Shown here one piece after another: positions 1 through 61,030 of a DNA stretch of 61,030 bases. Both the position numbers and the translations under genes were made by a program. The notes beneath the pieces were generated by a model. The model was given only the letters and a program-made list of their open reading frames with translations. It did no database searches and was not told the DNA's origin. Each line of letters starts with the position of its first letter. The stretch's first letter is position 1. The stretch is from an uncultured Clostridium sp. (GTDB taxonomy: Bacteria > Bacillota > Clostridia > Lachnospirales > Lachnospiraceae), in contig CAMWYJ010000015.1 in the NCBI GenBank assembly GCA_947178445.1, positions 1-61,030 on the forward strand, read 5' to 3'.

Positions 1-1
1 T

Positions 2-922
2 ATATTGAGATATACACTTTATAATAAATCAGATTTGTCATATGTAGCATCCTATCGGGGAGATCCGGAACCATTGTTTTTTTTGTTAAATTTACTGGCT
101 GCAAAGTTGGGTGGATTTCAATGGGTATATATTTTTGAAGCCTTTTTATCCTTATATTTTGTTTATTTAGCCTTTGAAAAGAAAATAAAAGAAATAAATT
201 TAGGAATTAGTGTATTCATTTATGCTACCGCCTGTTACCTTTTTCTTTTTGGACTTGTCAGGATGAGCATAGCCGTTGGTATGGTAATGTATAGTTATCA
301 TTATTTGGAAGAACGCAGATTCGGAAATTATTGTGCAATGATATTGTTGGCAACAGGATTTCATTATTCTGCAATCATTATGCTGCCGATGTATTTTATT
401 TTGGAGAATGGAATTCGTAAAAGGGGTTCGAGAGATGCCTGGATAAGAGGTGGAGTGATTTTTCTTTTTGTGATTATGTTTATGTTTGGGGCATTTTTGA
501 TTGTGCGATTACAAGGGCATTTTACATGGTTACGGCGTTATAGTGGTTACTTTTCAGGAGGAATGAATTGGCGGGTAATATTTAACATTTTAATCATGAT
601 GCCTATTATCTTACTAGCTGTGCTATATGGAAAAAATCTAAAACAGGCGGGAAAATGGAATGGCTACTATATGGTAATGCTTTTGACCATTATGGCAATT
701 GTTGTTGCGAGTATGACAACGGGCATGATTCGGTTGACATATTATTTTTATCCGGCAGGATATTACTTATATGCCCATGTGTATCAGATGATGAGTGATA
801 GAAGAGAAAAGGCAATTTATTTAAGAATATTATTAATTTTTTGTATGTGTTGCTTTTTATATAGTTTTACTTCACCACTTTGGAAACCGTATTTGATACC
901 ATATGTTTTATTTGTAAAATAA
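2..922 (+). CDS. EpsG-family polysaccharide polymerase, 5' end cut by window
   Basis: This is a multi-pass membrane protein of the EpsG/Wzy-like group, which is thought to join repeat units of exopolysaccharide on the outer face of the membrane. The family-typical segment with DPEP followed by FFLLN lies near residue 20, whereas full proteins carry it further from the N terminus. The frame is also open to the first base of the window, so the true start is upstream. About seven hydrophobic segments follow, with a GLVRMSIA stretch typical of the family. The stop lies 17 bases before the next start, which suggests one operon. The family call is from sequence resemblance; the polymer is unknown. 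Confidence 0.75.
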   Translation: MLRYTLYNKSDLSYVASYRGDPEPLFFLLNLLAAKLGGFQWVYIFEAFLSLYFVYLAFEKKIKEINLGISVFIYATACYLFLFGLVRMSIAVGMVMYSYHYLEERRFGNYCAMILLATGFHYSAIIMLPMYFILENGIRKRGSRDAWIRGGVIFLFVIMFMFGAFLIVRLQGHFTWLRRYSGYFSGGMNWRVIFNILIMMPIILLAVLYGKNLKQAGKWNGYYMVMLLTIMAIVVASMTTGMIRLTYYFYPAGYYLYAHVYQMMSDRREKAIYLRILLIFCMCCFLYSFTSPLWKPYLIPYVLFVK

Positions 923-939
923 AGAAGAGGAGAATGTAT

Positions 940-2298
940 ATGGACAATTTGAATTATAATGAAAAAGTTAATTTAAGAGAGATGAATTTAGGTGCTATGT
1001 TGATAGAAGTAATGAGAAAGTGGAGAATTGTATTAGTTTGTATGATATTCATGGGATTACTTTTTTTAATAGCAGGACTACTTATGTCTGAAACAGGGAA
1101 GAATCAGAAGGTAGAATATGAATTAACAGATGATGACAAGAGGAATATTGAAAAGTTTAGGGAACTGAATAGGGATATAGAAACGCTTAGGGAATATATG
1201 AATGAGTCTATCAATATGCGGATGAATCCATATAATGAGAATGCAGTAACACTGGAATACTTGATAATGGCAGAACCGGAAGATGTAAAGTCCGTATATT
1301 TTTCATATATGAATTATGTGGAATATGGGGATATTGCAAAAGAGATTGCAAGTGAATTAGGGGTCAAAGAGAGTTATGTATCGGAAGTGCTTTCAATGAT
1401 TGATTTGCAAAATGATAAGTATGAAGATAAGGTCAATAATGTAATCATCATACAGGTACTGCATTATGATAGAGAAGCCTGTGAAAAAATGGCTGATATT
1501 GTACAGGAGAAGATCAGTAACCATAATGATATAAAAAAAATCGGTTTGGAATATGAATTGAAGCTTGTGAGCCGGGAAAGCAGTTATGTATCAAATGCTG
1601 AGTTACAAAAGCGGAGAGATGAAATAAATAAGAATATAAAGGACAAAGAAATTGATATGAAAGATCTGTTGGCAAATATATCTCCGGCAGTACGAGCAGA
1701 AACAATCGAAGAGGATGAAGAGAAAGAAGAGGAAGTTTCCTCAAAACGCAATGTATTATTTTATGCTATTTTCGGTTTGATTCTTGGCTTTATGATTGCA
1801 GTAATTTATATTGATGTAAAATATATTTTGAACAATAAAGTGAAATCTATTAAAGAATTGAGTGATATCTATAATAAAAAGGTATTAGGAATCATTGTAC
1901 AAAACAATAGAAGAAATATTTTTATTGACCGGTGGCTGGATAAAATATTCTTAGATGAGATGTATCAATTAAATGAAGAGGATAGACAAGGTTTATTAGT
2001 GAACAATATAGTATTAACCTGCAGAAAAAAGGGAATTTCAAAAATAGTCTTGTCCATTAACAATAATTTCCCTTCGGAATATTTAAATGAACTGAAACAA
2101 AAACTAAAAAGTTATCATATTGAAATTTCAGAGGGGGGGTCTTTGCTATATAATATCGATACGATTAATAAAGCGAACGACATTGGTACCGTAATTTTGA
2201 GTGAAGAGATTCGTCAAGATTCTTATGAAAAAATAGTAAAAGAGCTTCAGATTTGTGATGAATATGGGATAGAGGTACTAGGATTTTTGGCATTGTAA
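940..2298 (+). CDS. Wzz-like chain-length determinant / tyrosine-kinase modulator
   Basis: This 452-residue protein has the layout of polysaccharide co-polymerases: a short cytoplasmic tail, a first membrane segment (about residues 30-52), a long extracellular part rich in charged helices, and a second membrane segment (about 268-290). A cytoplasmic C-terminal domain of about 160 residues follows. I see no Walker A motif in that domain, so it is not a complete BY-kinase. Such proteins set chain length during Wzy-dependent polymerisation. I chose the ATG at 940 because AGAGGAG at 926-932 sits 7 bases upstream; the ATG at 934 is too close. It lies between an EpsG-like polymerase and other exopolysaccharide genes in the same direction. 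Confidence 0.65.
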   Translation: MDNLNYNEKVNLREMNLGAMLIEVMRKWRIVLVCMIFMGLLFLIAGLLMSETGKNQKVEYELTDDDKRNIEKFRELNRDIETLREYMNESINMRMNPYNENAVTLEYLIMAEPEDVKSVYFSYMNYVEYGDIAKEIASELGVKESYVSEVLSMIDLQNDKYEDKVNNVIIIQVLHYDREACEKMADIVQEKISNHNDIKKIGLEYELKLVSRESSYVSNAELQKRRDEINKNIKDKEIDMKDLLANISPAVRAETIEEDEEKEEEVSSKRNVLFYAIFGLILGFMIAVIYIDVKYILNNKVKSIKELSDIYNKKVLGIIVQNNRRNIFIDRWLDKIFLDEMYQLNEEDRQGLLVNNIVLTCRKKGISKIVLSINNNFPSEYLNELKQKLKSYHIEISEGGSLLYNIDTINKANDIGTVILSEEIRQDSYEKIVKELQICDEYGIEVLGFLAL

Positions 2299-2315
2299 TA
2301 AACTGGAGGAATATC

Positions 2316-4289
2316 ATGAATATGGCAAAAGGTAAAAATTATCTTATATTTATAGTTTTGTTGGCTGTGGAATGCATTTTGTCCTTGGCATTGGCAGCAA
2401 TGCAGATTAACAAAACGAATGGGAAAGATAGTTTTATGCAGGAAGGATATATATATGATATTCCTCAGCAGAAGTATAAGAGTTTTGTTCTTCCTGAGGG
2501 GGAGTGTGATGCTGATGGAGTTTGGTCAATCAAAACAAATGATTTTCCTAAATGGATAGGATTATCCAAAATAAAAAAACAAAGATTGTATTTGTATATT
2601 AATCTTTCAGATATATCTTCCAAAGAGTTAGAGGCATATGTCTTTCTATATACACCTAAATCTACGAAGTTTTCCAAATTAGTTACTTTAAAGGAAGGGG
2701 ATAATTATATTGAATTAGAGAAAGTTTCTTTTTCTGGTTTAGGACTGCGATTTTATAATCAGGAAAATGTGACCTTTAGGGTAAATGATATGGAATTGCG
2801 TGCAAAAAAGAAAATGTCAGATTTTGCACCAAGGCTGTTAAAAAAGTCAATGATACTTCTTTTTCTCTTTATGGGGATTACTGGTATATTTTTTCGGCCC
2901 ATATGCAAGGTATTTTATAAATTGGATTCCTACGAGCCTTTGAATATTTTGCAAACAGTTTATATCAGGGTGGGAAATACGATATATATGTGCACTAAGG
3001 TCATAAACAAAAATGTAAAATCCGTTTTAAGATTTATAATTTTCTTTTTACTTATGGTGTATTATAATCTGGCATATAATAAAATTCTGATTCCATACAG
3101 TCTTAAGGAAAAATATATTGTATCCATTTTAGGGATTTTGCTGTTGGCTATATTATCCTTGGATCAAAAATTAGAGAAAAAAAAATGGAATAAGAAAATT
3201 GTTTATTTCTGGTTTATACTGTGTTTGATGATGTGCATATCAGATTTGTTTGTAAAAAAGGAATTTATGTATGAAGGACTTATTCTGTTGTTTGTGTTTG
3301 GATTTGCAAGTTATGTAATTTATAATAACAAACAGAATCGCCAGATTTTTTTAGAATTTTATAGGTCGGTTCATTTATATTTTGTAGGTTCGACGATATT
3401 CTGTCTTTTTTTTCGGTCGGATAGCAATCCGCGTTATTTGGGAACGTTCACTTATTCCACTGCATTTAGCAGATATGAATCTTTGATTGCTGTAGTAGCA
3501 GTCGTCTGTCTGTTGAAATGTATCAACAAAACCCAAAAGATGCGGTATTCTATTTTTTATGTAATTGAGTTGATCACCAGTTTGTTTTTTGTATGGAAGA
3601 CGCAGACACGGACTGCACTGGCAGCGGTTTTATTCATCATAATTGTAGTTGGACCAATGCAGATTGTGATTTGTAAGCGGGAACATGTAAGAAAGAATGC
3701 TATTATCATAGCGGTATTGGGTATTTTGTTAACACCGATTTTGTTTATCGGGTTGGAAATAGGAATTCATACATTACCGGAAAGGTTTAAAACAGACATA
3801 AAATTTAAAAATGATGCAGTCGAAATTATGACAAATAAGAAAGTTGTCTATGCTGCACAAGCAGGCGAAGAAGAGAATCGAATATTTTATTCGTTTTCAG
3901 GGTCTTCTTTGGAGGGAATTACATCCGGTAGAACAATATTCTGGAAAGCCTATTTAAGAGAAATGAATTGGCTAGGACATGAAAAGTATGCGAATGTCTT
4001 GGGAAAGCGGCAGAATTCCCACTGTGCTTTACTACAGATTCCCTATCAGTTTGGAGTGCTTACGGTGATTCCATATTTCTTTTTTATTTTTTTTATTTTA
4101 ATGAATGCAATAAGAAATATGTTTACCTATATATCAAATAAAAGAGAGGAAAGTATATTAGTATTTGGAATTGTTATTATTTTCATCATGAATGCTATGT
4201 TTCAGGTAATAGAAATTCTATTTTCAGGATTTATCTGGGTTGTCTTCTATTTATTTAGTGGAACGTTATTCATTGAGGAAGATGAGTAG
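2316..4289 (+). CDS. Large multi-pass membrane protein, O-antigen ligase/polymerase-like
   Basis: This 657-residue protein starts with a membrane anchor (about residues 8-28), then has a soluble region of about 140 residues rich in beta-type sequence, then roughly ten membrane segments. The middle part (FTYSTAFSRYES, then TQTRTALAAV) resembles the Wzy/O-antigen ligase superfamily, in which a large extracellular loop between late helices is typical; such a loop is seen at about residues 490-560. The start follows TGGAGGA at 2302-2308. The likely role is polymerisation or ligation of surface glycan. The N-terminal soluble region before the polymerase-like core is less usual. The assignment rests on topology and a few motifs only. 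Confidence 0.5.
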   Translation: MNMAKGKNYLIFIVLLAVECILSLALAAMQINKTNGKDSFMQEGYIYDIPQQKYKSFVLPEGECDADGVWSIKTNDFPKWIGLSKIKKQRLYLYINLSDISSKELEAYVFLYTPKSTKFSKLVTLKEGDNYIELEKVSFSGLGLRFYNQENVTFRVNDMELRAKKKMSDFAPRLLKKSMILLFLFMGITGIFFRPICKVFYKLDSYEPLNILQTVYIRVGNTIYMCTKVINKNVKSVLRFIIFFLLMVYYNLAYNKILIPYSLKEKYIVSILGILLLAILSLDQKLEKKKWNKKIVYFWFILCLMMCISDLFVKKEFMYEGLILLFVFGFASYVIYNNKQNRQIFLEFYRSVHLYFVGSTIFCLFFRSDSNPRYLGTFTYSTAFSRYESLIAVVAVVCLLKCINKTQKMRYSIFYVIELITSLFFVWKTQTRTALAAVLFIIIVVGPMQIVICKREHVRKNAIIIAVLGILLTPILFIGLEIGIHTLPERFKTDIKFKNDAVEIMTNKKVVYAAQAGEEENRIFYSFSGSSLEGITSGRTIFWKAYLREMNWLGHEKYANVLGKRQNSHCALLQIPYQFGVLTVIPYFFFIFFILMNAIRNMFTYISNKREESILVFGIVIIFIMNAMFQVIEILFSGFIWVVFYLFSGTLFIEEDE

Positions 4290-4339
4290 CAGAGTAAGAA
4301 TGAAGCTCAATGATATTAATTAACTTTTGGAGGATCGTT

Positions 4340-6643
4340 ATGAGTGAGATTAAAGTTTCAGTTATAATACCAATACACAATGTAGAGGCATACGTGAAAG
4401 AATGCGTAGAAAGTGTATTACGGCAGACACTGAAAGAAATAGAAGTGATTTGCGTAGATGATGCATCAACAGATGCATCATCGGAGATTATTAGTGGACT
4501 GGCAAAACAGGATGAACGGGTAAGACTTATTACTTATAAAGAAAATAAAAGTGCCTCCCAGGCAAGAAAAGACGGTGTTGAATTGGCAAAAGGTGAGTAT
4601 ATTCTTTTTTTAGACGGTGACGACTCCCTGAGACAGAATGCCTGTGAGGATTTGTATTTGCTTGCAAGAAAGAAAAAAGTAGATATTTTACATTTTGGAA
4701 CAGAAGTCATCAATTATGGAAATGCGGATACCAAAAGAATTGAAAATTTATATAAGCTGTTAAAACCTTATTACCATAAGGTCACGGGAACAGATGTATT
4801 TCATAAATGTTTTGTGGAGAAAAATTTTCGTTTTACGTTGTGGAACAAATTATATACTGCACAATTGTGCAAAAAAGCCTTTTCCTATGTGGAGGATGGA
4901 AATTTTCCAAAGGCTCAGGATTTATATGCATTTTTTGTTTTATGCTATTATGCGAAATCTTATTATGGTGTAAGAGAGCAATATTATAATTATCGTTTTG
5001 GTGCAGGAATTACTGGAAAAAAGAAAATTACATTGGATCAATTTGAACGGTTTTGCACATCAGAGTGGACGGCAAAAGCAATACAGGGCTTTGCAGAAAA
5101 AATTCCCGATAATGAAGTCAAGAATGCAGCAGAACAGATTCGATATGATTTATTAAATGATTGTATTAATAACTGGTATAATTTTCTGCCATCCAGTGAG
5201 CAGGCGGCAGGCTTTGATTTGTTGGCGAAGTATTGGCGTCCGGATGAACTTTCAGCTAAAATGTGTGAAAGATTTTTTGGGAGACATGCATTGCTTGCGG
5301 AATGTATCAATGGGGCAAAATCTATGCACATAAAACCGAGAAAGGTTAAGACAATAGGTATCTTTTATTACCGTTACTCAATTGGTGGTGTACAGCGTGT
5401 GATTTCTCTTTTAATACCAATGTTTTTGCAAATGGGGTATAAGGTTGTCTTTTTTGTTGAAGAAGTTGCTGATATTGAATATGAAATCCCGGAAGGTGTA
5501 GAAAGAGTCGTTTTGCCGCCGTCTTATTTAATATTGAAAGTAGATTATATAAAAAGAGCAGTTGTTCTACAACGGATGTTAGAAGAGTATAAAATAGATT
5601 TAATGGTATATAATGCTGCATCCTCTACAAAACTGTTGTTTGAAATTATTATTATGAAGCTTTTAAATATTCCAATGATTTTAGTGGTGCATGAGGTGGC
5701 ATTTCAGGGAATGCTTACTGTTAATAAAGAGTTGGCAAATAGACCGAGTGTATTTCGACTTGCAGATAAAGTGGTTGTCTTATCCTCTACGGAAGAACTA
5801 TACTGGAGACTGTTAGGGGTTAATGCATATTACATTCCAAATCCTATTTCTAATCAAATTGTTAACAGGGATAAAGCCGAAATTGAAAATAATACGATTG
5901 TATGGGTGGGAAGGTTAGATTTTAATACGAAGCGCTGCATGGATGCAGTGGATGCTATGAAAATGGTTGTTTCCGAAGTGCCAGATGCAAAGCTTCTTAT
6001 AATAGGGAATGAAGTTACAAAAGGAGCAGTGAAACAGTTAGAGAATAAAATTAGAAAAAGTGGTTTGGAAAATAATGTAATATTATGTGGAGAAACAACA
6101 AATATTGATTTATATTATAAAAAGGCATCTATTCATTTATTGACGTCTGTTTCAGAAACATTTCCAATGACAATTGTGGAAAGTAAATCATTTGGGATTC
6201 CTTTGGTAATGTATAATCTTCCATTTATAGAAATTACTAAATCGGGAAAAGGTTTGATTAGTGTACCACAGGGAAATAAAAATTTATTATCAGAAGCAAT
6301 AGTTAAAATATTGAAAGATGATGAATATCGAGAAAAATTAGGAGAGGAAGCAAAAAATAGTTTAGCTGAATTTTTACAATATGATTTAAAAAAGGCATGG
6401 AGTGATTTGATAGAATCACCAATAGAGAAGGAAAAGATATCTAATATAGGTGATAAAAAGTATGAGGTTTTAATGCAATCAATGCTTATGCATTATGGAG
6501 AAGGTAGTAGACGTAATTATAAAAGGATAAAGGATTATGAGAAAATAGAAAATTCAAAGGACTATAAAATAGGGAGAATTTTATTGCGATATCCAAAGAA
6601 AATCTATTATAAATTATTAAAATGGAGTAAAAGACATAAATGA
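4340..6643 (+). CDS. Two-domain glycosyltransferase (GT2-type fused to GT4-type)
   Basis: This 767-residue protein holds two catalytic modules. Residues 1-230 or so form a GT-A family 2 domain, with VIIPIHNVE near the start, a DDAST nucleotide-binding motif and a DGDDS metal-binding motif. From about residue 335 the chain continues as a GT-B domain: GGVQRVI near its N-terminal edge, then VGRLDFNTKR and finally SETFPMTIVESKSFGIP, the EX7E-type motif of GT4 enzymes. One polypeptide would therefore add two successive sugars to a lipid-linked repeat unit. The ATG at 4340 has TTGGAGGA directly upstream; an in-frame start at 4310 lacks one. It is the last gene of the exopolysaccharide block. Confidence 0.82.
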   Translation: MSEIKVSVIIPIHNVEAYVKECVESVLRQTLKEIEVICVDDASTDASSEIISGLAKQDERVRLITYKENKSASQARKDGVELAKGEYILFLDGDDSLRQNACEDLYLLARKKKVDILHFGTEVINYGNADTKRIENLYKLLKPYYHKVTGTDVFHKCFVEKNFRFTLWNKLYTAQLCKKAFSYVEDGNFPKAQDLYAFFVLCYYAKSYYGVREQYYNYRFGAGITGKKKITLDQFERFCTSEWTAKAIQGFAEKIPDNEVKNAAEQIRYDLLNDCINNWYNFLPSSEQAAGFDLLAKYWRPDELSAKMCERFFGRHALLAECINGAKSMHIKPRKVKTIGIFYYRYSIGGVQRVISLLIPMFLQMGYKVVFFVEEVADIEYEIPEGVERVVLPPSYLILKVDYIKRAVVLQRMLEEYKIDLMVYNAASSTKLLFEIIIMKLLNIPMILVVHEVAFQGMLTVNKELANRPSVFRLADKVVVLSSTEELYWRLLGVNAYYIPNPISNQIVNRDKAEIENNTIVWVGRLDFNTKRCMDAVDAMKMVVSEVPDAKLLIIGNEVTKGAVKQLENKIRKSGLENNVILCGETTNIDLYYKKASIHLLTSVSETFPMTIVESKSFGIPLVMYNLPFIEITKSGKGLISVPQGNKNLLSEAIVKILKDDEYREKLGEEAKNSLAEFLQYDLKKAWSDLIESPIEKEKISNIGDKKYEVLMQSMLMHYGEGSRRNYKRIKDYEKIENSKDYKIGRILLRYPKKIYYKLLKWSKRHK

Positions 6644-6655
6644 GAGCGTAAAAAA

Positions 6656-6697
6656 GGTTTCTGGATTAAAACAAGTTTTAATTCAGAAGCTTTTTTT
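6656..6697 (+). terminator. Rho-independent terminator of the exopolysaccharide operon
   Basis: A stem of about 12 pairs (CTGGATTAAAAC with GTTTTAATTCAG, one G-T pair) plus a few outer pairs is followed directly by a run of seven T. It lies 12 bases past the stop of the GT2-GT4 gene and separates the exopolysaccharide block from the injection-system locus. Confidence 0.85.
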
Positions 6698-6871
6698 GTT
6701 GTGTAAATCTTTTCGCCAAAAATCAAAACAAGAAGTGAATTCGCCATAGAATCATAATTAAAATTACCATACAATTACCAATTAAAATCTAAAAAAATCA
6801 ATCTAAAAAACCAACACATATAAGTAAGACTGGCATGTTAAGTTGAAAATAAAAAATCTGGGAGAAGAAAA
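6698..6871. other. AT-rich gap before the injection-system locus
   Basis: This spacer is very A-rich and holds short direct repeats (AATTAAAA twice, AATCTAAAAAA twice between about 6755 and 6810). It should contain the promoter of the injection-system locus, but I see no good TTGACA/TATAAT pair at 16-18 bp spacing. The locus may use a weak, activator-dependent or alternative-sigma promoter. The only clear signal is GGGAGAAG ahead of the first start codon. Confidence 0.4.
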
Positions 6872-7282
6872 ATGTCAGATTTCAACAATTCAAATGCTTT
6901 TTTGGGAAGAGGGCTTCATTTTCCAGTAGAAGCAGATCCGGTGACAGGCCGTTTGAAGGAGAGCTCCTATGAAGAAAATATTAAGGAAAGCATCTATTTG
7001 ATCGTGATGACGAGAAAAGGAGAACGGGTGATGCGTCCAGATTTTGGCTGTGATATTGTCACATATATGTTTGACAACATTGATTATACAGCCCTGACGA
7101 TGATGAGACATGCGGTGGAGGAGGCGGTCATCCGATGGGAGCCAAGGATTACAGATATAGAGGTTAAGATAGAGGAGATGGAACAAACGCATAATGCAGT
7201 AGAAATCCAGATTGCTTACCGTGTGAGGACAACCAATAATCCGTTTAACCTTGTATTTCCATTTTATTTAGAGGAAAAGTAA
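6872..7282 (+). CDS. Baseplate wedge protein, gp25/GPW family (Afp9-like)
   Basis: This 136-residue protein matches the GPW/gp25 family, which forms part of the inner baseplate of contractile tails, type VI systems and Afp/PVC particles. The family signature is clear: RKGERVMRPDFGCD at about residues 48-61, with the EPR-type turn at WEPRITDIEV (about 89-98). Length is normal. It is the first gene of a co-directional cluster of about 22 kb that contains all other core injection-system parts. A ribosome site (GGGAGAAG) precedes the ATG. In many such loci gp25 sits after the spike gene, so its place at the head of the locus is a reordered layout. Confidence 0.9.
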   Translation: MSDFNNSNAFLGRGLHFPVEADPVTGRLKESSYEENIKESIYLIVMTRKGERVMRPDFGCDIVTYMFDNIDYTALTMMRHAVEEAVIRWEPRITDIEVKIEEMEQTHNAVEIQIAYRVRTTNNPFNLVFPFYLEEK

Positions 7283-7331
7283 GGAATGGGAATGAATTGG
7301 TTAAAATGTAGATCTGCAAAGGAGACAGTAG

Positions 7332-7676
7332 ATGGCATTTAAAGAAAAGGAAGAGCAGGAATATGAACAGGGGCACAGAATAAATCGCACCGGGATTCCG
7401 GACGATTTGTTGCAAAGAGCAGAGGAAAAAGCGGGTATGTCCTTTGAGGATGTCAGGGTACACTATAATTCTGCAAAACCAATGGAAGTAGGGGCAAGAG
7501 CTTTTACGCAGGGGAACCACATTTATATTGGAGCAGGCAATGAAGACTGCCTGAAGCATGAATTGGGTCATATTCCGCAGCAGGAGATGGGGCGTGTGCC
7601 TGTGACAACAACAATTGGTGGATATGCAGTGAATGACGACCCGGTATTAGAAAGGGAAGCAGACAGGTTTTTATAA
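7332..7676 (+). CDS. DUF4157-type protein with HELGH metalloprotease-like motif
   Basis: This 114-residue protein contains HELGH at residues 76-80, followed by IPQQ and later an ELEREAD-like segment (LEREAD, residues 106-111), the signature of DUF4157. The three-part motif HExxH plus a downstream Glu/Asp is that of gluzincin-like zinc peptidases. DUF4157 domains are common in extracellular injection-system loci, often as the leader part of cargo toxins. Here the domain stands alone, with no toxin attached. Possible roles are a maturation protease, a cargo adaptor or a remnant of a cargo gene. The stop codon TAA is directly followed by the ATG of the ATPase gene, so the two are translationally coupled. 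Confidence 0.8.
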   Translation: MAFKEKEEQEYEQGHRINRTGIPDDLLQRAEEKAGMSFEDVRVHYNSAKPMEVGARAFTQGNHIYIGAGNEDCLKHELGHIPQQEMGRVPVTTTIGGYAVNDDPVLEREADRFL

Positions 7677-9779
7677 ATGGAGAAAAGAGAACAAAACAGC
7701 CGCTTTCATTGTATGGAACGGCGGGAACGAAAGAGAATTTATCGGTTTTTAAAGCTACAGGAACAATTTAGTATGTATGATTTTAGTGAAGAATCGCCTT
7801 ATACAGAATCCATTCTGAGCAAGGAAGTAAAAAGCTATTTTGCAGAACCTGTTTTTGTGGAGGAAGGGGAGACAATATCGGAACAAGGGGATGAGGGAGA
7901 ACGTTTTTGGCAGAGGATATATGACTTATTGCAGTTAGATGCGTTTGAACAGATGTGCATTGAGCTGTCTGTATTAGGAGAAATAAATCCATACTTTGAG
8001 AAGTTTTATATCTATATGAATAATGATTGGAATAACGGATATCTGACAGTGGATACGGCAATCAAGCTCTACACACAGGATTTCGAAACAAATGCTTCGT
8101 ATTACTCGTATTTTTTCAAAGGAAGCCGACTGTTAAACTATTTTTTATCGCTGGATAAACAGGAGGGAAAGGGAAGGAACAGATGGGGGCTGAAATGCCG
8201 AGAAGGCTTTTTTCAGCTTCTATTGTCCGGACAGACGAGACTGGAAGAATATCCTTTTATGTCATGCGGTACCCTGAACAAGGAAGATGCGTGGGATTTG
8301 GATGACACCGGTTGTTTTCAAAGGCTTGATATTGTGCGTTTAAACAATCCTTCCAGTATTTATCTGTATGGAGAAAGAAAAGAAGAACTGCAAAACATCA
8401 TATGGGAATATGGAGAAAAAAAAGGGCATAAGATCTGTTTTCTCGATATGAAAAGGCTGCGGTTTTTGTTGGAGAAGAATCTTTTGAACTGTGCGTTGGA
8501 GGAAATATGCCGGGATATATGGTTGCAGCTATTTGTAATGGATGCATGGCTTTGTCTGTGTTTTATAGATGGGGATTTCTGGGAAAAGGAGGAGGCAAGG
8601 AGGATTACAGCCCGGCTGTTTGAATTGTTTATGGGAAAAGGCAGTATTGTGTTTGTGCTGGGGGAAAAGCCATTAGAGCCTGTATGGCAGTATCCCGGAA
8701 TATGGGAAATATCCTGTGAAGACAGTGGAACACAAAGGAATATTCGAGTTTGGAAGAATATAGCAGAGCACTATTCCCTGGAGAAGGCAGAGGAGATAGA
8801 TTTTTTGGCAGACACCTGTCATTTTACAGCTGTACAGATCAAACGGATTTTTCGAAATGCAGAAAAACGGAGAATATTAAGAGATAGTGACTGTATTCAG
8901 CAGGAGGACATAAAAGCAGAGTGTAAGATGGAAACCAGAAACAGTGGAAATAGCCGGATTACAGTGATGGATACGGGCTATACATGGGAAGATCTGGTGC
9001 TGCCAGGTAAGCAGATGGAACAGATGAAGTCAGCCTGTAACCGTATCCGTTATAAACACCAGGTTTACCAGGTATGGGGGTTTGGTGAAAAGGTGGCATA
9101 TGGGAGGGGAGTGTCCATGATCTTTTCAGGACCACCGGGAACCGGTAAGACAATGAGTGCAGGAATCATAGCCGATTATTTTGGAACCAGTCTGTACCGG
9201 GTGGATTTAGCGGCGGTTGTGAGTAAATATATTGGAGAGACAGAAAAGAATCTGAATGCAGTGTTTGAAGCGGTGAAAAGAGGACAGGGTGTATTATTTT
9301 TTGATGAGGCGGATGTGCTGTTTGGCAAACGGACCGAGGTGAAGGATGCCAATGATAAACACAGCAATATGGAAACGGCTTATCTATTGCAGAAAATAGA
9401 GGAATATGAAGGTATCGTGATCCTTGCTACAAACTATATGCAAAATATAGATGAGGCATTTAAAAGGAGAATACAATATTTCATAGAATTTCCGTTTCCG
9501 GATGTGGATTGCAGGCGGCGGCTTTGGGAAAAGGTATTCCCTGAGCAGATGGAATTTGAGGAAGTACCGGATTATGAGTTTCTGGCGGCAAATTTTGAAT
9601 TGTCGGGAAGTCATATTAAAAATATAGCAGTGCAGGCGGCATTTTTTGCAGCAGATGAGAAAAAAGGGGTGAATATGGAACATATTATGAAAGCATTGCA
9701 GATAGAGGTAAGAAAAATGGGAAAGAGAATATCCCGGGAAGATTTACATCAATATTATATTTATTTTGAAAATATTTAA
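7677..9779 (+). CDS. AAA+ ATPase of contractile injection system (Afp15-like)
   Basis: This 700-residue protein has a long N-terminal region without an obvious motif and a C-terminal AAA+ module. Walker A is GPPGTGKT at residues 485-492, Walker B is VLFFDEAD at 539-546, and the arginine-finger region ([15 protein letters not shown]) follows at about 600. The AAA module is close to the CDC48/FtsH-type group. Every Afp/PVC-type locus carries such an ATPase; its work in assembly or cargo loading is not settled. Start and stop are tightly spaced: zero bases after the DUF4157 gene and 17 before the sheath gene. This coupling hints that it acts with the DUF4157 protein. Length fits Afp15. Confidence 0.9.
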
Positions 9780-9796
9780 AGACAGGGGGCAAAGAT

Positions 9797-11539
9797 ATGG
9801 CAGAGTATTTATCACCAGGAGTATATGTTGAGGAATTTGATTCCGGAAGTAAACCGATGGAAGGGGTCGGCACCAGTACTGCAGGGTTCATCGGACTGAC
9901 ACAAAGAGGAATGACTATTGGTATACCGCAGCTGGTTACCAATTTTGCGGATTTTAAGCGGAAGTACGGAGGTTTTTTGTCGGAAAGTGAATTTGGAGAG
10001 TATCGTTTTTTAGCATATGCAGTGGAGCATTTTTTTATAAATGGAGGATCTAGATGCTTTATTATGCGTGTGGCTCCGGAGGATGCGAAGCAGGCAGTGG
10101 GTTTTCTTCCAAAGGAAGATGGAGCCGTTTTGAAGTTTAATGCAAAAAATCCCGGAGAATGGGGAAATCAGATGCAGGTCTTTGTCTCACCGGCAAGTAA
10201 GGCAAAAACACAGGTCCTGGAGATTGTAACAGAAAATGATAAGAAAAAGTATAAGGTAAAAAAGGCTGCAGGCTTTCATGTAGGAGATATTGTGGCATTT
10301 CAGGAAACGGGATTGGAGAATATTGTTTATAACCGGGTTTCAAAATGCCAGGATAATATCTTGGAGTTTGAAAATGATTTCGATGACGGAATCGTGGATA
10401 CGGAACTTCTTCCAACAAAGGTTCTTTCCACCTGTGAATTCAATTTGGAGATACATTTTGAAGACATTGTGGAGGTGTATGAAAATGTATCCTTTAACAT
10501 GGGGGAAGCAAATTATGTGGTTAAGAGGACAGAGAAATCGGATCTGATCACAGTGGAACATATTATGGGGGAAGACAACGAGATAATTTCTCCGTTTGAA
10601 AGGCTGACCGGTGATGGAACGCTATCTGCAAAAAGCCTGTCTTTAGAAGGCGGGGCAAATGGTTCTGTCGCATCCCTGTCTGCCGCAGATTTTATAGGAG
10701 TCGATAATGGAGCGGGAAAAAGAAGCGGTATTCAGGCGTTTGTAGATAATGATGTGGTTTCCATTATGGCAGTACCGGGAATCACCGATCCCAATGTGCA
10801 GCTAAGCTTAGTGGCGCATTGTGAAAATCTGGCAAGCAGGTTTGCAGTATTAGATATTCCGAGGGATGCAAAGAAAATTGATGATATTGTGGCACACAGG
10901 GAGCTGTTTGATTCAAACTATGCAGCGTTATACCATCCGTGGCTTCAGGTCTTTGATTCGATGGATAAGCGGAATATTGCAATGCCGCCATCTGGTTCAG
11001 TGATTGGAATATATGCAAGAAGTGATAATGAGAGAGGGGTACATAAGGCACCGGCAAACGAAGTGGTAAGGGCTTGTGTCGGGCTAGACTGCAATTTCAA
11101 TAAGGGAGAACAGGACATTTTAAATCCGAAGGGTGTCAATCTGATACGGGCATTTCCGGGAATGGGAATCCGTGTGTGGGGTGCGAGGACAGCCAGCAGC
11201 GATGGTTCATGGAAATATATCAATGTCCGCAGATTATTTATTTTTATTGAGGAGTCCATAAAAGCAAATACGAACTGGGCAGTTTTTGAGCCGAATGATG
11301 AGACCTTGTGGGTAAGAATAAAACGGACCATAGAAGTATTTTTAACCGGTATGTGGAGAAATGGCTCCCTGGCGGGTTCATCCACAGATGAAGCATTTTT
11401 TGTCAATGTTGACCGCACTACCATGTCTCAGGACGATATTGACAATGGAAGACTGATCTGTGTAATTGGGGTGGCACCGGTAAAACCGGCAGAATTTGTA
11501 ATCTTTCGGATTACGCAGAAAACGGGAGATGCCCAGTAG
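9797..11539 (+). CDS. Contractile tail sheath protein
   Basis: This 580-residue protein is a sheath subunit. The N terminus (MAEYLSPGVYVEE) and STAGFIGLTQRG at about residues 27-38 are hallmarks of the Afp/PVC and phage sheath family. The conserved C-terminal region follows from about residue 440 (RVWGARTAS, YINVRRLFIFIEESI, FEPND, and GVAPVKPAEFVIFRI near the end), which builds the inter-subunit handshake. Only one sheath gene is present, whereas Afp and PVC carry three. The sheath wraps the tube and contracts to drive the spike forward. GGGGGCAAAG precedes the start. Confidence 0.95.
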   Translation: MAEYLSPGVYVEEFDSGSKPMEGVGTSTAGFIGLTQRGMTIGIPQLVTNFADFKRKYGGFLSESEFGEYRFLAYAVEHFFINGGSRCFIMRVAPEDAKQAVGFLPKEDGAVLKFNAKNPGEWGNQMQVFVSPASKAKTQVLEIVTENDKKKYKVKKAAGFHVGDIVAFQETGLENIVYNRVSKCQDNILEFENDFDDGIVDTELLPTKVLSTCEFNLEIHFEDIVEVYENVSFNMGEANYVVKRTEKSDLITVEHIMGEDNEIISPFERLTGDGTLSAKSLSLEGGANGSVASLSAADFIGVDNGAGKRSGIQAFVDNDVVSIMAVPGITDPNVQLSLVAHCENLASRFAVLDIPRDAKKIDDIVAHRELFDSNYAALYHPWLQVFDSMDKRNIAMPPSGSVIGIYARSDNERGVHKAPANEVVRACVGLDCNFNKGEQDILNPKGVNLIRAFPGMGIRVWGARTASSDGSWKYINVRRLFIFIEESIKANTNWAVFEPNDETLWVRIKRTIEVFLTGMWRNGSLAGSSTDEAFFVNVDRTTMSQDDIDNGRLICVIGVAPVKPAEFVIFRITQKTGDAQ

Positions 11540-11586
11540 AAAATACCAGGGTGGTCTTCGAAGTATAGAAAGGATTGGTGAGAAAT

Positions 11587-12015
11587 ATGGCAAAGGGGTA
11601 TCCACATGGAAAATTTCGGTTCCGGTTGGAAATAGATGGATTGGAGGCTGGGGGATTTAGTGAGGTGTCAGGTTTTGATGCATCGATTGATGTCATTGAA
11701 TACAGGGAAGGTGATAAGGTACAGACACCGCTTAAGCTTCCAGGATTAAAAAAATATGGAAACATCACATTAAAGCAGGGTGTTATGGACAGTGACGTCA
11801 TGTATAAGTGGATGGAGGCAGGTTTTGAAGGAGATGTTGAACGTAAGACGATTACAATCACACTTTTGGATATTACAGGGCAGGATGCTGCATCGTGGCA
11901 GGTTATCAATGCATGGCCGACAAAATACACAGCACCGGATTTTAATGCAACGGCTTCGGAGGTAGCGGTGGAGACAATGGAAATTGCGCATGAGGGAATG
12001 ACAAGGACAAAATAA
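11587..12015 (+). CDS. Inner tube protein, T4 gp19/Hcp-like (Afp1-like)
   Basis: This 142-residue protein belongs to the phage T4 gp19-like tube family, whose hexamers stack to form the inner tube. Typical features are the start GYPHGKFRFRLEIDG, then GFSEVSGFD at about 22-30, KLPGLKKYGNITLKQG at about 47-62, and EIAHEGM near the C terminus. Length is normal. I chose the ATG at 11587; a TTG at 11575 in the same frame would overlap the ribosome site (AAGGA, 11570-11574). It follows the sheath gene as in most contractile tails. Confidence 0.92.
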   Translation: MAKGYPHGKFRFRLEIDGLEAGGFSEVSGFDASIDVIEYREGDKVQTPLKLPGLKKYGNITLKQGVMDSDVMYKWMEAGFEGDVERKTITITLLDITGQDAASWQVINAWPTKYTAPDFNATASEVAVETMEIAHEGMTRTK

Positions 12016-12034
12016 AAGAGAGGAATGAGAGAAT

Positions 12035-12406
12035 ATGGCATTTCAGACAGAATATGAATTTACATTGCCAAGGGGGTATTTGGATCATACGGGAACCCTG
12101 CACAGGGAAGGCACAATCCGGCTGGCAACGGCTGCAGATGAGATTTTGCCGTTAAAAGATCCGAGAGTGCAGCAAAACCCCGGTTATCTTACGATTATAT
12201 TGTTGGCAAGGGTGATTACAAGACTTGGTTCCCTGCCGGCAGTGGATACCAGGGTAATTGAAAATCTATATACTGCGGATCTTTCTTATCTGCAGGATTT
12301 TTATGAGAGGATCAATACCATGGAGACACCGTGCTATAAATCAATCTGTCCACATTGCGGGCAGGAAATAGAGGTACCTGTAAATTTTATGAATGCCGGA
12401 ATCTGA
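12035..12406 (+). CDS. Tail assembly chaperone-like protein (zero-frame product)
   Basis: This 123-residue protein has no catalytic motif. It ends with a small CPHCG zinc-knuckle-like segment (residues about 107-111). By size, place and composition it looks like the tail assembly proteins found after the tube gene in injection-system loci. Its last codons overlap another reading frame at 12355-12594. Within the overlap lies a -1 frameshift signal (slippery heptamer 12382-12388 with a hairpin 12394-12420), so ribosomes may make both this short form and a longer fusion of about 186 residues. That parallels lambda G/GT. AGAGAGGAATGAGAG precedes the start. Function is inferred by position and architecture. 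Confidence 0.7.
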   Translation: MAFQTEYEFTLPRGYLDHTGTLHREGTIRLATAADEILPLKDPRVQQNPGYLTIILLARVITRLGSLPAVDTRVIENLYTADLSYLQDFYERINTMETPCYKSICPHCGQEIEVPVNFMNAGI

Positions 12407-12420
12407 CCTTATATCCGGCA
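12382..12420 (+). promoter_or_regulatory. Programmed -1 ribosomal frameshift signal
   Basis: In the zero frame the codons GTA AAT TTT give the heptamer A AAT TTT (12382-12388), which fits the X XXY YYZ rule for tandem -1 slippage. After a 5-nt spacer (12389-12393), TGCCGGA (12394-12400) pairs perfectly with TCCGGCA (12414-12420) around a 13-nt loop that includes the zero-frame stop TGA (12404-12406). Slippage would carry ribosomes into the frame that ends at 12594. No ribosome site precedes a start codon for that second frame. All sequence parts are seen directly; use in the cell is inferred. Confidence 0.8.
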
Positions 12421-12594
12421 GATATGATTTATAAGGAGGCAGCATTTATTGCCTATTATGCGCATTGGAGTCATGAGGAGATCATGTCACTCCCACACGG
12501 GGAACGAAACCGGTGGTGCAGTGAATTTTCAAAAATAAACAGGAATCTCAACGAGGAACCGGACAATGTGTTTGATCTTGGCAGCGGAAAATAA
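12388..12594 (+). CDS. DUF6760-like C-terminal part, likely made by -1 frameshift
   Basis: This frame encodes about 68 residues, with YPADMIYKEAAFIAYYAHWS followed by EEIMSLPHGERNRW. It resembles the small DUF6760 proteins found beside tail assembly genes in many injection-system loci (YP..IYEEVAFIAY.FHW pattern, from memory of the family). It has no good start: TTG at 12355, CTG at 12403 and ATG at 12424 all lack a ribosome site, and the last two would cut close to the domain edge. The shift site at 12382-12388 would join it in frame to the assembly protein, giving about 186 residues. If it is not a fusion, initiation at 12424 by coupling is the alternative. Confidence 0.7.
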   Translation, partial: YECRNLTLYPADMIYKEAAFIAYYAHWSHEEIMSLPHGERNRWCSEFSKINRNLNEEPDNVFDLGSGK

Positions 12595-12657
12595 AAACAG
12601 TATCTATCCGTAAGGTGCACAGATTCATTTGTGTACGAATGTTTTTGGAGGACAGAA

Positions 12658-12738
12658 ATGAATCTAAAAGATTTGTGTACCGGAGGATGGATACGGAACT
12701 GGAATAGGAGAAAAGAATGGATATACATAGGCAGTTAG
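12658..12738 (+). CDS. Possible 26-codon small ORF, overlapping the next gene
   Basis: An ATG at 12658 follows a strong ribosome site (GGAGG at 12647-12651) and opens a frame of 26 codons: MNLKDLCTGGWIRNWN, a basic stretch, and an end in IYIGS. The stop at 12736-12738 lies inside the start of the next tube-type gene (12717), so the two would be coupled by overlap. The peptide is rich in Trp and Arg. I do not recognise a family. It may be a structural micro-protein or a leader that tunes translation of the next gene. It is equally possible that it is chance. Confidence 0.4.
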   Translation: MNLKDLCTGGWIRNWNRRKEWIYIGS

Positions 12739-13142
12739 TATCAAATTACAGGTTTAAGGTATTGATCGACAATCATGTTATGTCTTTTGCAAAAGTTTCA
12801 GGACTTTATATGGATCTTGAGACGGAAATGCTTTCGGAGGGAGGACACAATGGATCCGGATATATCGCAGCAGTTCCTACAAAAGGAGTAAAAACACTGC
12901 GGTTACAAAGTGGCGTTTTAAATAATGCAAATTCCATTATGGACAAAATGAGTCCCGGCATATATTTAAGACAGGGGCTAGTTGTTATGATGTTAGATAT
13001 GCATGGCAATACAGAAATAAAATATGTGGCAGAACGGGCGCTTGTGACAAAGTGGGAGATATCGGAGATGGATGCACAAAACGGACAGGTGTTGATCCAT
13101 ACATTTGAGATTGCATATACGCAGATGAAAATTATGAGATAA
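12717..13142 (+). CDS. Second tube-type protein, gp19/gp54-like (Afp5-like)
   Basis: This 141-residue protein is a second member of the gp19-like tube family. Signs are NYRFKVLID at about residues 10-18, AKVSGLYMDLETEMLSEGG at about 24-42, LRLQSGV at about 60-66 and IHTFEIAYTQMKIMR at the C terminus. In Afp and PVC particles a divergent tube protein (Afp5) forms the first layers between the spike hub and the main tube, and this gene lies in the matching place before the LysM and spike genes. ATAGGAG precedes the ATG. The GG..NGSGYI loop is the typical place of the tube beta-loop. Confidence 0.85.
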   Translation: MDIHRQLVSNYRFKVLIDNHVMSFAKVSGLYMDLETEMLSEGGHNGSGYIAAVPTKGVKTLRLQSGVLNNANSIMDKMSPGIYLRQGLVVMMLDMHGNTEIKYVAERALVTKWEISEMDAQNGQVLIHTFEIAYTQMKIMR

Positions 13143-13155
13143 GGTGGAATCGGAT

Positions 13156-13701
13156 GTGAAATATTCTGGAATCGTAAGGAATCAGAGCTTTACAGATGTG
13201 ATTTTGAAAAAGCATCAGGGTGTGATACAGCATGGATATGGCAGTTTTCTGGTATACCGCAAAAAGAGGCAGCCTGCAGAGAGGATGACAGCATATAATC
13301 AGATGTACCAGGAATTAACAAAGGTATTCAACAGCCGGATTTTACAGTATGAGAAAAAGTATTATCACACGATAACGAGTCAGGATAATCGGAAATTTAT
13401 CCGGATGATAGAACAGATTCATAACCATCCGGGAGAAAAAAAGCAATTAGTCCATTTGTTTGGGAAACTTGGAATTGTGACCAGGAATCAGAAGGAATGG
13501 CAGGAAACAAAACAGATAGTGAGAAAATATGAGGAAGAGCTTACTATGCTGAAAAGGAAGTTATGCCAACAGGAAGAAATGGTTTTACAGATGAAAGAGA
13601 AAGAAATTATACAGATTTCCGCAAAAAATCTTACCAATATGGTAATGGAGAATATAAAGCGGGAAATCAGGATAGAGCGCATGCGGTATGGATACGATTG
13701 A
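13156..13701 (+). CDS. Coiled-coil-rich injection-system protein, Afp6 position
   Basis: This 181-residue protein is very charged and mostly helical by composition, with a probable coiled coil at about residues 112-150 (ETKQIVRKYEEELTMLKRKL and following). I recognise no domain. It sits between the Afp5-like tube protein and the LysM protein, the slot of the small Afp6 protein. It is also the only helical candidate for a short tape measure in the locus, but at this length it would specify a very short tube. I chose GTG at 13156, which has AAGGTGG eight bases upstream; the in-frame GTG at 13144 overlaps that site. Confidence 0.6.
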   Translation: MKYSGIVRNQSFTDVILKKHQGVIQHGYGSFLVYRKKRQPAERMTAYNQMYQELTKVFNSRILQYEKKYYHTITSQDNRKFIRMIEQIHNHPGEKKQLVHLFGKLGIVTRNQKEWQETKQIVRKYEEELTMLKRKLCQQEEMVLQMKEKEIIQISAKNLTNMVMENIKREIRIERMRYGYD

Positions 13702-13720
13702 GAAAGCAGGATAAGGATAT

Positions 13721-14371
13721 ATGGGTAATACAGTAACGAAGGCAAAATTGGATGTGGAGGGAAAAAAGAATCCCATACAGGTGGAATTTAATCCAACCGA
13801 ATACAGTTTATCAAATGGAATACAGTACTCAGAAAAAAATATACCAGGGTTGGATGGTCCGATTGGGCAGTATATTTCCGGTAACAGTACCACACTGAAT
13901 GTGACATTTCTTTTTAATACGTATTCTCCGCCTACTTTGGAAAATCCACAGGAGGGTGGAAAGGATGTGACGAAGTATACGAAAGAAATTGTGAAACTGA
14001 CACAAATTGACGGAACCCTTCACAGGGTACCTAAGGTGACCTTTTCATGGGGAAGTATCAAATTTACCGGCATTATAACAGATGTTAAGGAGAGTTATAC
14101 CATGTTCTTAACAAGCGGTATGCCGGTTCGTGCTAAGTTAGATGTCACCTTTAAGTCCGTCTATGATGTAGCAAACGGAAGGAGAACTTCTCCATTTGAA
14201 TCCCCTGACCGTACAAAGGCAAGAGTTTATGTGCAGGGAGAGGCGCTTTGGAGTATTGCGGCACAGGAATATGGAAACCCAAAGTACTGGCGGGTTATTG
14301 CAGAGGAAAATAAGATTTTAAATCCTCTGGATATCCGGGAAGGGCAGGTTCTTAAGCTGCCACCGCTGTAA
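13721..14371 (+). CDS. Tube-baseplate connector with C-terminal LysM (Afp7-like)
   Basis: This 216-residue protein has the N-terminal CIS tube domain (IQVEFNPTEYSLSNGIQYSE, about residues 18-37) and a C-terminal LysM-type module (about 167-216: ALWSIAAQEYGNPKYWRVIA, then NPLDIREGQVLKLP). This is the layout of Afp7/gp53-like proteins that lock the tube start to the hub and baseplate; the LysM may also touch peptidoglycan. It is followed 18 bases later by the spike gene, the usual order. Length is normal. Confidence 0.88.
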   Translation: MGNTVTKAKLDVEGKKNPIQVEFNPTEYSLSNGIQYSEKNIPGLDGPIGQYISGNSTTLNVTFLFNTYSPPTLENPQEGGKDVTKYTKEIVKLTQIDGTLHRVPKVTFSWGSIKFTGIITDVKESYTMFLTSGMPVRAKLDVTFKSVYDVANGRRTSPFESPDRTKARVYVQGEALWSIAAQEYGNPKYWRVIAEENKILNPLDIREGQVLKLPPL

Positions 14372-14389
14372 CCGGGAAGGAGAAGTGAC

Positions 14390-16240
14390 ATGAAGGACAA
14401 GGATTGCATGACAGCAAGTTATACCTATGCAGAGATTGCTGAGGCGTATCAGAATTTTTTTGCACCTGCTGTAGCCGTTTATGTAGATAATCAGAAGCAG
14501 AATGTGATTACGGATAAGGGAATTGCGATTGACAGTATTTCCGTTACTCTGTCGGAGGCAGATACAGCGAGCTTGAGTTTTCAGATTATCAATGCATTTG
14601 ATTTAGAGACAAAAAAATTCAGTGAAGATATAAGATCTGTCTTTTCGGTTGGAACCGTTATAGAGGTGGCAATGGGGTATGGTTCGAATCTTACGTCTGT
14701 TTTTAAGGGATATGTGGAAGAATACAAAACCACCTATCAGACAGTTCCGGTTATTTCTGTTACGGCTTTGGACGTTCGGAAGTTGTTGAAGCAGAACAAA
14801 AGAAAAAAATATAGTTATAAGGAAAAAACATATTCTGATATTTTTGAGGAAATCATGAAATCCTATGAGGATTTGTGTGGTACATTGCATATTGATCCGA
14901 CAAAAGATCCGGTAGAATTACTCCAGGATGATTCGGACTATAATTTTATAAAGAGTGAACTATGTAGGAAGGCAAAAAGAGATTTTTTTGTAGTGGGGGA
15001 ACATGTATATTTCAAGGAGCCGGAGAATAAGACAGCTTCTTTTTTGGAGTTGGAGTGGGGAAAAAGCCTGATATCCTTCCAAAGCGGCAGATCCTATTGC
15101 AATAAACAGTTTAAGGCTTACAGTATGCAGGAAAATAATACGACAAATGAAGTATCATTGGAATTTAAAACACAAGCAGATACACCCTTTTTAAGAAAAA
15201 GTATACAGATAGAAGAAATGGAGCTTGGAGGAAACCTTAGCAATACAGAATTGGAAAACTATATAAAACAAAGGGTGTCCGAGGAAAAAAGGAAGACAAA
15301 GACCGCAGGAGGAACCCTGATTGGACTGCCGGAGATTGTTCCGGGAAGATATATTAAGATCAGTGGAGTTGACGATTTGGATGCTGGGGATTATTACATT
15401 ACAGAAGTACGCCATGATTTTGGAAGTGATGGATTTACTACGAGATTTACGGTTGGGGCACAAAGGGATAATTTGGTTGACAGAGAAAATGCCCGTCATT
15501 GGCAGCGGGATAGTGAATATAAGGGGGTATTGCGTGCAATTGTCAAGGAAAACTGGGATGAGGAGCAGCCGGGAAAGGTTCTGGTGGAGTTTTTAACTGG
15601 GGAAAATGGAAAAAACAGTACAAAATGGCTGCCAGTCTTGCATCCCTATTGTGGTGATGGATATGGTGTTTACTTTCATCCGGAGATTGGTTCTGAGGTA
15701 GTAGTTGGAAGCATGGCAGGAGACGTAAACAGCCTGGTTGTGATGGGTTCTTTGTGGAATAAAGTAAATCAGATTCCAAAAGAAACTGCAAATGAAAAGA
15801 ATACTATAAAAAGGATCCGTACAAAGGCACAGCATGAGATTGTATTTTGGGATGATGAGGAAAATGGACAGATACAGATTTCCACAAAAGGAAAACTGCA
15901 TTTTATTTTAAATGATAAGGAAAAGAAAATATCTGTTTTTGATGAAAAAGAAAAAAATGGACTGCAGATTGATTCCGAAAACGGAATCATTAAGATTGAG
16001 GCGGATAAGAAGATCATATTATCTGCAGGTGGAAATGAGATGCTTTTAATGGAGGCGCAGGGAAAGGCGATGACATTACAGGCAGATAAGCTAAAAGCAA
16101 AAGGAAAGCAGAATGTTCAGATAGAAGGAAACAGCCTGGTGGTAAAGGGAACACAGACAGAGTTGAAGGCAGATGGTTCTATGAAATTAAACAGCGGTGG
16201 GATTGCTGAAATTAAAGGTTCCCTTGTAAAAATAAACTGA
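14390..16240 (+). CDS. VgrG-like spike, gp27-gp5 fusion (Afp8-like)
   Basis: This 616-residue protein is the central spike. Residues 20-370 or so match phage gpD/gp27 hub folds (for example FKGYVEEYKTTY and ALDVRKLLKQ). An OB-fold gp5-type domain follows at about 380-465 (GVLRAIVKENWDEEQPGKV, WLPVLHPYCGDGYGVYFHPE, GSEVVVGSMAGDVNSLVVMG). The C-terminal 140 residues are short repeats rich in beta strands (IKIEADKKIILSAGGNEM and similar), which form the needle. No extra effector domain is fused at the end. GGAAGGAGAAG lies just before the ATG. The PAAR-like tip is encoded separately at 26650. Confidence 0.92.
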   Translation: MKDKDCMTASYTYAEIAEAYQNFFAPAVAVYVDNQKQNVITDKGIAIDSISVTLSEADTASLSFQIINAFDLETKKFSEDIRSVFSVGTVIEVAMGYGSNLTSVFKGYVEEYKTTYQTVPVISVTALDVRKLLKQNKRKKYSYKEKTYSDIFEEIMKSYEDLCGTLHIDPTKDPVELLQDDSDYNFIKSELCRKAKRDFFVVGEHVYFKEPENKTASFLELEWGKSLISFQSGRSYCNKQFKAYSMQENNTTNEVSLEFKTQADTPFLRKSIQIEEMELGGNLSNTELENYIKQRVSEEKRKTKTAGGTLIGLPEIVPGRYIKISGVDDLDAGDYYITEVRHDFGSDGFTTRFTVGAQRDNLVDRENARHWQRDSEYKGVLRAIVKENWDEEQPGKVLVEFLTGENGKNSTKWLPVLHPYCGDGYGVYFHPEIGSEVVVGSMAGDVNSLVVMGSLWNKVNQIPKETANEKNTIKRIRTKAQHEIVFWDDEENGQIQISTKGKLHFILNDKEKKISVFDEKEKNGLQIDSENGIIKIEADKKIILSAGGNEMLLMEAQGKAMTLQADKLKAKGKQNVQIEGNSLVVKGTQTELKADGSMKLNSGGIAEIKGSLVKIN

Positions 16241-16251
16241 GGGGGTGGCTT

Positions 16252-18774
16252 GTGGAAAATTCGGGAATTCATGAAGAAGAAAAAAAGCAGCTGATAGAGG
16301 AAATTATAAAAAGGGCAGCAGCTTATACAAAGGATTGGAGATTTCATATGGAAAATCCGGATATAGGGACAGCATTGGCACTGCTTTATGCAGATATGAT
16401 GAAGGAGACGTTGGTTTCCTACAAGGGTTTGCTTAAGCGGTATCAGATGTATTTTTATAGGCTTTTAGGAGAAAACTGCCTGCCGGCAGAAAAGGCAAGG
16501 GGATATGTTTCGTTTGACACTGTAAATGAGGAGGTTCCGGGGGCACGGGTGCCTGCCGGCACAAGGATTTATGGAGACAGACAAGGAGAGAATATCTCTT
16601 TTGAAACAGAGGATGAAGTATATGTATCCCCGGCACGGATGAAAGAAATCTATTATGTGAGTGGAAGTGCAGACTATATCAGTAAGCCGCTTACGTTTCC
16701 AATATCGGAAAAGAAACTTTGTAACCAGCAGTCACATCTTGTTTATATAGGACATCCTTTTTTGTTTGCCGTGTTTCAAAAAGGAGAGATCCTAATCGAT
16801 TTCCATACCGTTTTGAAAGAAGAAAACAAAAAAATGAAAGAGCTGTTGTTAAACCAGGTCACATGGTCTTATTACAGTAAAGACGGATATGTGGAAATTC
16901 CGTCTGTCCGTTATATGGAGGGACGGATATTTTTAAATAAGGATCAAATGCTGCCGCCTTTTGCAAAGACAGAATTACAAGGGAAATACAGCTATTGGAT
17001 ACGGATGGATATCAAAAAATTAAATCCGGAAGAACAGATTATTTTCAATGAAATTTCAATGGCAGCAAAAGGAAGTTATTTGGAACCGGAAATCATCTAT
17101 GATGGAAATGCAGAATTAGACAAAGAAGGTTTTTTCCCGTTTGGGGAGGATCCATATCCTTTTGCAGAGTTGTATCTTGCAAATGAGGAAGTATTTTCGA
17201 AAAAAGGAGCATTGGTTAACATACAATTTGATTTGGAATATGTAAAACATTCAAATGGGCTAAAATTACCTGAGATGCCGGTAAAATGGCGGAATATCAT
17301 GCACCGGTCTGAACTAAAAAAAGCGGATTCCTGTGAGATTCATGTGGAATCCGTAATCTGGGAATATTATAACGGCAATGGATGGGAACGGATTGCCGAG
17401 ACAAAATGTTATCAGAATATGTTTATGCCGGAACAAAGCGGGGGGATGGTAGAATTCCGGTGTCCGGAGGATATCAGTTCCATTTTGCTTGCGGGAAAGG
17501 AGAGATACTGTATTAGGATAAGGGTTTTAAAAGTGACCAATCCGTATGAAATGGAAGGAATATATGTGGTTCCCCGTATAAAAAATCTGTTTTTGCATTA
17601 CCGATATGATGCGGTGGATATTTATCCCCGGTATGCATATGCCATAAATCAGCTTGATGTTAAGGAGTTAAGCTGCAGGGGCGAATGCGTTCCGTTTTAT
17701 AATCGGTTTCCGAATAAAGAGATGTTATATCTGTCCTTTTCAAAACCCTTAGGGGAAGAGGGAATCCGCCTGTTATTTTTGTTGGAAAAAGGGAATCCAA
17801 ATAACAGACACCAGTACAGGTATGAATATTATGGAAAAGAAGGATTTCAGGCTTTGAAGGCAGAAGACCAGACGTTTCAGTTGTCAAGATCAGGAATCCT
17901 GACATTGTGTGAGGAGCATCCGTTTAAGGAAAAGGAATTTTTTGGAACAAAAGGATATTGGCTCCGGATTGTATGGGAAACCGATCCGAAGGGAAAAATC
18001 CATTTGCCATCGGTTAGGGAAGTGCATATGAATTCCACGGCAGTAAAAGCATTGGAGGAAAGCGGGGAGCTTGGTAATCTGCCTGCGTTTGCACTCCATA
18101 CAATGGAGAGAAATATAGGATATATTAATAAAGTGACAAACTATGAGGCTATCACCGGCGGATGCAATGAGGAACAGACAAAGCAGGCAGAAAAAAGGAT
18201 TGCTGCCAGTTTCCGTCATCAGAAAAGAGCCGTTACCACAAAGGATTTTGAGGATATTGTATATAGTGAAATGAGAAGCATATTGCAGATAAGGTGTTTT
18301 AACGGAAGGGATGAAAAGGGGGAAAAAGCTCCTGGACATATCACGCTTGTGGTTTTGCTGGAAAAGGAAGCACAAATGTATTTTGATACGATAAAAGAGG
18401 ATATATATAAGTGCCTTGAACCGTATATGGACTGTCGGTTATATAAGGAGGGACGTATCCACATTGTTGAGCCGGAATGGTATTCCATAGAGGTGTATAT
18501 GACAGCCGCAGCAAATGAAAGGGTCAAACGGCATCTGCTTAAAGAAAAAATCTGTCGGCAGCTGCAGGCATTTATCCATCCGGTAACAGGGAATTTTGGC
18601 GGAACCGGGTGGAGAATCGGAACGGTGCCATCTGCCCTGCAGATACAAAATGCATGTAATCAGATGGAGGAGATTTTTTACATAGAGCATATCAGCTTAA
18701 GAGAAGAATATCCGCCGGGGATTTATGCATTAGGTATCGGGGGAGAACATGAGATAGAGATTATTACGGAGTGA
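16252..18774 (+). CDS. Baseplate wedge protein, gpJ-like (Afp11-like)
   Basis: This 840-residue protein is the larger of two baseplate J-type proteins. The N terminus (ENPDIGTALALLYADMMKE, about residues 35-53) and KARGYVSFDTVN at about 82-93 fit the Afp11 type; PGARVPAGTRIYGD and FETEDEVYV at about 97-125 are the baseplate J signature. The C-terminal part (NKVTNYEAITGGCNEEQ, RAVTTKDFEDIVYSEM, GTGWRIGTVPSAL-like end) is the wedge dimer region. GTG start with GAGGGGGTGG upstream. It would pair with the next product to build the six wedges. Confidence 0.9.
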   Translation: MENSGIHEEEKKQLIEEIIKRAAAYTKDWRFHMENPDIGTALALLYADMMKETLVSYKGLLKRYQMYFYRLLGENCLPAEKARGYVSFDTVNEEVPGARVPAGTRIYGDRQGENISFETEDEVYVSPARMKEIYYVSGSADYISKPLTFPISEKKLCNQQSHLVYIGHPFLFAVFQKGEILIDFHTVLKEENKKMKELLLNQVTWSYYSKDGYVEIPSVRYMEGRIFLNKDQMLPPFAKTELQGKYSYWIRMDIKKLNPEEQIIFNEISMAAKGSYLEPEIIYDGNAELDKEGFFPFGEDPYPFAELYLANEEVFSKKGALVNIQFDLEYVKHSNGLKLPEMPVKWRNIMHRSELKKADSCEIHVESVIWEYYNGNGWERIAETKCYQNMFMPEQSGGMVEFRCPEDISSILLAGKERYCIRIRVLKVTNPYEMEGIYVVPRIKNLFLHYRYDAVDIYPRYAYAINQLDVKELSCRGECVPFYNRFPNKEMLYLSFSKPLGEEGIRLLFLLEKGNPNNRHQYRYEYYGKEGFQALKAEDQTFQLSRSGILTLCEEHPFKEKEFFGTKGYWLRIVWETDPKGKIHLPSVREVHMNSTAVKALEESGELGNLPAFALHTMERNIGYINKVTNYEAITGGCNEEQTKQAEKRIAASFRHQKRAVTTKDFEDIVYSEMRSILQIRCFNGRDEKGEKAPGHITLVVLLEKEAQMYFDTIKEDIYKCLEPYMDCRLYKEGRIHIVEPEWYSIEVYMTAAANERVKRHLLKEKICRQLQAFIHPVTGNFGGTGWRIGTVPSALQIQNACNQMEEIFYIEHISLREEYPPGIYALGIGGEHEIEIITE

Positions 18775-18783
18775 GGAAAAAAC

Positions 18784-20799
18784 ATGCTTGCATTAGAAGA
18801 ACAGGAAATCTTGGATTTTGAAGAGCAGTTGGAACGTGCAAAGGAAAAAATAGACCGGATTTATCCGGCATGGACAAATTACAATCCTGCAGATAGCGGG
18901 ATGGCACTGCTGGAATTGTTTGCATATATGACGGAAATGCAGCAGTTTCATATACAGCAGATTGGAGATGCACATATAAGAGCGTTTTTACACCTGATCG
19001 GAATATGTCCTCATGCTTTGCAGCCGGCAGGTGTATATGCCAGGGTGGAAAATAAGCATACCCCGTTTATGCTGCTAAAGGGAACGAAGGCTTTGGCGGG
19101 GGGGCTTTCGTTTGAGGCAGAGGAAGGTACATATATGGAACCGAAGGATTGTCTGTTAAATATGCCGGAGACACCGTTTTATCCCTTTGGAAAGAATCCT
19201 GGTCCATTGGAAACCTATGATATTGAACTTAAGTATGCGTTAGAATGTGGAGAAATCCATACATTATATATTGATTTATGTGACAGTTATCCGGTTTGCC
19301 GCACTCCGATTGAAAAAGGGAGTTTTCTCCCATTTGTGCAGATGCAGCTACAATATTATGACGGGAAAGAATACCAGTACTGTGAAATCAAGGAGGATAC
19401 CACTTTTGGCATGCTGCAGACAGGTATGTTGAAGTTTCAGGTAATGGGAAGAATGGGAAAAATAAAGGAGGAATACAGGCTTCGTCTGGTGGTACAGGGG
19501 GAATATGATACAGCGCCACAGATCAACCGTTTACAGTTTAATATAGTACCTTTTGTTCAAAAGGATACGGATATGGAGTGGAGGGAATATTCTGTGACTG
19601 CGGAGGAAACAGATTTTTATGAGATAGTTGCAGATACATGGCTTTTGACAAACGGTGAGGTAAGAATTTATCAGAAAACAGAAAAGGGATATGCAAGGCT
19701 TTACCAGTATTCTTCCTTTGTGTTTGCGGACAGACGGCATTTTGTGATCGCAAAGGAAGCGCTTTATGAAAAGTGTGGTGATGTGGTGTTCCGGTTAGTT
19801 GCACAAAAAAGCGGGATGACGTTAGAGAAGTTTATCTTTACCGGAACCGGAAAACCGGATCAGAGCTTTTACCTGAACAGGAAAAATGTGTTGGGAGCTG
19901 CCTTTTCCATATGGGTGGAGGAAGAAAAGGATGCCGGTTTTTATGTACCGTGGACGCCGGTTACGGCTTTAGAACAGGCAGCAGAGGGGGAACGCTGTTA
20001 TTTGTTGGAGGAACAAAATGGAATTTTAAGGTTTGGAAATGGCAGGCAGGGAAGGATGCCAAACGGAAAAATAGAAATTACAGCATTTGCGGTTTGTGAA
20101 GGAGTAAATGGGAATATCCAGAAAAATCAGTTGTCGGAATTCCAATATGAGACAAGAGTGGAAGGCGTATCCAATTTAACGGATGCTTCTGGTGGCAGTA
20201 ATCCGGAATCTCTTTCCGGCTGCCTAAACAGATATAAAGAAGAACAAAAGATAAAGAAAAGGGCTGTGACGATTGAAGATTATGAAAGGCTAGTGAGACA
20301 GACACCGGGGTTAAGGATAAAAAAGGTAAAGGTATTTCCATCGTTGGAAGTGGAAAACAGCTTAGAGATTGTTGTTGAGCCATACACAAACGGAAAGAGA
20401 CGGCTGCACAAAGACGGATACGACAGGAATATTATGAAATACATAGAACCAAAAAAAATGCTTGGGACAGGGATTGTCATAAAAAAACCAGAATATATCC
20501 GTGTCAGGGTAAATCTGGAGGTATTGTTAAACGATCCTTTTTGGGATGCAGATGTAAGAATCAGGGAAAGTATAAAACGATATTTTGATGAATATATGGA
20601 TTTTGGAAAAACAATCAGTTTTAGCCGGTTATATGGATATATTGAGTCTTTGCCTGAAACGGGAAAAGTTACAATGTTAGAAGTACACGCTGAGGGAAGG
20701 GGTGTGTCAAGGCAGCCAAATAAAGATATTCAGATTCCCTTCCATGGGATTGCTTATCTGGATGAAATTGAGTTGTGGTGTGCTGCTGTGGATACATGA
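18784..20799 (+). CDS. Second baseplate J-like protein (Afp12-like)
   Basis: This 671-residue protein has the typical opening RIYPAWTNYNPADSGMALLE (about residues 25-44) followed by AYMTEMQQFHIQQI and LHLIGI, as in injection-system baseplate assembly proteins. A gpJ-like C-terminal part starts around residue 425 (LRFGNGRQGRMPNGKIEI, SGGSNPESLSGCLNRYKEE, RAVTIEDYERLVRQTPGLRI). It begins nine bases after the first wedge gene. Both wedge proteins are needed for a complete baseplate in Afp. A hairpin repeat begins directly at its stop codon. Confidence 0.9.
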   Translation: MLALEEQEILDFEEQLERAKEKIDRIYPAWTNYNPADSGMALLELFAYMTEMQQFHIQQIGDAHIRAFLHLIGICPHALQPAGVYARVENKHTPFMLLKGTKALAGGLSFEAEEGTYMEPKDCLLNMPETPFYPFGKNPGPLETYDIELKYALECGEIHTLYIDLCDSYPVCRTPIEKGSFLPFVQMQLQYYDGKEYQYCEIKEDTTFGMLQTGMLKFQVMGRMGKIKEEYRLRLVVQGEYDTAPQINRLQFNIVPFVQKDTDMEWREYSVTAEETDFYEIVADTWLLTNGEVRIYQKTEKGYARLYQYSSFVFADRRHFVIAKEALYEKCGDVVFRLVAQKSGMTLEKFIFTGTGKPDQSFYLNRKNVLGAAFSIWVEEEKDAGFYVPWTPVTALEQAAEGERCYLLEEQNGILRFGNGRQGRMPNGKIEITAFAVCEGVNGNIQKNQLSEFQYETRVEGVSNLTDASGGSNPESLSGCLNRYKEEQKIKKRAVTIEDYERLVRQTPGLRIKKVKVFPSLEVENSLEIVVEPYTNGKRRLHKDGYDRNIMKYIEPKKMLGTGIVIKKPEYIRVRVNLEVLLNDPFWDADVRIRESIKRYFDEYMDFGKTISFSRLYGYIESLPETGKVTMLEVHAEGRGVSRQPNKDIQIPFHGIAYLDEIELWCAAVDT

Positions 20800-20857
20800 A
20801 AATCACTTCGTGATGGCACGTGAGTAGGTAATCAATTGCATTGCAATTGGTTACAAG
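20800..20857. repeat. Intergenic hairpin repeat, short copy
   Basis: Two hairpins lie between the second baseplate gene and the gpI-like gene. The first is ATCAC-TTC-GTGAT (about 20802-20814). The second pairs GTAATCAATTGC with GCAATTGGTTAC around ATT (about 20828-20854), 11 of 12 pairs. The same two blocks, with the second one opened by an insert, recur at 21976-22118, and the right half recurs at 51161-51208. It interrupts an otherwise tight operon. Confidence 0.75.
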
Positions 20858-20873
20858 AAAAGAGGCAGTTTAT

Positions 20874-21950
20874 ATGAATGGTAATCAGTATTTTTTATTA
20901 AATGAAGAACAGGATTTTATCCGGCAGGGAAATTGGTTTTGTTCTGGATTGTTAGACAGTGGGGAAAAGCAGACAGAATGGAACCGGCTGAAAATTATGT
21001 CAGAACAAAAGCCTGGCTGCAGGCTATGGATTTTTGTATCGGAGCAGAAAACTTACATGGAGGCAGGGCAGAAAAAAGAGTTGGAACAGTTAGTCAAAAA
21101 TCCGCTAGTCAAAATGGAGGAAAAAATAAAATTATTTTCTTCGGATCCATCACTCTATCTCATCGATAAAACAGATGTACTTTTAACAAATCTGAGGGGG
21201 CGCTATCTGTGGCTGGCAGGAAAAGCAGAATCGGTGTCTTTTGGTAAAGCAGTTAAGATACAGATTTTCTTTCAGTCAGCCGCATGGAGTTCCTTTTTGC
21301 CGGAAGTGTATCAAAGAAATGGGGAACAGAAGAAATTTTTATCAGAATATTTAAGCATTTTTCAATGGATTTATTATGATATGACAGAAAAAATTGATTC
21401 TATGCCGCACAGGATATATCCGGTTCATGCCAATCCGGATTTTTTGGAATGGATTGCCGGTTGGTTTGCAATAGAAAATATAGAAATCTGGGATCACAAA
21501 GAGCTGGTTTATTTGATTGAAAATGGAAGAAGACTTTCCGAAATAAGGGGAACGAAAGAATATATGCAGGAGATGGTATGGTTGTTTACCGGTCATCGAC
21601 CGTATATTGTCGAATATCATCAGACAAAACCGTATAGAACAAACCTGAAAAAGATTAAGACATTGGAACGGCTATATGGAGAACATGCCTATATGGTTAC
21701 CATTTTACTTCCTCCGGAGACGATGAATGACAGGCAGAAAATAACGGTTCTACAACGCATTGTCCGTTTTTCGGCACCGGCATATATAGAGTGCAGATTA
21801 GTGGTTTTGGAATCATGTATCTATCTGGATGGATATTCCTATATTGGATTAAACAGTTATCTTGGTGAGTATCGAAATATGCGGCTGAATAGCAGCAGAT
21901 TGATGCCATATCGGTCTATCGTTGGAAATAAACAAGGTAGTGTAAAGTAG
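20874..21950 (+). CDS. Phage tail protein I-like baseplate component
   Basis: This 358-residue protein matches the injection-system phage tail protein family related to P2 gpI. The core is SFLPEVYQRNGEQKKFLSEY, then IDSMPHRIYPVHANPDFLEWIAGWF (residues about 150-210), then ENGRRLSEIRGTKEYMQEMV and YTGHRPYIVEY-like sequence. The family links baseplate wedges to fibres. ATG at 20874 has AAGAGGCAG upstream; an in-frame TTG at 20841 lies inside the hairpin repeat and is less likely. A longer structured repeat follows the gene. Confidence 0.85.
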   Translation: MNGNQYFLLNEEQDFIRQGNWFCSGLLDSGEKQTEWNRLKIMSEQKPGCRLWIFVSEQKTYMEAGQKKELEQLVKNPLVKMEEKIKLFSSDPSLYLIDKTDVLLTNLRGRYLWLAGKAESVSFGKAVKIQIFFQSAAWSSFLPEVYQRNGEQKKFLSEYLSIFQWIYYDMTEKIDSMPHRIYPVHANPDFLEWIAGWFAIENIEIWDHKELVYLIENGRRLSEIRGTKEYMQEMVWLFTGHRPYIVEYHQTKPYRTNLKKIKTLERLYGEHAYMVTILLPPETMNDRQKITVLQRIVRFSAPAYIECRLVVLESCIYLDGYSYIGLNSYLGEYRNMRLNSSRLMPYRSIVGNKQGSVK

Positions 21951-21975
21951 ATTATGAAAATTTACGAGACGGGAA

Positions 21976-22118
21976 TTGCCCGCATTAAAAATCACTTCGT
22001 GATGGCGGGCAAGCAGGCAATCAATTTGTGCGAATAACGAGCCAAGCGTGGGTGCTTGCACACACATTTAGCGACTATCGCAACAAACGGAGTTTGCAGA
22101 GCAAAATTGGTTACAAAT
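21976..22118. repeat. Intergenic hairpin repeat, long copy
   Basis: TTGCCCGC (21976-21983) pairs with GCGGGCAA (22005-22012) and encloses ATCAC-TTC-GTGAT, the same small hairpin as in the copy at 20800. The outer blocks AATCAATTTG (22019 on) and CAAAATTGGTTAC (to 22115) correspond to the arms of the second hairpin of the short copy, here separated by about 85 bases. The last 48 bases (22071-22118) match 51161-51208 with three differences. The repeat fills the gap before the 583-residue protein gene. Confidence 0.75.
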
Positions 22119-22135
22119 AATAAGGGGGATTTCAA

Positions 22136-23887
22136 ATGAAAAATTTAAAATATTTCCCGTTTGAACGAAATCGGTATTTTTACGGAAAATTTTTAAGTGT
22201 AGATGATTTTGAAGCAGAACAAAGATATATGAATGACAAACGCAGAATGTTAAATCGCTTTTTACATGGTGTTGGGGTAGTCTGCGGCATGCAGGTGGTG
22301 GAGGTAGACGATTATACCATTTCATTGGAAGCGGGAATGGCGCTGGATTTTTCGGGGAGAGAAATTGTAGTTGCCTCTCCATTTGTAAAACGTCTGTCCA
22401 CAATTGATGGTTTTTCAAAATACAGTGTAGTGGGGGAAGACAGACAGGATTTATATCTTTGTATTGCTTATGATGAATACATGGATGAACCGGTACACAA
22501 TATCACGAAAGCAAATGAGGAACAGGAAGAAGAATTCAACAAATATGTAGAAGGGTATCATTTATTTGTCACCAGTGAGATGCCCGAAGCAGAAGGGGAG
22601 CAGATGACCATTGCTTATGAAGAGACAAAAACCATTTATTCCGGTAATGGAATCAAAATCCGGCAGAAAGTTCCGAAATATGTAAGGCGAAATACAGAGG
22701 CAGAGATTGAAGTATTCATAGAAAAAACAGAATCGGTAAAGCATGTTACATGTTCTTACCGCCTGAAACTGACTGGTTTAGAACAGAAGGGAAGCGATTG
22801 TATTACCATCTCATTTGATGAGAATGAGTTTGTTCTTTCTAATAAATATGTGATTAAAAGCCGTGTCCGGGCAAAAACTGTGGCAAATATGAATGGGGTT
22901 GTGGAAATTGTGCCGGACAGCTTTACGCTTTCCATTGGAGAGGTTTCCAGAAAGGAAAGAGTTCATGAAAGCTTTAAAGTGAGGATTACAGATACAGAGC
23001 TTTCGGAAACAGTTTTGAAGAATTACTACGATTGCGCAATGGAGGATATTTTACAGTATCCTTACGGACATGCGATCTATTTGGCAAGGATTCATGTGAT
23101 AAAAGCAGGTGATACCTATGTCATTGAGGAAATTGAGAATTTACCGTTTCGACAATGTGTATGGAATCATACATTAAGTGCAGTTATGGAAGCTATCCGT
23201 TTGCGAAAAACACCAGTTATCGAAGCTTGCAGCAGTGAGAAACAGATGGACTTCGCAGAGAAACCTGTGGTGGTGAACGGGCAGGAAATACAGATGAAGA
23301 TCGGGAGTACCATTATTGATTTAGGAATCGGAGGGCTAGTGGGACAAAGGTTTTACTCCGAGGAAATTGTTCATGGATTAGGTCTTGGTGAAGTCGTAAT
23401 CACTTTAGGGCTTGCAAAGGGGATTCAGGAAAGCAATCAGGTGATATATGGAAGCCAGGGAGTTTTTGATGATAAGATTTGTCCGAACATTTTGATGGCA
23501 GCGAAAGTGAATATGGCAAAAGGAAGCTTTGTGATTGGCATAAAGTGTTTGGAACAGGTTGAAGCAAAACGTTTGCGGGTGTACTGGATGGCGGTAAAGG
23601 ATAAGTCTGTTAAGGCGGACGGAGTAAAAAACAGGCATTTAGAAATCCGTCCGGATATATTTAATATGAAAGTAAGGGAAAGCCACTATTTTGAAGCAGT
23701 TGTGGGTGATGAGGTTTTAAGGTACGTAAAATGGAGCGTAAAGGAAGCAGATGGAGGAACCATTGATGCAAATGGCTGTTATACAGCACCAGGTCAGCCG
23801 GGAATTTATGAAATAATAGCACAAAGTATGGAGGATGGACAGCTGAGGGCTGGGGCTTATGTAATTGTAAGGGAAAGTATTTCATAG
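22136..23887 (+). CDS. Injection-system accessory protein with Ig-like C terminus
   Basis: This 583-residue protein opens with RYFYGKFLSVDDFEAEQRYM and then LNRFLHGVGVVCGMQV (residues 13-54). This N-terminal pattern is shared by a group of injection-system baseplate-associated proteins. The middle is beta-rich with no motif that I know. The last 75 residues (GTIDANGCYTAPGQPGIYEI) look like a bacterial Ig-like fold, common in surface-binding proteins. No membrane segment or signal peptide is seen. It lies after the gpI-like gene, where fibre genes usually sit, so a receptor-binding or baseplate-plug role is plausible. AAGGGGGAT precedes the start. Function is inferred. Confidence 0.6.
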   Translation: MKNLKYFPFERNRYFYGKFLSVDDFEAEQRYMNDKRRMLNRFLHGVGVVCGMQVVEVDDYTISLEAGMALDFSGREIVVASPFVKRLSTIDGFSKYSVVGEDRQDLYLCIAYDEYMDEPVHNITKANEEQEEEFNKYVEGYHLFVTSEMPEAEGEQMTIAYEETKTIYSGNGIKIRQKVPKYVRRNTEAEIEVFIEKTESVKHVTCSYRLKLTGLEQKGSDCITISFDENEFVLSNKYVIKSRVRAKTVANMNGVVEIVPDSFTLSIGEVSRKERVHESFKVRITDTELSETVLKNYYDCAMEDILQYPYGHAIYLARIHVIKAGDTYVIEEIENLPFRQCVWNHTLSAVMEAIRLRKTPVIEACSSEKQMDFAEKPVVVNGQEIQMKIGSTIIDLGIGGLVGQRFYSEEIVHGLGLGEVVITLGLAKGIQESNQVIYGSQGVFDDKICPNILMAAKVNMAKGSFVIGIKCLEQVEAKRLRVYWMAVKDKSVKADGVKNRHLEIRPDIFNMKVRESHYFEAVVGDEVLRYVKWSVKEADGGTIDANGCYTAPGQPGIYEIIAQSMEDGQLRAGAYVIVRESIS

Positions 23888-23904
23888 GAATTGGAGGATA
23901 TCAT

Positions 23905-24759
23905 TTGAATCTATATGCACTGAATGAAAATTTTGAGGTAATACATATAAAGCAAATAGAGAAGGAATACGAGATTTTGCAATGCCAGGCAGGAGATAAA
24001 AAAGATGAGTATACGGTACTCCATTTTATGAATGAGAGGTATGTAAAAAAGCTTCTACAGCCGTTTTTTTCCTTGATGGATAACCATATGTATGAGGATT
24101 ATAAAGGATGCTTTACAAAAGAGGATGATTTGTATCTTGTTTTTTATAGAAGAAAAGGAATACCTTTAGCAAAGTTATTGCAGGAAAGGATCTTGTCAGC
24201 CGAACAAAAAATCAGGATTGGAAAGCAAGTTCTTGAAAAGATACTGCTGTGGAACCTTCCGGAATTCATGGTCTGCCAGCTTCTTTGTATGGAACGGGTT
24301 TTGATGGATGGAGAAGAGGTTGTGTTTCATTATGAGTGGGAACAGCAGGCTTTGTTGGAAGTGGACATGAAGCTTGTAAATGAAAAAATGGCAGCATTTA
24401 CAAGGAAGTTATTTCAAAGAGAAATCGAATATTCTATCGGACATGGCTTAACGGAACTGACAGTTTATTTCGAGCAGGGAAAGCCAGAGGATGTTTTTGC
24501 GATTTATGAAAGCTTCTGCAGTCTTTTAGAAGGGCTTTCCGTGGAAGAGGAAGAGTATGTTTCCAGTATAAAGCGTTTTCGGCAGAAGCTTTTAAAAGGT
24601 ATGAAAAAGGGATTGGGAATCGGAAAAATGTTTTTGATATTCGTAGCATATTTTGCAGCAGTATGGCAGCTGGTGCAGGGGATAGAAGAGACAAAGAAAG
24701 AAAAACAGGAAGTCAAAGGTGTTATATTTGAAAGGATTGGAACTCTGGAGATTCCATAA
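23905..24759 (+). CDS. Single-pass membrane protein, pseudokinase-like (EssB-like?)
   Basis: This 284-residue protein starts at TTG, with TTGGAGGA seven bases upstream. Residues 40-190 loosely follow a protein-kinase order: DLYLVFYRRKGIPLAKLL like a hinge, RIRIGKQVLEKILLWNLPEF like helix E, then ERVLMDGEEVVFHYEW where the catalytic loop would be. No HRD, DFG or lysine motif is present, so it would be inactive. A single membrane segment lies at about residues 236-255, with a short basic tail. The layout recalls EssB/YukC of type VII secretion, but this is my pattern reading and the similarity is weak. It may anchor the injection system to the membrane with the next product. Confidence 0.45.
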   Translation: MNLYALNENFEVIHIKQIEKEYEILQCQAGDKKDEYTVLHFMNERYVKKLLQPFFSLMDNHMYEDYKGCFTKEDDLYLVFYRRKGIPLAKLLQERILSAEQKIRIGKQVLEKILLWNLPEFMVCQLLCMERVLMDGEEVVFHYEWEQQALLEVDMKLVNEKMAAFTRKLFQREIEYSIGHGLTELTVYFEQGKPEDVFAIYESFCSLLEGLSVEEEEYVSSIKRFRQKLLKGMKKGLGIGKMFLIFVAYFAAVWQLVQGIEETKKEKQEVKGVIFERIGTLEIP

Positions 24760-24773
24760 AGCAGGAGGAAAAG

Positions 24774-26105
24774 ATGACAGAAGAGGAAAAGAAATATTTG
24801 CGGATTGGCAGCTATTATATCAGAAAGAAGTTTATCCTTTATATTTTCATGGTGTTATCGCTGCTGCCTTTGTTTTTTATAGGTATGATCTATCCTTATT
24901 TTGAGGAAAACCTGTATCCAAAGTGGTTTGTCAGGACAATGTATGTCAATGCAAAAGAGAGGCTTAACTACACAGGAAGGGTAAAGCTTACAGCTGATGA
25001 AGCAGGAAAGCAGGTGTTATTTTTGGGAAGCCTTAAGGAAGGGCGGATTGAAGGAGAAGGAATGCTTTATGATTATGAAGAAAATCTGATGTACCAGGGA
25101 GGATTTGAAAAGGAGGCTTATTCCGGAACTGGAATTGAATATTATAAAGGCGGAATTCCAAAGTATCAGGGAGGGTTTGCGTTAAACCAATATGAAGGGG
25201 AGGGGATTTTGTATTATAAGGATGGCACCATACAGTATGAGGGCACATTTGCAGCGGGAACCTTTGAGGGAAGTGGGAGTCTTTATAATGAAAAAGGAAT
25301 ACTGAAATATGAGGGAGAATTTTCAAGGGGAAAACGGGAGGGAACAGGAAAGAGTTTTTATGATAGCGGGCAAAAGCAGTATGTTGGGGAGTTTTCCAGA
25401 GGTATATATCAGGGGATGGGAATTTTATATGCCCCAAATGGAGACGTGGTCTATAAGGGAGAGTTTTTAGATGGGATGTATGATGGTCAGGGAAAGCTCT
25501 ATGAAAAGGGAGAGGTCAAGACGGAGGGATTGTTTTCAAAAGGGGAATTTACTGGTGGAAGCACCATTTTATACTATAAGGACGGAACCATAATGTATGT
25601 TGGAAATGTGGTAGATGGTAAGATGGATGGTGACGGAAAGTTTTATGATGAAGATGGAAATCTGGTTTATGAGGGGGCATTTAGCAATGATAAAAAAGAA
25701 GGAAAGGGAACTGCATATAATAAGGCGGGAAAAGTCATTTACGAAGGGGAGTTTGCAAAGGATAAATATGAGGGAGCGGGGAAGCTATTTGAACCTCGCA
25801 CAGGAAATATTATTTATGAGGGCGGTTTTTTTTCAGGTATGTATTATGGGAATGGGAAGCTTTATGACGAACATACAAGGACGAAAATATATGAAGGCGA
25901 ATTCCGGTATGGAATGTATGATGGATATGGCATTTTGTATGCTGCGGATGGTTCTATGAAATATGAGGGAAATTTTTCTCTTGGAAAATATCATGGTTAT
26001 GGAGTTCTTTATAACCCTCTTACAGGAGAAATTGTCTCAGAAGGCGAATTCCGGGAGGGAGTTTGTGTGACTCCGGTCAAGGAGGAGACGGAAGATGAGT
26101 TGTAA
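24774..26105 (+). CDS. Membrane-anchored MORN-repeat protein
   Basis: This 443-residue protein has one membrane segment (about residues 20-40) and then, from about residue 87 to 432, fourteen tandem units of 23-25 residues with the MORN-type consensus G.Y.G.G.LY...G...YEGEF. MORN repeats form extended beta-hairpin ladders that bind lipids or partner proteins. Basic residues before the membrane segment suggest that the repeats face outside, but the other orientation is possible. GGAGGAAAAG precedes the ATG. The gene follows the pseudokinase-like membrane protein by 14 bases and overlaps the DUF4255 gene by 11, so it is translated with true injection-system parts. A docking, ruler or adhesion role is inference. 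Confidence 0.8.
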   Translation: MTEEEKKYLRIGSYYIRKKFILYIFMVLSLLPLFFIGMIYPYFEENLYPKWFVRTMYVNAKERLNYTGRVKLTADEAGKQVLFLGSLKEGRIEGEGMLYDYEENLMYQGGFEKEAYSGTGIEYYKGGIPKYQGGFALNQYEGEGILYYKDGTIQYEGTFAAGTFEGSGSLYNEKGILKYEGEFSRGKREGTGKSFYDSGQKQYVGEFSRGIYQGMGILYAPNGDVVYKGEFLDGMYDGQGKLYEKGEVKTEGLFSKGEFTGGSTILYYKDGTIMYVGNVVDGKMDGDGKFYDEDGNLVYEGAFSNDKKEGKGTAYNKAGKVIYEGEFAKDKYEGAGKLFEPRTGNIIYEGGFFSGMYYGNGKLYDEHTRTKIYEGEFRYGMYDGYGILYAADGSMKYEGNFSLGKYHGYGVLYNPLTGEIVSEGEFREGVCVTPVKEETEDEL

Positions 26106-26646
26106 ATATGTTATTACAAAAACAGGAACGATGCTCACTGAAATGATAGGGAAGGCATTGAGCCGGGAATATGGGATTGATGCGGAACGGATTGGGATGG
26201 GACTGCCGGGGGAAGATAACAGCCTCGTGGTTTGTATATATATGTATGACATACGAAAGAATTTCGATATGAATGACCAGAGCATGAACTCCGTTAGTCC
26301 CACAAAGCTTCGGTATCCGTCAAAATATTATGATTTATATTATATGATTGTGCCGTACTCTGACAGTGATGTGAAATTTCGTGCAAAGGAGGAATGCAGA
26401 CTCATCGATTTGTTATTACAGTCATTGGGGGATTTTTATTCTGTTGAAGAAGAAGCAGAGATTGGTTTTAGCCTGATAGAACTGGATTTTGATGACAAGA
26501 TGAAAATCTGGAATGGCTTAAACATTCCTTATCACACCGCACTGTATGGGAAGGCGGGACCGATAGAAATCGAGTCTGTAAGAACCAGAGAAGTGAAGCG
26601 TGTAACAAATATCCAGATGGATTTTATCTCTTCGGAGGAGGAATAA
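26095..26646 (+). CDS. DUF4255 / Pvc16-type tube terminator (cap) protein
   Basis: This 183-residue protein matches DUF4255 (Pvc16 N-terminal family): a start of about 60 residues, then VCIYMYDIRKNFDMNDQ, YPSKYYDLYYMIVPYS at about 76-91, and a C-terminal EVKRVTNIQMDFIS. The family caps the far end of tube and sheath in Afp/PVC particles. The ATG overlaps the end of the MORN gene (ATGAGTTGTAA), which couples their translation. Length is close to the conserved core; longer relatives carry an added C-terminal domain that is lacking here. Confidence 0.85.
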   Translation: MSCKYVITKTGTMLTEMIGKALSREYGIDAERIGMGLPGEDNSLVVCIYMYDIRKNFDMNDQSMNSVSPTKLRYPSKYYDLYYMIVPYSDSDVKFRAKEECRLIDLLLQSLGDFYSVEEEAEIGFSLIELDFDDKMKIWNGLNIPYHTALYGKAGPIEIESVRTREVKRVTNIQMDFISSEEE

Positions 26647-26649
26647 TAT

Positions 26650-27039
26650 ATGGCAAGTTTCGTATGTATGGGAGCAATGTGCAAATGCAGCTTTGGAGCA
26701 GCACCTTCAACATTAATTGTTACGCCGGAAAATAAAACGATGGCATCAGTTAAGCCAGTTGCTACCATTATGGATAATGTTCCTTTCAAAAATATCATGC
26801 CTTTTGGAATGTGCAGCAGTTTAGCGAATCCTGTGGTAGCCTCAGCAACAGCAGCCGCTTTGGGCGTTCTGACACCAATGCCCTGCATACCGGTGACAGT
26901 TTCTCCCTGGCTGCCGGGCGGGATGACTGTAATGATTGGAAACAGACCGGCACTGACAGATAAGGATAAACTAATGTGTGTATATGGAGGAGTAATAGAG
27001 ATTTCAAATTCCGGTGTTTTGAAGCTTACAACTTCATAG
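26650..27039 (+). CDS. PAAR-like tip protein, DUF4280 family
   Basis: This 129-residue protein fits DUF4280, a PAAR-like family that sharpens the spike. Features are the start with FVCMGAMCKCSFG (two Cys), a repeated Gly/Pro-rich middle (NIMPFGMCSSLANPVVA), PCIPVTVSPW and IGNRPALTDKDKLMCVYGG near the end. The several Cys residues could bind a metal ion as in PAAR tips. No toxin domain is fused. The gene begins three bases after the cap gene. Confidence 0.88.
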   Translation: MASFVCMGAMCKCSFGAAPSTLIVTPENKTMASVKPVATIMDNVPFKNIMPFGMCSSLANPVVASATAAALGVLTPMPCIPVTVSPWLPGGMTVMIGNRPALTDKDKLMCVYGGVIEISNSGVLKLTTS

Positions 27040-27052
27040 AAAGGGTGGCAGT

Positions 27053-28738
27053 ATGAAAAAGAGGTTTGGATTGCGCATTAAATTCACGTTTTTGTTTATG
27101 GGGCTGATGCTGCTGATCGGACTGGTGCTTTTGTCCTTTTTAAAACGCAGCTATGACCAGTTATCCAGAAAGCAGCATTTGGATTACGCTGTGACGGTTG
27201 CGCAGATGGTAGAAGGAGAATTGAATCAGCAAAAGCTTATGAAATATTTGAGAACCGGACAGGAAGACCAGGAGTATTATGATCTGTTAGAGCAGATGAA
27301 AAAAATCCAGCAAAATGCGCAGGTATATTATTTATATGTTGTATTTATTGAGACAGAGGAAAGAGGATGCTATTTTTTTGATATAAAACTGGTAGATGGA
27401 GAATCTGTTTTAGTGCATCATTTAGGGGAACGGAATTCCTTGAAAAAAAATTATCCGGGTCTGGCAGAAATTTTGGATTCGAAAAATGCCAGTTCCGGTT
27501 TTGATCAGATGACGGAGGAAAACGAACAACTGGATTCCGTGTATGTACCATTAATGGATGAAAAAGGAGAAATCATGGCATTTGTGGGGGTTGATTATAG
27601 CGAGTCTGATCTGTCGGAAGAAATCAAACAGATTATAAGGGAAACATTGGGTTCTCTTGTGGGGGTTATGGTAATCAGCTTTGGTATATTGATTTCTATC
27701 GTACAGTTTTCTATTCTTCGTCCGGTTTATCAGCTGAGGAAACAGGCAGAGATGGTGTCAGAAGGTCATTTTGGTACTGAGATAAAAGTGCGGGGGCATG
27801 ATGAGTTAAGTGAAATCACGGAAGTATTTAACCGGATGTCGAAAAGTATTGCAGGGAATATGAAGGAGGTACAAGAGTTAAATGATACATATTATAAATA
27901 TATACCTGCAAAAATACTTTCTTTGCTTGGAAAAAATAGTATTGTGGATATTGGGTTGGGAAACGAAGCGACATCTATGCTGACGGTATTCTCTTTCCAG
28001 ATGGCGGATTTTGATAAAATGATTCGAAAGAAAAGCACACAGGAGATGGTCGACTCCATAAACAGGGTGCTGCATGTATGTGTACCAGTGATCACAGACC
28101 GGGAAGGTATGGTGGAAGGTTTCCAAAATGCAGGATTTACTGCTTTGTTTGACAATACCTGTAAAACAGCATTAGATAGTGCGGTGGTGGTCTGTCAGAA
28201 GCTGAACCATATGGTTTTTCGAAAGCAGATTGATGAAAACCAGGCCGGAATAGGGATTGCGTATGGGCCGGTTACTCTTGGAATTATCGGGCAGAAAAAA
28301 AGGATGGCAGCGATTACCGTTTCGCAGTACAGGGATATGGCATGCTGGCTTCAGACGATAGCATATCAATATCAGGCACATATTCTCATTACCCAGACGG
28401 CTGCGGATACCATACCGGATTTTTTTGAGGCATATCATACCCGTACACTTGGATTTCTGAACAATACTTATACCGGATATGCAGACCGCATTTATGATGT
28501 TTATGACGGGGACAGCAGGGAAGAAATTGATATGAAAAATGCAACAAAGGAATTGTTTGAAAAGGGCGTGGAACAGTTCTGTATCCGGAATTTTAAAGAA
28601 GCCAGGCAGAAATTTATAGCGGTACTGAAACAATTTCGCAAGGATAAAGCGGCAAAGGAATACTTGTATTTATGCGATAAATATAGCTTGGAGCACCGTG
28701 AGCAGGAAGAGGATGTGTATTTTGTCAAAATGGAGTGA
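27053..28738 (+). CDS. HAMP receptor with degenerate class III cyclase domain
   Basis: This 561-residue protein has a membrane segment at 11-30, an extracellular sensor region of about 165 residues, a second membrane segment at 200-220, a HAMP linker (221-275), a class III adenylate/guanylate cyclase-like domain (about 305-485) and a C-terminal helical, TPR-like tail. The cyclase fold is recognisable (YKYIPAKILSLLG before it, GIAYGPVTLGIIG within it), but both metal-binding aspartates are replaced (Gln316, Ala360) and the Asn/Arg pair reads Asp428/Trp432. It is therefore most likely inactive and may act as a signal-binding or partner-binding domain. It lies in the injection-system operon 13 bases after the PAAR-like gene. 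Confidence 0.8.
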   Translation: MKKRFGLRIKFTFLFMGLMLLIGLVLLSFLKRSYDQLSRKQHLDYAVTVAQMVEGELNQQKLMKYLRTGQEDQEYYDLLEQMKKIQQNAQVYYLYVVFIETEERGCYFFDIKLVDGESVLVHHLGERNSLKKNYPGLAEILDSKNASSGFDQMTEENEQLDSVYVPLMDEKGEIMAFVGVDYSESDLSEEIKQIIRETLGSLVGVMVISFGILISIVQFSILRPVYQLRKQAEMVSEGHFGTEIKVRGHDELSEITEVFNRMSKSIAGNMKEVQELNDTYYKYIPAKILSLLGKNSIVDIGLGNEATSMLTVFSFQMADFDKMIRKKSTQEMVDSINRVLHVCVPVITDREGMVEGFQNAGFTALFDNTCKTALDSAVVVCQKLNHMVFRKQIDENQAGIGIAYGPVTLGIIGQKKRMAAITVSQYRDMACWLQTIAYQYQAHILITQTAADTIPDFFEAYHTRTLGFLNNTYTGYADRIYDVYDGDSREEIDMKNATKELFEKGVEQFCIRNFKEARQKFIAVLKQFRKDKAAKEYLYLCDKYSLEHREQEEDVYFVKME

Positions 28739-28742
28739 GGAA

Positions 28743-29411
28743 ATGAAAGACCGAATCATAAGAGGAAAATATTTTTGCATTGAGGCAAGGGATGCATTCA
28801 CAAACCAGCCGGTGGTATCAGAGGAAGTAAAGATACTTGTAAACGGGCGGGCACCGGTGTTGAAAAAAGAAGACAGGTACTATATATTCAACCTTGTGGA
28901 AGATGATATTTTAAAAGTGCAGGTGGAATCTTTTGCCTATGAGAAAAAGAGCTGTGTCATTTCTATCTCTCAGTCTGTCAAAGAGATACAGATTATGCCG
29001 GATGGAATGGTTTATCCCTTTTGTGGAACTTTTTTGTTTTTAATTCTTTTATATCCGGGTGAGAATTATAGATTGGCGAAAGGGTATCAAGAAACAGAAA
29101 TATTCGGTAATTCAAAGGAGGAGATCAGGGTTATAAAAAATAAGGAAAAATGGTACTATCTGGCAAAAGATTACAAAGGCGGGGATTGGATTGAAATGTA
29201 TATGCCGGAAGAAAGTGATATGAGAGGCAGGTATTTCCGAATTGAAGGAAAAGAAGGAATGCCGGATGAAGATTTTGTTATAATAGAAGAAAAAGATGGA
29301 TTTAGCTATCGGATGAAAGAGGATTTAAAAGGAAGTTATCCAAAGGGCAGCAGGATTTATGAGCTGTTTCGTGTTACTCCACTCCCACAATCCTGCAAAT
29401 CAATATTTTGA
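28743..29411 (+). CDS. Uncharacterised protein at the end of the injection-system locus
   Basis: This 222-residue protein is not recognised. The first 90 residues are beta-rich and could be a carboxypeptidase-regulatory or Ig-like fold (EARDAFTNQPVVSEEVKILVNG). A hydrophobic stretch (YPFCGTFLFLILLYPG, about 92-107) interrupts it and might be a short membrane or buried segment. The C-terminal half is charged (EKWYYLAKDYKGGDWIEMY). Translation probably starts at ATG 28743, with GTGAGGA upstream; it begins four bases after the receptor gene, so the two may act together. A consensus promoter for the next gene overlaps its stop codon. Confidence 0.5.
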   Translation: MKDRIIRGKYFCIEARDAFTNQPVVSEEVKILVNGRAPVLKKEDRYYIFNLVEDDILKVQVESFAYEKKSCVISISQSVKEIQIMPDGMVYPFCGTFLFLILLYPGENYRLAKGYQETEIFGNSKEEIRVIKNKEKWYYLAKDYKGGDWIEMYMPEESDMRGRYFRIEGKEGMPDEDFVIIEEKDGFSYRMKEDLKGSYPKGSRIYELFRVTPLPQSCKSIF

Positions 29412-29436
29412 CAATCAAAAGGGGCTGGCATATAAT
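29408..29436 (+). promoter_or_regulatory. Consensus sigma-70/SigA promoter for the MerR-methyltransferase gene
   Basis: TTGACA (29408-29413) and TATAAT (29431-29436) are both perfect, with the optimal 17-base spacer. The -35 box overlaps the stop codon of the last injection-system gene. Transcription should start near 29443 and reach the ATG at 29482 after a leader of about 40 bases. Confidence 0.85.
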
Positions 29437-29481
29437 AGGGCTGTATTGTTGTCCAATCTACGAAGACAGAGGTGGTTGAGG

Positions 29482-30690
29482 ATGAGGCCGAAGGGATATT
29501 ATACGTCTGGTGAGTTTGCGAAAATGGCGCATATTTCTGTGCGAACGGTTCGGTTTTATGATAAACAGAATATTTTAAAACCTTCCTATGTGAATGAAAC
29601 CGGTGCAAGGTTTTATTCCGATGAAGATTTTGTAAGGCTGCAGCAGATTCTGCTCTTGAAATATCTTGGTTTTTCCTTAGAGGATATACGGGATATGACG
29701 GTGGAAGATCCAGATCATCAAATGCTTAAAAATTCATTGAATCTGCAGCTAAAGCTGGTAAAGGACCGGGTAGAGCAAATGCAGATGGTTGCCGCAGCAA
29801 TCGAGGATATCATGAAAGTCATTGACACAAGCCAGAATATTGACTGGAAGCAGATGCTTAATTTAATTCATTTAACGAATATGGAAACATCTTTAAAAAG
29901 CCAGTACCAGAATGCAAACAACATTGCTGCAAGAATTAATCTGCACAAATTGTTTTCAACCAATAAACAGGGCTGGTTTCCCTGGGTATACGAACACTGT
30001 GGTATTACAGAGGGAATGGAGATCTTAGAGCTTGGCTGTGGAAATGGTGCTATTTGGAAGGAAAACTATGAAAAGGTACCGAAAAATACGCATATTGTGT
30101 TAAATGATATTTCCGAGGGAATGCTTCGGGATACAAGACGTGAGTTAGAACAGATAGAGTGCTTACAAAACGGGCACTATTCTATGCCGCAGTTTGATAT
30201 CCGGGCTTTTGACTGTCATGAAATTCCATTTGAAAATAACAGCTTTGACTGTATTATTGCAAATCATGTTCTTTTTTATTGTGACGACCTGACACAGGTT
30301 TTATGCGAGGTGCAACGAGTATTAAAACAGGATGGAGGCTTTATCTGCAGTAGCTATGGTGCTGCGCATATGCAGGAAATTACACAACTGGTCAAAGGAT
30401 TTCATAGTATGATTACTTTGTCAGCTGATAAACTATATGAGAATTTTGGGATGGGAAACGGCGAGGAGCTTTTAAAACCATATTTTACGCAGATAGAAAG
30501 AAAAATGTATGAGGATTCCCTGCTTGTGGATAAAGCGGAACCTTTGATTGAATATATACTGTCCTGCCACGGAAACCAGAATCAGTACATATTGGAGCGG
30601 TATAAGGAATTCCGGAGCTATGTAGAGAAAAAGACGGAAAAAAAATTCCAAATTACGAAGGAGGCAGGGATATTTATTTGTAGAAAATAA
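29482..30690 (+). CDS. MerR-family regulator fused to SAM-dependent methyltransferase
   Basis: This 402-residue protein has an N-terminal MerR winged-helix domain (YYTSGEFAKMAHISVRTVRF, residues about 6-25, then YDKQNILKPSYVNETGARFY and FSLEDIRDM), a dimerisation coiled coil to about residue 130, and a class I methyltransferase domain from about residue 175 (motif I ILELGCGNGAIW at about 192; CIIANHVLFYCDD further on). MerR proteins untwist promoters with long spacers. Here the sensor part is replaced by a methyltransferase fold that may bind SAM or a small substrate. ATG at 29482 follows GGTGGTTGAGG. A MerR-style promoter lies after the gene, in front of rmlA. Confidence 0.85.
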   Translation: MRPKGYYTSGEFAKMAHISVRTVRFYDKQNILKPSYVNETGARFYSDEDFVRLQQILLLKYLGFSLEDIRDMTVEDPDHQMLKNSLNLQLKLVKDRVEQMQMVAAAIEDIMKVIDTSQNIDWKQMLNLIHLTNMETSLKSQYQNANNIAARINLHKLFSTNKQGWFPWVYEHCGITEGMEILELGCGNGAIWKENYEKVPKNTHIVLNDISEGMLRDTRRELEQIECLQNGHYSMPQFDIRAFDCHEIPFENNSFDCIIANHVLFYCDDLTQVLCEVQRVLKQDGGFICSSYGAAHMQEITQLVKGFHSMITLSADKLYENFGMGNGEELLKPYFTQIERKMYEDSLLVDKAEPLIEYILSCHGNQNQYILERYKEFRSYVEKKTEKKFQITKEAGIFICRK

Positions 30691-30718
30691 CAAAATATAA
30701 AAATATAATAAAAAATGC

Positions 30719-30749
30719 TTGAAGGTGACGTTGCGTCACCTTTTATAAT
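30719..30749 (+). promoter_or_regulatory. MerR-type promoter-operator upstream of rmlA
   Basis: TTGAAG (30719-30724) and TATAAT (30744-30749) are separated by 19 bases. The spacer is filled by a perfect dyad: AAGGTGACG, then TTG, then the complement of the first arm (30722-30742). A 19-base spacer with a dyad between the boxes is the hallmark of promoters activated by MerR proteins, and a MerR gene ends 28 bases upstream. The dyad could also be read as a terminator hairpin with a short T run. A 21-codon ORF at 30770-30835 without a ribosome site lies in the leader. Confidence 0.65.
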
Positions 30750-30865
30750 GGGATTATTCAGAGTCGGGCATGTTTGAAAAGCTGTGTGAAAGAAAACTTG
30801 AAAGGCGATGGATAACAGCGACAAGAAATGAATAAAATAATTTTTTTAAAAGGAGGCACTATATA

Positions 30866-31762
30866 ATGAAAGGGATTATATTAGCAGGTGGTTCCGGTAC
30901 ACGCCTGTATCCGCTCACCATGGTAACGTCTAAGCAACTGTTACCGATTTATGACAAGCCGATGATTTATTATCCAATGTCGGTATTAATGAATGCCGGA
31001 ATCCGTGAAATACTTATTATTTCCACGCCTCAGGATACCCCACGGTTTCAGGAGCTTTTAGGGGACGGACATCAGTTTGGTGTAGAGCTTAGCTATGAGG
31101 TTCAGCCAAGCCCGGATGGATTGGCGCAGGCATTTATCATAGGAGAGAAATTTATAGGAAATGATACAGTAGCGATGGTGCTTGGTGATAATATTTTTGC
31201 CGGGCATGGTTTAAAGAAACGGCTGAAGGCCGCTGTCCAAAATGCTGAAAGCGGACAGGGAGCAACTGTATTTGGCTATTATGTAGATGATCCGGAACGA
31301 TTTGGTATTGTGGAATTCAACTCTGAGGGAAAAGCGGTTTCAATTGAAGAAAAACCTGAAAAGCCAAAGAGTAATTACTGTGTGACAGGACTGTATTTCT
31401 ATGATAACCGTGTGGTTGGATATGCGAAAGATTTAAAGCCAAGCGACCGGGGAGAATTGGAAATTACAGATTTAAACCGAATTTATCTTGAGAATGATGA
31501 ATTAAATGTGGAACTGCTAGGTCAGGGGTTTACATGGCTTGATACCGGTACGCATGAAAGTCTGGTAGAGGCTACGAACTTTGTAAAAACAATGGAAGAT
31601 CACCAGCATCGTAAGATAGCCTGCTTAGAGGAGATTGCTTATCTGAATGGCTGGATTTCCAGGGAAGATGTTCTTAAGGTATATGAGCTTCTGAAAAAGA
31701 ATCAGTATGGACAGTATTTGCAGGACGTCTTAAACGGAAAGTATTTAGATGTATTACATTAA
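30866..31762 (+). CDS. rmlA: Glucose-1-phosphate thymidylyltransferase
   Basis: This enzyme makes dTDP-glucose from dTTP and glucose-1-phosphate, the first step of dTDP-L-rhamnose synthesis. The nucleotide-binding motif [11 protein letters not shown] (residues 8-18), [16 protein letters not shown] just after it, and ALVLGDN-like [11 protein letters not shown] in the middle are classic. At 298 residues it has normal length. AAAGGAGG precedes the ATG. It heads an rmlA-rmlB-rmlD-rmlC set and is probably driven by the MerR-type promoter about 116 bases upstream. Confidence 0.97.
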
Positions 31763-31781
31763 GTAGAAAAGGAGAAAAATT

Positions 31782-32801
31782 ATGACGATTATTGTAACCG
31801 GAGGAGCCGGATTTATTGGCAGTAACTTTATTTTTCATATGTTAGATAAGTATTCGGATTATCGTATCATTTGTCTGGATTGCCTGACTTATGCAGGGAA
31901 TTTGTCTACCCTTGCACCGGTTATGGAAAATCCTAATTTCCGGTTTGTAAAGGAGAGCATTACAGACCGTGAAGCTGTGTACCAATTATTTGAGGAAGAA
32001 CATCCGGACATTGTAGTGAATTTTGCCGCAGAAAGCCATGTTGACCGCTCGATTGAGAATCCGGAGGTATTTTTGGATACAAATATCAAAGGAACTGCTG
32101 TATTGATGGATGCATGCAGAAAATATGGCATTACACGATACCATCAGGTATCTACAGATGAGGTATATGGTGATTTACCGTTAGACCGTCCGGATCTTTT
32201 CTTTACGGAGGAGACTCCAATCCATACAAGCAGTCCATACAGCTCATCCAAGGCCAGTGCGGATTTGCTGGTTCTTGCGTATTATAGGACATATGGATTA
32301 CCTGTCACAATCAGCCGTTGTTCCAATAATTACGGACCATACCATTTTCCAGAGAAACTCATTCCACTTATGATTGCCAATGCCCTAAACGACAAGCCGC
32401 TTCCTGTATATGGAAAAGGCGAAAATGTACGTGACTGGCTCTATGTGGAAGATCACTGTAAGGCGATTGATTTAATTATTCACAAAGGGCGTGTCGGAGA
32501 GGTTTATAACATTGGCGGTCACAATGAGATGAAAAATATTGATATTGTAAAGATTATCTGTAAGGAGCTTGGGAAACCGGAGAGTCTCATCACCTATGTA
32601 ACGGATCGGAAAGGGCATGATATGCGTTATGCAATCGATCCCACAAAGATTCATAGTGAACTGGGCTGGCTGCCAGAGACAAAATTTGCGGATGGCATAA
32701 AAAAGACAATCCAGTGGTATCTCGATAACAGGGAGTGGTGGGAGACGATCATTTCAGGTGAATATCAGAATTATTATGAAGAAATGTATGGTAACCGCTA
32801 A
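31782..32801 (+). CDS. rmlB: dTDP-glucose 4,6-dehydratase
   Basis: This 339-residue enzyme converts dTDP-glucose to dTDP-4-keto-6-deoxyglucose using bound NAD. The Rossmann motif GGAGFIGSN is at residues 7-15, NFAAESHVDRSIENP at about 79-93, STDEVYGDL at about 125-133, and the YSSSKA catalytic motif (Tyr and Lys) at about 156-161. The gene is 19 bases after rmlA. A structured element of about 190 bases separates it from rmlD. Confidence 0.97.
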   Translation: MTIIVTGGAGFIGSNFIFHMLDKYSDYRIICLDCLTYAGNLSTLAPVMENPNFRFVKESITDREAVYQLFEEEHPDIVVNFAAESHVDRSIENPEVFLDTNIKGTAVLMDACRKYGITRYHQVSTDEVYGDLPLDRPDLFFTEETPIHTSSPYSSSKASADLLVLAYYRTYGLPVTISRCSNNYGPYHFPEKLIPLMIANALNDKPLPVYGKGENVRDWLYVEDHCKAIDLIIHKGRVGEVYNIGGHNEMKNIDIVKIICKELGKPESLITYVTDRKGHDMRYAIDPTKIHSELGWLPETKFADGIKKTIQWYLDNREWWETIISGEYQNYYEEMYGNR

Positions 32802-32855
32802 AATATCATGGTGTGGCATATGTAAAAATTACAAAAAAGCATTTTTATGATGCTA

Positions 32856-33042
32856 GGGTCAAAAGGTCAAAATGCCGTTCATGCTTGCATGATAAGGCAT
32901 TTGAACTTGGGACCCGCCAAACATGAGCAAGTAGCGATTTACGCAGTAAATCAGCGGATTGCGAATGTTTGAAGGATTGCGAGAGTTGTGAAACAACGAA
33001 GCAATCCGTAGCATCTGTTGGGGGCAAAATACCTTTTGACCC
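32856..33042. repeat. MITE-like structured element between rmlB and rmlD
   Basis: The 284-base gap between rmlB and rmlD holds an element bounded by perfect 12-base inverted repeats, GGGTCAAAAGGT (32856-32867) and ACCTTTTGACCC (33031-33042). ATTTTTATG flanks it on both sides (32841-32849 and 33050-33058), like a target duplication. Inside are further stems: AAATGCC/GGCATTT enclosing CATGC/GCATG, GATTTAC-GCA-GTAAATC, and CGGATTGC/GCAATCCG enclosing GTTGT-GAA-ACAAC. GTTGGGG/CCCCAAC (33018-33046) competes with the right terminal arm. There is no coding potential on the plus strand. Confidence 0.65.
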
Positions 33043-33085
33043 CAACATTATTTTTATGCTGGATGACAATAAGAAAGGTGAATAA

Positions 33086-34027
33086 ATGAAAGTATTAGTT
33101 ACAGGCGTGGCGGGACAATTAGGCCATGATGTTATGAATGAGCTGGCAAAACGGGGCATGGAAGGCATTGGCAGTGATATTGCAGATACTTATGCCGGAG
33201 TACAGGATGGTACTGCAGTCACTACGATGAACTATATGCCAATGGATCTGACGGATTCTGAGTCGGTAGAGGCAAGAATTATTTTTGAACATCCGGATGC
33301 GGTTATCCACTGTGCAGCGTGGACCGCAGTGGATGCTGCTGAAGAGGAAGAAAATCAGGCAAAGGTTCGCAGTATCAATTTCGGCGGAACAAAAAACATT
33401 GCCAAAGTATGTGCAACGTTAGATATCCCAATGCTGTATATTTCAACGGATTATGTGTTTGACGGGCAGGGCACGAACCCTTGGGAACCGGATTGTCAGG
33501 ATTATAAGCCGCTTAACGTATATGGAAATACCAAGCTTGCCGGAGAGCGGGCAGTGGCTGCGAATCTGGAAAAATTTTTTATTGTCCGTATTGCCTGGGC
33601 ATTTGGTGTGAATGGCAAGAATTTTATCAGGACAATGCTGGATGTAGGAAAGGATCATAGTCAGATGAAAGTGGTGAATGACCAAATCGGGACACCAACT
33701 TACACCTATGACCTGGCAAGATTATTGGTGGATATGATTCAGACAGATCGGTATGGATATTATCATGCAACCAATGAAGGCGGTTATATCAGCTGGTATG
33801 ATTTTACCAAAGAGATTTTCCGTCAGGCAGTGGAATTAGGACATTTGGAGTATAGCGAGGAGCGGATAACCGTTACACCGGTTACAACGGAGGAGTATGG
33901 TGTTTCGAAGGCTGCCCGTCCGTTTAACAGTCGCCTCGATAAGAGCAAGCTTGTCCAAAATGGGTTTGAACCGTTACCGGTATGGCAGGATGCACTTGCC
34001 AGGTATTTAAAAGAAATAGAATTTTAG
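33086..34027 (+). CDS. rmlD: dTDP-4-dehydrorhamnose reductase
   Basis: This 313-residue SDR enzyme performs the last, NAD(P)H-dependent step to dTDP-L-rhamnose. The nucleotide-binding motif is VTGVAGQLGHD (residues 4-14); HCAAWTAVDAAEE at about 73-85 and ISTDYVFDG at about 116-124 follow, with the catalytic YGNTKLAGE at about 143-151. AGAAAGGTGAA precedes the ATG. It may be translated from the rmlA transcript or, if the upstream element stops transcription, less than rmlA and rmlB. Confidence 0.95.
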   Translation: MKVLVTGVAGQLGHDVMNELAKRGMEGIGSDIADTYAGVQDGTAVTTMNYMPMDLTDSESVEARIIFEHPDAVIHCAAWTAVDAAEEEENQAKVRSINFGGTKNIAKVCATLDIPMLYISTDYVFDGQGTNPWEPDCQDYKPLNVYGNTKLAGERAVAANLEKFFIVRIAWAFGVNGKNFIRTMLDVGKDHSQMKVVNDQIGTPTYTYDLARLLVDMIQTDRYGYYHATNEGGYISWYDFTKEIFRQAVELGHLEYSEERITVTPVTTEEYGVSKAARPFNSRLDKSKLVQNGFEPLPVWQDALARYLKEIEF

Positions 34028-34033
34028 GAGAGA

Positions 34034-34645
34034 ATGATGGGACAGATAAAAGTAGAGAAAAATGTAGGTGGTATTGAAGGATTATGTGTTATTGAACCTG
34101 CTGTGCATGGAGATGCAAGAGGTTATTTTATGGAAACGTATAACCAAAAGGATATGGAGGAAGCGGGTCTTACCATGCAGTTTGTGCAGGATAACCAGTC
34201 CTGCTCCATAAAAGGGGTATTAAGAGGACTCCATTTTCAAAAGGAATTCCCACAGGGAAAGCTTGTACGTGTGGTAAAAGGCTCGGTCTTTGATGTGGCG
34301 GTTGATTTGAGAAGTGATTCAAAAACCTATGGGAAATGGTTTGGGGTTGAACTGACGGAAGAAAATAAAAAGCAGTTTTATATACCGGAAGGATTTGCCC
34401 ATGGTTTTTTGGTGCTTTCCGATATCGCAGAGTTTTGTTACAAGTGTACGGACTTTTACCATCCGGGTGATGAGGGTGGTCTGGCATGGAATGATCCGGA
34501 AATTGGTATTAAGTGGCCACAGCTTGTGGGAGAGTATTCGAAAACTGCGTCCGCAGCAGGATATCAGCTTGAGGATGGAACCGCACTGAATTTAAGTGAT
34601 AAGGACCAGCAGTGGGCCGGTCTTCGTGATACGTTCAAATTTTAA
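34034..34645 (+). CDS. rmlC: dTDP-4-dehydrorhamnose 3,5-epimerase
   Basis: This cupin-fold enzyme of 203 residues isomerises dTDP-4-keto-6-deoxyglucose before the rmlD step. The signatures GDARGYFMETYN (about 25-36), the QDNQSCS motif and VLRGLHFQKE with the catalytic His (about 60-69), FDVAVDLR, and IPEGFAHGFLVLSD (about 118-131) are all present. Two adjacent ATG codons (34034, 34037) follow TAGGAG; the second has better spacing. The gene ends the rhamnose set and faces the minus-strand kinase gene. Confidence 0.96.
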   Translation: MMGQIKVEKNVGGIEGLCVIEPAVHGDARGYFMETYNQKDMEEAGLTMQFVQDNQSCSIKGVLRGLHFQKEFPQGKLVRVVKGSVFDVAVDLRSDSKTYGKWFGVELTEENKKQFYIPEGFAHGFLVLSDIAEFCYKCTDFYHPGDEGGLAWNDPEIGIKWPQLVGEYSKTASAAGYQLEDGTALNLSDKDQQWAGLRDTFKF

Positions 34646-34717
34646 GGGGATGTAATTTTTATTCCTGTGTGCCTTGAGCTAGGCAGGCATGTCTGTGGTT
34701 CATTTGACTTCTTGGGT

Positions 34718-36169
34718 TTATTGTTTTTTTACGATGACCAGATCTGCCCGCTTATTGAGAAATGCAATTTCATCCTCGGCTCTTGTAGTATACAGGGTAT
34801 ATTGGTTCTGTCTGTTAAATACAACGGATATCTTTTTGGTATAAAGCCCTGCACCGAGTGTGAATTCATCAATTAACAGGCAGGCATTATGTGCTTTTAA
34901 AATTTCATATGTCTGCATCAGTCCAATGCCGCTTCCGGAATCATCTGCATGGGTGGTGATTTGTGTCTGCCCGAAAGCCGCCAACACTTCCTTTGTGAAA
35001 GGAATTCCACAGTCGAATACGTGGAGGGAGTAGTATTTGGAAATCATACTGATGTTTAACAGGATGTATTTGCCATTATTGTATTTTGTTGCAATAATGG
35101 CATTTTCTAATAAATCTGCTAACAGGGTACGGAGGGATTCTTCCGAAATCGTATCCCGGATAAAGTCCGTTACACTACAGTCCAAGGTAACATGAAGGGT
35201 GATTCCTTCGTTGGCAGCTTTTTTCTGCATATATTGTAACAGATTGTCTATGCTGGCAACCCCGGAGGCTGGCAGCTTTTCACACCGCATATCCTGTGCG
35301 TCAAGCAGTCCCTTACGGTCTTTTGACAGCCGGTTCAATTCTTCTAATAATTCCGCTCCCCGTGCCTGATCGCTGGCAGCTAAGCTGCTTTCCTTGATAT
35401 ATGTCTGTACGGCATATTCCATAGCCGGAATCAGCTTATTATCCTTATGGATCATTTTCGCCATCTGCCGGTTATCCTGTTCCAGTGCTTCAATATACCG
35501 CAGCTTTTCCAACAGCTCTGTATTCAGCGATTCAATGTTTTTGGTATTGAGCCGGTCAAGATAGGTTTTTGTCAGGTTGCTTTGCCAGTAACGATAGATT
35601 AAAACAGCCAGGATGGCAAGAAGAACCATCGGAATGGCATATATCGGGTGAGTGTTTCCGGCATTTAGTATGACCGAGGCTGTCAGGATGAAGATACTGA
35701 TTATCATTCCTGGAATTGCATAAAACTGTTTCCGGAGGAAGGGCATCCCCTTTTTTGTCCGTTTAAAGCAAAAGGGAATCTGCATGATTAAAAGCTGGAG
35801 GAAAAAGCAGATCAACTGGAGCCATATGTGGGGAATGTCATCCGGGAAAGGAAGGAATATCATACTTCCGATCATCGCAGAGGCAGTAAAAAGGGTATAG
35901 CTGATGGCAAAGGCGATGGCAGTTGCGGTAACCGATACGGACAATGGGTGTCTGGTCAGGATAAAGAGGAACACGGACAGGGCAAGGACCAGCAGCGGAA
36001 AGGTGAGATGTGCATTGTAGCGGTTGATGCAGGAAAGGGCAGCGGATAAGGCAATGCAAAAAACAGGGAGAAGAATACGGCTCTTTTTCTCCGGGGTAAT
36101 ATGTAACAGTTTATAAAAGCTGTAGATACAGCATATGATAATTCCAAGGTTTCTGATAAAAGATTGCAT
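34718..36169 (-). CDS. AgrC-like sensor histidine kinase (GHKL ATPase)
   Basis: This 483-residue protein has six to seven membrane segments in its first 195 residues, a coiled linker, a histidine-bearing helix (MIHKDNKLIPAMEY, His241) and a GHKL ATPase domain (N box LLADLLENAIIA at about 345-356, GSGIGLMQTYEIL at about 432-444). This is the plan of AgrC-type kinases that sense secreted peptides. ATG at 36169 has AAAGGAG upstream on the minus strand; an in-frame start 90 bases further up has none. Upstream on the same strand is a Spo0A-type response regulator, and between them, on the plus strand, a 16-codon peptide gene. The peptide is a candidate ligand, which is inference. Confidence 0.82.
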   Translation of the reverse strand: MQSFIRNLGIIICCIYSFYKLLHITPEKKSRILLPVFCIALSAALSCINRYNAHLTFPLLVLALSVFLFILTRHPLSVSVTATAIAFAISYTLFTASAMIGSMIFLPFPDDIPHIWLQLICFFLQLLIMQIPFCFKRTKKGMPFLRKQFYAIPGMIISIFILTASVILNAGNTHPIYAIPMVLLAILAVLIYRYWQSNLTKTYLDRLNTKNIESLNTELLEKLRYIEALEQDNRQMAKMIHKDNKLIPAMEYAVQTYIKESSLAASDQARGAELLEELNRLSKDRKGLLDAQDMRCEKLPASGVASIDNLLQYMQKKAANEGITLHVTLDCSVTDFIRDTISEESLRTLLADLLENAIIATKYNNGKYILLNISMISKYYSLHVFDCGIPFTKEVLAAFGQTQITTHADDSGSGIGLMQTYEILKAHNACLLIDEFTLGAGLYTKKISVVFNRQNQYTLYTTRAEDEIAFLNKRADLVIVKKQ

Positions 36170-36283
36170 GGTAACTCCTTTAACTAATGAAAAGTAAAAT
36201 TCATCTGATGTAATATACCAATATATAAAAAAACATATATCCGCTATCCTTTTTCTCAAATACAGAAAAGGGAGGTGCAGGAT

Positions 36284-36334
36284 ATGTTAAAGAAATGGTG
36301 GGATAATTTTTGGATTATAATGGCAGGTCGCTAG
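36284..36334 (+). CDS. Possible 16-residue aromatic peptide gene
   Basis: A strong ribosome site (GGGAGGTG, 36270-36277) precedes an ATG that opens MLKKWWDNFWIIMAGR and a TAG stop. The peptide has three Trp, one Phe and a hydrophobic end, with two Lys near the start. It lacks the cysteine of AgrD peptides. A hairpin with A/T-rich arms lies just upstream of the ribosome site and a 12-bp hairpin follows the stop, so it looks like a complete small transcription unit. It sits opposite to and between a kinase and a regulator gene. It could be a peptide signal, a membrane peptide or a leader. Confidence 0.5.
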   Translation: MLKKWWDNFWIIMAGR

Positions 36335-36341
36335 ACGATAA

Positions 36342-36374
36342 CCAGGCAGGATATGATATTGGTATCCTGTCTGG
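36342..36374. terminator. Strong hairpin after the peptide gene
   Basis: CCAGGCAGGATA pairs with TATCCTGTCTGG (12 pairs, one G-T) around a 9-base loop. No long T run follows on the plus strand, so termination may be weak or need a factor. It also lies just past the end of the upstream regulator gene on the minus strand (36443) and could end that transcript before the kinase gene. Confidence 0.5.
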
Positions 36375-36442
36375 CTTTCAGTAAACCAGCTGTTATTGCA
36401 AAATATCTACGTATTCTGATTCATTTCCTTTTGATATCCACA

Positions 36443-37228
36443 CTAGTTGTTATTCTTAATCTTATTGGCATAATAGTATACAAATTCGGTCAAGGTCGGA
36501 ACGCCTTTATCCGGATTAATCCTGGCAGTGTAATGCTTGAGCAGCTCGTCAATATCGTTCGAGCGCCATGCGCTGTTGATTGCATTCTGCATGGCACGTT
36601 CCACACTGGAATCGGTTTTGCCATATTTTTTGCCGATGGTGGTACAAAGGTTGTTTTGATGTTCGTCAATAACAAGTAAAATGGCAGTTGTCAGATATTT
36701 GTAGCCGATTGCTTTTGGGCTGATTCCGACAAGGTCTAATTCAATGTTGATTAAACGGTTGAGGCGTTTTTCCCTCTGGTTGGCAGATTCTGACTGTGCA
36801 TATTCAGGATGGCTGTTCTGGATATTATTTTGTATGATATCCTTCATCATTTTCAAGAAGTCGATCGCACTCTGTTCAGAGTAATCCTCCTGATGTTTTG
36901 ACATAATAAAATCAGCCCCTAACTGGCGGGCATAATCGTAGGTCACGCTGCTGGAATTATTCGTAGTGATAAGAATAAATGGTTTGAAGGGAATGGTAAG
37001 GGTTTTCAATTCCTGCAGGAATAGTAATCCATTTCCCTTTCCCTGGTTTAATTCCAGGTCAAGTATAATTGCATCAGGCAGATGTTCCCCTATAAGCTCC
37101 AGTGCACGATATGAATTGTTCGTGACAGCGATAAGGGAAACATCGGCTGTTATATCTACATATTCTGCAAAACGTTTGCAGACAGTTGAATCATCTTCAA
37201 TCAGCATAATGTTTAATTCTCTGTCCAT
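36443..37228 (-). CDS. Response regulator with Spo0A-type DNA-binding domain
   Basis: This 261-residue protein has an N-terminal receiver domain (MLIEDD at residues 8-13, phospho-acceptor Asp57 in AIILDLEL, Thr87/88, Lys110 in IMSKH) and a C-terminal domain from about residue 155 that matches the Spo0A effector domain (INIELDLVGISPKAIGYKYL, then YGKTDSSVERAMQNAINSAW). This is not Spo0A itself in context: it lies beside an AgrC-like kinase, its probable partner. AgrC-type kinases usually pair with LytTR regulators, so the Spo0A-type output is unusual. GGAGGT lies 12 bases before the ATG. A good promoter with phased repeats is directly upstream. Confidence 0.85.
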   Translation of the reverse strand: MDRELNIMLIEDDSTVCKRFAEYVDITADVSLIAVTNNSYRALELIGEHLPDAIILDLELNQGKGNGLLFLQELKTLTIPFKPFILITTNNSSSVTYDYARQLGADFIMSKHQEDYSEQSAIDFLKMMKDIIQNNIQNSHPEYAQSESANQREKRLNRLINIELDLVGISPKAIGYKYLTTAILLVIDEHQNNLCTTIGKKYGKTDSSVERAMQNAINSAWRSNDIDELLKHYTARINPDKGVPTLTEFVYYYANKIKNNN

Positions 37229-37254
37229 AATGGTCCGTTCACCTCCATAAATAC

Positions 37255-37283
37255 ATTATATAACAAAAACCAATAATTTCCAA
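37255..37283 (-). promoter_or_regulatory. Promoter of the Spo0A-type regulator gene
   Basis: On the minus strand TTGGAA (37283-37278) and TATAAT (37260-37255) are separated by 17 bases. The ATG follows about 27 bases after the -10 box, so the leader is very short. Confidence 0.7.
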
Positions 37284-37300
37284 CAAAAACTAACAAAAAT
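37261..37300 (-). promoter_or_regulatory. Phased 10-bp direct repeats over the -35 region
   Basis: Read on the plus strand, the blocks TAACAAAAAC (37261), CAACAAAAAC (37281) and TAACAAAAAT (37291) are spaced by exactly 20 and 10 bases, so they sit on one face of the helix. They overlap the promoter spacer and -35 region. This is the pattern of a cooperative operator, possibly for autoregulation, but A-tract bending could also explain it. Confidence 0.45.
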
Positions 37301-37355
37301 TTCAAAAAGTAAAAAAGTATATAGACTGGTAGAATCAGTATTGTTATAAGAGTTG

Positions 37356-37474
37356 TAAAGAGAATTCACTCACTCTTTACAAGCATCAATATGTTATATT
37401 GATGTATTATAACGGGTTAATTTTTCAATCGAAAAGGCTCGGCTGTAGCAGGTAAAACTGTCTACAGTCGAGCC
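37356..37474. other. Three hairpins in the gap before gtrA
   Basis: In the 504-base gap between the regulator gene and the GtrA-like gene there are three stems: GTAAAGAG/CTCTTTAC (37356-37381), CATCAATAT-GTT-ATATTGATG (37384-37404), and a 13-bp stem with arms GGCTCGGCTGTAG and CTACAGTCGAGCC (37436-37474, one G-T pair). On the minus strand the last is followed by TTTT, so it could end a minus-strand transcript. From 37475 to 37732 I see only a promoter (37560-37588) and a doubled TATAGTAGGAC block. A 97-codon minus-strand ORF here looks like chance. Confidence 0.5.
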
Positions 37475-37559
37475 GACTTCGTTATATAATAGTTTTTCTG
37501 TGCAAAAGGCCCCTGCGTCTTGTAAGGTTATTTTTTGCCACGAATGGATTTTTAACAGA

Positions 37560-37588
37560 TTGCCGTTAGGGATGTAGTGTGTTATACT
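37560..37588 (+). promoter_or_regulatory. Promoter for the GtrA-like gene
   Basis: TTGCCG (37560-37565) and TATACT (37583-37588) are 17 bases apart. The leader to the ATG at 37733 would be about 140 bases and holds the repeated TATAGTAGGAC block. Confidence 0.5.
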
Positions 37589-37732
37589 GTGAATGCTTAT
37601 CAGGTGCAAAATAAAAGTATAGTGGAATATAGTAGGACTATAGTAGGACGAAGCCGGGAAAGGCGGGCTTAGCAGGAATGGTATCATGTAGGACGATAAG
37701 ATAAAACAATAGGAAAACGGCAGGAAATTAAA

Positions 37733-38203
37733 ATGAGCGGAATTATATCATTTATAAAAAAATACCAGGAAATCATTGCATATTTGTTTTGGGGAGGGAT
37801 GACGACGATTGTGAGCTGGGGAAGCTACAGCATTTTTGCATTGCTTTTCTGCAAACAGGAAAGAGTGATAAATATATTAGGCTTTGAGATGTCAATGGTC
37901 GTGTTATTGTCGAATGTTTTATCCTGGATTTGTGCATTTTTATTTGCGTTTGTCACAAATAAGCTTTGGGTATTTCAGAGTAAAAGCTGGAAGGCAGAGG
38001 TTTTTTTTCCTGAATTTGGAAAGTTTTTCTCTGCCAGGGCTTTCACCGGTATTTTAGAAATCCTTGCAGTGCCATTATTGGTTAGCTTTGGGATGAGCCA
38101 GACAATCTTTGGGATTGAGGGTATGGCAGCAAAGGTCTTAGTCAGTATATTGGTAGTTCTTTTGAATTATGTATTCAGTAAGCTGTTTATTTTCAAAAAG
38201 TAA
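37733..38203 (+). CDS. GtrA-family membrane protein
   Basis: This 156-residue protein has four membrane segments and the GtrA-like signature (YLFWGGMTTIVSWGSYSIFA early, FVTNKLWVFQSK at about 73-84, and VLLNYVFSKLFIFKK at the end). GtrA proteins are thought to flip undecaprenyl-phosphate sugars or help their use in glycan decoration. The partners in such systems are a GtrB-type GT2 with two C-terminal membrane segments and a GT-C-type transferase; candidates lie at 49362 and 39675. The gene stands alone between a minus-strand regulator and a convergent minus-strand gene. Confidence 0.88.
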   Translation: MSGIISFIKKYQEIIAYLFWGGMTTIVSWGSYSIFALLFCKQERVINILGFEMSMVVLLSNVLSWICAFLFAFVTNKLWVFQSKSWKAEVFFPEFGKFFSARAFTGILEILAVPLLVSFGMSQTIFGIEGMAAKVLVSILVVLLNYVFSKLFIFKK

Positions 38204-38211
38204 ATGCGATA

Positions 38212-39492
38212 CTAGTTTGTATGCTTTGGAACATAATATTTCCGGTAATATTTATTGCTATATTTGTCTTTTCCATAAAAGTTGATCAGTTGGTTTGCCT
38301 TTATCTTTTTGGAAAGCCCGAGTGAGACCTTTCCGTTTGAACTGTGGAATGTGTAGCTGGTTCCCGCAGTCGTTACTGTCCCGGATTTGATCATTCCACA
38401 TGAAAATTCAAGTGTCTTTTTACCGTTCTTGTCAGATGTTACAAGAAAGGTATGTCTGCCGTTGTTCTTGTCACAGCCTTCTATATTGAGACTGCTTAAG
38501 GAATTGTATTTAAAATTGTTCTTTTTTATTGTTACCTTCTGGGATTGTTTGATCATAGCACCATAGGAGTAGTGGTCAAATGTATTACCTGATATGGTTG
38601 CTTTATTCACCCCTAACAGGAATATGCCGACAACGCTTTTTCCCTGTGTAGATGGAGAGCTTCGTTTGAACCGATTGTTCTTAATGGTGATGTTGCTGTT
38701 CAAATGTCCCTTCAGCTTGTGGTGGACTCCGATTCCACGTGGGTAATCTATGATGGTATTTTTCTCAATCCGTATATTTTTACAGGCGGTTTTATCTGCT
38801 TTAAAACCGGGAGCCCAGGCTCCGTCTTTTTTTGATGTGTAGCAGGTATCAATCTGGATTGCCTCGCTTGTAAAATAGTCATCCTCGTAGCGGAACCCTG
38901 TAATCTTACAGTTGCGGATGACGGCACCTTTTACTCCGGCAAGTTCGATTGCATGGGCGCCATAGCAGTTTTTGATCGTTGTGTTCTGGATTACAATATT
39001 AGAGGAATGTCCTATGTAAATAAGGTTACAGGCAGATTTGGATTTTTTGATATTGCCACCGTCGAAGGTTCCGCCTGTAATGGTAATGTTTTTTGCAAGG
39101 TTATAACCACCGGCTTTTCCAGAATCGTGCGAAGCATTTGTTGTGCGTAGCATATTTTTACCTAAAGAGGAATCCGAACGCTTGATAACCGCCTTTTTGC
39201 TTAACTGAAGCTTTGTGTTTGACTGGATAAAGAGTGCCTTGGTAATATAATATGTACCATTTGGGATTTTCACTACGGTTAAATTGTCTTTGGACAGCTT
39301 TGTGTTTTTGGATGCCATATCAAGTGCTGCCTGAATTGCAGCAGAATCGGATTTTTTATCTTTTCCGTCTGCTCCAAAATCCTTGACGTTATAATAATAA
39401 GTAGCCGCATTGCTTGGATAGCAGGGAAGCAGGAGCAAAAATGCTGTCAAAAATAAGAACGGTATGTGGATTGGTTTCAAATAATGTTTCAT
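38212..39492 (-). CDS. Secreted right-handed beta-helix (pectate lyase-like) protein
   Basis: This 426-residue protein has a clear signal peptide (KPIHIPFLFLTAFLLLLPCYPSNAA, cleavage near residue 29 or 30; shown as its hydrophobic core here) and then YYNVKDFGADGKDKKSDSAAI, the typical start of pectate-lyase superfamily beta-helices. Many NITIKNN/TISGNTFD-type rungs follow to about residue 350, then a small C-terminal beta domain. It is presumably an extracellular polysaccharide lyase, hydrolase or epimerase. No sortase motif or dockerin is seen. It runs against the flanking glycan genes. AAGGAG precedes the start, and a 13-bp dyad lies 32 bases upstream. Confidence 0.8.
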   Translation of the reverse strand: MKHYLKPIHIPFLFLTAFLLLLPCYPSNAATYYYNVKDFGADGKDKKSDSAAIQAALDMASKNTKLSKDNLTVVKIPNGTYYITKALFIQSNTKLQLSKKAVIKRSDSSLGKNMLRTTNASHDSGKAGGYNLAKNITITGGTFDGGNIKKSKSACNLIYIGHSSNIVIQNTTIKNCYGAHAIELAGVKGAVIRNCKITGFRYEDDYFTSEAIQIDTCYTSKKDGAWAPGFKADKTACKNIRIEKNTIIDYPRGIGVHHKLKGHLNSNITIKNNRFKRSSPSTQGKSVVGIFLLGVNKATISGNTFDHYSYGAMIKQSQKVTIKKNNFKYNSLSSLNIEGCDKNNGRHTFLVTSDKNGKKTLEFSCGMIKSGTVTTAGTSYTFHSSNGKVSLGLSKKIKANQLINFYGKDKYSNKYYRKYYVPKHTN

Positions 39493-39523
39493 GTCTGTGT
39501 TCTCTCCTTTTGATTATCTTGTT

Positions 39524-39556
39524 ATTTTACCATCATATTGGCAAATGATGGTGAAA
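39524..39556. promoter_or_regulatory. 13-bp dyad upstream of the beta-helix gene
   Basis: ATTTTACCATCAT and ATGATGGTGAAAT form an inverted repeat (one T-G pair) around a 7-base centre. It lies in the 182-base divergent region between the minus-strand beta-helix gene and the plus-strand glycan operon. It may be an operator for either gene; no long T run supports a terminator. Confidence 0.45.
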
Positions 39557-39614
39557 TCGCTGTGTAAATTTTATTTATCATAGCATAATAATAGGAGAAT
39601 GTAAAATAAGGTGC

Positions 39615-39643
39615 TTGTTTTGTATGTTAAATTGGGATATAAT
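39615..39643 (+). promoter_or_regulatory. Promoter of the glycan operon starting at 39675
   Basis: TTGTTT (39615-39620) and TATAAT (39638-39643) are separated by 17 bases. Transcription would begin about 25 bases before the ATG at 39675. The next ten or so genes run in the same direction with short gaps and may share this promoter. Confidence 0.65.
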
Positions 39644-39674
39644 ACATCTATTGTTAAAAATTAGGGGGAAGAAG

Positions 39675-41630
39675 ATGAAAGAGAGACAATTTACTGATAA
39701 TCAATTGTGCTGTTTTCTATTTGGCTTGACATTTTTGATGATGTTAGTTTTAGGGATGCCGCTTAGTGTATCTTATATTTTAGATGAAACGGGAACCGTG
39801 GCGAATGCTGCCTTTCTTGCAGGGTATAACTGGAATGACTGGGTAAATTCTACAGGTGGATATTTTTATAAATATGGACAGGCTGTTTTTTATTTTTTAT
39901 TTTTTAAGGTTTTTTCTAATCCATATTTGATTTATAAGGGTTTAATGTTGGTAAATGGCTTGTTTGTTGCATGTATCCCTGTGATTTCTTATAAAATATT
40001 GAGAAAACACCTGAATATTGAGGATAAGGGAACGTGCGTGCTGTTATCTTTTTGTATCGCTGTAATCCCGGCTCCTGTGTTATATTCTCTTTTTGCAAGG
40101 GCGGATGTCATGCTTATTTCCTGTGCGTGGCTTGTATTGTATACATTGTTAGAGGCGATGGATGCTGACCACACAAAGGAAAAGGTTTTGTGGTCATCTT
40201 TAACAGGTTTTTTAAGTGTATATATATATATGTGTCATTCAAGAGGCATTGTTTTTGTGATTGCAATCTTTATGGTGATGGCAGTTATGCGTTTTTTTGT
40301 AAAAAACAAGGGAATATGTTTTTCGGCATATTTGTTGAACGTTTTCATCTGGTTAGTTGTTGATAAAAAATTAACGAGTTTTTTCAAAAACAGTATATGG
40401 GGAAGTGGTAATAAGAAGAATACTTTTGAGAATGTAAATTATGATAAATACAGTACATTATTTACACCAGAAGGAATGGAAACGGTAATCAAGAATATTA
40501 CTGGATGGTTTTTTAATTCTTTTTTAGGAACCTTTGGTCTGGTTACCTTGGGCATTTTTTTTGCAGCCGTAGTCAGTGTATGTTTTCTTTTTAAGAAAAA
40601 AAATATAAATCCGAAGGAGTTTGCAATAAATTTATATGCACTCCTTGCCTGCTTAGGGACGGGGGCAATGGGCATTTTGTTTTTCTTTGGTTCGAATTAT
40701 AAGTTTGTGACTGGGGTTTCCGTAAAACGTGCGGACCGGTTTTTATATAGCAGATATTTATCGCCATGCTATGCAATTTTGATATTTATAGCACTGTATT
40801 ATCTGTTTATAAAAAAAGACTGCTTTGGTCTGAAGACAAAAATTGCGGCTGTTTTGTTTGGTGGAGGCTTGATTGTATATTGCAGGAGCTGGCTGTCTGG
40901 TTATGTAAATAAAGTAGAATACTCATGGAGAAATACAATTGACTCCGCACTGTTTTTTGATACCGTTCGATATGGAAATGATGCAAACTCATATAAAGGT
41001 GTGTCGAGGGCGTTGCTGATTATGGCTGTCGTATCATTTTTTGCGCTCATTATCTGGATTATATTAAGTGAATGGAAGATGAAGAGAACAAATCTGTGTT
41101 TTGTTCTTATAGGCGCCTGTTTCCTGTTTTCTCTGGGTGTGAATTATGTGAAGCTGCGTTATGCCACAGATGTGAGACCTATGCTTAGCGCCGGTGCAGT
41201 CATTACATGGATGGATAATTTAGAAGATAAAACAGATATTTCGAAAGAGTATAATGATGTTTATGTTGATAAATCATTTTCAAGGCGTAAGACATTACAA
41301 ATGGGAATGCCGCAATATACGGTGCATGTGAAAAAATCAGTTGCCGCAGAAGATGTGGATAATATGTTCATTATTGCTAAAAATTATGTCGTAAATGAAA
41401 AATGGGCGGGAGATGATTGTTACCTGTTTTCTGGTTATGATTTTGAAAATACACAGGCAACAGTAGTTGTGAAGGGGGAACAGCTAAAAGAAGCATTAGA
41501 AGAAAAAGGTATAGAGTTGGTTCCGGTGACAGAGGAATATACAAAACAGAAACTTCCAGGTGGAGGTACACCATTTTTAGAAGCGGTAAAAATAGTGTTT
41601 GATTTTCAGGTTGATGCGATTCTCAATTGA
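39675..41630 (+). CDS. Multi-pass membrane glycosyltransferase-like protein (GT-C type)
   Basis: This 651-residue protein has about eleven to twelve membrane segments and a C-terminal soluble domain of about 130 residues. An acidic motif (LDETGTVANAA, residues about 35-45) in the first extracellular loop fits the GT-C fold, where an Asp/Glu pair activates the acceptor and lipid-phosphate sugars are donors. ATG at 39675 is preceded by TTAGGGGGAAG; an in-frame start at 39615 would lie in the promoter. It could act with the GtrA-like and GtrB-like proteins to decorate surface polymers. The specific sugar is unknown. Confidence 0.6.
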   Translation: MKERQFTDNQLCCFLFGLTFLMMLVLGMPLSVSYILDETGTVANAAFLAGYNWNDWVNSTGGYFYKYGQAVFYFLFFKVFSNPYLIYKGLMLVNGLFVACIPVISYKILRKHLNIEDKGTCVLLSFCIAVIPAPVLYSLFARADVMLISCAWLVLYTLLEAMDADHTKEKVLWSSLTGFLSVYIYMCHSRGIVFVIAIFMVMAVMRFFVKNKGICFSAYLLNVFIWLVVDKKLTSFFKNSIWGSGNKKNTFENVNYDKYSTLFTPEGMETVIKNITGWFFNSFLGTFGLVTLGIFFAAVVSVCFLFKKKNINPKEFAINLYALLACLGTGAMGILFFFGSNYKFVTGVSVKRADRFLYSRYLSPCYAILIFIALYYLFIKKDCFGLKTKIAAVLFGGGLIVYCRSWLSGYVNKVEYSWRNTIDSALFFDTVRYGNDANSYKGVSRALLIMAVVSFFALIIWIILSEWKMKRTNLCFVLIGACFLFSLGVNYVKLRYATDVRPMLSAGAVITWMDNLEDKTDISKEYNDVYVDKSFSRRKTLQMGMPQYTVHVKKSVAAEDVDNMFIIAKNYVVNEKWAGDDCYLFSGYDFENTQATVVVKGEQLKEALEEKGIELVPVTEEYTKQKLPGGGTPFLEAVKIVFDFQVDAILN

Positions 41631-41639
41631 GGTAAGAAA

Positions 41640-42833
41640 ATGATAGACAGGATTAAACGTTTTTCAAATAAGAATAAACTATGCTATTACTTAATATATG
41701 CGTTATTTAATTTATATGGAATATTGTTTTCTATTCTATGTATAATAATGCGTATATTTCCAATAAAAAGAAATAAGATCGTCTGCTGCAATATGAAGGG
41801 AAAAAGGTATGGGGATAATCCAAAGTATATTGCAGATGAGATATTGAGAAAAAATCTGGATTACGAGATTGTATGGCTGATAAAATCAATGGATCATGTA
41901 GAATTGCCGCAGGGAATCCGCCCTGTAAAGTACACCCCGCTTTTGGTTGCATATCATTTAGCAACTGCTAAGATTTGGATTGACAGTAATACAAAGCCTT
42001 TGGGTGTCTTAAAAAGAAAAGGGCAGTATTATATCCAGACATGGCATGGAAGCTACGGATTGAAGAAGATGTATGGGGATATTCCGGATAAGATGAATCT
42101 GTTTGACAAGCGCAATATTCAATATAACTCCAAGATTCAGGATTTATTTGTGTCGAATAGTGATTTCTATTCTGAAATCTACCGGAGAGCTTTTTGGTAT
42201 CCGGGTGAGATCCTAAAATGTGGAAGCCCAAGGAACGATATCTTTTTTACGGAGAATCAGCAGTGTCTTTTACGGGTGCAGACATTTTTTAAAATAAAAG
42301 ATAAGAAAATAGCACTTTATGCCCCAACGTATCGAAATGATTTTGATACAGATGCATATCATCTGGATTTTGAGCGTTTAAGGAAAAACCTTACAAAGCG
42401 TTTTGGCGGGGAATGGGTTATTTTAGTCAGGCTGCATCCACATAATATGATAGATGCGGAGAAATTTTTAGATTATACGGATACGATAATAAATGCAACC
42501 ACATATAGTGTAATGCAGGAGCTGCTTGTGGCTTCGGATCTTTTGATATCCGATTATTCAAGCTGTATGTTTGATTTTGTTACAACAAAAAAACCGTGTT
42601 TTATGTATGCATCTGATGCAGACAAGTATAAGGAAGAACATGATTTTTATTTTAATATCTATGACCTTCCGTTTCCATTAGCAGAAAATAATGATGAAAT
42701 GGAGAAAAAAATTCTTCAGTTTGATTATGATTTATATCAAAAGGATTTGGAGGATATGTTTGATAAAGTAGGTTTGTGTGAGTCTGGAACGGCATGCAGC
42801 CAGGTGGTGGAATGGATTGAAGCACATGCATAG
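41640..42833 (+). CDS. CDP-glycerol/CDP-ribitol glycerophosphotransferase family (TagF/TarL-like)
   Basis: This 397-residue protein matches the Glyphos_transf family of wall teichoic acid polymerases and primases. Key elements are VWLIKSMDHVELPQGIRPVKY (N-terminal half), IQTWHGSYGLKKM (about 129-141), GSPRNDIFF (about 196-204), YAPTYRN (about 223-229), RLHPHN and LISDYSSCMFDF (about 304-315). It transfers polyol phosphate from CDP-polyol. A short hydrophobic N-terminal part may bind the membrane. A TarI-like cytidylyltransferase two genes on could make the donor. Confidence 0.88.
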   Translation: MIDRIKRFSNKNKLCYYLIYALFNLYGILFSILCIIMRIFPIKRNKIVCCNMKGKRYGDNPKYIADEILRKNLDYEIVWLIKSMDHVELPQGIRPVKYTPLLVAYHLATAKIWIDSNTKPLGVLKRKGQYYIQTWHGSYGLKKMYGDIPDKMNLFDKRNIQYNSKIQDLFVSNSDFYSEIYRRAFWYPGEILKCGSPRNDIFFTENQQCLLRVQTFFKIKDKKIALYAPTYRNDFDTDAYHLDFERLRKNLTKRFGGEWVILVRLHPHNMIDAEKFLDYTDTIINATTYSVMQELLVASDLLISDYSSCMFDFVTTKKPCFMYASDADKYKEEHDFYFNIYDLPFPLAENNDEMEKKILQFDYDLYQKDLEDMFDKVGLCESGTACSQVVEWIEAHA

Positions 42834-42874
42834 TGTTGCATTAGAAATTCAAGAATGGGGAGTATAATAGACAA

Positions 42875-43858
42875 ATGGATATGTTTAAAGACAAAAGGGT
42901 ACTGTTTGTAACGACTAAGAATCTTGATTACCTGCGGAATACACAGGAAATAGCTTTACTTAAGAAGATGGCAGAAAATGTGCATGTGATCGGTTCCCAT
43001 AAGAAAAGTTATCCTGCAAGGCTTATACATGTTTACTGGCAGCTGTTACGGTATCCGAAAAAGCAATTTGACCAGGTGTTTGTCGGGTTTGCACCCCAGT
43101 TAGTGCTTCCATTTTTTAAATGGAAATTCAAAGATAAGGGAATCGGGATTGATTTTTTTATATCTGTTTACGATACCCTTGTTTTTGACCGAAAAAAATT
43201 TAAAGTAAATAGTATAGCTGCAAAAATGTTAAAATGGATTGATACGATTACCATACAGGCAGCAGATCATGTTATTTCGGATACAAAGGCACATGGAAGC
43301 TATTTTATAGAAGAATTCGGTCTGTCGGCAGATAAGTTACAGGTCTTATACTTAGAGGCAGACCAGTCTATTTATTATCCTAGAGAGCAGGAAAAACCGG
43401 AACGGATGAAAAACCGGTTTACTGTCTTATATTTTGGAAGTGTGTTGCCATTACAAGGGTTAGACGTTATCTTAGATGCCGTAGATTCGCTAAAAGGGAA
43501 TAAAGATCTGTATTTTGTGATAATAGGTCCAATTGATGAGAATTATCATAAGCCGCAGTCCGATACGGTGGAATACCACGACTGGCTTTCCCAAAAAGAG
43601 CTTGCAGGCTATATTAACAATGCTGATTTGTGTCTGGCAGGGCATTTTAATAAAGATATTAATAAGGCAAAGCGTACAATACCCGGCAAAGCATATATTT
43701 ATGCCGCTATGGAAAAACCAATGATACTTGGTGATAATCCTGCCACCCATGAGTTATATAAAGAAGATATGCCGGGAATTTATTTTGTGGAAATGGGAGA
43801 TTCAAAGGCGCTTGCTGATACAATATTAATGATTGCCAAAAAGGAGGAGATTGCATGA
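42875..43858 (+). CDS. GT-B fold glycosyltransferase (GT4-like)
   Basis: This 327-residue protein shows a GT-B arrangement: RVLFVTTKNLDYLRNTQEI at the start, ISDTKAHGSYFIEEFGL in the linker region (about 135-151), VLYFGSVLPLQGLDVILDAV (about 185-204) and the C-terminal nucleotide-sugar region with PGKAYIYAAMEKPMI (about 270-284). The donor and acceptor cannot be read from sequence. Its last four bases overlap the start of the cytidylyltransferase gene, so the two are coupled. No typical ribosome site is close to the ATG; GGGGAG is 15 bases upstream. Confidence 0.75.
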   Translation: MDMFKDKRVLFVTTKNLDYLRNTQEIALLKKMAENVHVIGSHKKSYPARLIHVYWQLLRYPKKQFDQVFVGFAPQLVLPFFKWKFKDKGIGIDFFISVYDTLVFDRKKFKVNSIAAKMLKWIDTITIQAADHVISDTKAHGSYFIEEFGLSADKLQVLYLEADQSIYYPREQEKPERMKNRFTVLYFGSVLPLQGLDVILDAVDSLKGNKDLYFVIIGPIDENYHKPQSDTVEYHDWLSQKELAGYINNADLCLAGHFNKDINKAKRTIPGKAYIYAAMEKPMILGDNPATHELYKEDMPGIYFVEMGDSKALADTILMIAKKEEIA

Positions 43859-44577
43859 ATATCGGGGTGATATTTGCAGGGGGGATTGGTCAGAGAATGA
43901 AAACCACAAAACGGCCAAAGCAGTTTTTGGAAATGCATGGGAAACCAATTATCATATATACATTGGAGATTTTTGAAAATCATCCAGAAATTGATGCGAT
44001 TGTGGTTGCATGTGTGGAAGACTGGATTCCGTATTTGAATGAATTATTAGAGCGGTTTCGGATTACAAAAGTTAAAAAGGTGGTTCCAGGTGGAGAAACG
44101 GGACAGATGTCAATCTATAACGGATTAGCGGCAGCAAAGGAAATTGCCGGAGAAGAAAAAAGTATTGTCTTAATTCATGACGGAGTGCGCCCGCTAATTA
44201 ACGAAACCGTTATTACGGACAATATAGAGAGTGTGAAAGAGAACGGTTCTGCAATCACCAGTGCAATTGTAAAGGAAACGATTATGGTGGTGAAGGATGA
44301 TAATTCGATTGATTATGTACCGGATCGGGCACATTCCAGGGTAGCCAAAGCGCCGCAAAGCTTTTGGCTTCATGAGATATTGGAGGTGCATCATAGGGCA
44401 CAGCAGGAAGGAATCAAAGATTTTATTGATTCCTGTACGATGATGAAATTCTATGGACATAATTTGTTTTTAATTGACGGACCTTATGAAAATATTAAAA
44501 TTACAACCCCGGATGATTTTTACACGATGCGGGCGCTTTTGGATGCACAGGAGAATGCACAGATTTATATTGATTAA
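43855..44577 (+). CDS. IspD/TarI-type cytidylyltransferase
   Basis: This 240-residue enzyme couples a polyol or erythritol phosphate to CTP. GVIFAGGIGQRM (residues 4-15), RPKQFLEMHGKPIIIYTLE (about 20-38), IHDGVRPLI (about 104-112) and KAPQSFWLHEIL (about 161-172) define the IspD/TarI family. Since the next and previous genes deal with surface polymer, a TarI-like role (CDP-ribitol or a related CDP-polyol) is more likely than isoprenoid synthesis. It overlaps the preceding glycosyltransferase gene by four bases (ATGA) and is followed 10 bases later by an SDR gene. Confidence 0.82.
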   Translation: MNIGVIFAGGIGQRMKTTKRPKQFLEMHGKPIIIYTLEIFENHPEIDAIVVACVEDWIPYLNELLERFRITKVKKVVPGGETGQMSIYNGLAAAKEIAGEEKSIVLIHDGVRPLINETVITDNIESVKENGSAITSAIVKETIMVVKDDNSIDYVPDRAHSRVAKAPQSFWLHEILEVHHRAQQEGIKDFIDSCTMMKFYGHNLFLIDGPYENIKITTPDDFYTMRALLDAQENAQIYID

Positions 44578-44587
44578 TGGAGGCAAT

Positions 44588-45631
44588 ATGGAACAGATTT
44601 ATTTAGAGGATATCCGCAATATTGCAGATTGTAATTCGGTGGATTTTAGCAGGTTATCAGACGCAACCGTTTTAGTGACCGGTGCTACGGGGCTGATTGG
44701 AGCAACTTTGGTAAGAGGGCTGATGGGATATAACCAGTTTCATAATGGTAAGATATCTGTCATAGCATTTGTGCGTAATGAGAGTAAAGCAAAGCAGATG
44801 TTTTCTAAATATATGGAAGATGAGTTGTTTAAGCTTGCTGTTGGTGATGTGAACGATCTTACCCATATGGATGGCGATGTAGATTATATTATTCATGGTG
44901 CAAGTGTGACATCTTCCAGAGATTTTGTGGATAAGCCGGTAGAGACGATTCTGACAGCGATTGAGGGAACAAGGAATATATTAGAGTTAGCAAGAGTAAA
45001 GAAGATTAAGGGCATGGTGTATATGTCAAGCATGGAGGTATATGGCACACCGATGGATGATACACCGCTTACAGAGGAGAAAATGGGATACCTAAATCCA
45101 TTGTCTGTGCGAAGCTCTTATTCGGAAAGCAAGCAGATGGTTGAAAATCTCTGTGTTGCATATTGGGCGCAGTACCAGGTTCCTGTAAAAATTGTAAGGC
45201 TGACACAGACATTTGGTCCGGGAGTCGCTGCGGATGACGGAAGGGTGTTTGCAGAGTTTGCAAGATGTGCAGTAAAAGGGAATGACATAAAATTGCAGAC
45301 AAAAGGAGAAACAGAAAGAATGTATTTATATACAGCTGATGCTGTTACTGCGTTACTCACGGTTTTGACAAAAGGGGAGAGTGGAACAGCATATAATGCG
45401 GCAAACAGGGAATCCTATTGTTCAATCAAGGAAATGGCCCAAATGGTTGCATCTGAGTTTGGGCAGGGGAAAAGCCGGGTAGTGATTGACATACCGGATG
45501 TTCCGAACGCAAGCTATAATCCTGTGTGTCATGTGTATTTGGAATGTGGAAAGTTAGAACAGTTAGGCTGGAAGGCAGAAATCGGACTGGAGGAGATGTA
45601 CCGGCGGATGATTTGCTGCATGGGCATATGA
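44588..45631 (+). CDS. NAD-dependent epimerase/dehydratase (extended SDR)
   Basis: This 347-residue enzyme has the Rossmann motif LVTGATGLIGATL (about residues 30-42), YIIHGASVTSSRDFVDKP (about 101-118), VYMSSMEVYG and the catalytic YSESK (about 178-182). It would change the sugar or polyol linked to a nucleotide; the substrate is unknown. ATG at 44588 has AATGGAGGC upstream. Partnership with the cytidylyltransferase suggests a CDP-linked substrate. A TarJ-type reductase, usual beside TarI, is not present. Confidence 0.8.
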   Translation: MEQIYLEDIRNIADCNSVDFSRLSDATVLVTGATGLIGATLVRGLMGYNQFHNGKISVIAFVRNESKAKQMFSKYMEDELFKLAVGDVNDLTHMDGDVDYIIHGASVTSSRDFVDKPVETILTAIEGTRNILELARVKKIKGMVYMSSMEVYGTPMDDTPLTEEKMGYLNPLSVRSSYSESKQMVENLCVAYWAQYQVPVKIVRLTQTFGPGVAADDGRVFAEFARCAVKGNDIKLQTKGETERMYLYTADAVTALLTVLTKGESGTAYNAANRESYCSIKEMAQMVASEFGQGKSRVVIDIPDVPNASYNPVCHVYLECGKLEQLGWKAEIGLEEMYRRMICCMGI

Positions 45632-45669
45632 TTTAGAAGTGGCTTATTTGTTAATGATTAGGAGTGCAT

Positions 45670-46812
45670 ATGAAGAAAATTGCAGTGATGGGTTTGGTTG
45701 ACTGGGTGAATTTCGGAGAGCGGTTTCTAGCGGATACGGTAGCATATTTAGTAGGAAACCAGTATGATATAGCCCGGATTGATTTTCGCCCAAAGAAGAA
45801 AACATTTGGTTATTTGATTTTTGGCATGACAGTGATTGCGGCAAGGGTATTATCCTTCTGGAAGGAATCTGCAAGGCTTATATTGTTTGGAGTCAGGTGC
45901 TTTACGAAAAGATATTATGAAAAACAGCTAAAAGAATGTGATGCGATTATATTTGCCTGTGGAAGTTATAAATACGGAACCCAGAAGCTTTGGGCATATT
46001 ATTCCGTTGTAATCGAGGTGGCAGAAAATCTTAATATTCCGGTTATGTTTGATGCAATGAATATACAGGATTTTAATGAAAAGGACTGGAGATGCAGATG
46101 TCTTAAACAGCATACAAATTATTCCTGTGTAAAATGTTTTACTACAAGAGATGGTGTGTATGGTTTAGATAAGCTTAGAACCTGCTATCTGGAACCAGGA
46201 ACAGAGATTCATTCAGAGACAGTTGGAGATCCGGCATTCTGGATTCCGGAGTGCTATGGCGTGGAAAGAAAAAAGAATACCGGAAAGATTGGCGTGAATC
46301 TGATCCGCCCAGGAGTATTTGCCGATTATGGTCTTAAGGTGACAGAAGAACAGTTGAGTGATATATATTGTGAATTGGTAAAACGGTTAGAAAAAGAGCA
46401 TGTTGAATGGGAATTTTTTACGAACGGTTTACAGGTTGATTATGAAGCGGGCAGAAACATATTACAAAAATGCGGCATGCCAGAGCGGGAGATTGTTATA
46501 CCGGAGAGTGCAAAGGATTTGGTGGAAATCATAGCCGGTTACAAAGGGATTATAGGTGCAAGATTACATGCATGCATCTGTGCGTATTCTTTGGATGTGC
46601 CTGTGACTGGTTTTATCTGGGATGAAAAGATGCTGCGTTTTGCGCAAATTGCCGGCTTGGAACAAAATTTCCTGACGGAGGAGGAATTGACAGGCGATGC
46701 GCTCTATATTCGGTTAAATGAGATGGTAAATAAAAATTATGACCGGGAGGTCAGAAATAGCTGGAAGCAAAAAACGAAAGAGTCAATTGATAATTTTTTG
46801 ATGCAATATTGA
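45670..46812 (+). CDS. Polysaccharide pyruvyl transferase family protein, first copy
   Basis: This 380-residue protein matches the PS_pyruv_trans family (CsaB-like): MGLVDWVNFGERFLADTV at the start, CDAIIFACGSYKYG (about 95-108), VGDPAFWIP (about 183-191), GVNLIRPG (about 205-212) and GARLHACICAYSLDVPV (about 298-314). Members add ketal pyruvate to surface sugars, which can create binding sites for SLH domains. ATG at 45670 has TAGGAG five bases upstream. A second, divergent family member follows 23 bases later. Confidence 0.82.
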   Translation: MKKIAVMGLVDWVNFGERFLADTVAYLVGNQYDIARIDFRPKKKTFGYLIFGMTVIAARVLSFWKESARLILFGVRCFTKRYYEKQLKECDAIIFACGSYKYGTQKLWAYYSVVIEVAENLNIPVMFDAMNIQDFNEKDWRCRCLKQHTNYSCVKCFTTRDGVYGLDKLRTCYLEPGTEIHSETVGDPAFWIPECYGVERKKNTGKIGVNLIRPGVFADYGLKVTEEQLSDIYCELVKRLEKEHVEWEFFTNGLQVDYEAGRNILQKCGMPEREIVIPESAKDLVEIIAGYKGIIGARLHACICAYSLDVPVTGFIWDEKMLRFAQIAGLEQNFLTEEELTGDALYIRLNEMVNKNYDREVRNSWKQKTKESIDNFLMQY

Positions 46813-46835
46813 TTTAGCGGATAAGGAGAACCATT

Positions 46836-47810
46836 ATGAATGTTCTATTATTTGATACTGCAATCGGTACTTTTAACAGAGGGGATGACATTATTTTAAA
46901 CAGTGCAGAGGAATGTCTTGCCCCATTATTAAATAAAAGCTATGTAATGAGATTGGGAACACATATTAATAATTTGAATCTGTACCATTATCTTAAGAAT
47001 AGCAAAAAGGTAAAATTTGCAGATACTTGCGATTACAAATTTATCTTAGGAACGAACCTGTTAACAAGTAATGTGATTCGTTCGATTGGACAATGGTCAG
47101 TGGGACCTCTCTCTAAGCGATTATATAAGAATTCTATTTTAGCTGGAGTTGGTATTACAAAGGCAAACCAAAAAACGACAGCTTTGACAAAAGCATTTTA
47201 TAAGGAGATATTGCGGAAGGATATTGCACATAGTGTGAGGGATGAACAAAGCAAACAGATGTTAGAGGCAGTCTGTGATATTCAGGTTATAAATACAGGT
47301 TGTCCGACTCTTTGGGGATTGACACCAGAGGTATGCAGCAAAATTCCTGTAAAGAAAGCACCGAATGTTGTGTTTACGGTAAGCGGACAGACGAAATACC
47401 AGAATACAGAACGAGATCAGTTGTTACTGTCTACAGTAGAAAGCAATTATGATAAAATATATTTCTGGGTGCAGACATATGAGGACGAGGGATATTTTAA
47501 ATCGTTAAAGCATACGAAGGATGTACAGTATGTGTATTCACTGAAAGAGTATGAAAGTATCTGTGAAAACGGAAATGTAGATTATGTGGGAACAAGGCTT
47601 CACGGGGGAATATTTGCTATGCAGCATAATGTCCGGTCGGTGATTGTTGAAATTGATCACAGAGCAAAGGGTTTCCGGGAAATCAATCATATTAATACCA
47701 TTGCAAGAGACCAACTCGAAGGATTGGCAGATTTTGTGAATGGAGAAATAAAAACAGAGGTCTGCCTGCGGGAAAAAGAAATAAAAGAGTGGTTAGCGCA
47801 ATTTTTATAA
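46836..47810 (+). CDS. Polysaccharide pyruvyl transferase family protein, second copy
   Basis: This 324-residue protein belongs to the same family as its neighbour but is only distantly similar. Motifs are LFDTAIGTFNRGDDIILNSA at the N terminus, FILGTNLLTS, SVRDEQSKQMLE (about 142-153), NTGCPTLWGL (about 162-171) and YVGTRLHGGIFAMQHNVRSV (about 250-269), the most conserved family segment. Two such transferases side by side suggest two pyruvylation sites, or a divergent function for one. ATAAGGAGAA precedes the start. Confidence 0.82.
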   Translation: MNVLLFDTAIGTFNRGDDIILNSAEECLAPLLNKSYVMRLGTHINNLNLYHYLKNSKKVKFADTCDYKFILGTNLLTSNVIRSIGQWSVGPLSKRLYKNSILAGVGITKANQKTTALTKAFYKEILRKDIAHSVRDEQSKQMLEAVCDIQVINTGCPTLWGLTPEVCSKIPVKKAPNVVFTVSGQTKYQNTERDQLLLSTVESNYDKIYFWVQTYEDEGYFKSLKHTKDVQYVYSLKEYESICENGNVDYVGTRLHGGIFAMQHNVRSVIVEIDHRAKGFREINHINTIARDQLEGLADFVNGEIKTEVCLREKEIKEWLAQFL

Positions 47811-47829
47811 AACAGAAAGAAGATAAAAG

Positions 47830-49269
47830 ATGAAACAGTTGTATCAAAAATATAAACAATTACCAATTCAGGGAAGAGCAACTATTTGGTACACAATATG
47901 TAATATTTTACAAAGGGGAATTTCTATTATCACAATTCCCGCATATACCAGAATCCTAACAACAGAACAGTACGGAACCTATTCTACTTTTTTGGCATGG
48001 ATTGAGATATTTGAAATTATTGTCACGTTCCGGCTGGCATATGGAGGGTTTGTGGTAGGATTGACAAAATATGAAAAAGACCGGGACTCGTATTGTTCCT
48101 CCATGCAATGCCTAAGTTTTACGATAACCAGTATTTTTTTGATTTTATACCTGGGGATGGCATCTTTTATCAATCAGTTGACAAAGATGACCACTACAAT
48201 GACTTTGCTGATTTTTATCCTCATGTATTTTATGCCGGCGATACAATTTTGGACCGCAAGGCGGAGGGTGGAGTATCGTTATACCTCCGTTTTGATCGTT
48301 ACGATTGTCAGCAGTTTTCTGATGCCGGTATTGGGAATTTTTGCCGCCCTTTTCAGTACGGATAAGGCAGTTGCAGTTGTAGGTGCAAGAGTCTTTGTGC
48401 AAGGTTTGATTGGATTGGTTTTAGTATGGGTAAACTGCCATAATCAATTTACATTCTATCACAAGGAATATTGGAAGCGTGCCATAATCTTTAATTTGCC
48501 GCTTTTGCCGCATTATCTTTCAACGGTTGTTCTTCATAGCTCTGACCGTATTATCATTAAGGATATCGTGGGAGCAAAGGAGGCAGCAATCTACAGTGTG
48601 GCAAATAGTGCGGCTATGGCAATGCAGTTATTTGGGGCATCCATAAGCCAGGCTTTGCAGCCATGGCTGTTCAAAAAATTAAAAGATAGATCCTATACGG
48701 GTATTGGAACGATCATGAATCTGTCTCTGGTGTTTGTTGCAGGACTGAATCTGGTTTTGATTGCGTTAGCGCCAGAAGCGGTGGCAATTTTAGGCCCCGC
48801 TGCATATCAGGAGGCAATCTGGATCATTCCTCCGCTGACGGCGAGTGTTGTAGTCATGTTTTTTTACCAGCATTTTGTAAATGTCGAGTTCTTTTTTGAG
48901 GAGAGCAGGATTACGTCAGTTGCATCAATCGGCTCTGCGGTATTGAATGTCATATTGAATTTTTGGCTGATTCCGGTTTTTGGATATCTGGCAGCAGGTT
49001 ATACAACGTTATTCAGCTATTCCATTTTTGCGGTCATCCATTACATTTTTATGCGGGTTGTATGCAGGAAGAATGACTGTCCGGATAATCTGTTTGATAT
49101 AAAAAGAATGCTTTTGATTATGTTTGCATTTGGAAGCCTGGTGGTTGTTATGGCAGTTGGATATAAAATAACGGTACTTCGTTTCCTGACACTGGGATTT
49201 TTTGTTATAATAGCTGTCTGGAAAAGAAAGCAGATACTTTCTTTTGCACGTCAATTTATGAAAAAGTAA
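47830..49269 (+). CDS. Wzx-type lipid-linked oligosaccharide flippase
   Basis: This 479-residue protein has about fourteen membrane segments and the start of the polysaccharide transporter family: NILQRGISIITIPAYTRILT (about residues 25-44), EQYGTYSTFLAWIEI (about 46-60). The family moves undecaprenyl-linked oligosaccharides to the outside. HSSDRIIIKDIVG in the middle is also typical. It closes the group from the GT-C-like gene; a new promoter follows. Confidence 0.88.
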   Translation: MKQLYQKYKQLPIQGRATIWYTICNILQRGISIITIPAYTRILTTEQYGTYSTFLAWIEIFEIIVTFRLAYGGFVVGLTKYEKDRDSYCSSMQCLSFTITSIFLILYLGMASFINQLTKMTTTMTLLIFILMYFMPAIQFWTARRRVEYRYTSVLIVTIVSSFLMPVLGIFAALFSTDKAVAVVGARVFVQGLIGLVLVWVNCHNQFTFYHKEYWKRAIIFNLPLLPHYLSTVVLHSSDRIIIKDIVGAKEAAIYSVANSAAMAMQLFGASISQALQPWLFKKLKDRSYTGIGTIMNLSLVFVAGLNLVLIALAPEAVAILGPAAYQEAIWIIPPLTASVVVMFFYQHFVNVEFFFEESRITSVASIGSAVLNVILNFWLIPVFGYLAAGYTTLFSYSIFAVIHYIFMRVVCRKNDCPDNLFDIKRMLLIMFAFGSLVVVMAVGYKITVLRFLTLGFFVIIAVWKRKQILSFARQFMKK

Positions 49270-49300
49270 TTTCCTGCTGTTAGAAGAGAGGTCTGTTTTA

Positions 49301-49329
49301 TTGACAAATCGACAAGATAACAGTAAGAT
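49301..49329 (+). promoter_or_regulatory. Promoter for the GtrB-like gene
   Basis: A perfect TTGACA (49301-49306) and a weaker TAAGAT (49324-49329) are separated by 17 bases. The leader to the ATG at 49362 is about 25 bases and includes TTAGGAGG. Confidence 0.55.
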
Positions 49330-49361
49330 TGCGATAAGGAAAAAACGTTAGGAGGATTATC

Positions 49362-50321
49362 ATGAAACTGATTATACAGATACCGTGTCTGAATGAGGCT
49401 GAGACACTGGAAATAGCCTTAAATGATTTACCAAAGCATATTGACGGCATTGATGAGATTGAATATCTGATCATCAATGATGGAAGCAAGGATAACACAG
49501 TGGAAGTCGCTAAAAACTGGGGTGTTCATTATGTGGTGAACTTCAAGCAGAATAAGGGACTCGCCAAAGGATTTATGGCAGGCTTGGATGCCTGTCTTCG
49601 CAATGGCGCTGATATTATTGTAAATACCGATGCGGATAACCAGTATTGCGGTGCGGATATCGAAAAAATTGTCCGTCCGATTTTAGAGGGAAAGGCAGAT
49701 ATTGTAATTGGGGAACGTCCGATTGACGATACAGAGCATTTTTCGCCTTTGAAGAAAAAGCTGCAGCATATTGGAAGTTGGACGGTCCGTGTTGCTTCTA
49801 AGTCGGATATACCGGATGCACCAAGCGGATTTCGGGCATACAGCCGGGAAGCAGCCATGCGGTTAAATGTTGTAAACCAGTACACTTACACTTTAGAGAC
49901 AATCGTACAGGCAGGACATGAAAAATTTGCGATGACGTCTGTTCCAATCCGTACTAACGCGGAGCTTCGGGAGTCCAGATTATTTAGCAGTATGTTTGGT
50001 TACATTAAAAAATCGATGGTTACGATTGTACGGTCGTTTATGATGTATAAGCCTCTCCGCTTTTTCGGGGGTATTGGTACCATTTTGTTCATTATTGGAA
50101 TGATTTTAGGAATCCGCTATCTGGTGTTTATATTTACAGGAGCTTCGGGAGGTCATGTGCAATCTCTGATTCTTGCTTCCACGTTGATGATGATGGGATT
50201 TATGACAGGAATTATAGGATTGCAGGCAGATATTATATCCGCAAACCGTAAAATATTAGAAGATATACAGTATCATGTCCGTAAAATTGATTATGATAAT
50301 GAAAAGAAGGTAGATAAATAG
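49362..50321 (+). CDS. GT2 glycosyltransferase, dolichyl/undecaprenyl-phosphate type (GtrB-like)
   Basis: This 319-residue enzyme has a GT-A domain (IQIPCLNEAETLEIAL at residues 4-19, INDGSKDNT at about 39-47, TDADNQY at about 89-95, SGFRAYSREAA) and two C-terminal membrane segments (about 230-252 and 264-286). This is the GtrB/DPM1-like layout, which puts a sugar on undecaprenyl phosphate on the inner face. A GtrA-like flippase and a GT-C-type protein are encoded in the same block. AGGAGG precedes the ATG. Confidence 0.85.
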   Translation: MKLIIQIPCLNEAETLEIALNDLPKHIDGIDEIEYLIINDGSKDNTVEVAKNWGVHYVVNFKQNKGLAKGFMAGLDACLRNGADIIVNTDADNQYCGADIEKIVRPILEGKADIVIGERPIDDTEHFSPLKKKLQHIGSWTVRVASKSDIPDAPSGFRAYSREAAMRLNVVNQYTYTLETIVQAGHEKFAMTSVPIRTNAELRESRLFSSMFGYIKKSMVTIVRSFMMYKPLRFFGGIGTILFIIGMILGIRYLVFIFTGASGGHVQSLILASTLMMMGFMTGIIGLQADIISANRKILEDIQYHVRKIDYDNEKKVDK

Positions 50322-50325
50322 GAAT

Positions 50326-50367
50326 AGGGGATGCCTCACTAAGGATTTTTAGTGTGTTATCCCCTTT
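50326..50367 (+). terminator. Imperfect hairpin after the GtrB-like gene
   Basis: AGGGGAT (50326-50332) pairs with ATCCCCT (50359-50365), and CACTAA with TTAGTG inside it. Only three T follow, so it is a weak terminator or an attenuator ahead of the next GT2 gene. Confidence 0.5.
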
Positions 50368-50390
50368 CCATTCGTATTAGGAGAAAAAAG

Positions 50391-51143
50391 ATGAAGGATG
50401 TTTTTGTTTCCGTTGTGATGCCTGCATACAATTGTGAAAAATATATTAAAACAGCGATTGAGTCGGTCTTGGCTCAGTCCGTATCTTTGGAGCTGTTGGT
50501 AATCGATGATCATTCTGTTGATAAAACGGTGGAGTGCATCCAGGCATTTTTAGACGATGGACGGGTGAAATATGTTCAAAACGAACGCAATCTTGGAGTG
50601 GCAAAAAGCCGTAATAAAGGGATTGAAATGGCAAAAGGGAAGTACATCGCTTTTTTAGATGCAGATGACTACTGGATGGAGGATAAGCTTATAAAGCAGG
50701 TATCCTTGATGGAAAAAGAGAAAGCGGTCTTATCCTCAACGGGCAGGGAGTTAATAGATGAAAATGGAAGGCAAAAGGGGAAGATCATCGGCATAAAAGA
50801 AGAAATCAGTTATAAAGAACTGCTAAGGGGGAATGTGCTAAATACCTCCGGTGTGATGGTGCTTGCATCTGTTGCAAAGAAATATCCTATGGTTCAGGAT
50901 CATTTACACGAGGACTATATTATGTGGCTTTCCATTTTAAAGGAATATGGAAGAGCATATGGGATAAATGAACCACTGTTAAAATATCGGGTTATGAAGG
51001 GTACCAAATCTGGCAACAAATTAAAATCTGCGAAAATGACCTATGGTGTGTACCGTTATATAGGCTTTGGAAGACTGAAAGCCTTTTATTATTTTTGTTT
51101 TTATGCGGTAAATGGAGTCATAAAATATTATTTTTCACACTGA
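50391..51143 (+). CDS. GT2-family glycosyltransferase
   Basis: This 250-residue enzyme has a GT-A family 2 fold: SVVMPAYNCEKYIKTAIESV at residues 5-24, VIDDHSVDKT (about 34-43), NLGVAKSRNKGIEMAKGKYI (about 63-82) and the metal-binding FLDADD (about 84-89). ATG at 50391 follows AGGAGAAAAAAG. No membrane segment except a weak hydrophobic C terminus. It is the last glycan gene of the block and is followed by an intergenic repeat. Confidence 0.85.
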   Translation: MKDVFVSVVMPAYNCEKYIKTAIESVLAQSVSLELLVIDDHSVDKTVECIQAFLDDGRVKYVQNERNLGVAKSRNKGIEMAKGKYIAFLDADDYWMEDKLIKQVSLMEKEKAVLSSTGRELIDENGRQKGKIIGIKEEISYKELLRGNVLNTSGVMVLASVAKKYPMVQDHLHEDYIMWLSILKEYGRAYGINEPLLKYRVMKGTKSGNKLKSAKMTYGVYRYIGFGRLKAFYYFCFYAVNGVIKYYFSH

Positions 51144-51160
51144 ATACAGTGTTGCATTTG

Positions 51161-51208
51161 GCGACTATCGCAATAAACGGAGTTTGCAAAGCAATATTGG
51201 TTACAAAT
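51161..51208. repeat. Intergenic repeat, third copy (right half)
   Basis: These 48 bases match 22071-22118 with three differences and lie likewise just upstream of a gene start, here the MATE gene. A small hairpin CACTG-AATA-CAGTG lies just to the left (51138-51151). The left half found in the other copies is missing. Confidence 0.75.
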
Positions 51209-51225
51209 CGAAGAGGGAAAGAAAT

Positions 51226-52662
51226 ATGAATGACAGAGAAGATGATCAGAAAAGAACAGAAGAAGGAAAGCAGAGGAAAGATAAAAAAGCATCGAAAAAA
51301 TATGGAATGGATCTGACTGATGGACCGGTACTTAAGAAAATGCTGCTGTTTTGTATACCGTTGATGTGTTCAAGTATTTTGCAGCTTTTGTTTAATGCAG
51401 CGGATATTGTAGTGGTTGGGCAGTTTGCCGGAGATAATTCGCTGGCTGCAGTTGGCTCAAATACCGCATTGATCAATCTGCTTACTAACCTGTTTGTAGG
51501 ACTATCCATAGGCGTTAATGTATTAGCAGCAAGATTTTATGGTGCAAAGCAGGATGAAGAGCTTTCTGATACGGTACATACAGCTGTTTTTGTCGGGCTT
51601 GCAAGTGGTATTTTCTTAAATATTATTGGAGTGTTTGGAGCAAAGCAAATTTTGGTCTGGATGAGCACCCCGGATGAAGTGCTGCAGCTTGCAACGCTTT
51701 ATCTCAGGGTGTACTTTTTTGGCATGACAGCTATGATGGTATATAATTTTGGAAGTGCATTGCTTCGTGCCATGGGAGATACAAAGCGGCCACTATACTA
51801 TCTGTTAGGCTCTGGCATTATAAATGTGATGCTTAATCTGTTTTTTGTGATAGTACTAAGAATGGATGTAGCCGGCGTAGCGTTAGCTACAGTGATTTCC
51901 CAGTGTATTTCTGCAGGGTTGGTGGTCAGATGCCTCATTAAGGAAAAGGGAGCCATGCATTTAGAACTTAAAAAGATTCGGTTAAAGCGGAATATTTTTG
52001 CGAAAATTTTGCAAATCGGCATTCCGGCGGGAATCCAGGGTGTGGTGTTTTCTCTATCTAATGTGGTAATTCAGGCATCCGTAAACGCATTTGGTCCAAC
52101 GGTTATGGCTGGCAATTCTGCAGCGCAGAATCTGGAGGGATTTGTCTATATGGCAATGAATGCATTTCATCAGGGTGCAATTACCTTCACAAGCCAGAAT
52201 ATGGGAGCAGGGAGAAAGGACCGCATTATGCGGATTGCCCTTGTGGCGCAGCTTTGTGTGATTATGGTGGGGGTAGTGTTTGGAAATGGGGTTGTGCTGT
52301 TTGGACATCAGCTGCTCGGAATTTATTCTGGCAGTACCAAAGTGGTTGAGGCTGGTATGGTGCGTCTTAAAATGATATGTACCGCTTATGCGTTATGCGG
52401 CATGATGGATGTTATGGTAGGTCTGCTGCGGGGGCTTGGCTATGCAGTGATGCCAATGATTGTGTCATTGATTGGTGCTTGTGGTTTGCGCCTTGTCTGG
52501 ATTGCAACGGTATTTCAGATACCAAAGTTTCATACGATTTATATGTTGTATTTGTCCTACGCAGTGACGTGGATTATTACTTTTTTGGCACATGTGATTT
52601 GTTTTTATATAGGAGCACGGAAACAGGGTATCTTTTTACAAAACAAGAGTTTTGGAAAATGA
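51226..52662 (+). CDS. MATE-family efflux transporter
   Basis: This 478-residue protein has a charged N-terminal tail of about 35 residues and twelve membrane segments in two homologous halves. The family marks are MDLTDGPVLKKMLLFCIPLM, QLLFNAADIVVVGQFAG (about 58-74), AALRAMGDTKRPL-like sequence (LLRAMGDTKRPLYYL) and the repeat in the second half, FTSQNMGAGRKDRI. MATE proteins export drugs or metabolites with Na+ or H+. ATG at 51226 has GAAGAGGGAAAG upstream; an earlier in-frame start lies within the repeat. Confidence 0.92.
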   Translation: MNDREDDQKRTEEGKQRKDKKASKKYGMDLTDGPVLKKMLLFCIPLMCSSILQLLFNAADIVVVGQFAGDNSLAAVGSNTALINLLTNLFVGLSIGVNVLAARFYGAKQDEELSDTVHTAVFVGLASGIFLNIIGVFGAKQILVWMSTPDEVLQLATLYLRVYFFGMTAMMVYNFGSALLRAMGDTKRPLYYLLGSGIINVMLNLFFVIVLRMDVAGVALATVISQCISAGLVVRCLIKEKGAMHLELKKIRLKRNIFAKILQIGIPAGIQGVVFSLSNVVIQASVNAFGPTVMAGNSAAQNLEGFVYMAMNAFHQGAITFTSQNMGAGRKDRIMRIALVAQLCVIMVGVVFGNGVVLFGHQLLGIYSGSTKVVEAGMVRLKMICTAYALCGMMDVMVGLLRGLGYAVMPMIVSLIGACGLRLVWIATVFQIPKFHTIYMLYLSYAVTWIITFLAHVICFYIGARKQGIFLQNKSFGK

Positions 52663-53009
52663 GTTGTGAAATAGATTAAAAAAGAGAAAGAATTTTTGAA
52701 AAAATTGTGAAATAATACAAAAAAAGGAATAGATTCTGTGAAAAGTAACGAAAAAAAAACTTCATGATTGTTATAAATCGTCATATCGTATATAATTAAT
52801 ATGATCTGCTTCATATGTATGATTTTATGAAAGAGAAGCGTTTAATGTCACCAACCGAAGTGAAACGAGGTCGATGACCTACGCGAGCATCAGCGCGCTT
52901 CATTAGGCGTTCTAGAAAAGATTCATGGAAGAAGATTGTTCGTATGAGTCCAGTGTAAGTAGGCAATTGCCTACATTTAGTTTAAAAATACTGAGGAGAT
53001 TGATGACAT
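52663..53009. other. Structured leader upstream of the GGDEF/EAL gene
   Basis: This 347-base gap holds an A-rich stretch without a good terminator, then a promoter (52768-52796), then a leader of about 205 bases. The leader contains AGGTC-GAT-GACCT (about 52869-52881), a longer GC-rich fold around 52846-52905 and a perfect 16-base palindrome GTAGGCAATTGCCTAC (52959-52974). I looked for the ACGCAAAGC-type core of c-di-GMP-I riboswitches and did not find it. Confidence 0.5.
52768..52796 (+). promoter_or_regulatory. Promoter of the GGDEF/EAL gene
   Basis: TTGTTA (52768-52773) and a perfect TATAAT (52791-52796) are separated by 17 bases. The expected start near 52803 gives a leader of about 205 bases. 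Confidence 0.7.
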
Positions 53010-54926
53010 ATGGCATATTGGAATTTATCCTTTGATGGAGCGGCTATTTTTATATTATTACTTGTATTTATATGGTATTTTAATGAAAAGAGGATTCCTG
53101 TAAGAAGCCACCGTTCATTTTTAATATTTATGGCTGCCACGTTTACTGCAACAGGATTAGAGGTTTGGGTAACCCACATGGCGCAAAATATGAGCGGGGC
53201 TGGATATAACAGATTTTATGCGGTACTGACACTGCAGACATTGGCAATCCATGTGGTAACAATATCGTTTACACATTATTTACTGCTGCTTGCACATGTC
53301 AATATCCATAAAAATTTTGTCATACGGAATTTCTTCTGGATTTGTACACTGTTTGATATTGTGGTTGCGGCACTTAATTTCAGGCTTCACTGGCTGTTTA
53401 CCTTTGAAGATGGTATGTATCACTCTGGTATTGGCGAATATTTTATGTATGGCATTGATGGCATCATGCTTGCTATTTGTGTTGTTACAATGGTATGTTC
53501 CAAGCAGAATTTTAAGTTTTTACGGCTGATTCCGTTGGCGTTTACGATTGTGTGCAGTATACTTGCATGTATTGCACAGGTATTTTATTATGTGCCGCTG
53601 ATTAATTTTGTCCTTGCTTCAATCTGCCTGACCGTTTATCATTACCAGCAGAATACAGGAACCGTAACGGATGTTGTGACAGGACAGTTTAACCGTCGCT
53701 TTTTAGGTGAGTATATTCGGAATAAGTTTCTGGAAAAAAAGGAATTTGGCATCATAGTGATTGCAATGGATGACTTTAAATTTGTGAATAAGACCTATGG
53801 GGTAGAGAATGGCGATCATTTGCTCTATCAGGTGGGACAGTTTTTAGAACGAATCAAGGCAGCAAAAACAGTGTTCCGGATCGGCTCTGACCAGTTTTGT
53901 GTTGTGTTGGATAAGAATGTAGATATGATTTCAGAGCTCGCAGAACAGATTTTAATGCGGTTTCGCCATCCATGGTACAGCGAGGATCAGACAGCAGTCA
54001 TGATGTCAGCATCTGTATGCTGTATGGAATGTCCGAGGGATGCACAGGATTATGGTGAGCTGATAGAGGTTATTGATTATTCTATGAGCGTGGCAAAAAA
54101 GACCAGAAAGGGACTTATCACCAATGCAAATGAGATTGACTTGGAGAAGATTAAGTTAGATAAAGCCATTGAGAAGGCAGTCAAGCTTGCAATTGACAGG
54201 GATGAATTGTTGGTGTACTATCAGCCAATTTTTTCTGTGACAAAGGGCGTGTATAATTCGGCAGAAGCACTTGTGCGGCTGCACGATGATGAGCTTGGAT
54301 GGATTTCACCGGAAGATTTTATTCCGATTGCAGAAAAGAATGGCTTGATTGTGGAAATGGGAGAGTTGATTTTAGAGAAGGTCTGCCGTTTTATCCGTGA
54401 TTTTAATCTCTCGGAAACGACAGTGGAATATATCGAGGTGAATATCAGTCCGGTACAGTTGCTCCAGCATGACTTTGCAGACCGTGTAAAAGAAATTCTG
54501 AAAAAATATAATGTGAAGCCGGATCAGATTAATATCGAGATTACAGAGACTGCAACGCTGAATTCAGCATCCATGGTATCAGAGAACATCAACAGCTTAG
54601 TAAATTATGGAGTTACATTTTCTCTGGATGATTATGGTTCCGGCAATGCAAATATTGATTACATAAACCATATGCCATTTAAAATCATTAAGATTGACAA
54701 GTATATTATTTGGGATTCATTTAAAAACAGTAAGGCAGGTATTACATTAGAATATACCATCGGAATGCTGAACGCCCTTGAGCTTTTTATTGTGGCAGAG
54801 GGTGTGGAGACAGAGGAAATGAAACAGCAGTTAGCGGAGTTTGGCTGTCATTATATGCAGGGCTGGCTGTATTCCAAGGCAGTGCCGGATGTGGAGTTTA
54901 TTGAGCTTTTGCAGGCACAGGGTTGA
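53010..54926 (+). CDS. Membrane GGDEF-EAL protein, likely c-di-GMP phosphodiesterase
   Basis: This 638-residue protein has about seven membrane segments (residues 1-215), a GGDEF domain (about 220-375) and an EAL domain (about 390-635). The GGDEF signature reads GSDQF (292-296), so cyclase activity is doubtful. The EAL domain keeps its catalytic residues: EALVR (419-423), VNISPVQL, ITETAT, LDDYGSGNANIDY, IKIDKYI and AEGVETEE, so it probably breaks c-di-GMP. A GTP-binding regulatory role of the GGDEF part is possible. CTGAGGAG precedes the start. A response regulator gene follows with 16 bases between. Confidence 0.85.
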   Translation: MAYWNLSFDGAAIFILLLVFIWYFNEKRIPVRSHRSFLIFMAATFTATGLEVWVTHMAQNMSGAGYNRFYAVLTLQTLAIHVVTISFTHYLLLLAHVNIHKNFVIRNFFWICTLFDIVVAALNFRLHWLFTFEDGMYHSGIGEYFMYGIDGIMLAICVVTMVCSKQNFKFLRLIPLAFTIVCSILACIAQVFYYVPLINFVLASICLTVYHYQQNTGTVTDVVTGQFNRRFLGEYIRNKFLEKKEFGIIVIAMDDFKFVNKTYGVENGDHLLYQVGQFLERIKAAKTVFRIGSDQFCVVLDKNVDMISELAEQILMRFRHPWYSEDQTAVMMSASVCCMECPRDAQDYGELIEVIDYSMSVAKKTRKGLITNANEIDLEKIKLDKAIEKAVKLAIDRDELLVYYQPIFSVTKGVYNSAEALVRLHDDELGWISPEDFIPIAEKNGLIVEMGELILEKVCRFIRDFNLSETTVEYIEVNISPVQLLQHDFADRVKEILKKYNVKPDQINIEITETATLNSASMVSENINSLVNYGVTFSLDDYGSGNANIDYINHMPFKIIKIDKYIIWDSFKNSKAGITLEYTIGMLNALELFIVAEGVETEEMKQQLAEFGCHYMQGWLYSKAVPDVEFIELLQAQG

Positions 54927-54942
54927 AGGAATGGAAATTATT

Positions 54943-55614
54943 ATGCAAAAAATATTAATTGTAGAAGATGATGAAAAATTACGTCATGAATTAGAAATCT
55001 TTTTAAGCAGAAATGGGTATGAGGTCGTTGGTCTTACACGATATGACAATACATTACAGGATATCATAGAAATTCATTCGGATTTGATTCTGTTGGATAT
55101 TAATCTGCCAAATGCGGATGGGGAGTACATTTTAAAAGAATTCCGTAAGGTTTCTGATATACCGGTTATTATGATAACCAGCAGGGATAATGAGATGGAT
55201 GAGTTGCTGTCTATGTATTACGGGGCAGATCATTATGTGACAAAGCCGTTTAATACACAAATCCTGCTTGCAAAGATTGTAGCAATTTTAAAAAGAACAA
55301 ACAGTATGATACCGCAGGACAAGATGAACTGCGGTTTCTTTATCTTAAATGTGTCTATGAGCCGGATTGAGAAGGATAATGAGATGGCAGAGCTGACCGC
55401 AAATGAGCTTAAAATCATGAAATGCCTGGTGAAAAACAAAGGAAAAATTGTATCCAGGGAAGATATCATGAACGATTTGTGGGACAGTGAAGCCTTTATT
55501 GACGATAATACCCTGACCGTGAACATGACACGGCTTCGGAAAAAGTTAGATGAAATCGGATTGCAGGATATCATAGAGACGAGGCGGGGGCAGGGATATA
55601 TTTTGTTGATATAA
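54943..55614 (+). CDS. OmpR-family response regulator (BceR-like)
   Basis: This 223-residue protein has a receiver domain (KILIVEDDEKLRHELE, Asp52 in LILLDINLP, YYGADHYVTKPFN with the conserved Lys near 103) and a winged-helix DNA-binding domain (LTANELKIMKCLVKNKGKIV, then FIDDNTLTVNMTRLRKKL). It resembles BceR-type regulators that respond to cell-wall antibiotics. I prefer the ATG at 54943, because AAGGAATGG lies nine bases ahead; the ATG at 54931 overlaps it. The kinase gene follows 40 bases later. Confidence 0.9.
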   Translation: MQKILIVEDDEKLRHELEIFLSRNGYEVVGLTRYDNTLQDIIEIHSDLILLDINLPNADGEYILKEFRKVSDIPVIMITSRDNEMDELLSMYYGADHYVTKPFNTQILLAKIVAILKRTNSMIPQDKMNCGFFILNVSMSRIEKDNEMAELTANELKIMKCLVKNKGKIVSREDIMNDLWDSEAFIDDNTLTVNMTRLRKKLDEIGLQDIIETRRGQGYILLI

Positions 55615-55654
55615 GAATCCGGTAGGTGGATTTAGTCAGAAAGGATATCCATTT

Positions 55655-56665
55655 ATGAAATTTACAAGATATATGTATGACCGTTTAAAAACCATATTAC
55701 TGCTATTGTTCGGTGTTGTAACGATAGAGATTTTTCTGTTGCTGTATCATGCCAGTATTTTTTTTCATATCTATATATTATTTGCTGTGTTTGCAGCATT
55801 TTTTATGGGGAGTTTTTGGGAGTATCATTCTAAAAAGACCTTTTATGAGGATATTTTGGGAAAACTTAACCAGTTAGAGGAAAAGTATCTGATTGCAGAA
55901 ATGTTGCATCCGGCACAGATGGTAGAAGAGCAGTTGTTAAATGAAATATTGCAGGAAACAAACAAGGCAATGTTAGAGAAGGTGAATGAATATAAGTATA
56001 TACAGGAGGAGTATAAAGACTATATCGAATTGTGGATTCATGAAATCAAGCTGCCAATTGCAACCTCCAAAATGATTATTGAAAACAATAAAAATGATGT
56101 GACGAAAAGTATTGATGAAGAACTGAATGAGATAGAGGGATATACAGAACAAGCTTTATTTTATGCCAGAAGCAATCACGCCAATAAGGACTATTGCGTG
56201 ACGGAGTGCAAGGTGAAGGATATTGTCAATGAATCTGTAAAAAGAAATAAACAGACTTTGATTAATCAAAAAATAGGGATACAGATTGATGGTACGGATC
56301 AAAGCATTTATACAGATCCGAAGTGGTGTAGTTTTATTTTAAATCAGATTATTCAGAATAGTATCAAATACCGGAAAGAGATAGGTGCAAAAATCCAATT
56401 TATAATAGAAAAGAAAAAGGACAGCGTTGTTTTATCCATTCAGGATAATGGAATTGGAATTAAGCCGGGCGAGGTGGCAAGAGTGTTTGATAAGGGTTTT
56501 ACCGGTAGTAATGGAAGAATTGGGAAAAAATCAACCGGGATTGGTTTGTATCTATGCAAAAAGCTGTGTGACAAATTAGGGCTTGGGATTGAACTGAGTG
56601 CAAAGGAGAATGTGGGGACAAAGGTAAGTATTGTATTTCCAAAAAATAGTTATTCTGATTTGTAG
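55655..56665 (+). CDS. Intramembrane-sensing histidine kinase (BceS-like)
   Basis: This 336-residue kinase has two closely spaced membrane segments (about residues 12-31 and 37-56) with almost no outside loop, a coiled linker, the H box ELWIHEIKLPIA (His129), and an ATPase domain (N box FILNQIIQNSIKY, DNGIGIKPGE, GIGLYLCKKL). This is the BceS layout, in which the kinase usually reads the state of a BceAB transporter. No such ABC transporter is encoded nearby, so its input is unclear; the MATE transporter upstream is not a usual partner. Confidence 0.9.
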   Translation: MKFTRYMYDRLKTILLLLFGVVTIEIFLLLYHASIFFHIYILFAVFAAFFMGSFWEYHSKKTFYEDILGKLNQLEEKYLIAEMLHPAQMVEEQLLNEILQETNKAMLEKVNEYKYIQEEYKDYIELWIHEIKLPIATSKMIIENNKNDVTKSIDEELNEIEGYTEQALFYARSNHANKDYCVTECKVKDIVNESVKRNKQTLINQKIGIQIDGTDQSIYTDPKWCSFILNQIIQNSIKYRKEIGAKIQFIIEKKKDSVVLSIQDNGIGIKPGEVARVFDKGFTGSNGRIGKKSTGIGLYLCKKLCDKLGLGIELSAKENVGTKVSIVFPKNSYSDL

Positions 56666-56748
56666 ATGCCTGAAAAAATAGCACAGGGATTTATTATGGT
56701 GGAAAAAACGGATAAAATTTTTCTCTATTTATTTTCGGATTCATCCTT

Positions 56749-56760
56749 TTGTGCTACAAT
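56749..56760 (+). promoter_or_regulatory. Extended -10 promoter of the hybrid kinase gene
   Basis: TACAAT (56755-56760) is preceded by TGC, forming an extended -10 element. No good -35 box lies at 17 bases (TTTTCG). The ATG at 56795 follows 34 bases later with AAAGGGAGAG between. Confidence 0.45.
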
Positions 56761-56794
56761 AGGATAAAGTATTTATACAAAGGGAGAGAAATTT

Positions 56795-59700
56795 ATGTGC
56801 GTCTTAGATAAAATATATAGAAAAAGGTGGATAGCAGCATTATTATGTCTTTTTCTTATTTTATGTGATTTTATACCAGTAAATGCAGCGAATGAAAGTG
56901 TACCAGACGACGTAGCGAATCAGAGGGTGAAAGCAGGGATTTTCTATTTTGATGGTTATCATGCAAAGGATGAGAAGGGAAATCTGACCGGATATGGCAT
57001 TGAGGTTTTGCAAATGATTTCTCAATATTCACATCTGAATTTTGACTATGTTGGATATGACAAATCGTGGAATGATATGCTTGACATGTTAGAAAATGGT
57101 GAGATTGACCTGGTTACGTCTGCGAGGAAAACTCCAGATCGTGAAGCCAAATTTGCATTTTCATACCCGATAGGACGCAACAGTACGATTCTTTCCGTTT
57201 TAGCAGATAATACAAAATATCACAGCGGGGAATATGCGACCTACGATGGGATGCGTGTCGGTCTGCTTGCAGGGAGCAGCCAGAATGACAAACTGGCGGA
57301 GTTTGCCAAAGAGAAACAATTTTTCTATAATACGAAGGAGTATGAAGATTCACAGCAGCTTGCGGAGGCTTTGAAGGATGGCAGTATTGATGCAATCCTT
57401 ACCAGCAATCTAAGAAAGTCAGAAAATGAAAGAACGCTGGATACGTTGGAGACAGAGAATTTTTATGTAATTGTACGAAAAGAAGACAAAGAGCTGCTAA
57501 GGGAAATCAATTATGCCATTGAGCAGATGGATATCAATGAGGGAGACTGGGAAAATTCGTTGTTTTTTAAATATTATAGACAAGTCTACTCCTCCGAGCT
57601 TGTATTTACCGAACGAGAGAAAGCATATATACAGGATGTTCTTGCAGGGAAGAAAAAAATTACAGTGACGGCGATTGGAGACAGAGCTCCTTATTCTTAC
57701 GTTGAGAACGGGGAGTTAAAAGGGATTATGCCGGATTATTTCGCTAAGGTTATGGAGCTTAGTGGTCTGCCATATGAAATTGTTGTACCCAAAAACAGGG
57801 AGGATTATTACAATACTGTGAACACCAATGGTGTGGATGTTGTCATAGACAAAAGGACATCTGATTTGCCGACGGAGGAGAATTTGTACCGCGGATTTAA
57901 TACAGATACCTACATGACAGTTGGTGTGGCAAAGGTGACGAAAAGTAATTTTACGGGCAAGATAAAGACGATTGCGGTTGCGAACTCCCAGGGAGAGGAG
58001 CCGCTGGAAAAGGAAATTATTGGCGATGCAAAGGTACTGTACTATGACACAAGGGATGAGGCGATTCATGCTGTCTGGAAGGGAGAAGCGGATGCCGCTT
58101 ATGTATATACCTACACAGCACAGATGTTTGTGAATGATGATTTGACGGGTTCTCTGCAATACAGTGTCTTAAACGGCGTAAGATTCGAATTCCAGATGTA
58201 TGTCAGAGAGAATTGCGACCACGAGCTTGTGACGATACTTAACAAATGTCAGAAACAGATATCGGAGGATACACTCAACCAGTTGATTACACAGTATACC
58301 TCTTATACACCGCAGGATTTGAGTTTGGCGCAGTACATGCAGGCGAATCCTACGACAATGGCTCTGGTGGCTCTGGCTATTGCTCTGGTTCTGGTTATTA
58401 TTCTGGCATTGATATTATGGGCAAGGTGGAAGGGAAAAATTCTGCATGTATCTGAGGAGGCAAATGAGAAGCTGGGGGAGCAGCTTGCCATTGTGGATGC
58501 ACTGAGCCGTGATTATCTTAATGTTTATGCGGTAAATACCGAGGAGGATACGGCTAAAATCGTTAAGATGGAAGGGTATGTAACTTCTGGTCTGGAAAAA
58601 GATTTCCAGAAGACTTTTTCTTATTCACCGCTTGTGCGGCAGTATATCGAGGAGCGTGTTTATCTGGAGGACCAGCAGGAGCTTTTAGAGGCGTTGTCTA
58701 TTGATAAGGTCACCGAAAAGCTTAATTCCGATATGGAATATATAGGAAGCTATCGGGTGATGATTGATGGAGCGATACATAATTATCAGTTTACCTATGT
58801 TAAGGCGGAGGGGAAGCGATCACAGGAGGGCTTCACTGTTCTCGTTGGATTTCGTAATATTGATGAAATTGTGCGTCAGGAACAGGAGCAGAAGCAGGCA
58901 CTGGCAGAAGCACTGGAACAAGCCCAGCATGCCAATCGTGCAAAGACAGCTTTTCTGAACAATATGTCCCACGATATCCGCACACCAATGAATGCGATCA
59001 TTGGATTTACCTCATTGGCTGCAACGCATATCGACAGCAGGGAAACGGTGCGGAATTATCTGGATAAGATTATGACATCCAGCAAGCATCTGCTGAGCCT
59101 GATTAATGATGTGCTGGATATGAGCCGGATTGAAAGCGGGAAGGTCAGAATTAATGAGGAGGAAGCAAGTCTTCCTGAAATCATGCATGACCTGAAAACG
59201 ATTGTACAGTCTGATGTGAAAGCAAAACAGTTGGAATTCTATATTGATACAGTGGATGTGACAAATGAGACAATTATCTGTGATAAGCTTCGTCTGAATC
59301 AGGTGCTTTTGAATATTTTAAGCAATGCGATGAAATATACAAGGGCAGGCGGGACAGTCAGCGTCCGCATTATACAGACAGACAGCAATCCGGATGGATA
59401 TGCTTCCTATCAGTTCCGGATTAAGGATAACGGTATTGGTATGAGTGAAGAATTTTTAAAGCATGTATTTGAGCCGTTTGAACGGGAGCAGACTGCCACG
59501 GTAAGTGGCATTCAGGGAACCGGTCTTGGTCTTGCGATTACCAAGAATATCATAGATATGATGAACGGAACTGTCGAAGTGGAGAGCGAAGTGGGGAAGG
59601 GAACAGAGTTTATTGTATCCTTCCGGTTCCGCACGCTTAATCAGGTCCAAAAGACAGAGCATTTGGAGAAGCTCATGAATTTGCGGGCATTGATTGTGGA

Positions 59701-60475
59701 CGATGATGTAAATACCTGTATGAGCGTCAGCAAGATGCTTTCTTCCATCGGTATGAATCCTGATTGGACAACACAGGGAAAGGAAGCGGTTGTCCGTACT
59801 CAGTTTGCGATAGAAGAGAATAAACCGTATAGTACATATGTGATTGACTGGCTTATGCCGGATATGAATGGAATTGAGGTTGTCCGCAGAATCCGTAAGG
59901 TTATCGGAGATACGGCGACAATTATTATCCTTACTGCGTATGACTGGGCTGATATTGAGGAGGAGGCAAAAGAGGCTGGTGTTACGGCATTTTGCTCGAA
60001 ACCGATTTTCCTTTCTGAGCTCCATCAGATTTTGGTGGCTCCATATACGGAGCCGGAGGCTGATACTGAGGAGGAGTCGGACGAGTTATTGAAAGGTAAG
60101 AGGATATTGCTGGTGGAGGATAACGAAATCAATCAGGAAATTGCGCAGGAAATTCTGGGGGCTGCCGGATTGGTGATTGATACTGTAGGTGATGGAACGG
60201 AAGCTGTGGATACGATGAAGAATGTGGAGGCGGGCACTTATGATCTCATTCTGATGGATATTCAGATGCCGATTATGGATGGCTATGAGGCAACACGGCA
60301 GATTCGAGCTTTGGAAGATTCTGCACGGGCATCTATTCCGATTGTGGCGATGACGGCAAACGCCTTCGATGAGGATAAGCAGAAGGCAAGGGAAGCCGGA
60401 ATGAATGCTCATGTTGCAAAACCGATTGATATACCGAACCTGATGGATACCTTGAAAGATATTTTGTTGGGTTGA
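56795..60475 (+). CDS. BvgS/EvgS-like hybrid sensor kinase with two SBP domains
   Basis: This 1226-residue protein has a signal anchor (about 11-32), two tandem periplasmic-type solute-binding (SBP_bac_3) domains (about 45-265 and 285-505, for example KGIMPDYFAKVMELSGLPYE), a membrane segment at about 522-545, a PAS-like region, a HisKA domain (NNMSHDIRTPMNAI, His726), an ATPase domain (IKDNGIGMSEEF, GTGLGLAITKNI) and two receiver domains (Asp1018 in VIDWLMPDMNG; Asp1155 in LMDIQMPIMDG). The first receiver is less typical. It has no Hpt domain, so a separate Hpt protein or direct output is needed. It likely senses amino acids or similar solutes. Confidence 0.92.
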   Translation: MCVLDKIYRKRWIAALLCLFLILCDFIPVNAANESVPDDVANQRVKAGIFYFDGYHAKDEKGNLTGYGIEVLQMISQYSHLNFDYVGYDKSWNDMLDMLENGEIDLVTSARKTPDREAKFAFSYPIGRNSTILSVLADNTKYHSGEYATYDGMRVGLLAGSSQNDKLAEFAKEKQFFYNTKEYEDSQQLAEALKDGSIDAILTSNLRKSENERTLDTLETENFYVIVRKEDKELLREINYAIEQMDINEGDWENSLFFKYYRQVYSSELVFTEREKAYIQDVLAGKKKITVTAIGDRAPYSYVENGELKGIMPDYFAKVMELSGLPYEIVVPKNREDYYNTVNTNGVDVVIDKRTSDLPTEENLYRGFNTDTYMTVGVAKVTKSNFTGKIKTIAVANSQGEEPLEKEIIGDAKVLYYDTRDEAIHAVWKGEADAAYVYTYTAQMFVNDDLTGSLQYSVLNGVRFEFQMYVRENCDHELVTILNKCQKQISEDTLNQLITQYTSYTPQDLSLAQYMQANPTTMALVALAIALVLVIILALILWARWKGKILHVSEEANEKLGEQLAIVDALSRDYLNVYAVNTEEDTAKIVKMEGYVTSGLEKDFQKTFSYSPLVRQYIEERVYLEDQQELLEALSIDKVTEKLNSDMEYIGSYRVMIDGAIHNYQFTYVKAEGKRSQEGFTVLVGFRNIDEIVRQEQEQKQALAEALEQAQHANRAKTAFLNNMSHDIRTPMNAIIGFTSLAATHIDSRETVRNYLDKIMTSSKHLLSLINDVLDMSRIESGKVRINEEEASLPEIMHDLKTIVQSDVKAKQLEFYIDTVDVTNETIICDKLRLNQVLLNILSNAMKYTRAGGTVSVRIIQTDSNPDGYASYQFRIKDNGIGMSEEFLKHVFEPFEREQTATVSGIQGTGLGLAITKNIIDMMNGTVEVESEVGKGTEFIVSFRFRTLNQVQKTEHLEKLMNLRALIVDDDVNTCMSVSKMLSSIGMNPDWTTQGKEAVVRTQFAIEENKPYSTYVIDWLMPDMNGIEVVRRIRKVIGDTATIIILTAYDWADIEEEAKEAGVTAFCSKPIFLSELHQILVAPYTEPEADTEEESDELLKGKRILLVEDNEINQEIAQEILGAAGLVIDTVGDGTEAVDTMKNVEAGTYDLILMDIQMPIMDGYEATRQIRALEDSARASIPIVAMTANAFDEDKQKAREAGMNAHVAKPIDIPNLMDTLKDILLG

Positions 60476-60618
60476 TGTTTATGCTGCGGGAGAAGAACTG
60501 CTTGCGGCAGGAGCGTGTAGTATCTGAACACAGGACTGCCAGAGTAGGGAGAGAAATTGAGGGCAATCTCTTCAGAGAAAAAGCAGAGTCGGATGAACGA
60601 TGAAACGGAGTAATAAAG

Positions 60619-61030
60619 ATGAACAGGTCAGGGACAAAAAGCATAAATAAGAACAGGATTTACCACATTACTTATGCCGTTATGATTGCATTTTTTTTGG
60701 CTATGATTGTGGGGACTGCGGTGACAAACCGGGGGCAGTCTCCGGCAGAGCGGCTTTCTGAAGGCAATATTGCCTTTGACGAAGGGTGGTATCTGGAGGA
60801 CGGCAGCACGGCAGATGTCAGCCATTTGAATAAGATTTCTTCTGTGATGCCTTATCAGGAACAGAGCGTCTATCACAGGCTGCCCGATGTTCTGGAAGAA
60901 GGGCTATCCTTGTGTTTCCGCACAAAAAACATTGATTATCAGGTATATGTGGACGGAGAACTGCGCTATAATCCAGTGCGTCGGGAGAGCAGTGTCTATA
61001 ATAAATCCTTTGGAAATAGGTGGAATTATG
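60619..61030 (+). CDS. Membrane-anchored sensor protein, 3' end cut by window
   Basis: An ATG at 60619 opens a frame that runs past the window end (137 codons seen). A membrane segment lies at about residues 17-35. The outside part contains DEGWYLEDG, then YHRLPDVLEEGLSLCFRTKN, then YQVYVDGELRYNP and SSVYNKSFGNRWN. This pattern is common in the ligand-binding part of Lachnospiraceae sensors with GGDEF or similar output, and of 7TMR-type receptors. The output domain is outside the window. ACGGAG precedes the start. It follows the hybrid kinase by 143 bases and may belong to the same regulatory group. Confidence 0.65.
   Translation, partial: MNRSGTKSINKNRIYHITYAVMIAFFLAMIVGTAVTNRGQSPAERLSEGNIAFDEGWYLEDGSTADVSHLNKISSVMPYQEQSVYHRLPDVLEEGLSLCFRTKNIDYQVYVDGELRYNPVRRESSVYNKSFGNRWNY

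Follow-up and report, generated by a model that had tools for sequence, protein, structure and literature searches.

Two overlapping genes in the operon of a contractile injection system, here called U and D, are very probably one locus with two products, a chaperone U and a −1 frameshift product U-D. We examined their junction in the window, a 61,030-nt stretch of contig CAMWYJ010000015.1 from an uncultured Clostridium sp. of the Lachnospiraceae, and in related loci. The −1 frame relation is conserved, a slippery site lies in phase near the end of U, D mostly lacks a start of its own, U matches a profile of tail assembly chaperones, and D resembles the E' protein of phage P2. On these combined grounds, a frameshift pair like E/E+E' of P2 seems to be part of contractile injection systems of the eCIS type in Bacillota, cyanobacteria, other bacterial groups, and some archaea. 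The interpretation offered in the earlier note on this DNA was largely right, with corrections concerning the hairpin and the start codons that overlap the end of U.

The U/D junction in the window

The operon to which U and D belong fits, by its genes, a contractile injection system of the eCIS type. Profile searches of the window ORFs placed sheath, tube, tube adaptor, spike, baseplate, and AAA+ ATPase genes together around U and D (Table 1), and further matches nearby were CIS12-, CIS13-, baseplate-, Pvc16-, and AAA+-like. The gene order is sheath, tube, U, D, CIS5-like adaptor, CIS_tube-family gene, and spike. U directly follows the tube gene, and none of the window ORFs scanned was recognisable as a tape measure gene. 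In a first phylogenetic tree, the window locus grouped with loci from Lachnospiraceae and other Clostridia. Between the CIS5-like and CIS_tube genes lies a 185-aa ORF (positions 13144–13701) whose best family match was phrog_19133 (0.00087); it matched no Pfam family and no NCBIfam family convincingly, and neither of its two sequence matches to solved structures was convincing. Another ORF inside the operon (positions 24774–26105) contains MORN repeats.

Table 1. Features of the U/D junction and the surrounding genes, in window coordinates
Feature	Position	Strand	Evidence
Contractile sheath protein	9797..11539	+	PF04984, PF17482
Inner tube protein (gp19 family), precedes U	11575..12015	+	PF06841, E 2.5e-46
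U, tail-assembly-chaperone-like gene, 123 aa, frame 0, C-terminal CPHCG motif, stop TGA 12404-12406	12035..12406	+	ORF; phrog_508 'tail assembly chaperone', E 1.9e-8
AGAGGT, Shine-Dalgarno-like, 6 nt upstream of the heptamer, possible stimulator	12370..12375	+	sequence; class enrichment
Slippery heptamer A AAT TTT, presumed −1 ribosomal frameshift site	12382..12388	+	in frame
D, −1 frame extension, DUF6760 domain, 68 aa, stop 12592-12594	12388..12594	+	PF20546, E 2.9e-19
Spacer, 5 nt	12389..12393	+	sequence
Hairpin, perfect 7-bp stem TGCCGGA 12394-12400 / TCCGGCA 12414-12420, 13-nt loop	12394..12420	+	sequence and RNA fold
CIS5-like tube adaptor, next gene after D	12717..13142	+	PF06841, E 4.8e-16; NF053770 CIS5_fam, E 3.1e-12, below cut-off
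CIS_tube-family gene, weak LysM match	13721-14371		profile match
Spike	14390-16240		profile match

The earlier note had described an in-frame heptamer, a short spacer, and a perfect hairpin, preceded by a tail-assembly protein and followed in the next frame by a DUF6760-like domain, and each of these elements is present (Table 1). Read from the ATG at 12035, the heptamer AAATTTT falls in the codons GTA AAT TTT ATG, and the 3' end of U continues as AAT GCC GGA ATC TGA, with its stop codon in the hairpin loop. The RNA fold of positions 12380–12440 has an energy of −14.6 kcal/mol (z −2.1), which was equalled by 5 of 200 shuffles. No stop codon interrupts the −1 frame between 12340 and 12591, and its DUF6760 match scores 69.3 bits against a Pfam gathering cut-off of 27; the predicted fusion U-D comprises 118 aa of U and 68 aa of D, or 186 aa. 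Candidate starts for D are limited to TTG (12355) and ATG (12424), the latter inside the conserved beginning of the DUF6760 domain, and neither has a Shine-Dalgarno (SD) sequence by the rule used, in agreement with the note's statement that the second frame has no ribosome site or well-placed start. AAATTTT by itself is not rare, with 37 copies in the window, below the 60 expected by chance; the weight of the argument rests on its phase and its conservation.

Frame, slip sites, and starts across related loci

The search for DUF6760 covered 397 genomes from the family of the window (39 matched; 30 of 40 places fetched), 391 from its class (16 matched), and 398 from its phylum (13 matched), and also 6 genomes reached through the loci and 117 from the phylum to which a Nostoc genome belongs (13 matched). 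Scanning named genomes yielded 546 confirmed relatives; only the best 80 of these were used, so that this set leans towards close relatives of the query. Among plasmids, 34 records matched and 12 of them were fetched. In all, 172 loci were parsed, with the pattern locus of the window itself (L001) omitted as a copy of L005; one false match (L044, a 774-aa frame) and one locus with fused U-like and D parts (L242) were dropped. U adjoins D in 170 of the 172 loci, which gave 157 distinct sequences. In 153 of these 157, the surrounding DNA encodes a protein related to the tube, sheath, or CIS5-like protein of the window, and relatives of both tube and sheath were present at all six archaeal loci checked.

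Conservation of the relative frame, one of the checks proposed in the earlier note, was borne out: D lies at −1 relative to U in 154 of the 157 distinct loci. Among the three exceptions, U and a shortened D share a frame with a TAG between them in L043 (genome G572), which may reflect decay, error, or readthrough; U itself is shifted in L056; and D is in frame 0 in L143. All three may be damage, errors, or real variants. If a sequencing error or gene decay had split one original ORF, U and D would likewise read as one protein, and the three exceptions may be of this kind; however, 154 distinct loci show the −1 relation at one and the same position, and we rejected this pseudogene reading as scarcely credible. 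The relative frame alone does not prove that ribosomes slip, because a 4-nt ATGA overlap also gives −1.

Of the 154 loci with D at −1, 151 have an in-phase slippery site in the final 45 nt of the overlap (102 canonical XXXYYYZ sites and 49 with a G run only). Reading the same 45-nt stretches in the other two phases gave 11 and 7 sites, and of 13,929 equally long control windows taken from U, 6.6% contained a slippery site. The loci without such a site are L252, where a G run lies further upstream, and Brevibacillus L069 and L070, which have none in the whole overlap. By type of site, the 154 loci fall into an A class (A_AAT_TTT, 56 loci), a T class (T_TTT_TTN, 35), a G class (a G run, G_GGG_GAR/GGA, 58), and five others, namely L034 and L049 (each with a G run also fitting T_TTG_GGG), L069, L070, and L146. 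The expectation that the heptamer would be conserved therefore holds in part: AAATTTT is kept in the 56 A-class loci, and elsewhere T_TTT_TTN or a G run stands in its place. Slippage of RNA polymerase, by which transcriptional realignment would join the two frames in the message, might be suspected at the six T of the T-class sites and the five or more G of the G-class sites. Bacterial polymerase slippage usually needs runs longer than four, whereas AAATTTT in the window contains no run over four. Codon phase, moreover, would not matter to a polymerase, yet sites in the other two phases are rare. We rejected transcriptional slippage, which is very improbable, on these two grounds.

To avoid the circularity of classes defined by their heptamers, dipeptides rather than sites were counted in the 154 loci. 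In the last 15 codons of U, Asn-Phe was written A_AAT_TTT in 56 of 58 cases, compared with 4 of 13 elsewhere in U, and Phe-Leu was written T_TTT_TTA/G in 37 of 42, compared with 6 of 52. Gly-Glu was written G_GGG_GAR in 60 of 86 cases there and, among the spellings listed, in 4 of 39 elsewhere. These counts indicate that the base before the dipeptide and the third codon bases are kept beyond the needs of the protein. When the final part of U, which contains the slip region, was left out of a tree of 149 loci, the three slip types needed five changes, where the least possible number is two, although few columns support this tree and its well-supported branches alone force fewer than five; the first tree, which still held part of the slip region, gave six. 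The slip signal has been replaced more than once while the −1 frame relation survived.

According to another explanation, D is a separate gene expressed by translational coupling: ribosomes that finish U would restart nearby, at a TTG, an ATG, or a non-standard codon, and the −1 relation would reflect the overlap of start and stop. A start with an SD sequence, defined as ATG, GTG, or TTG with an anti-SD duplex at the right distance, was found for D in 12 of the 154 loci (A class 1/56, T class 2/35, G class 7/58, others 2/5), compared with 114 of the 142 U genes having an ATG near the N-terminus. The absence of a D start with a ribosome site thus extends from the window across 142 of the 154 loci and breaks down in the remaining 12, including Brevibacillus L069 and L070. 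When the demand for an SD sequence was dropped, 61 of the 154 loci had some D start (21 in the A class, 10 in the T class, 26 in the G class, and 4 others). Starts within 9 nt of the U stop occurred in 7/56 A-class, 1/35 T-class, 10/58 G-class, and 3/5 other loci. In the A class, U and D overlap by 16–406 nt (median 37), and the single start with an SD sequence lies 73 nt before the stop. Coupling also leaves the in-phase heptamer, its fixed spelling, and the three interchangeable types unexplained, and we regard it as an unlikely account of D.

Nevertheless, coupling is likely to be real in some relatives. ATGA overlaps occur in L146, from a Haloferax larsenii plasmid, and in Brevibacillus L069 and L070; behind GGGGGAA, Rhizobium L138 has ATGA and the Streptomyces plasmids L145 and L147 have GTGA. 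The anti-SD sequence could pair directly with the G run, and PLSDB/RefSeq annotates D as its own gene in six of the plasmid regions viewed. The Brevibacillus loci, which read T_TTT_TCA, not slippery by the rule, and have an SD sequence at their overlap, are the only ones without a slippery site in the overlap. In the Haloferax locus, U is lengthened and its ATGA with D is SD-less by the rule used; an in-frame G_GGA_AAC heptamer also lies about five codons before the U stop. This is the pattern expected if restarting replaced the slip in those lines, and no other finding points as strongly to restarting as a genuine alternative in part of the family. The proposal of the earlier note that many DUF6760 genes may be frameshift extensions fits most of the loci examined, which come from Bacillota, cyanobacteria, actinobacteria, proteobacteria, other phyla, and methanogen/ANME archaea; in Haloferax, Rhizobium, and the two Streptomyces plasmids, the start-stop overlap could let D be made alone.

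Upstream of the slip site, an SD-like duplex (≤ −6 kcal/mol), a possible stimulator of the slip, was found in 66% of A-class, 69% of T-class, and 62% of G-class loci, compared with 16, 7, and 12% of control windows, at a median gap of 7–10 nt; the coding demand for Glu may add to this enrichment. Downstream, the hairpin of the window did not turn out to be general in its class: the GCCG of its 5' arm is held by 31 of the 56 A-class loci, and in the 29 chosen for GCCG (L065 and L066 being dropped as differently built), covariation neither supports nor opposes the hairpin because its five-pair core hardly varies. The G class is structured downstream (mean z −3.1, compared with −0.18 in a control stretch; mononucleotide shuffles). 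In its 7-bp stem GGCTACC/GGTAGCC, 90.5% of cells are paired, compared with 27–66% when the arms are slid, and 12 cells are doubly changed where shuffling predicts 4.3; the stem showed no surplus of pair types (7, compared with 7.9 in shuffles), and RNAalifold on this class neither chose it nor gave a useful consensus. This stem is likely, although not proven, to be real. The T class has little downstream structure (mean z −0.45).

Identity of U and D and comparison with known systems

By profile, U is a putative tail assembly chaperone: phrog_508 (tail assembly chaperone) was matched by all 36 aligned U relatives (best 8.5e-10), and Pfam Gp41_Mu was matched weakly by 12 of the 36 (best 0.0024). 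U differs from the Mu gp41/PHROG 508 chaperones in that a CPxC, zinc-ribbon-like motif directly precedes the slip site at the C-terminus of most U proteins. The frameshift of Mu itself is −2. A confident AlphaFold2 model of U (mean pLDDT 83.9, pTM 0.64) places two long strands at the N-terminus and a two-stranded part at the C-terminus, and it also contains four helices. Profile comparison detected no likeness between U and gpE of P2 (probability 0.1), and a tblastn search with U against phage records gave no match.

Profile alignments point to a remote likeness between D and E', the product of the P2 frameshift. Comparison by hhalign of the D profile with a profile of E' (PF06528), built from P2 and ten other phage records, gave a probability of 91.8 and an E-value of 7e-7 over 31 columns; 80 E' loci from viral contigs, 98–100% identical to P2 E', were not used. 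The score was 33.5, and none of 200 alternative column orders, one of them the reverse, scored as high (best 19.7). PHROG 10636 is common to P2 E' (2.3e-5) and 23 of 36 D proteins (best 5.3e-5), and phrog_1756, the family of P2 E', was matched by 9 of the 36 (best 0.0098). Pfam gave no direct match of D to PF06528. PF06528 was also sought in 118 genomes of the phylum of genome G1160 and was found in none of them. A search of viral contigs with the D protein gave three stretches that fit a pattern, none of them confirmed, and sequence comparison with solved structures gave three chance-like matches for D and one for U, none convincing.

The arrangement in P2 is similar. The P2 record marks a −1 frameshift at the codons GGT TTT TTG, a T-class site whose heptamer, T_TTT_TTG, is the same as in many Paenibacillus eCIS loci, and the P2 order of sheath (FI), tube (FII), and E/E+E' matches the eCIS order of sheath, tube, and U/D. 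In contrast to P2, the window holds an injection-system operon rather than a phage, its heptamer is A_AAT_TTT, and the gene after D encodes a CIS5-like adaptor instead of a tape measure. The gpG/gpGT pair of phage lambda, like G/GT pairs more widely, also consists of a chaperone and a −1 extension; the lambda tail, unlike eCIS, is non-contractile, and this likeness is drawn from the arrangement and not from sequence. The review PMC5009743 states that long-tailed phages other than T4 widely conserve low-level frameshifting of chaperone pairs and that the mature virion contains neither product. For lambda, it describes gpG as binding to the tape measure and the T part as binding to the tube protein, with a critical ratio of the two products.

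We also considered whether D might be the Alg6/Afp6 plug. The accessible text of PMC8894135 describes Alg6 as a small protein needed for AlgoCIS assembly, and there and in that of PMC8894136 the plug is resolved inside particles. The names Alg6, Cis6, and Afp6 would place the plug between Cis5 and Cis7, whereas D sits between the tube gene and the CIS5-like gene, and no solved chain is convincingly related to it. We consider D unlikely to be the plug.

The words frameshift and chaperone are absent from the main text, as accessible, of these two structural papers on such systems. We found no report of frameshift recoding in eCIS in the open-licence literature, to which the search was confined, and this is weak evidence of novelty, subscription papers lying outside its scope; no paper on DUF6760 was found in the same literature. 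The device itself is known from phages.

Proposed mechanism and its significance

Under the frameshift explanation, most ribosomes would make the 123-aa U, which would be in excess, and a fraction would slip back one base at A_AAT_TTT. In this step, the P-site tRNA-Asn would move from AAT to AAA and the A-site tRNA-Phe from TTT to TTT, perhaps helped by the upstream AGAGGT and the downstream hairpin. Ribosomes that slipped would read on through D to give U-D. By analogy with G/GT of lambda and E/E+E' of P2, U may coat an assembly intermediate such as a tape measure, and the D domain may recruit tube subunits; because of this division of roles, a fixed ratio of U to U-D could govern tube assembly, and neither product would be expected to stay in the particle.

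We lean, by a modest degree, towards a broader reading, in which a chaperone pair set by frameshifting is general to bacterial and archaeal eCIS, DUF6760 is the counterpart of the T domain, and G_GGG_GAR with a GCTACC/GGTAGC stem immediately downstream is a natural class of −1 signal outside XXXYYYZ, ranging from cyanobacteria and Streptomyces to ANME archaea. At G_GGG_GAR, a P-site glycine tRNA could re-pair fully, but the A site would need a G-U pair in the middle position, so that slippage with an open A site seems as likely.

If the frameshift explanation is correct, DUF6760, a family of unknown function annotated as a separate small gene, gains a likely role and a likely way of being made, and eCIS operons are predicted to encode a longer protein that has been missing from them. 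A U gene that is codon-optimised or cloned separately would lose the slip site, which might upset assembly or length. The shared recoding device would tie eCIS to contractile phages of the P2/Mu kind, and the three interchangeable slip signals would offer a natural series.

Several loci vary this arrangement. In L242 (genome G1161, Aminicenantes), a 338-aa frame consists of T4_baseplate (PF12322, 1.9e-21) followed by DUF6760 (1.6e-7), a natural fusion in which DUF6760 is joined to another phage-assembly protein in one frame, without a slip. Two U-like genes stand in tandem in nine cyanobacterial loci (L238, L240, L243, L248, L251, L252, L254, L255, and L143), with D after the second; the second U overlaps D at −1 in the first eight, and D is in frame 0 in L143. 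In L011 (genome G344, of the same family as the window), the slip site is T_TTT_TTG, and approximately 40–50 extra residues lie between it and the DUF6760 domain.
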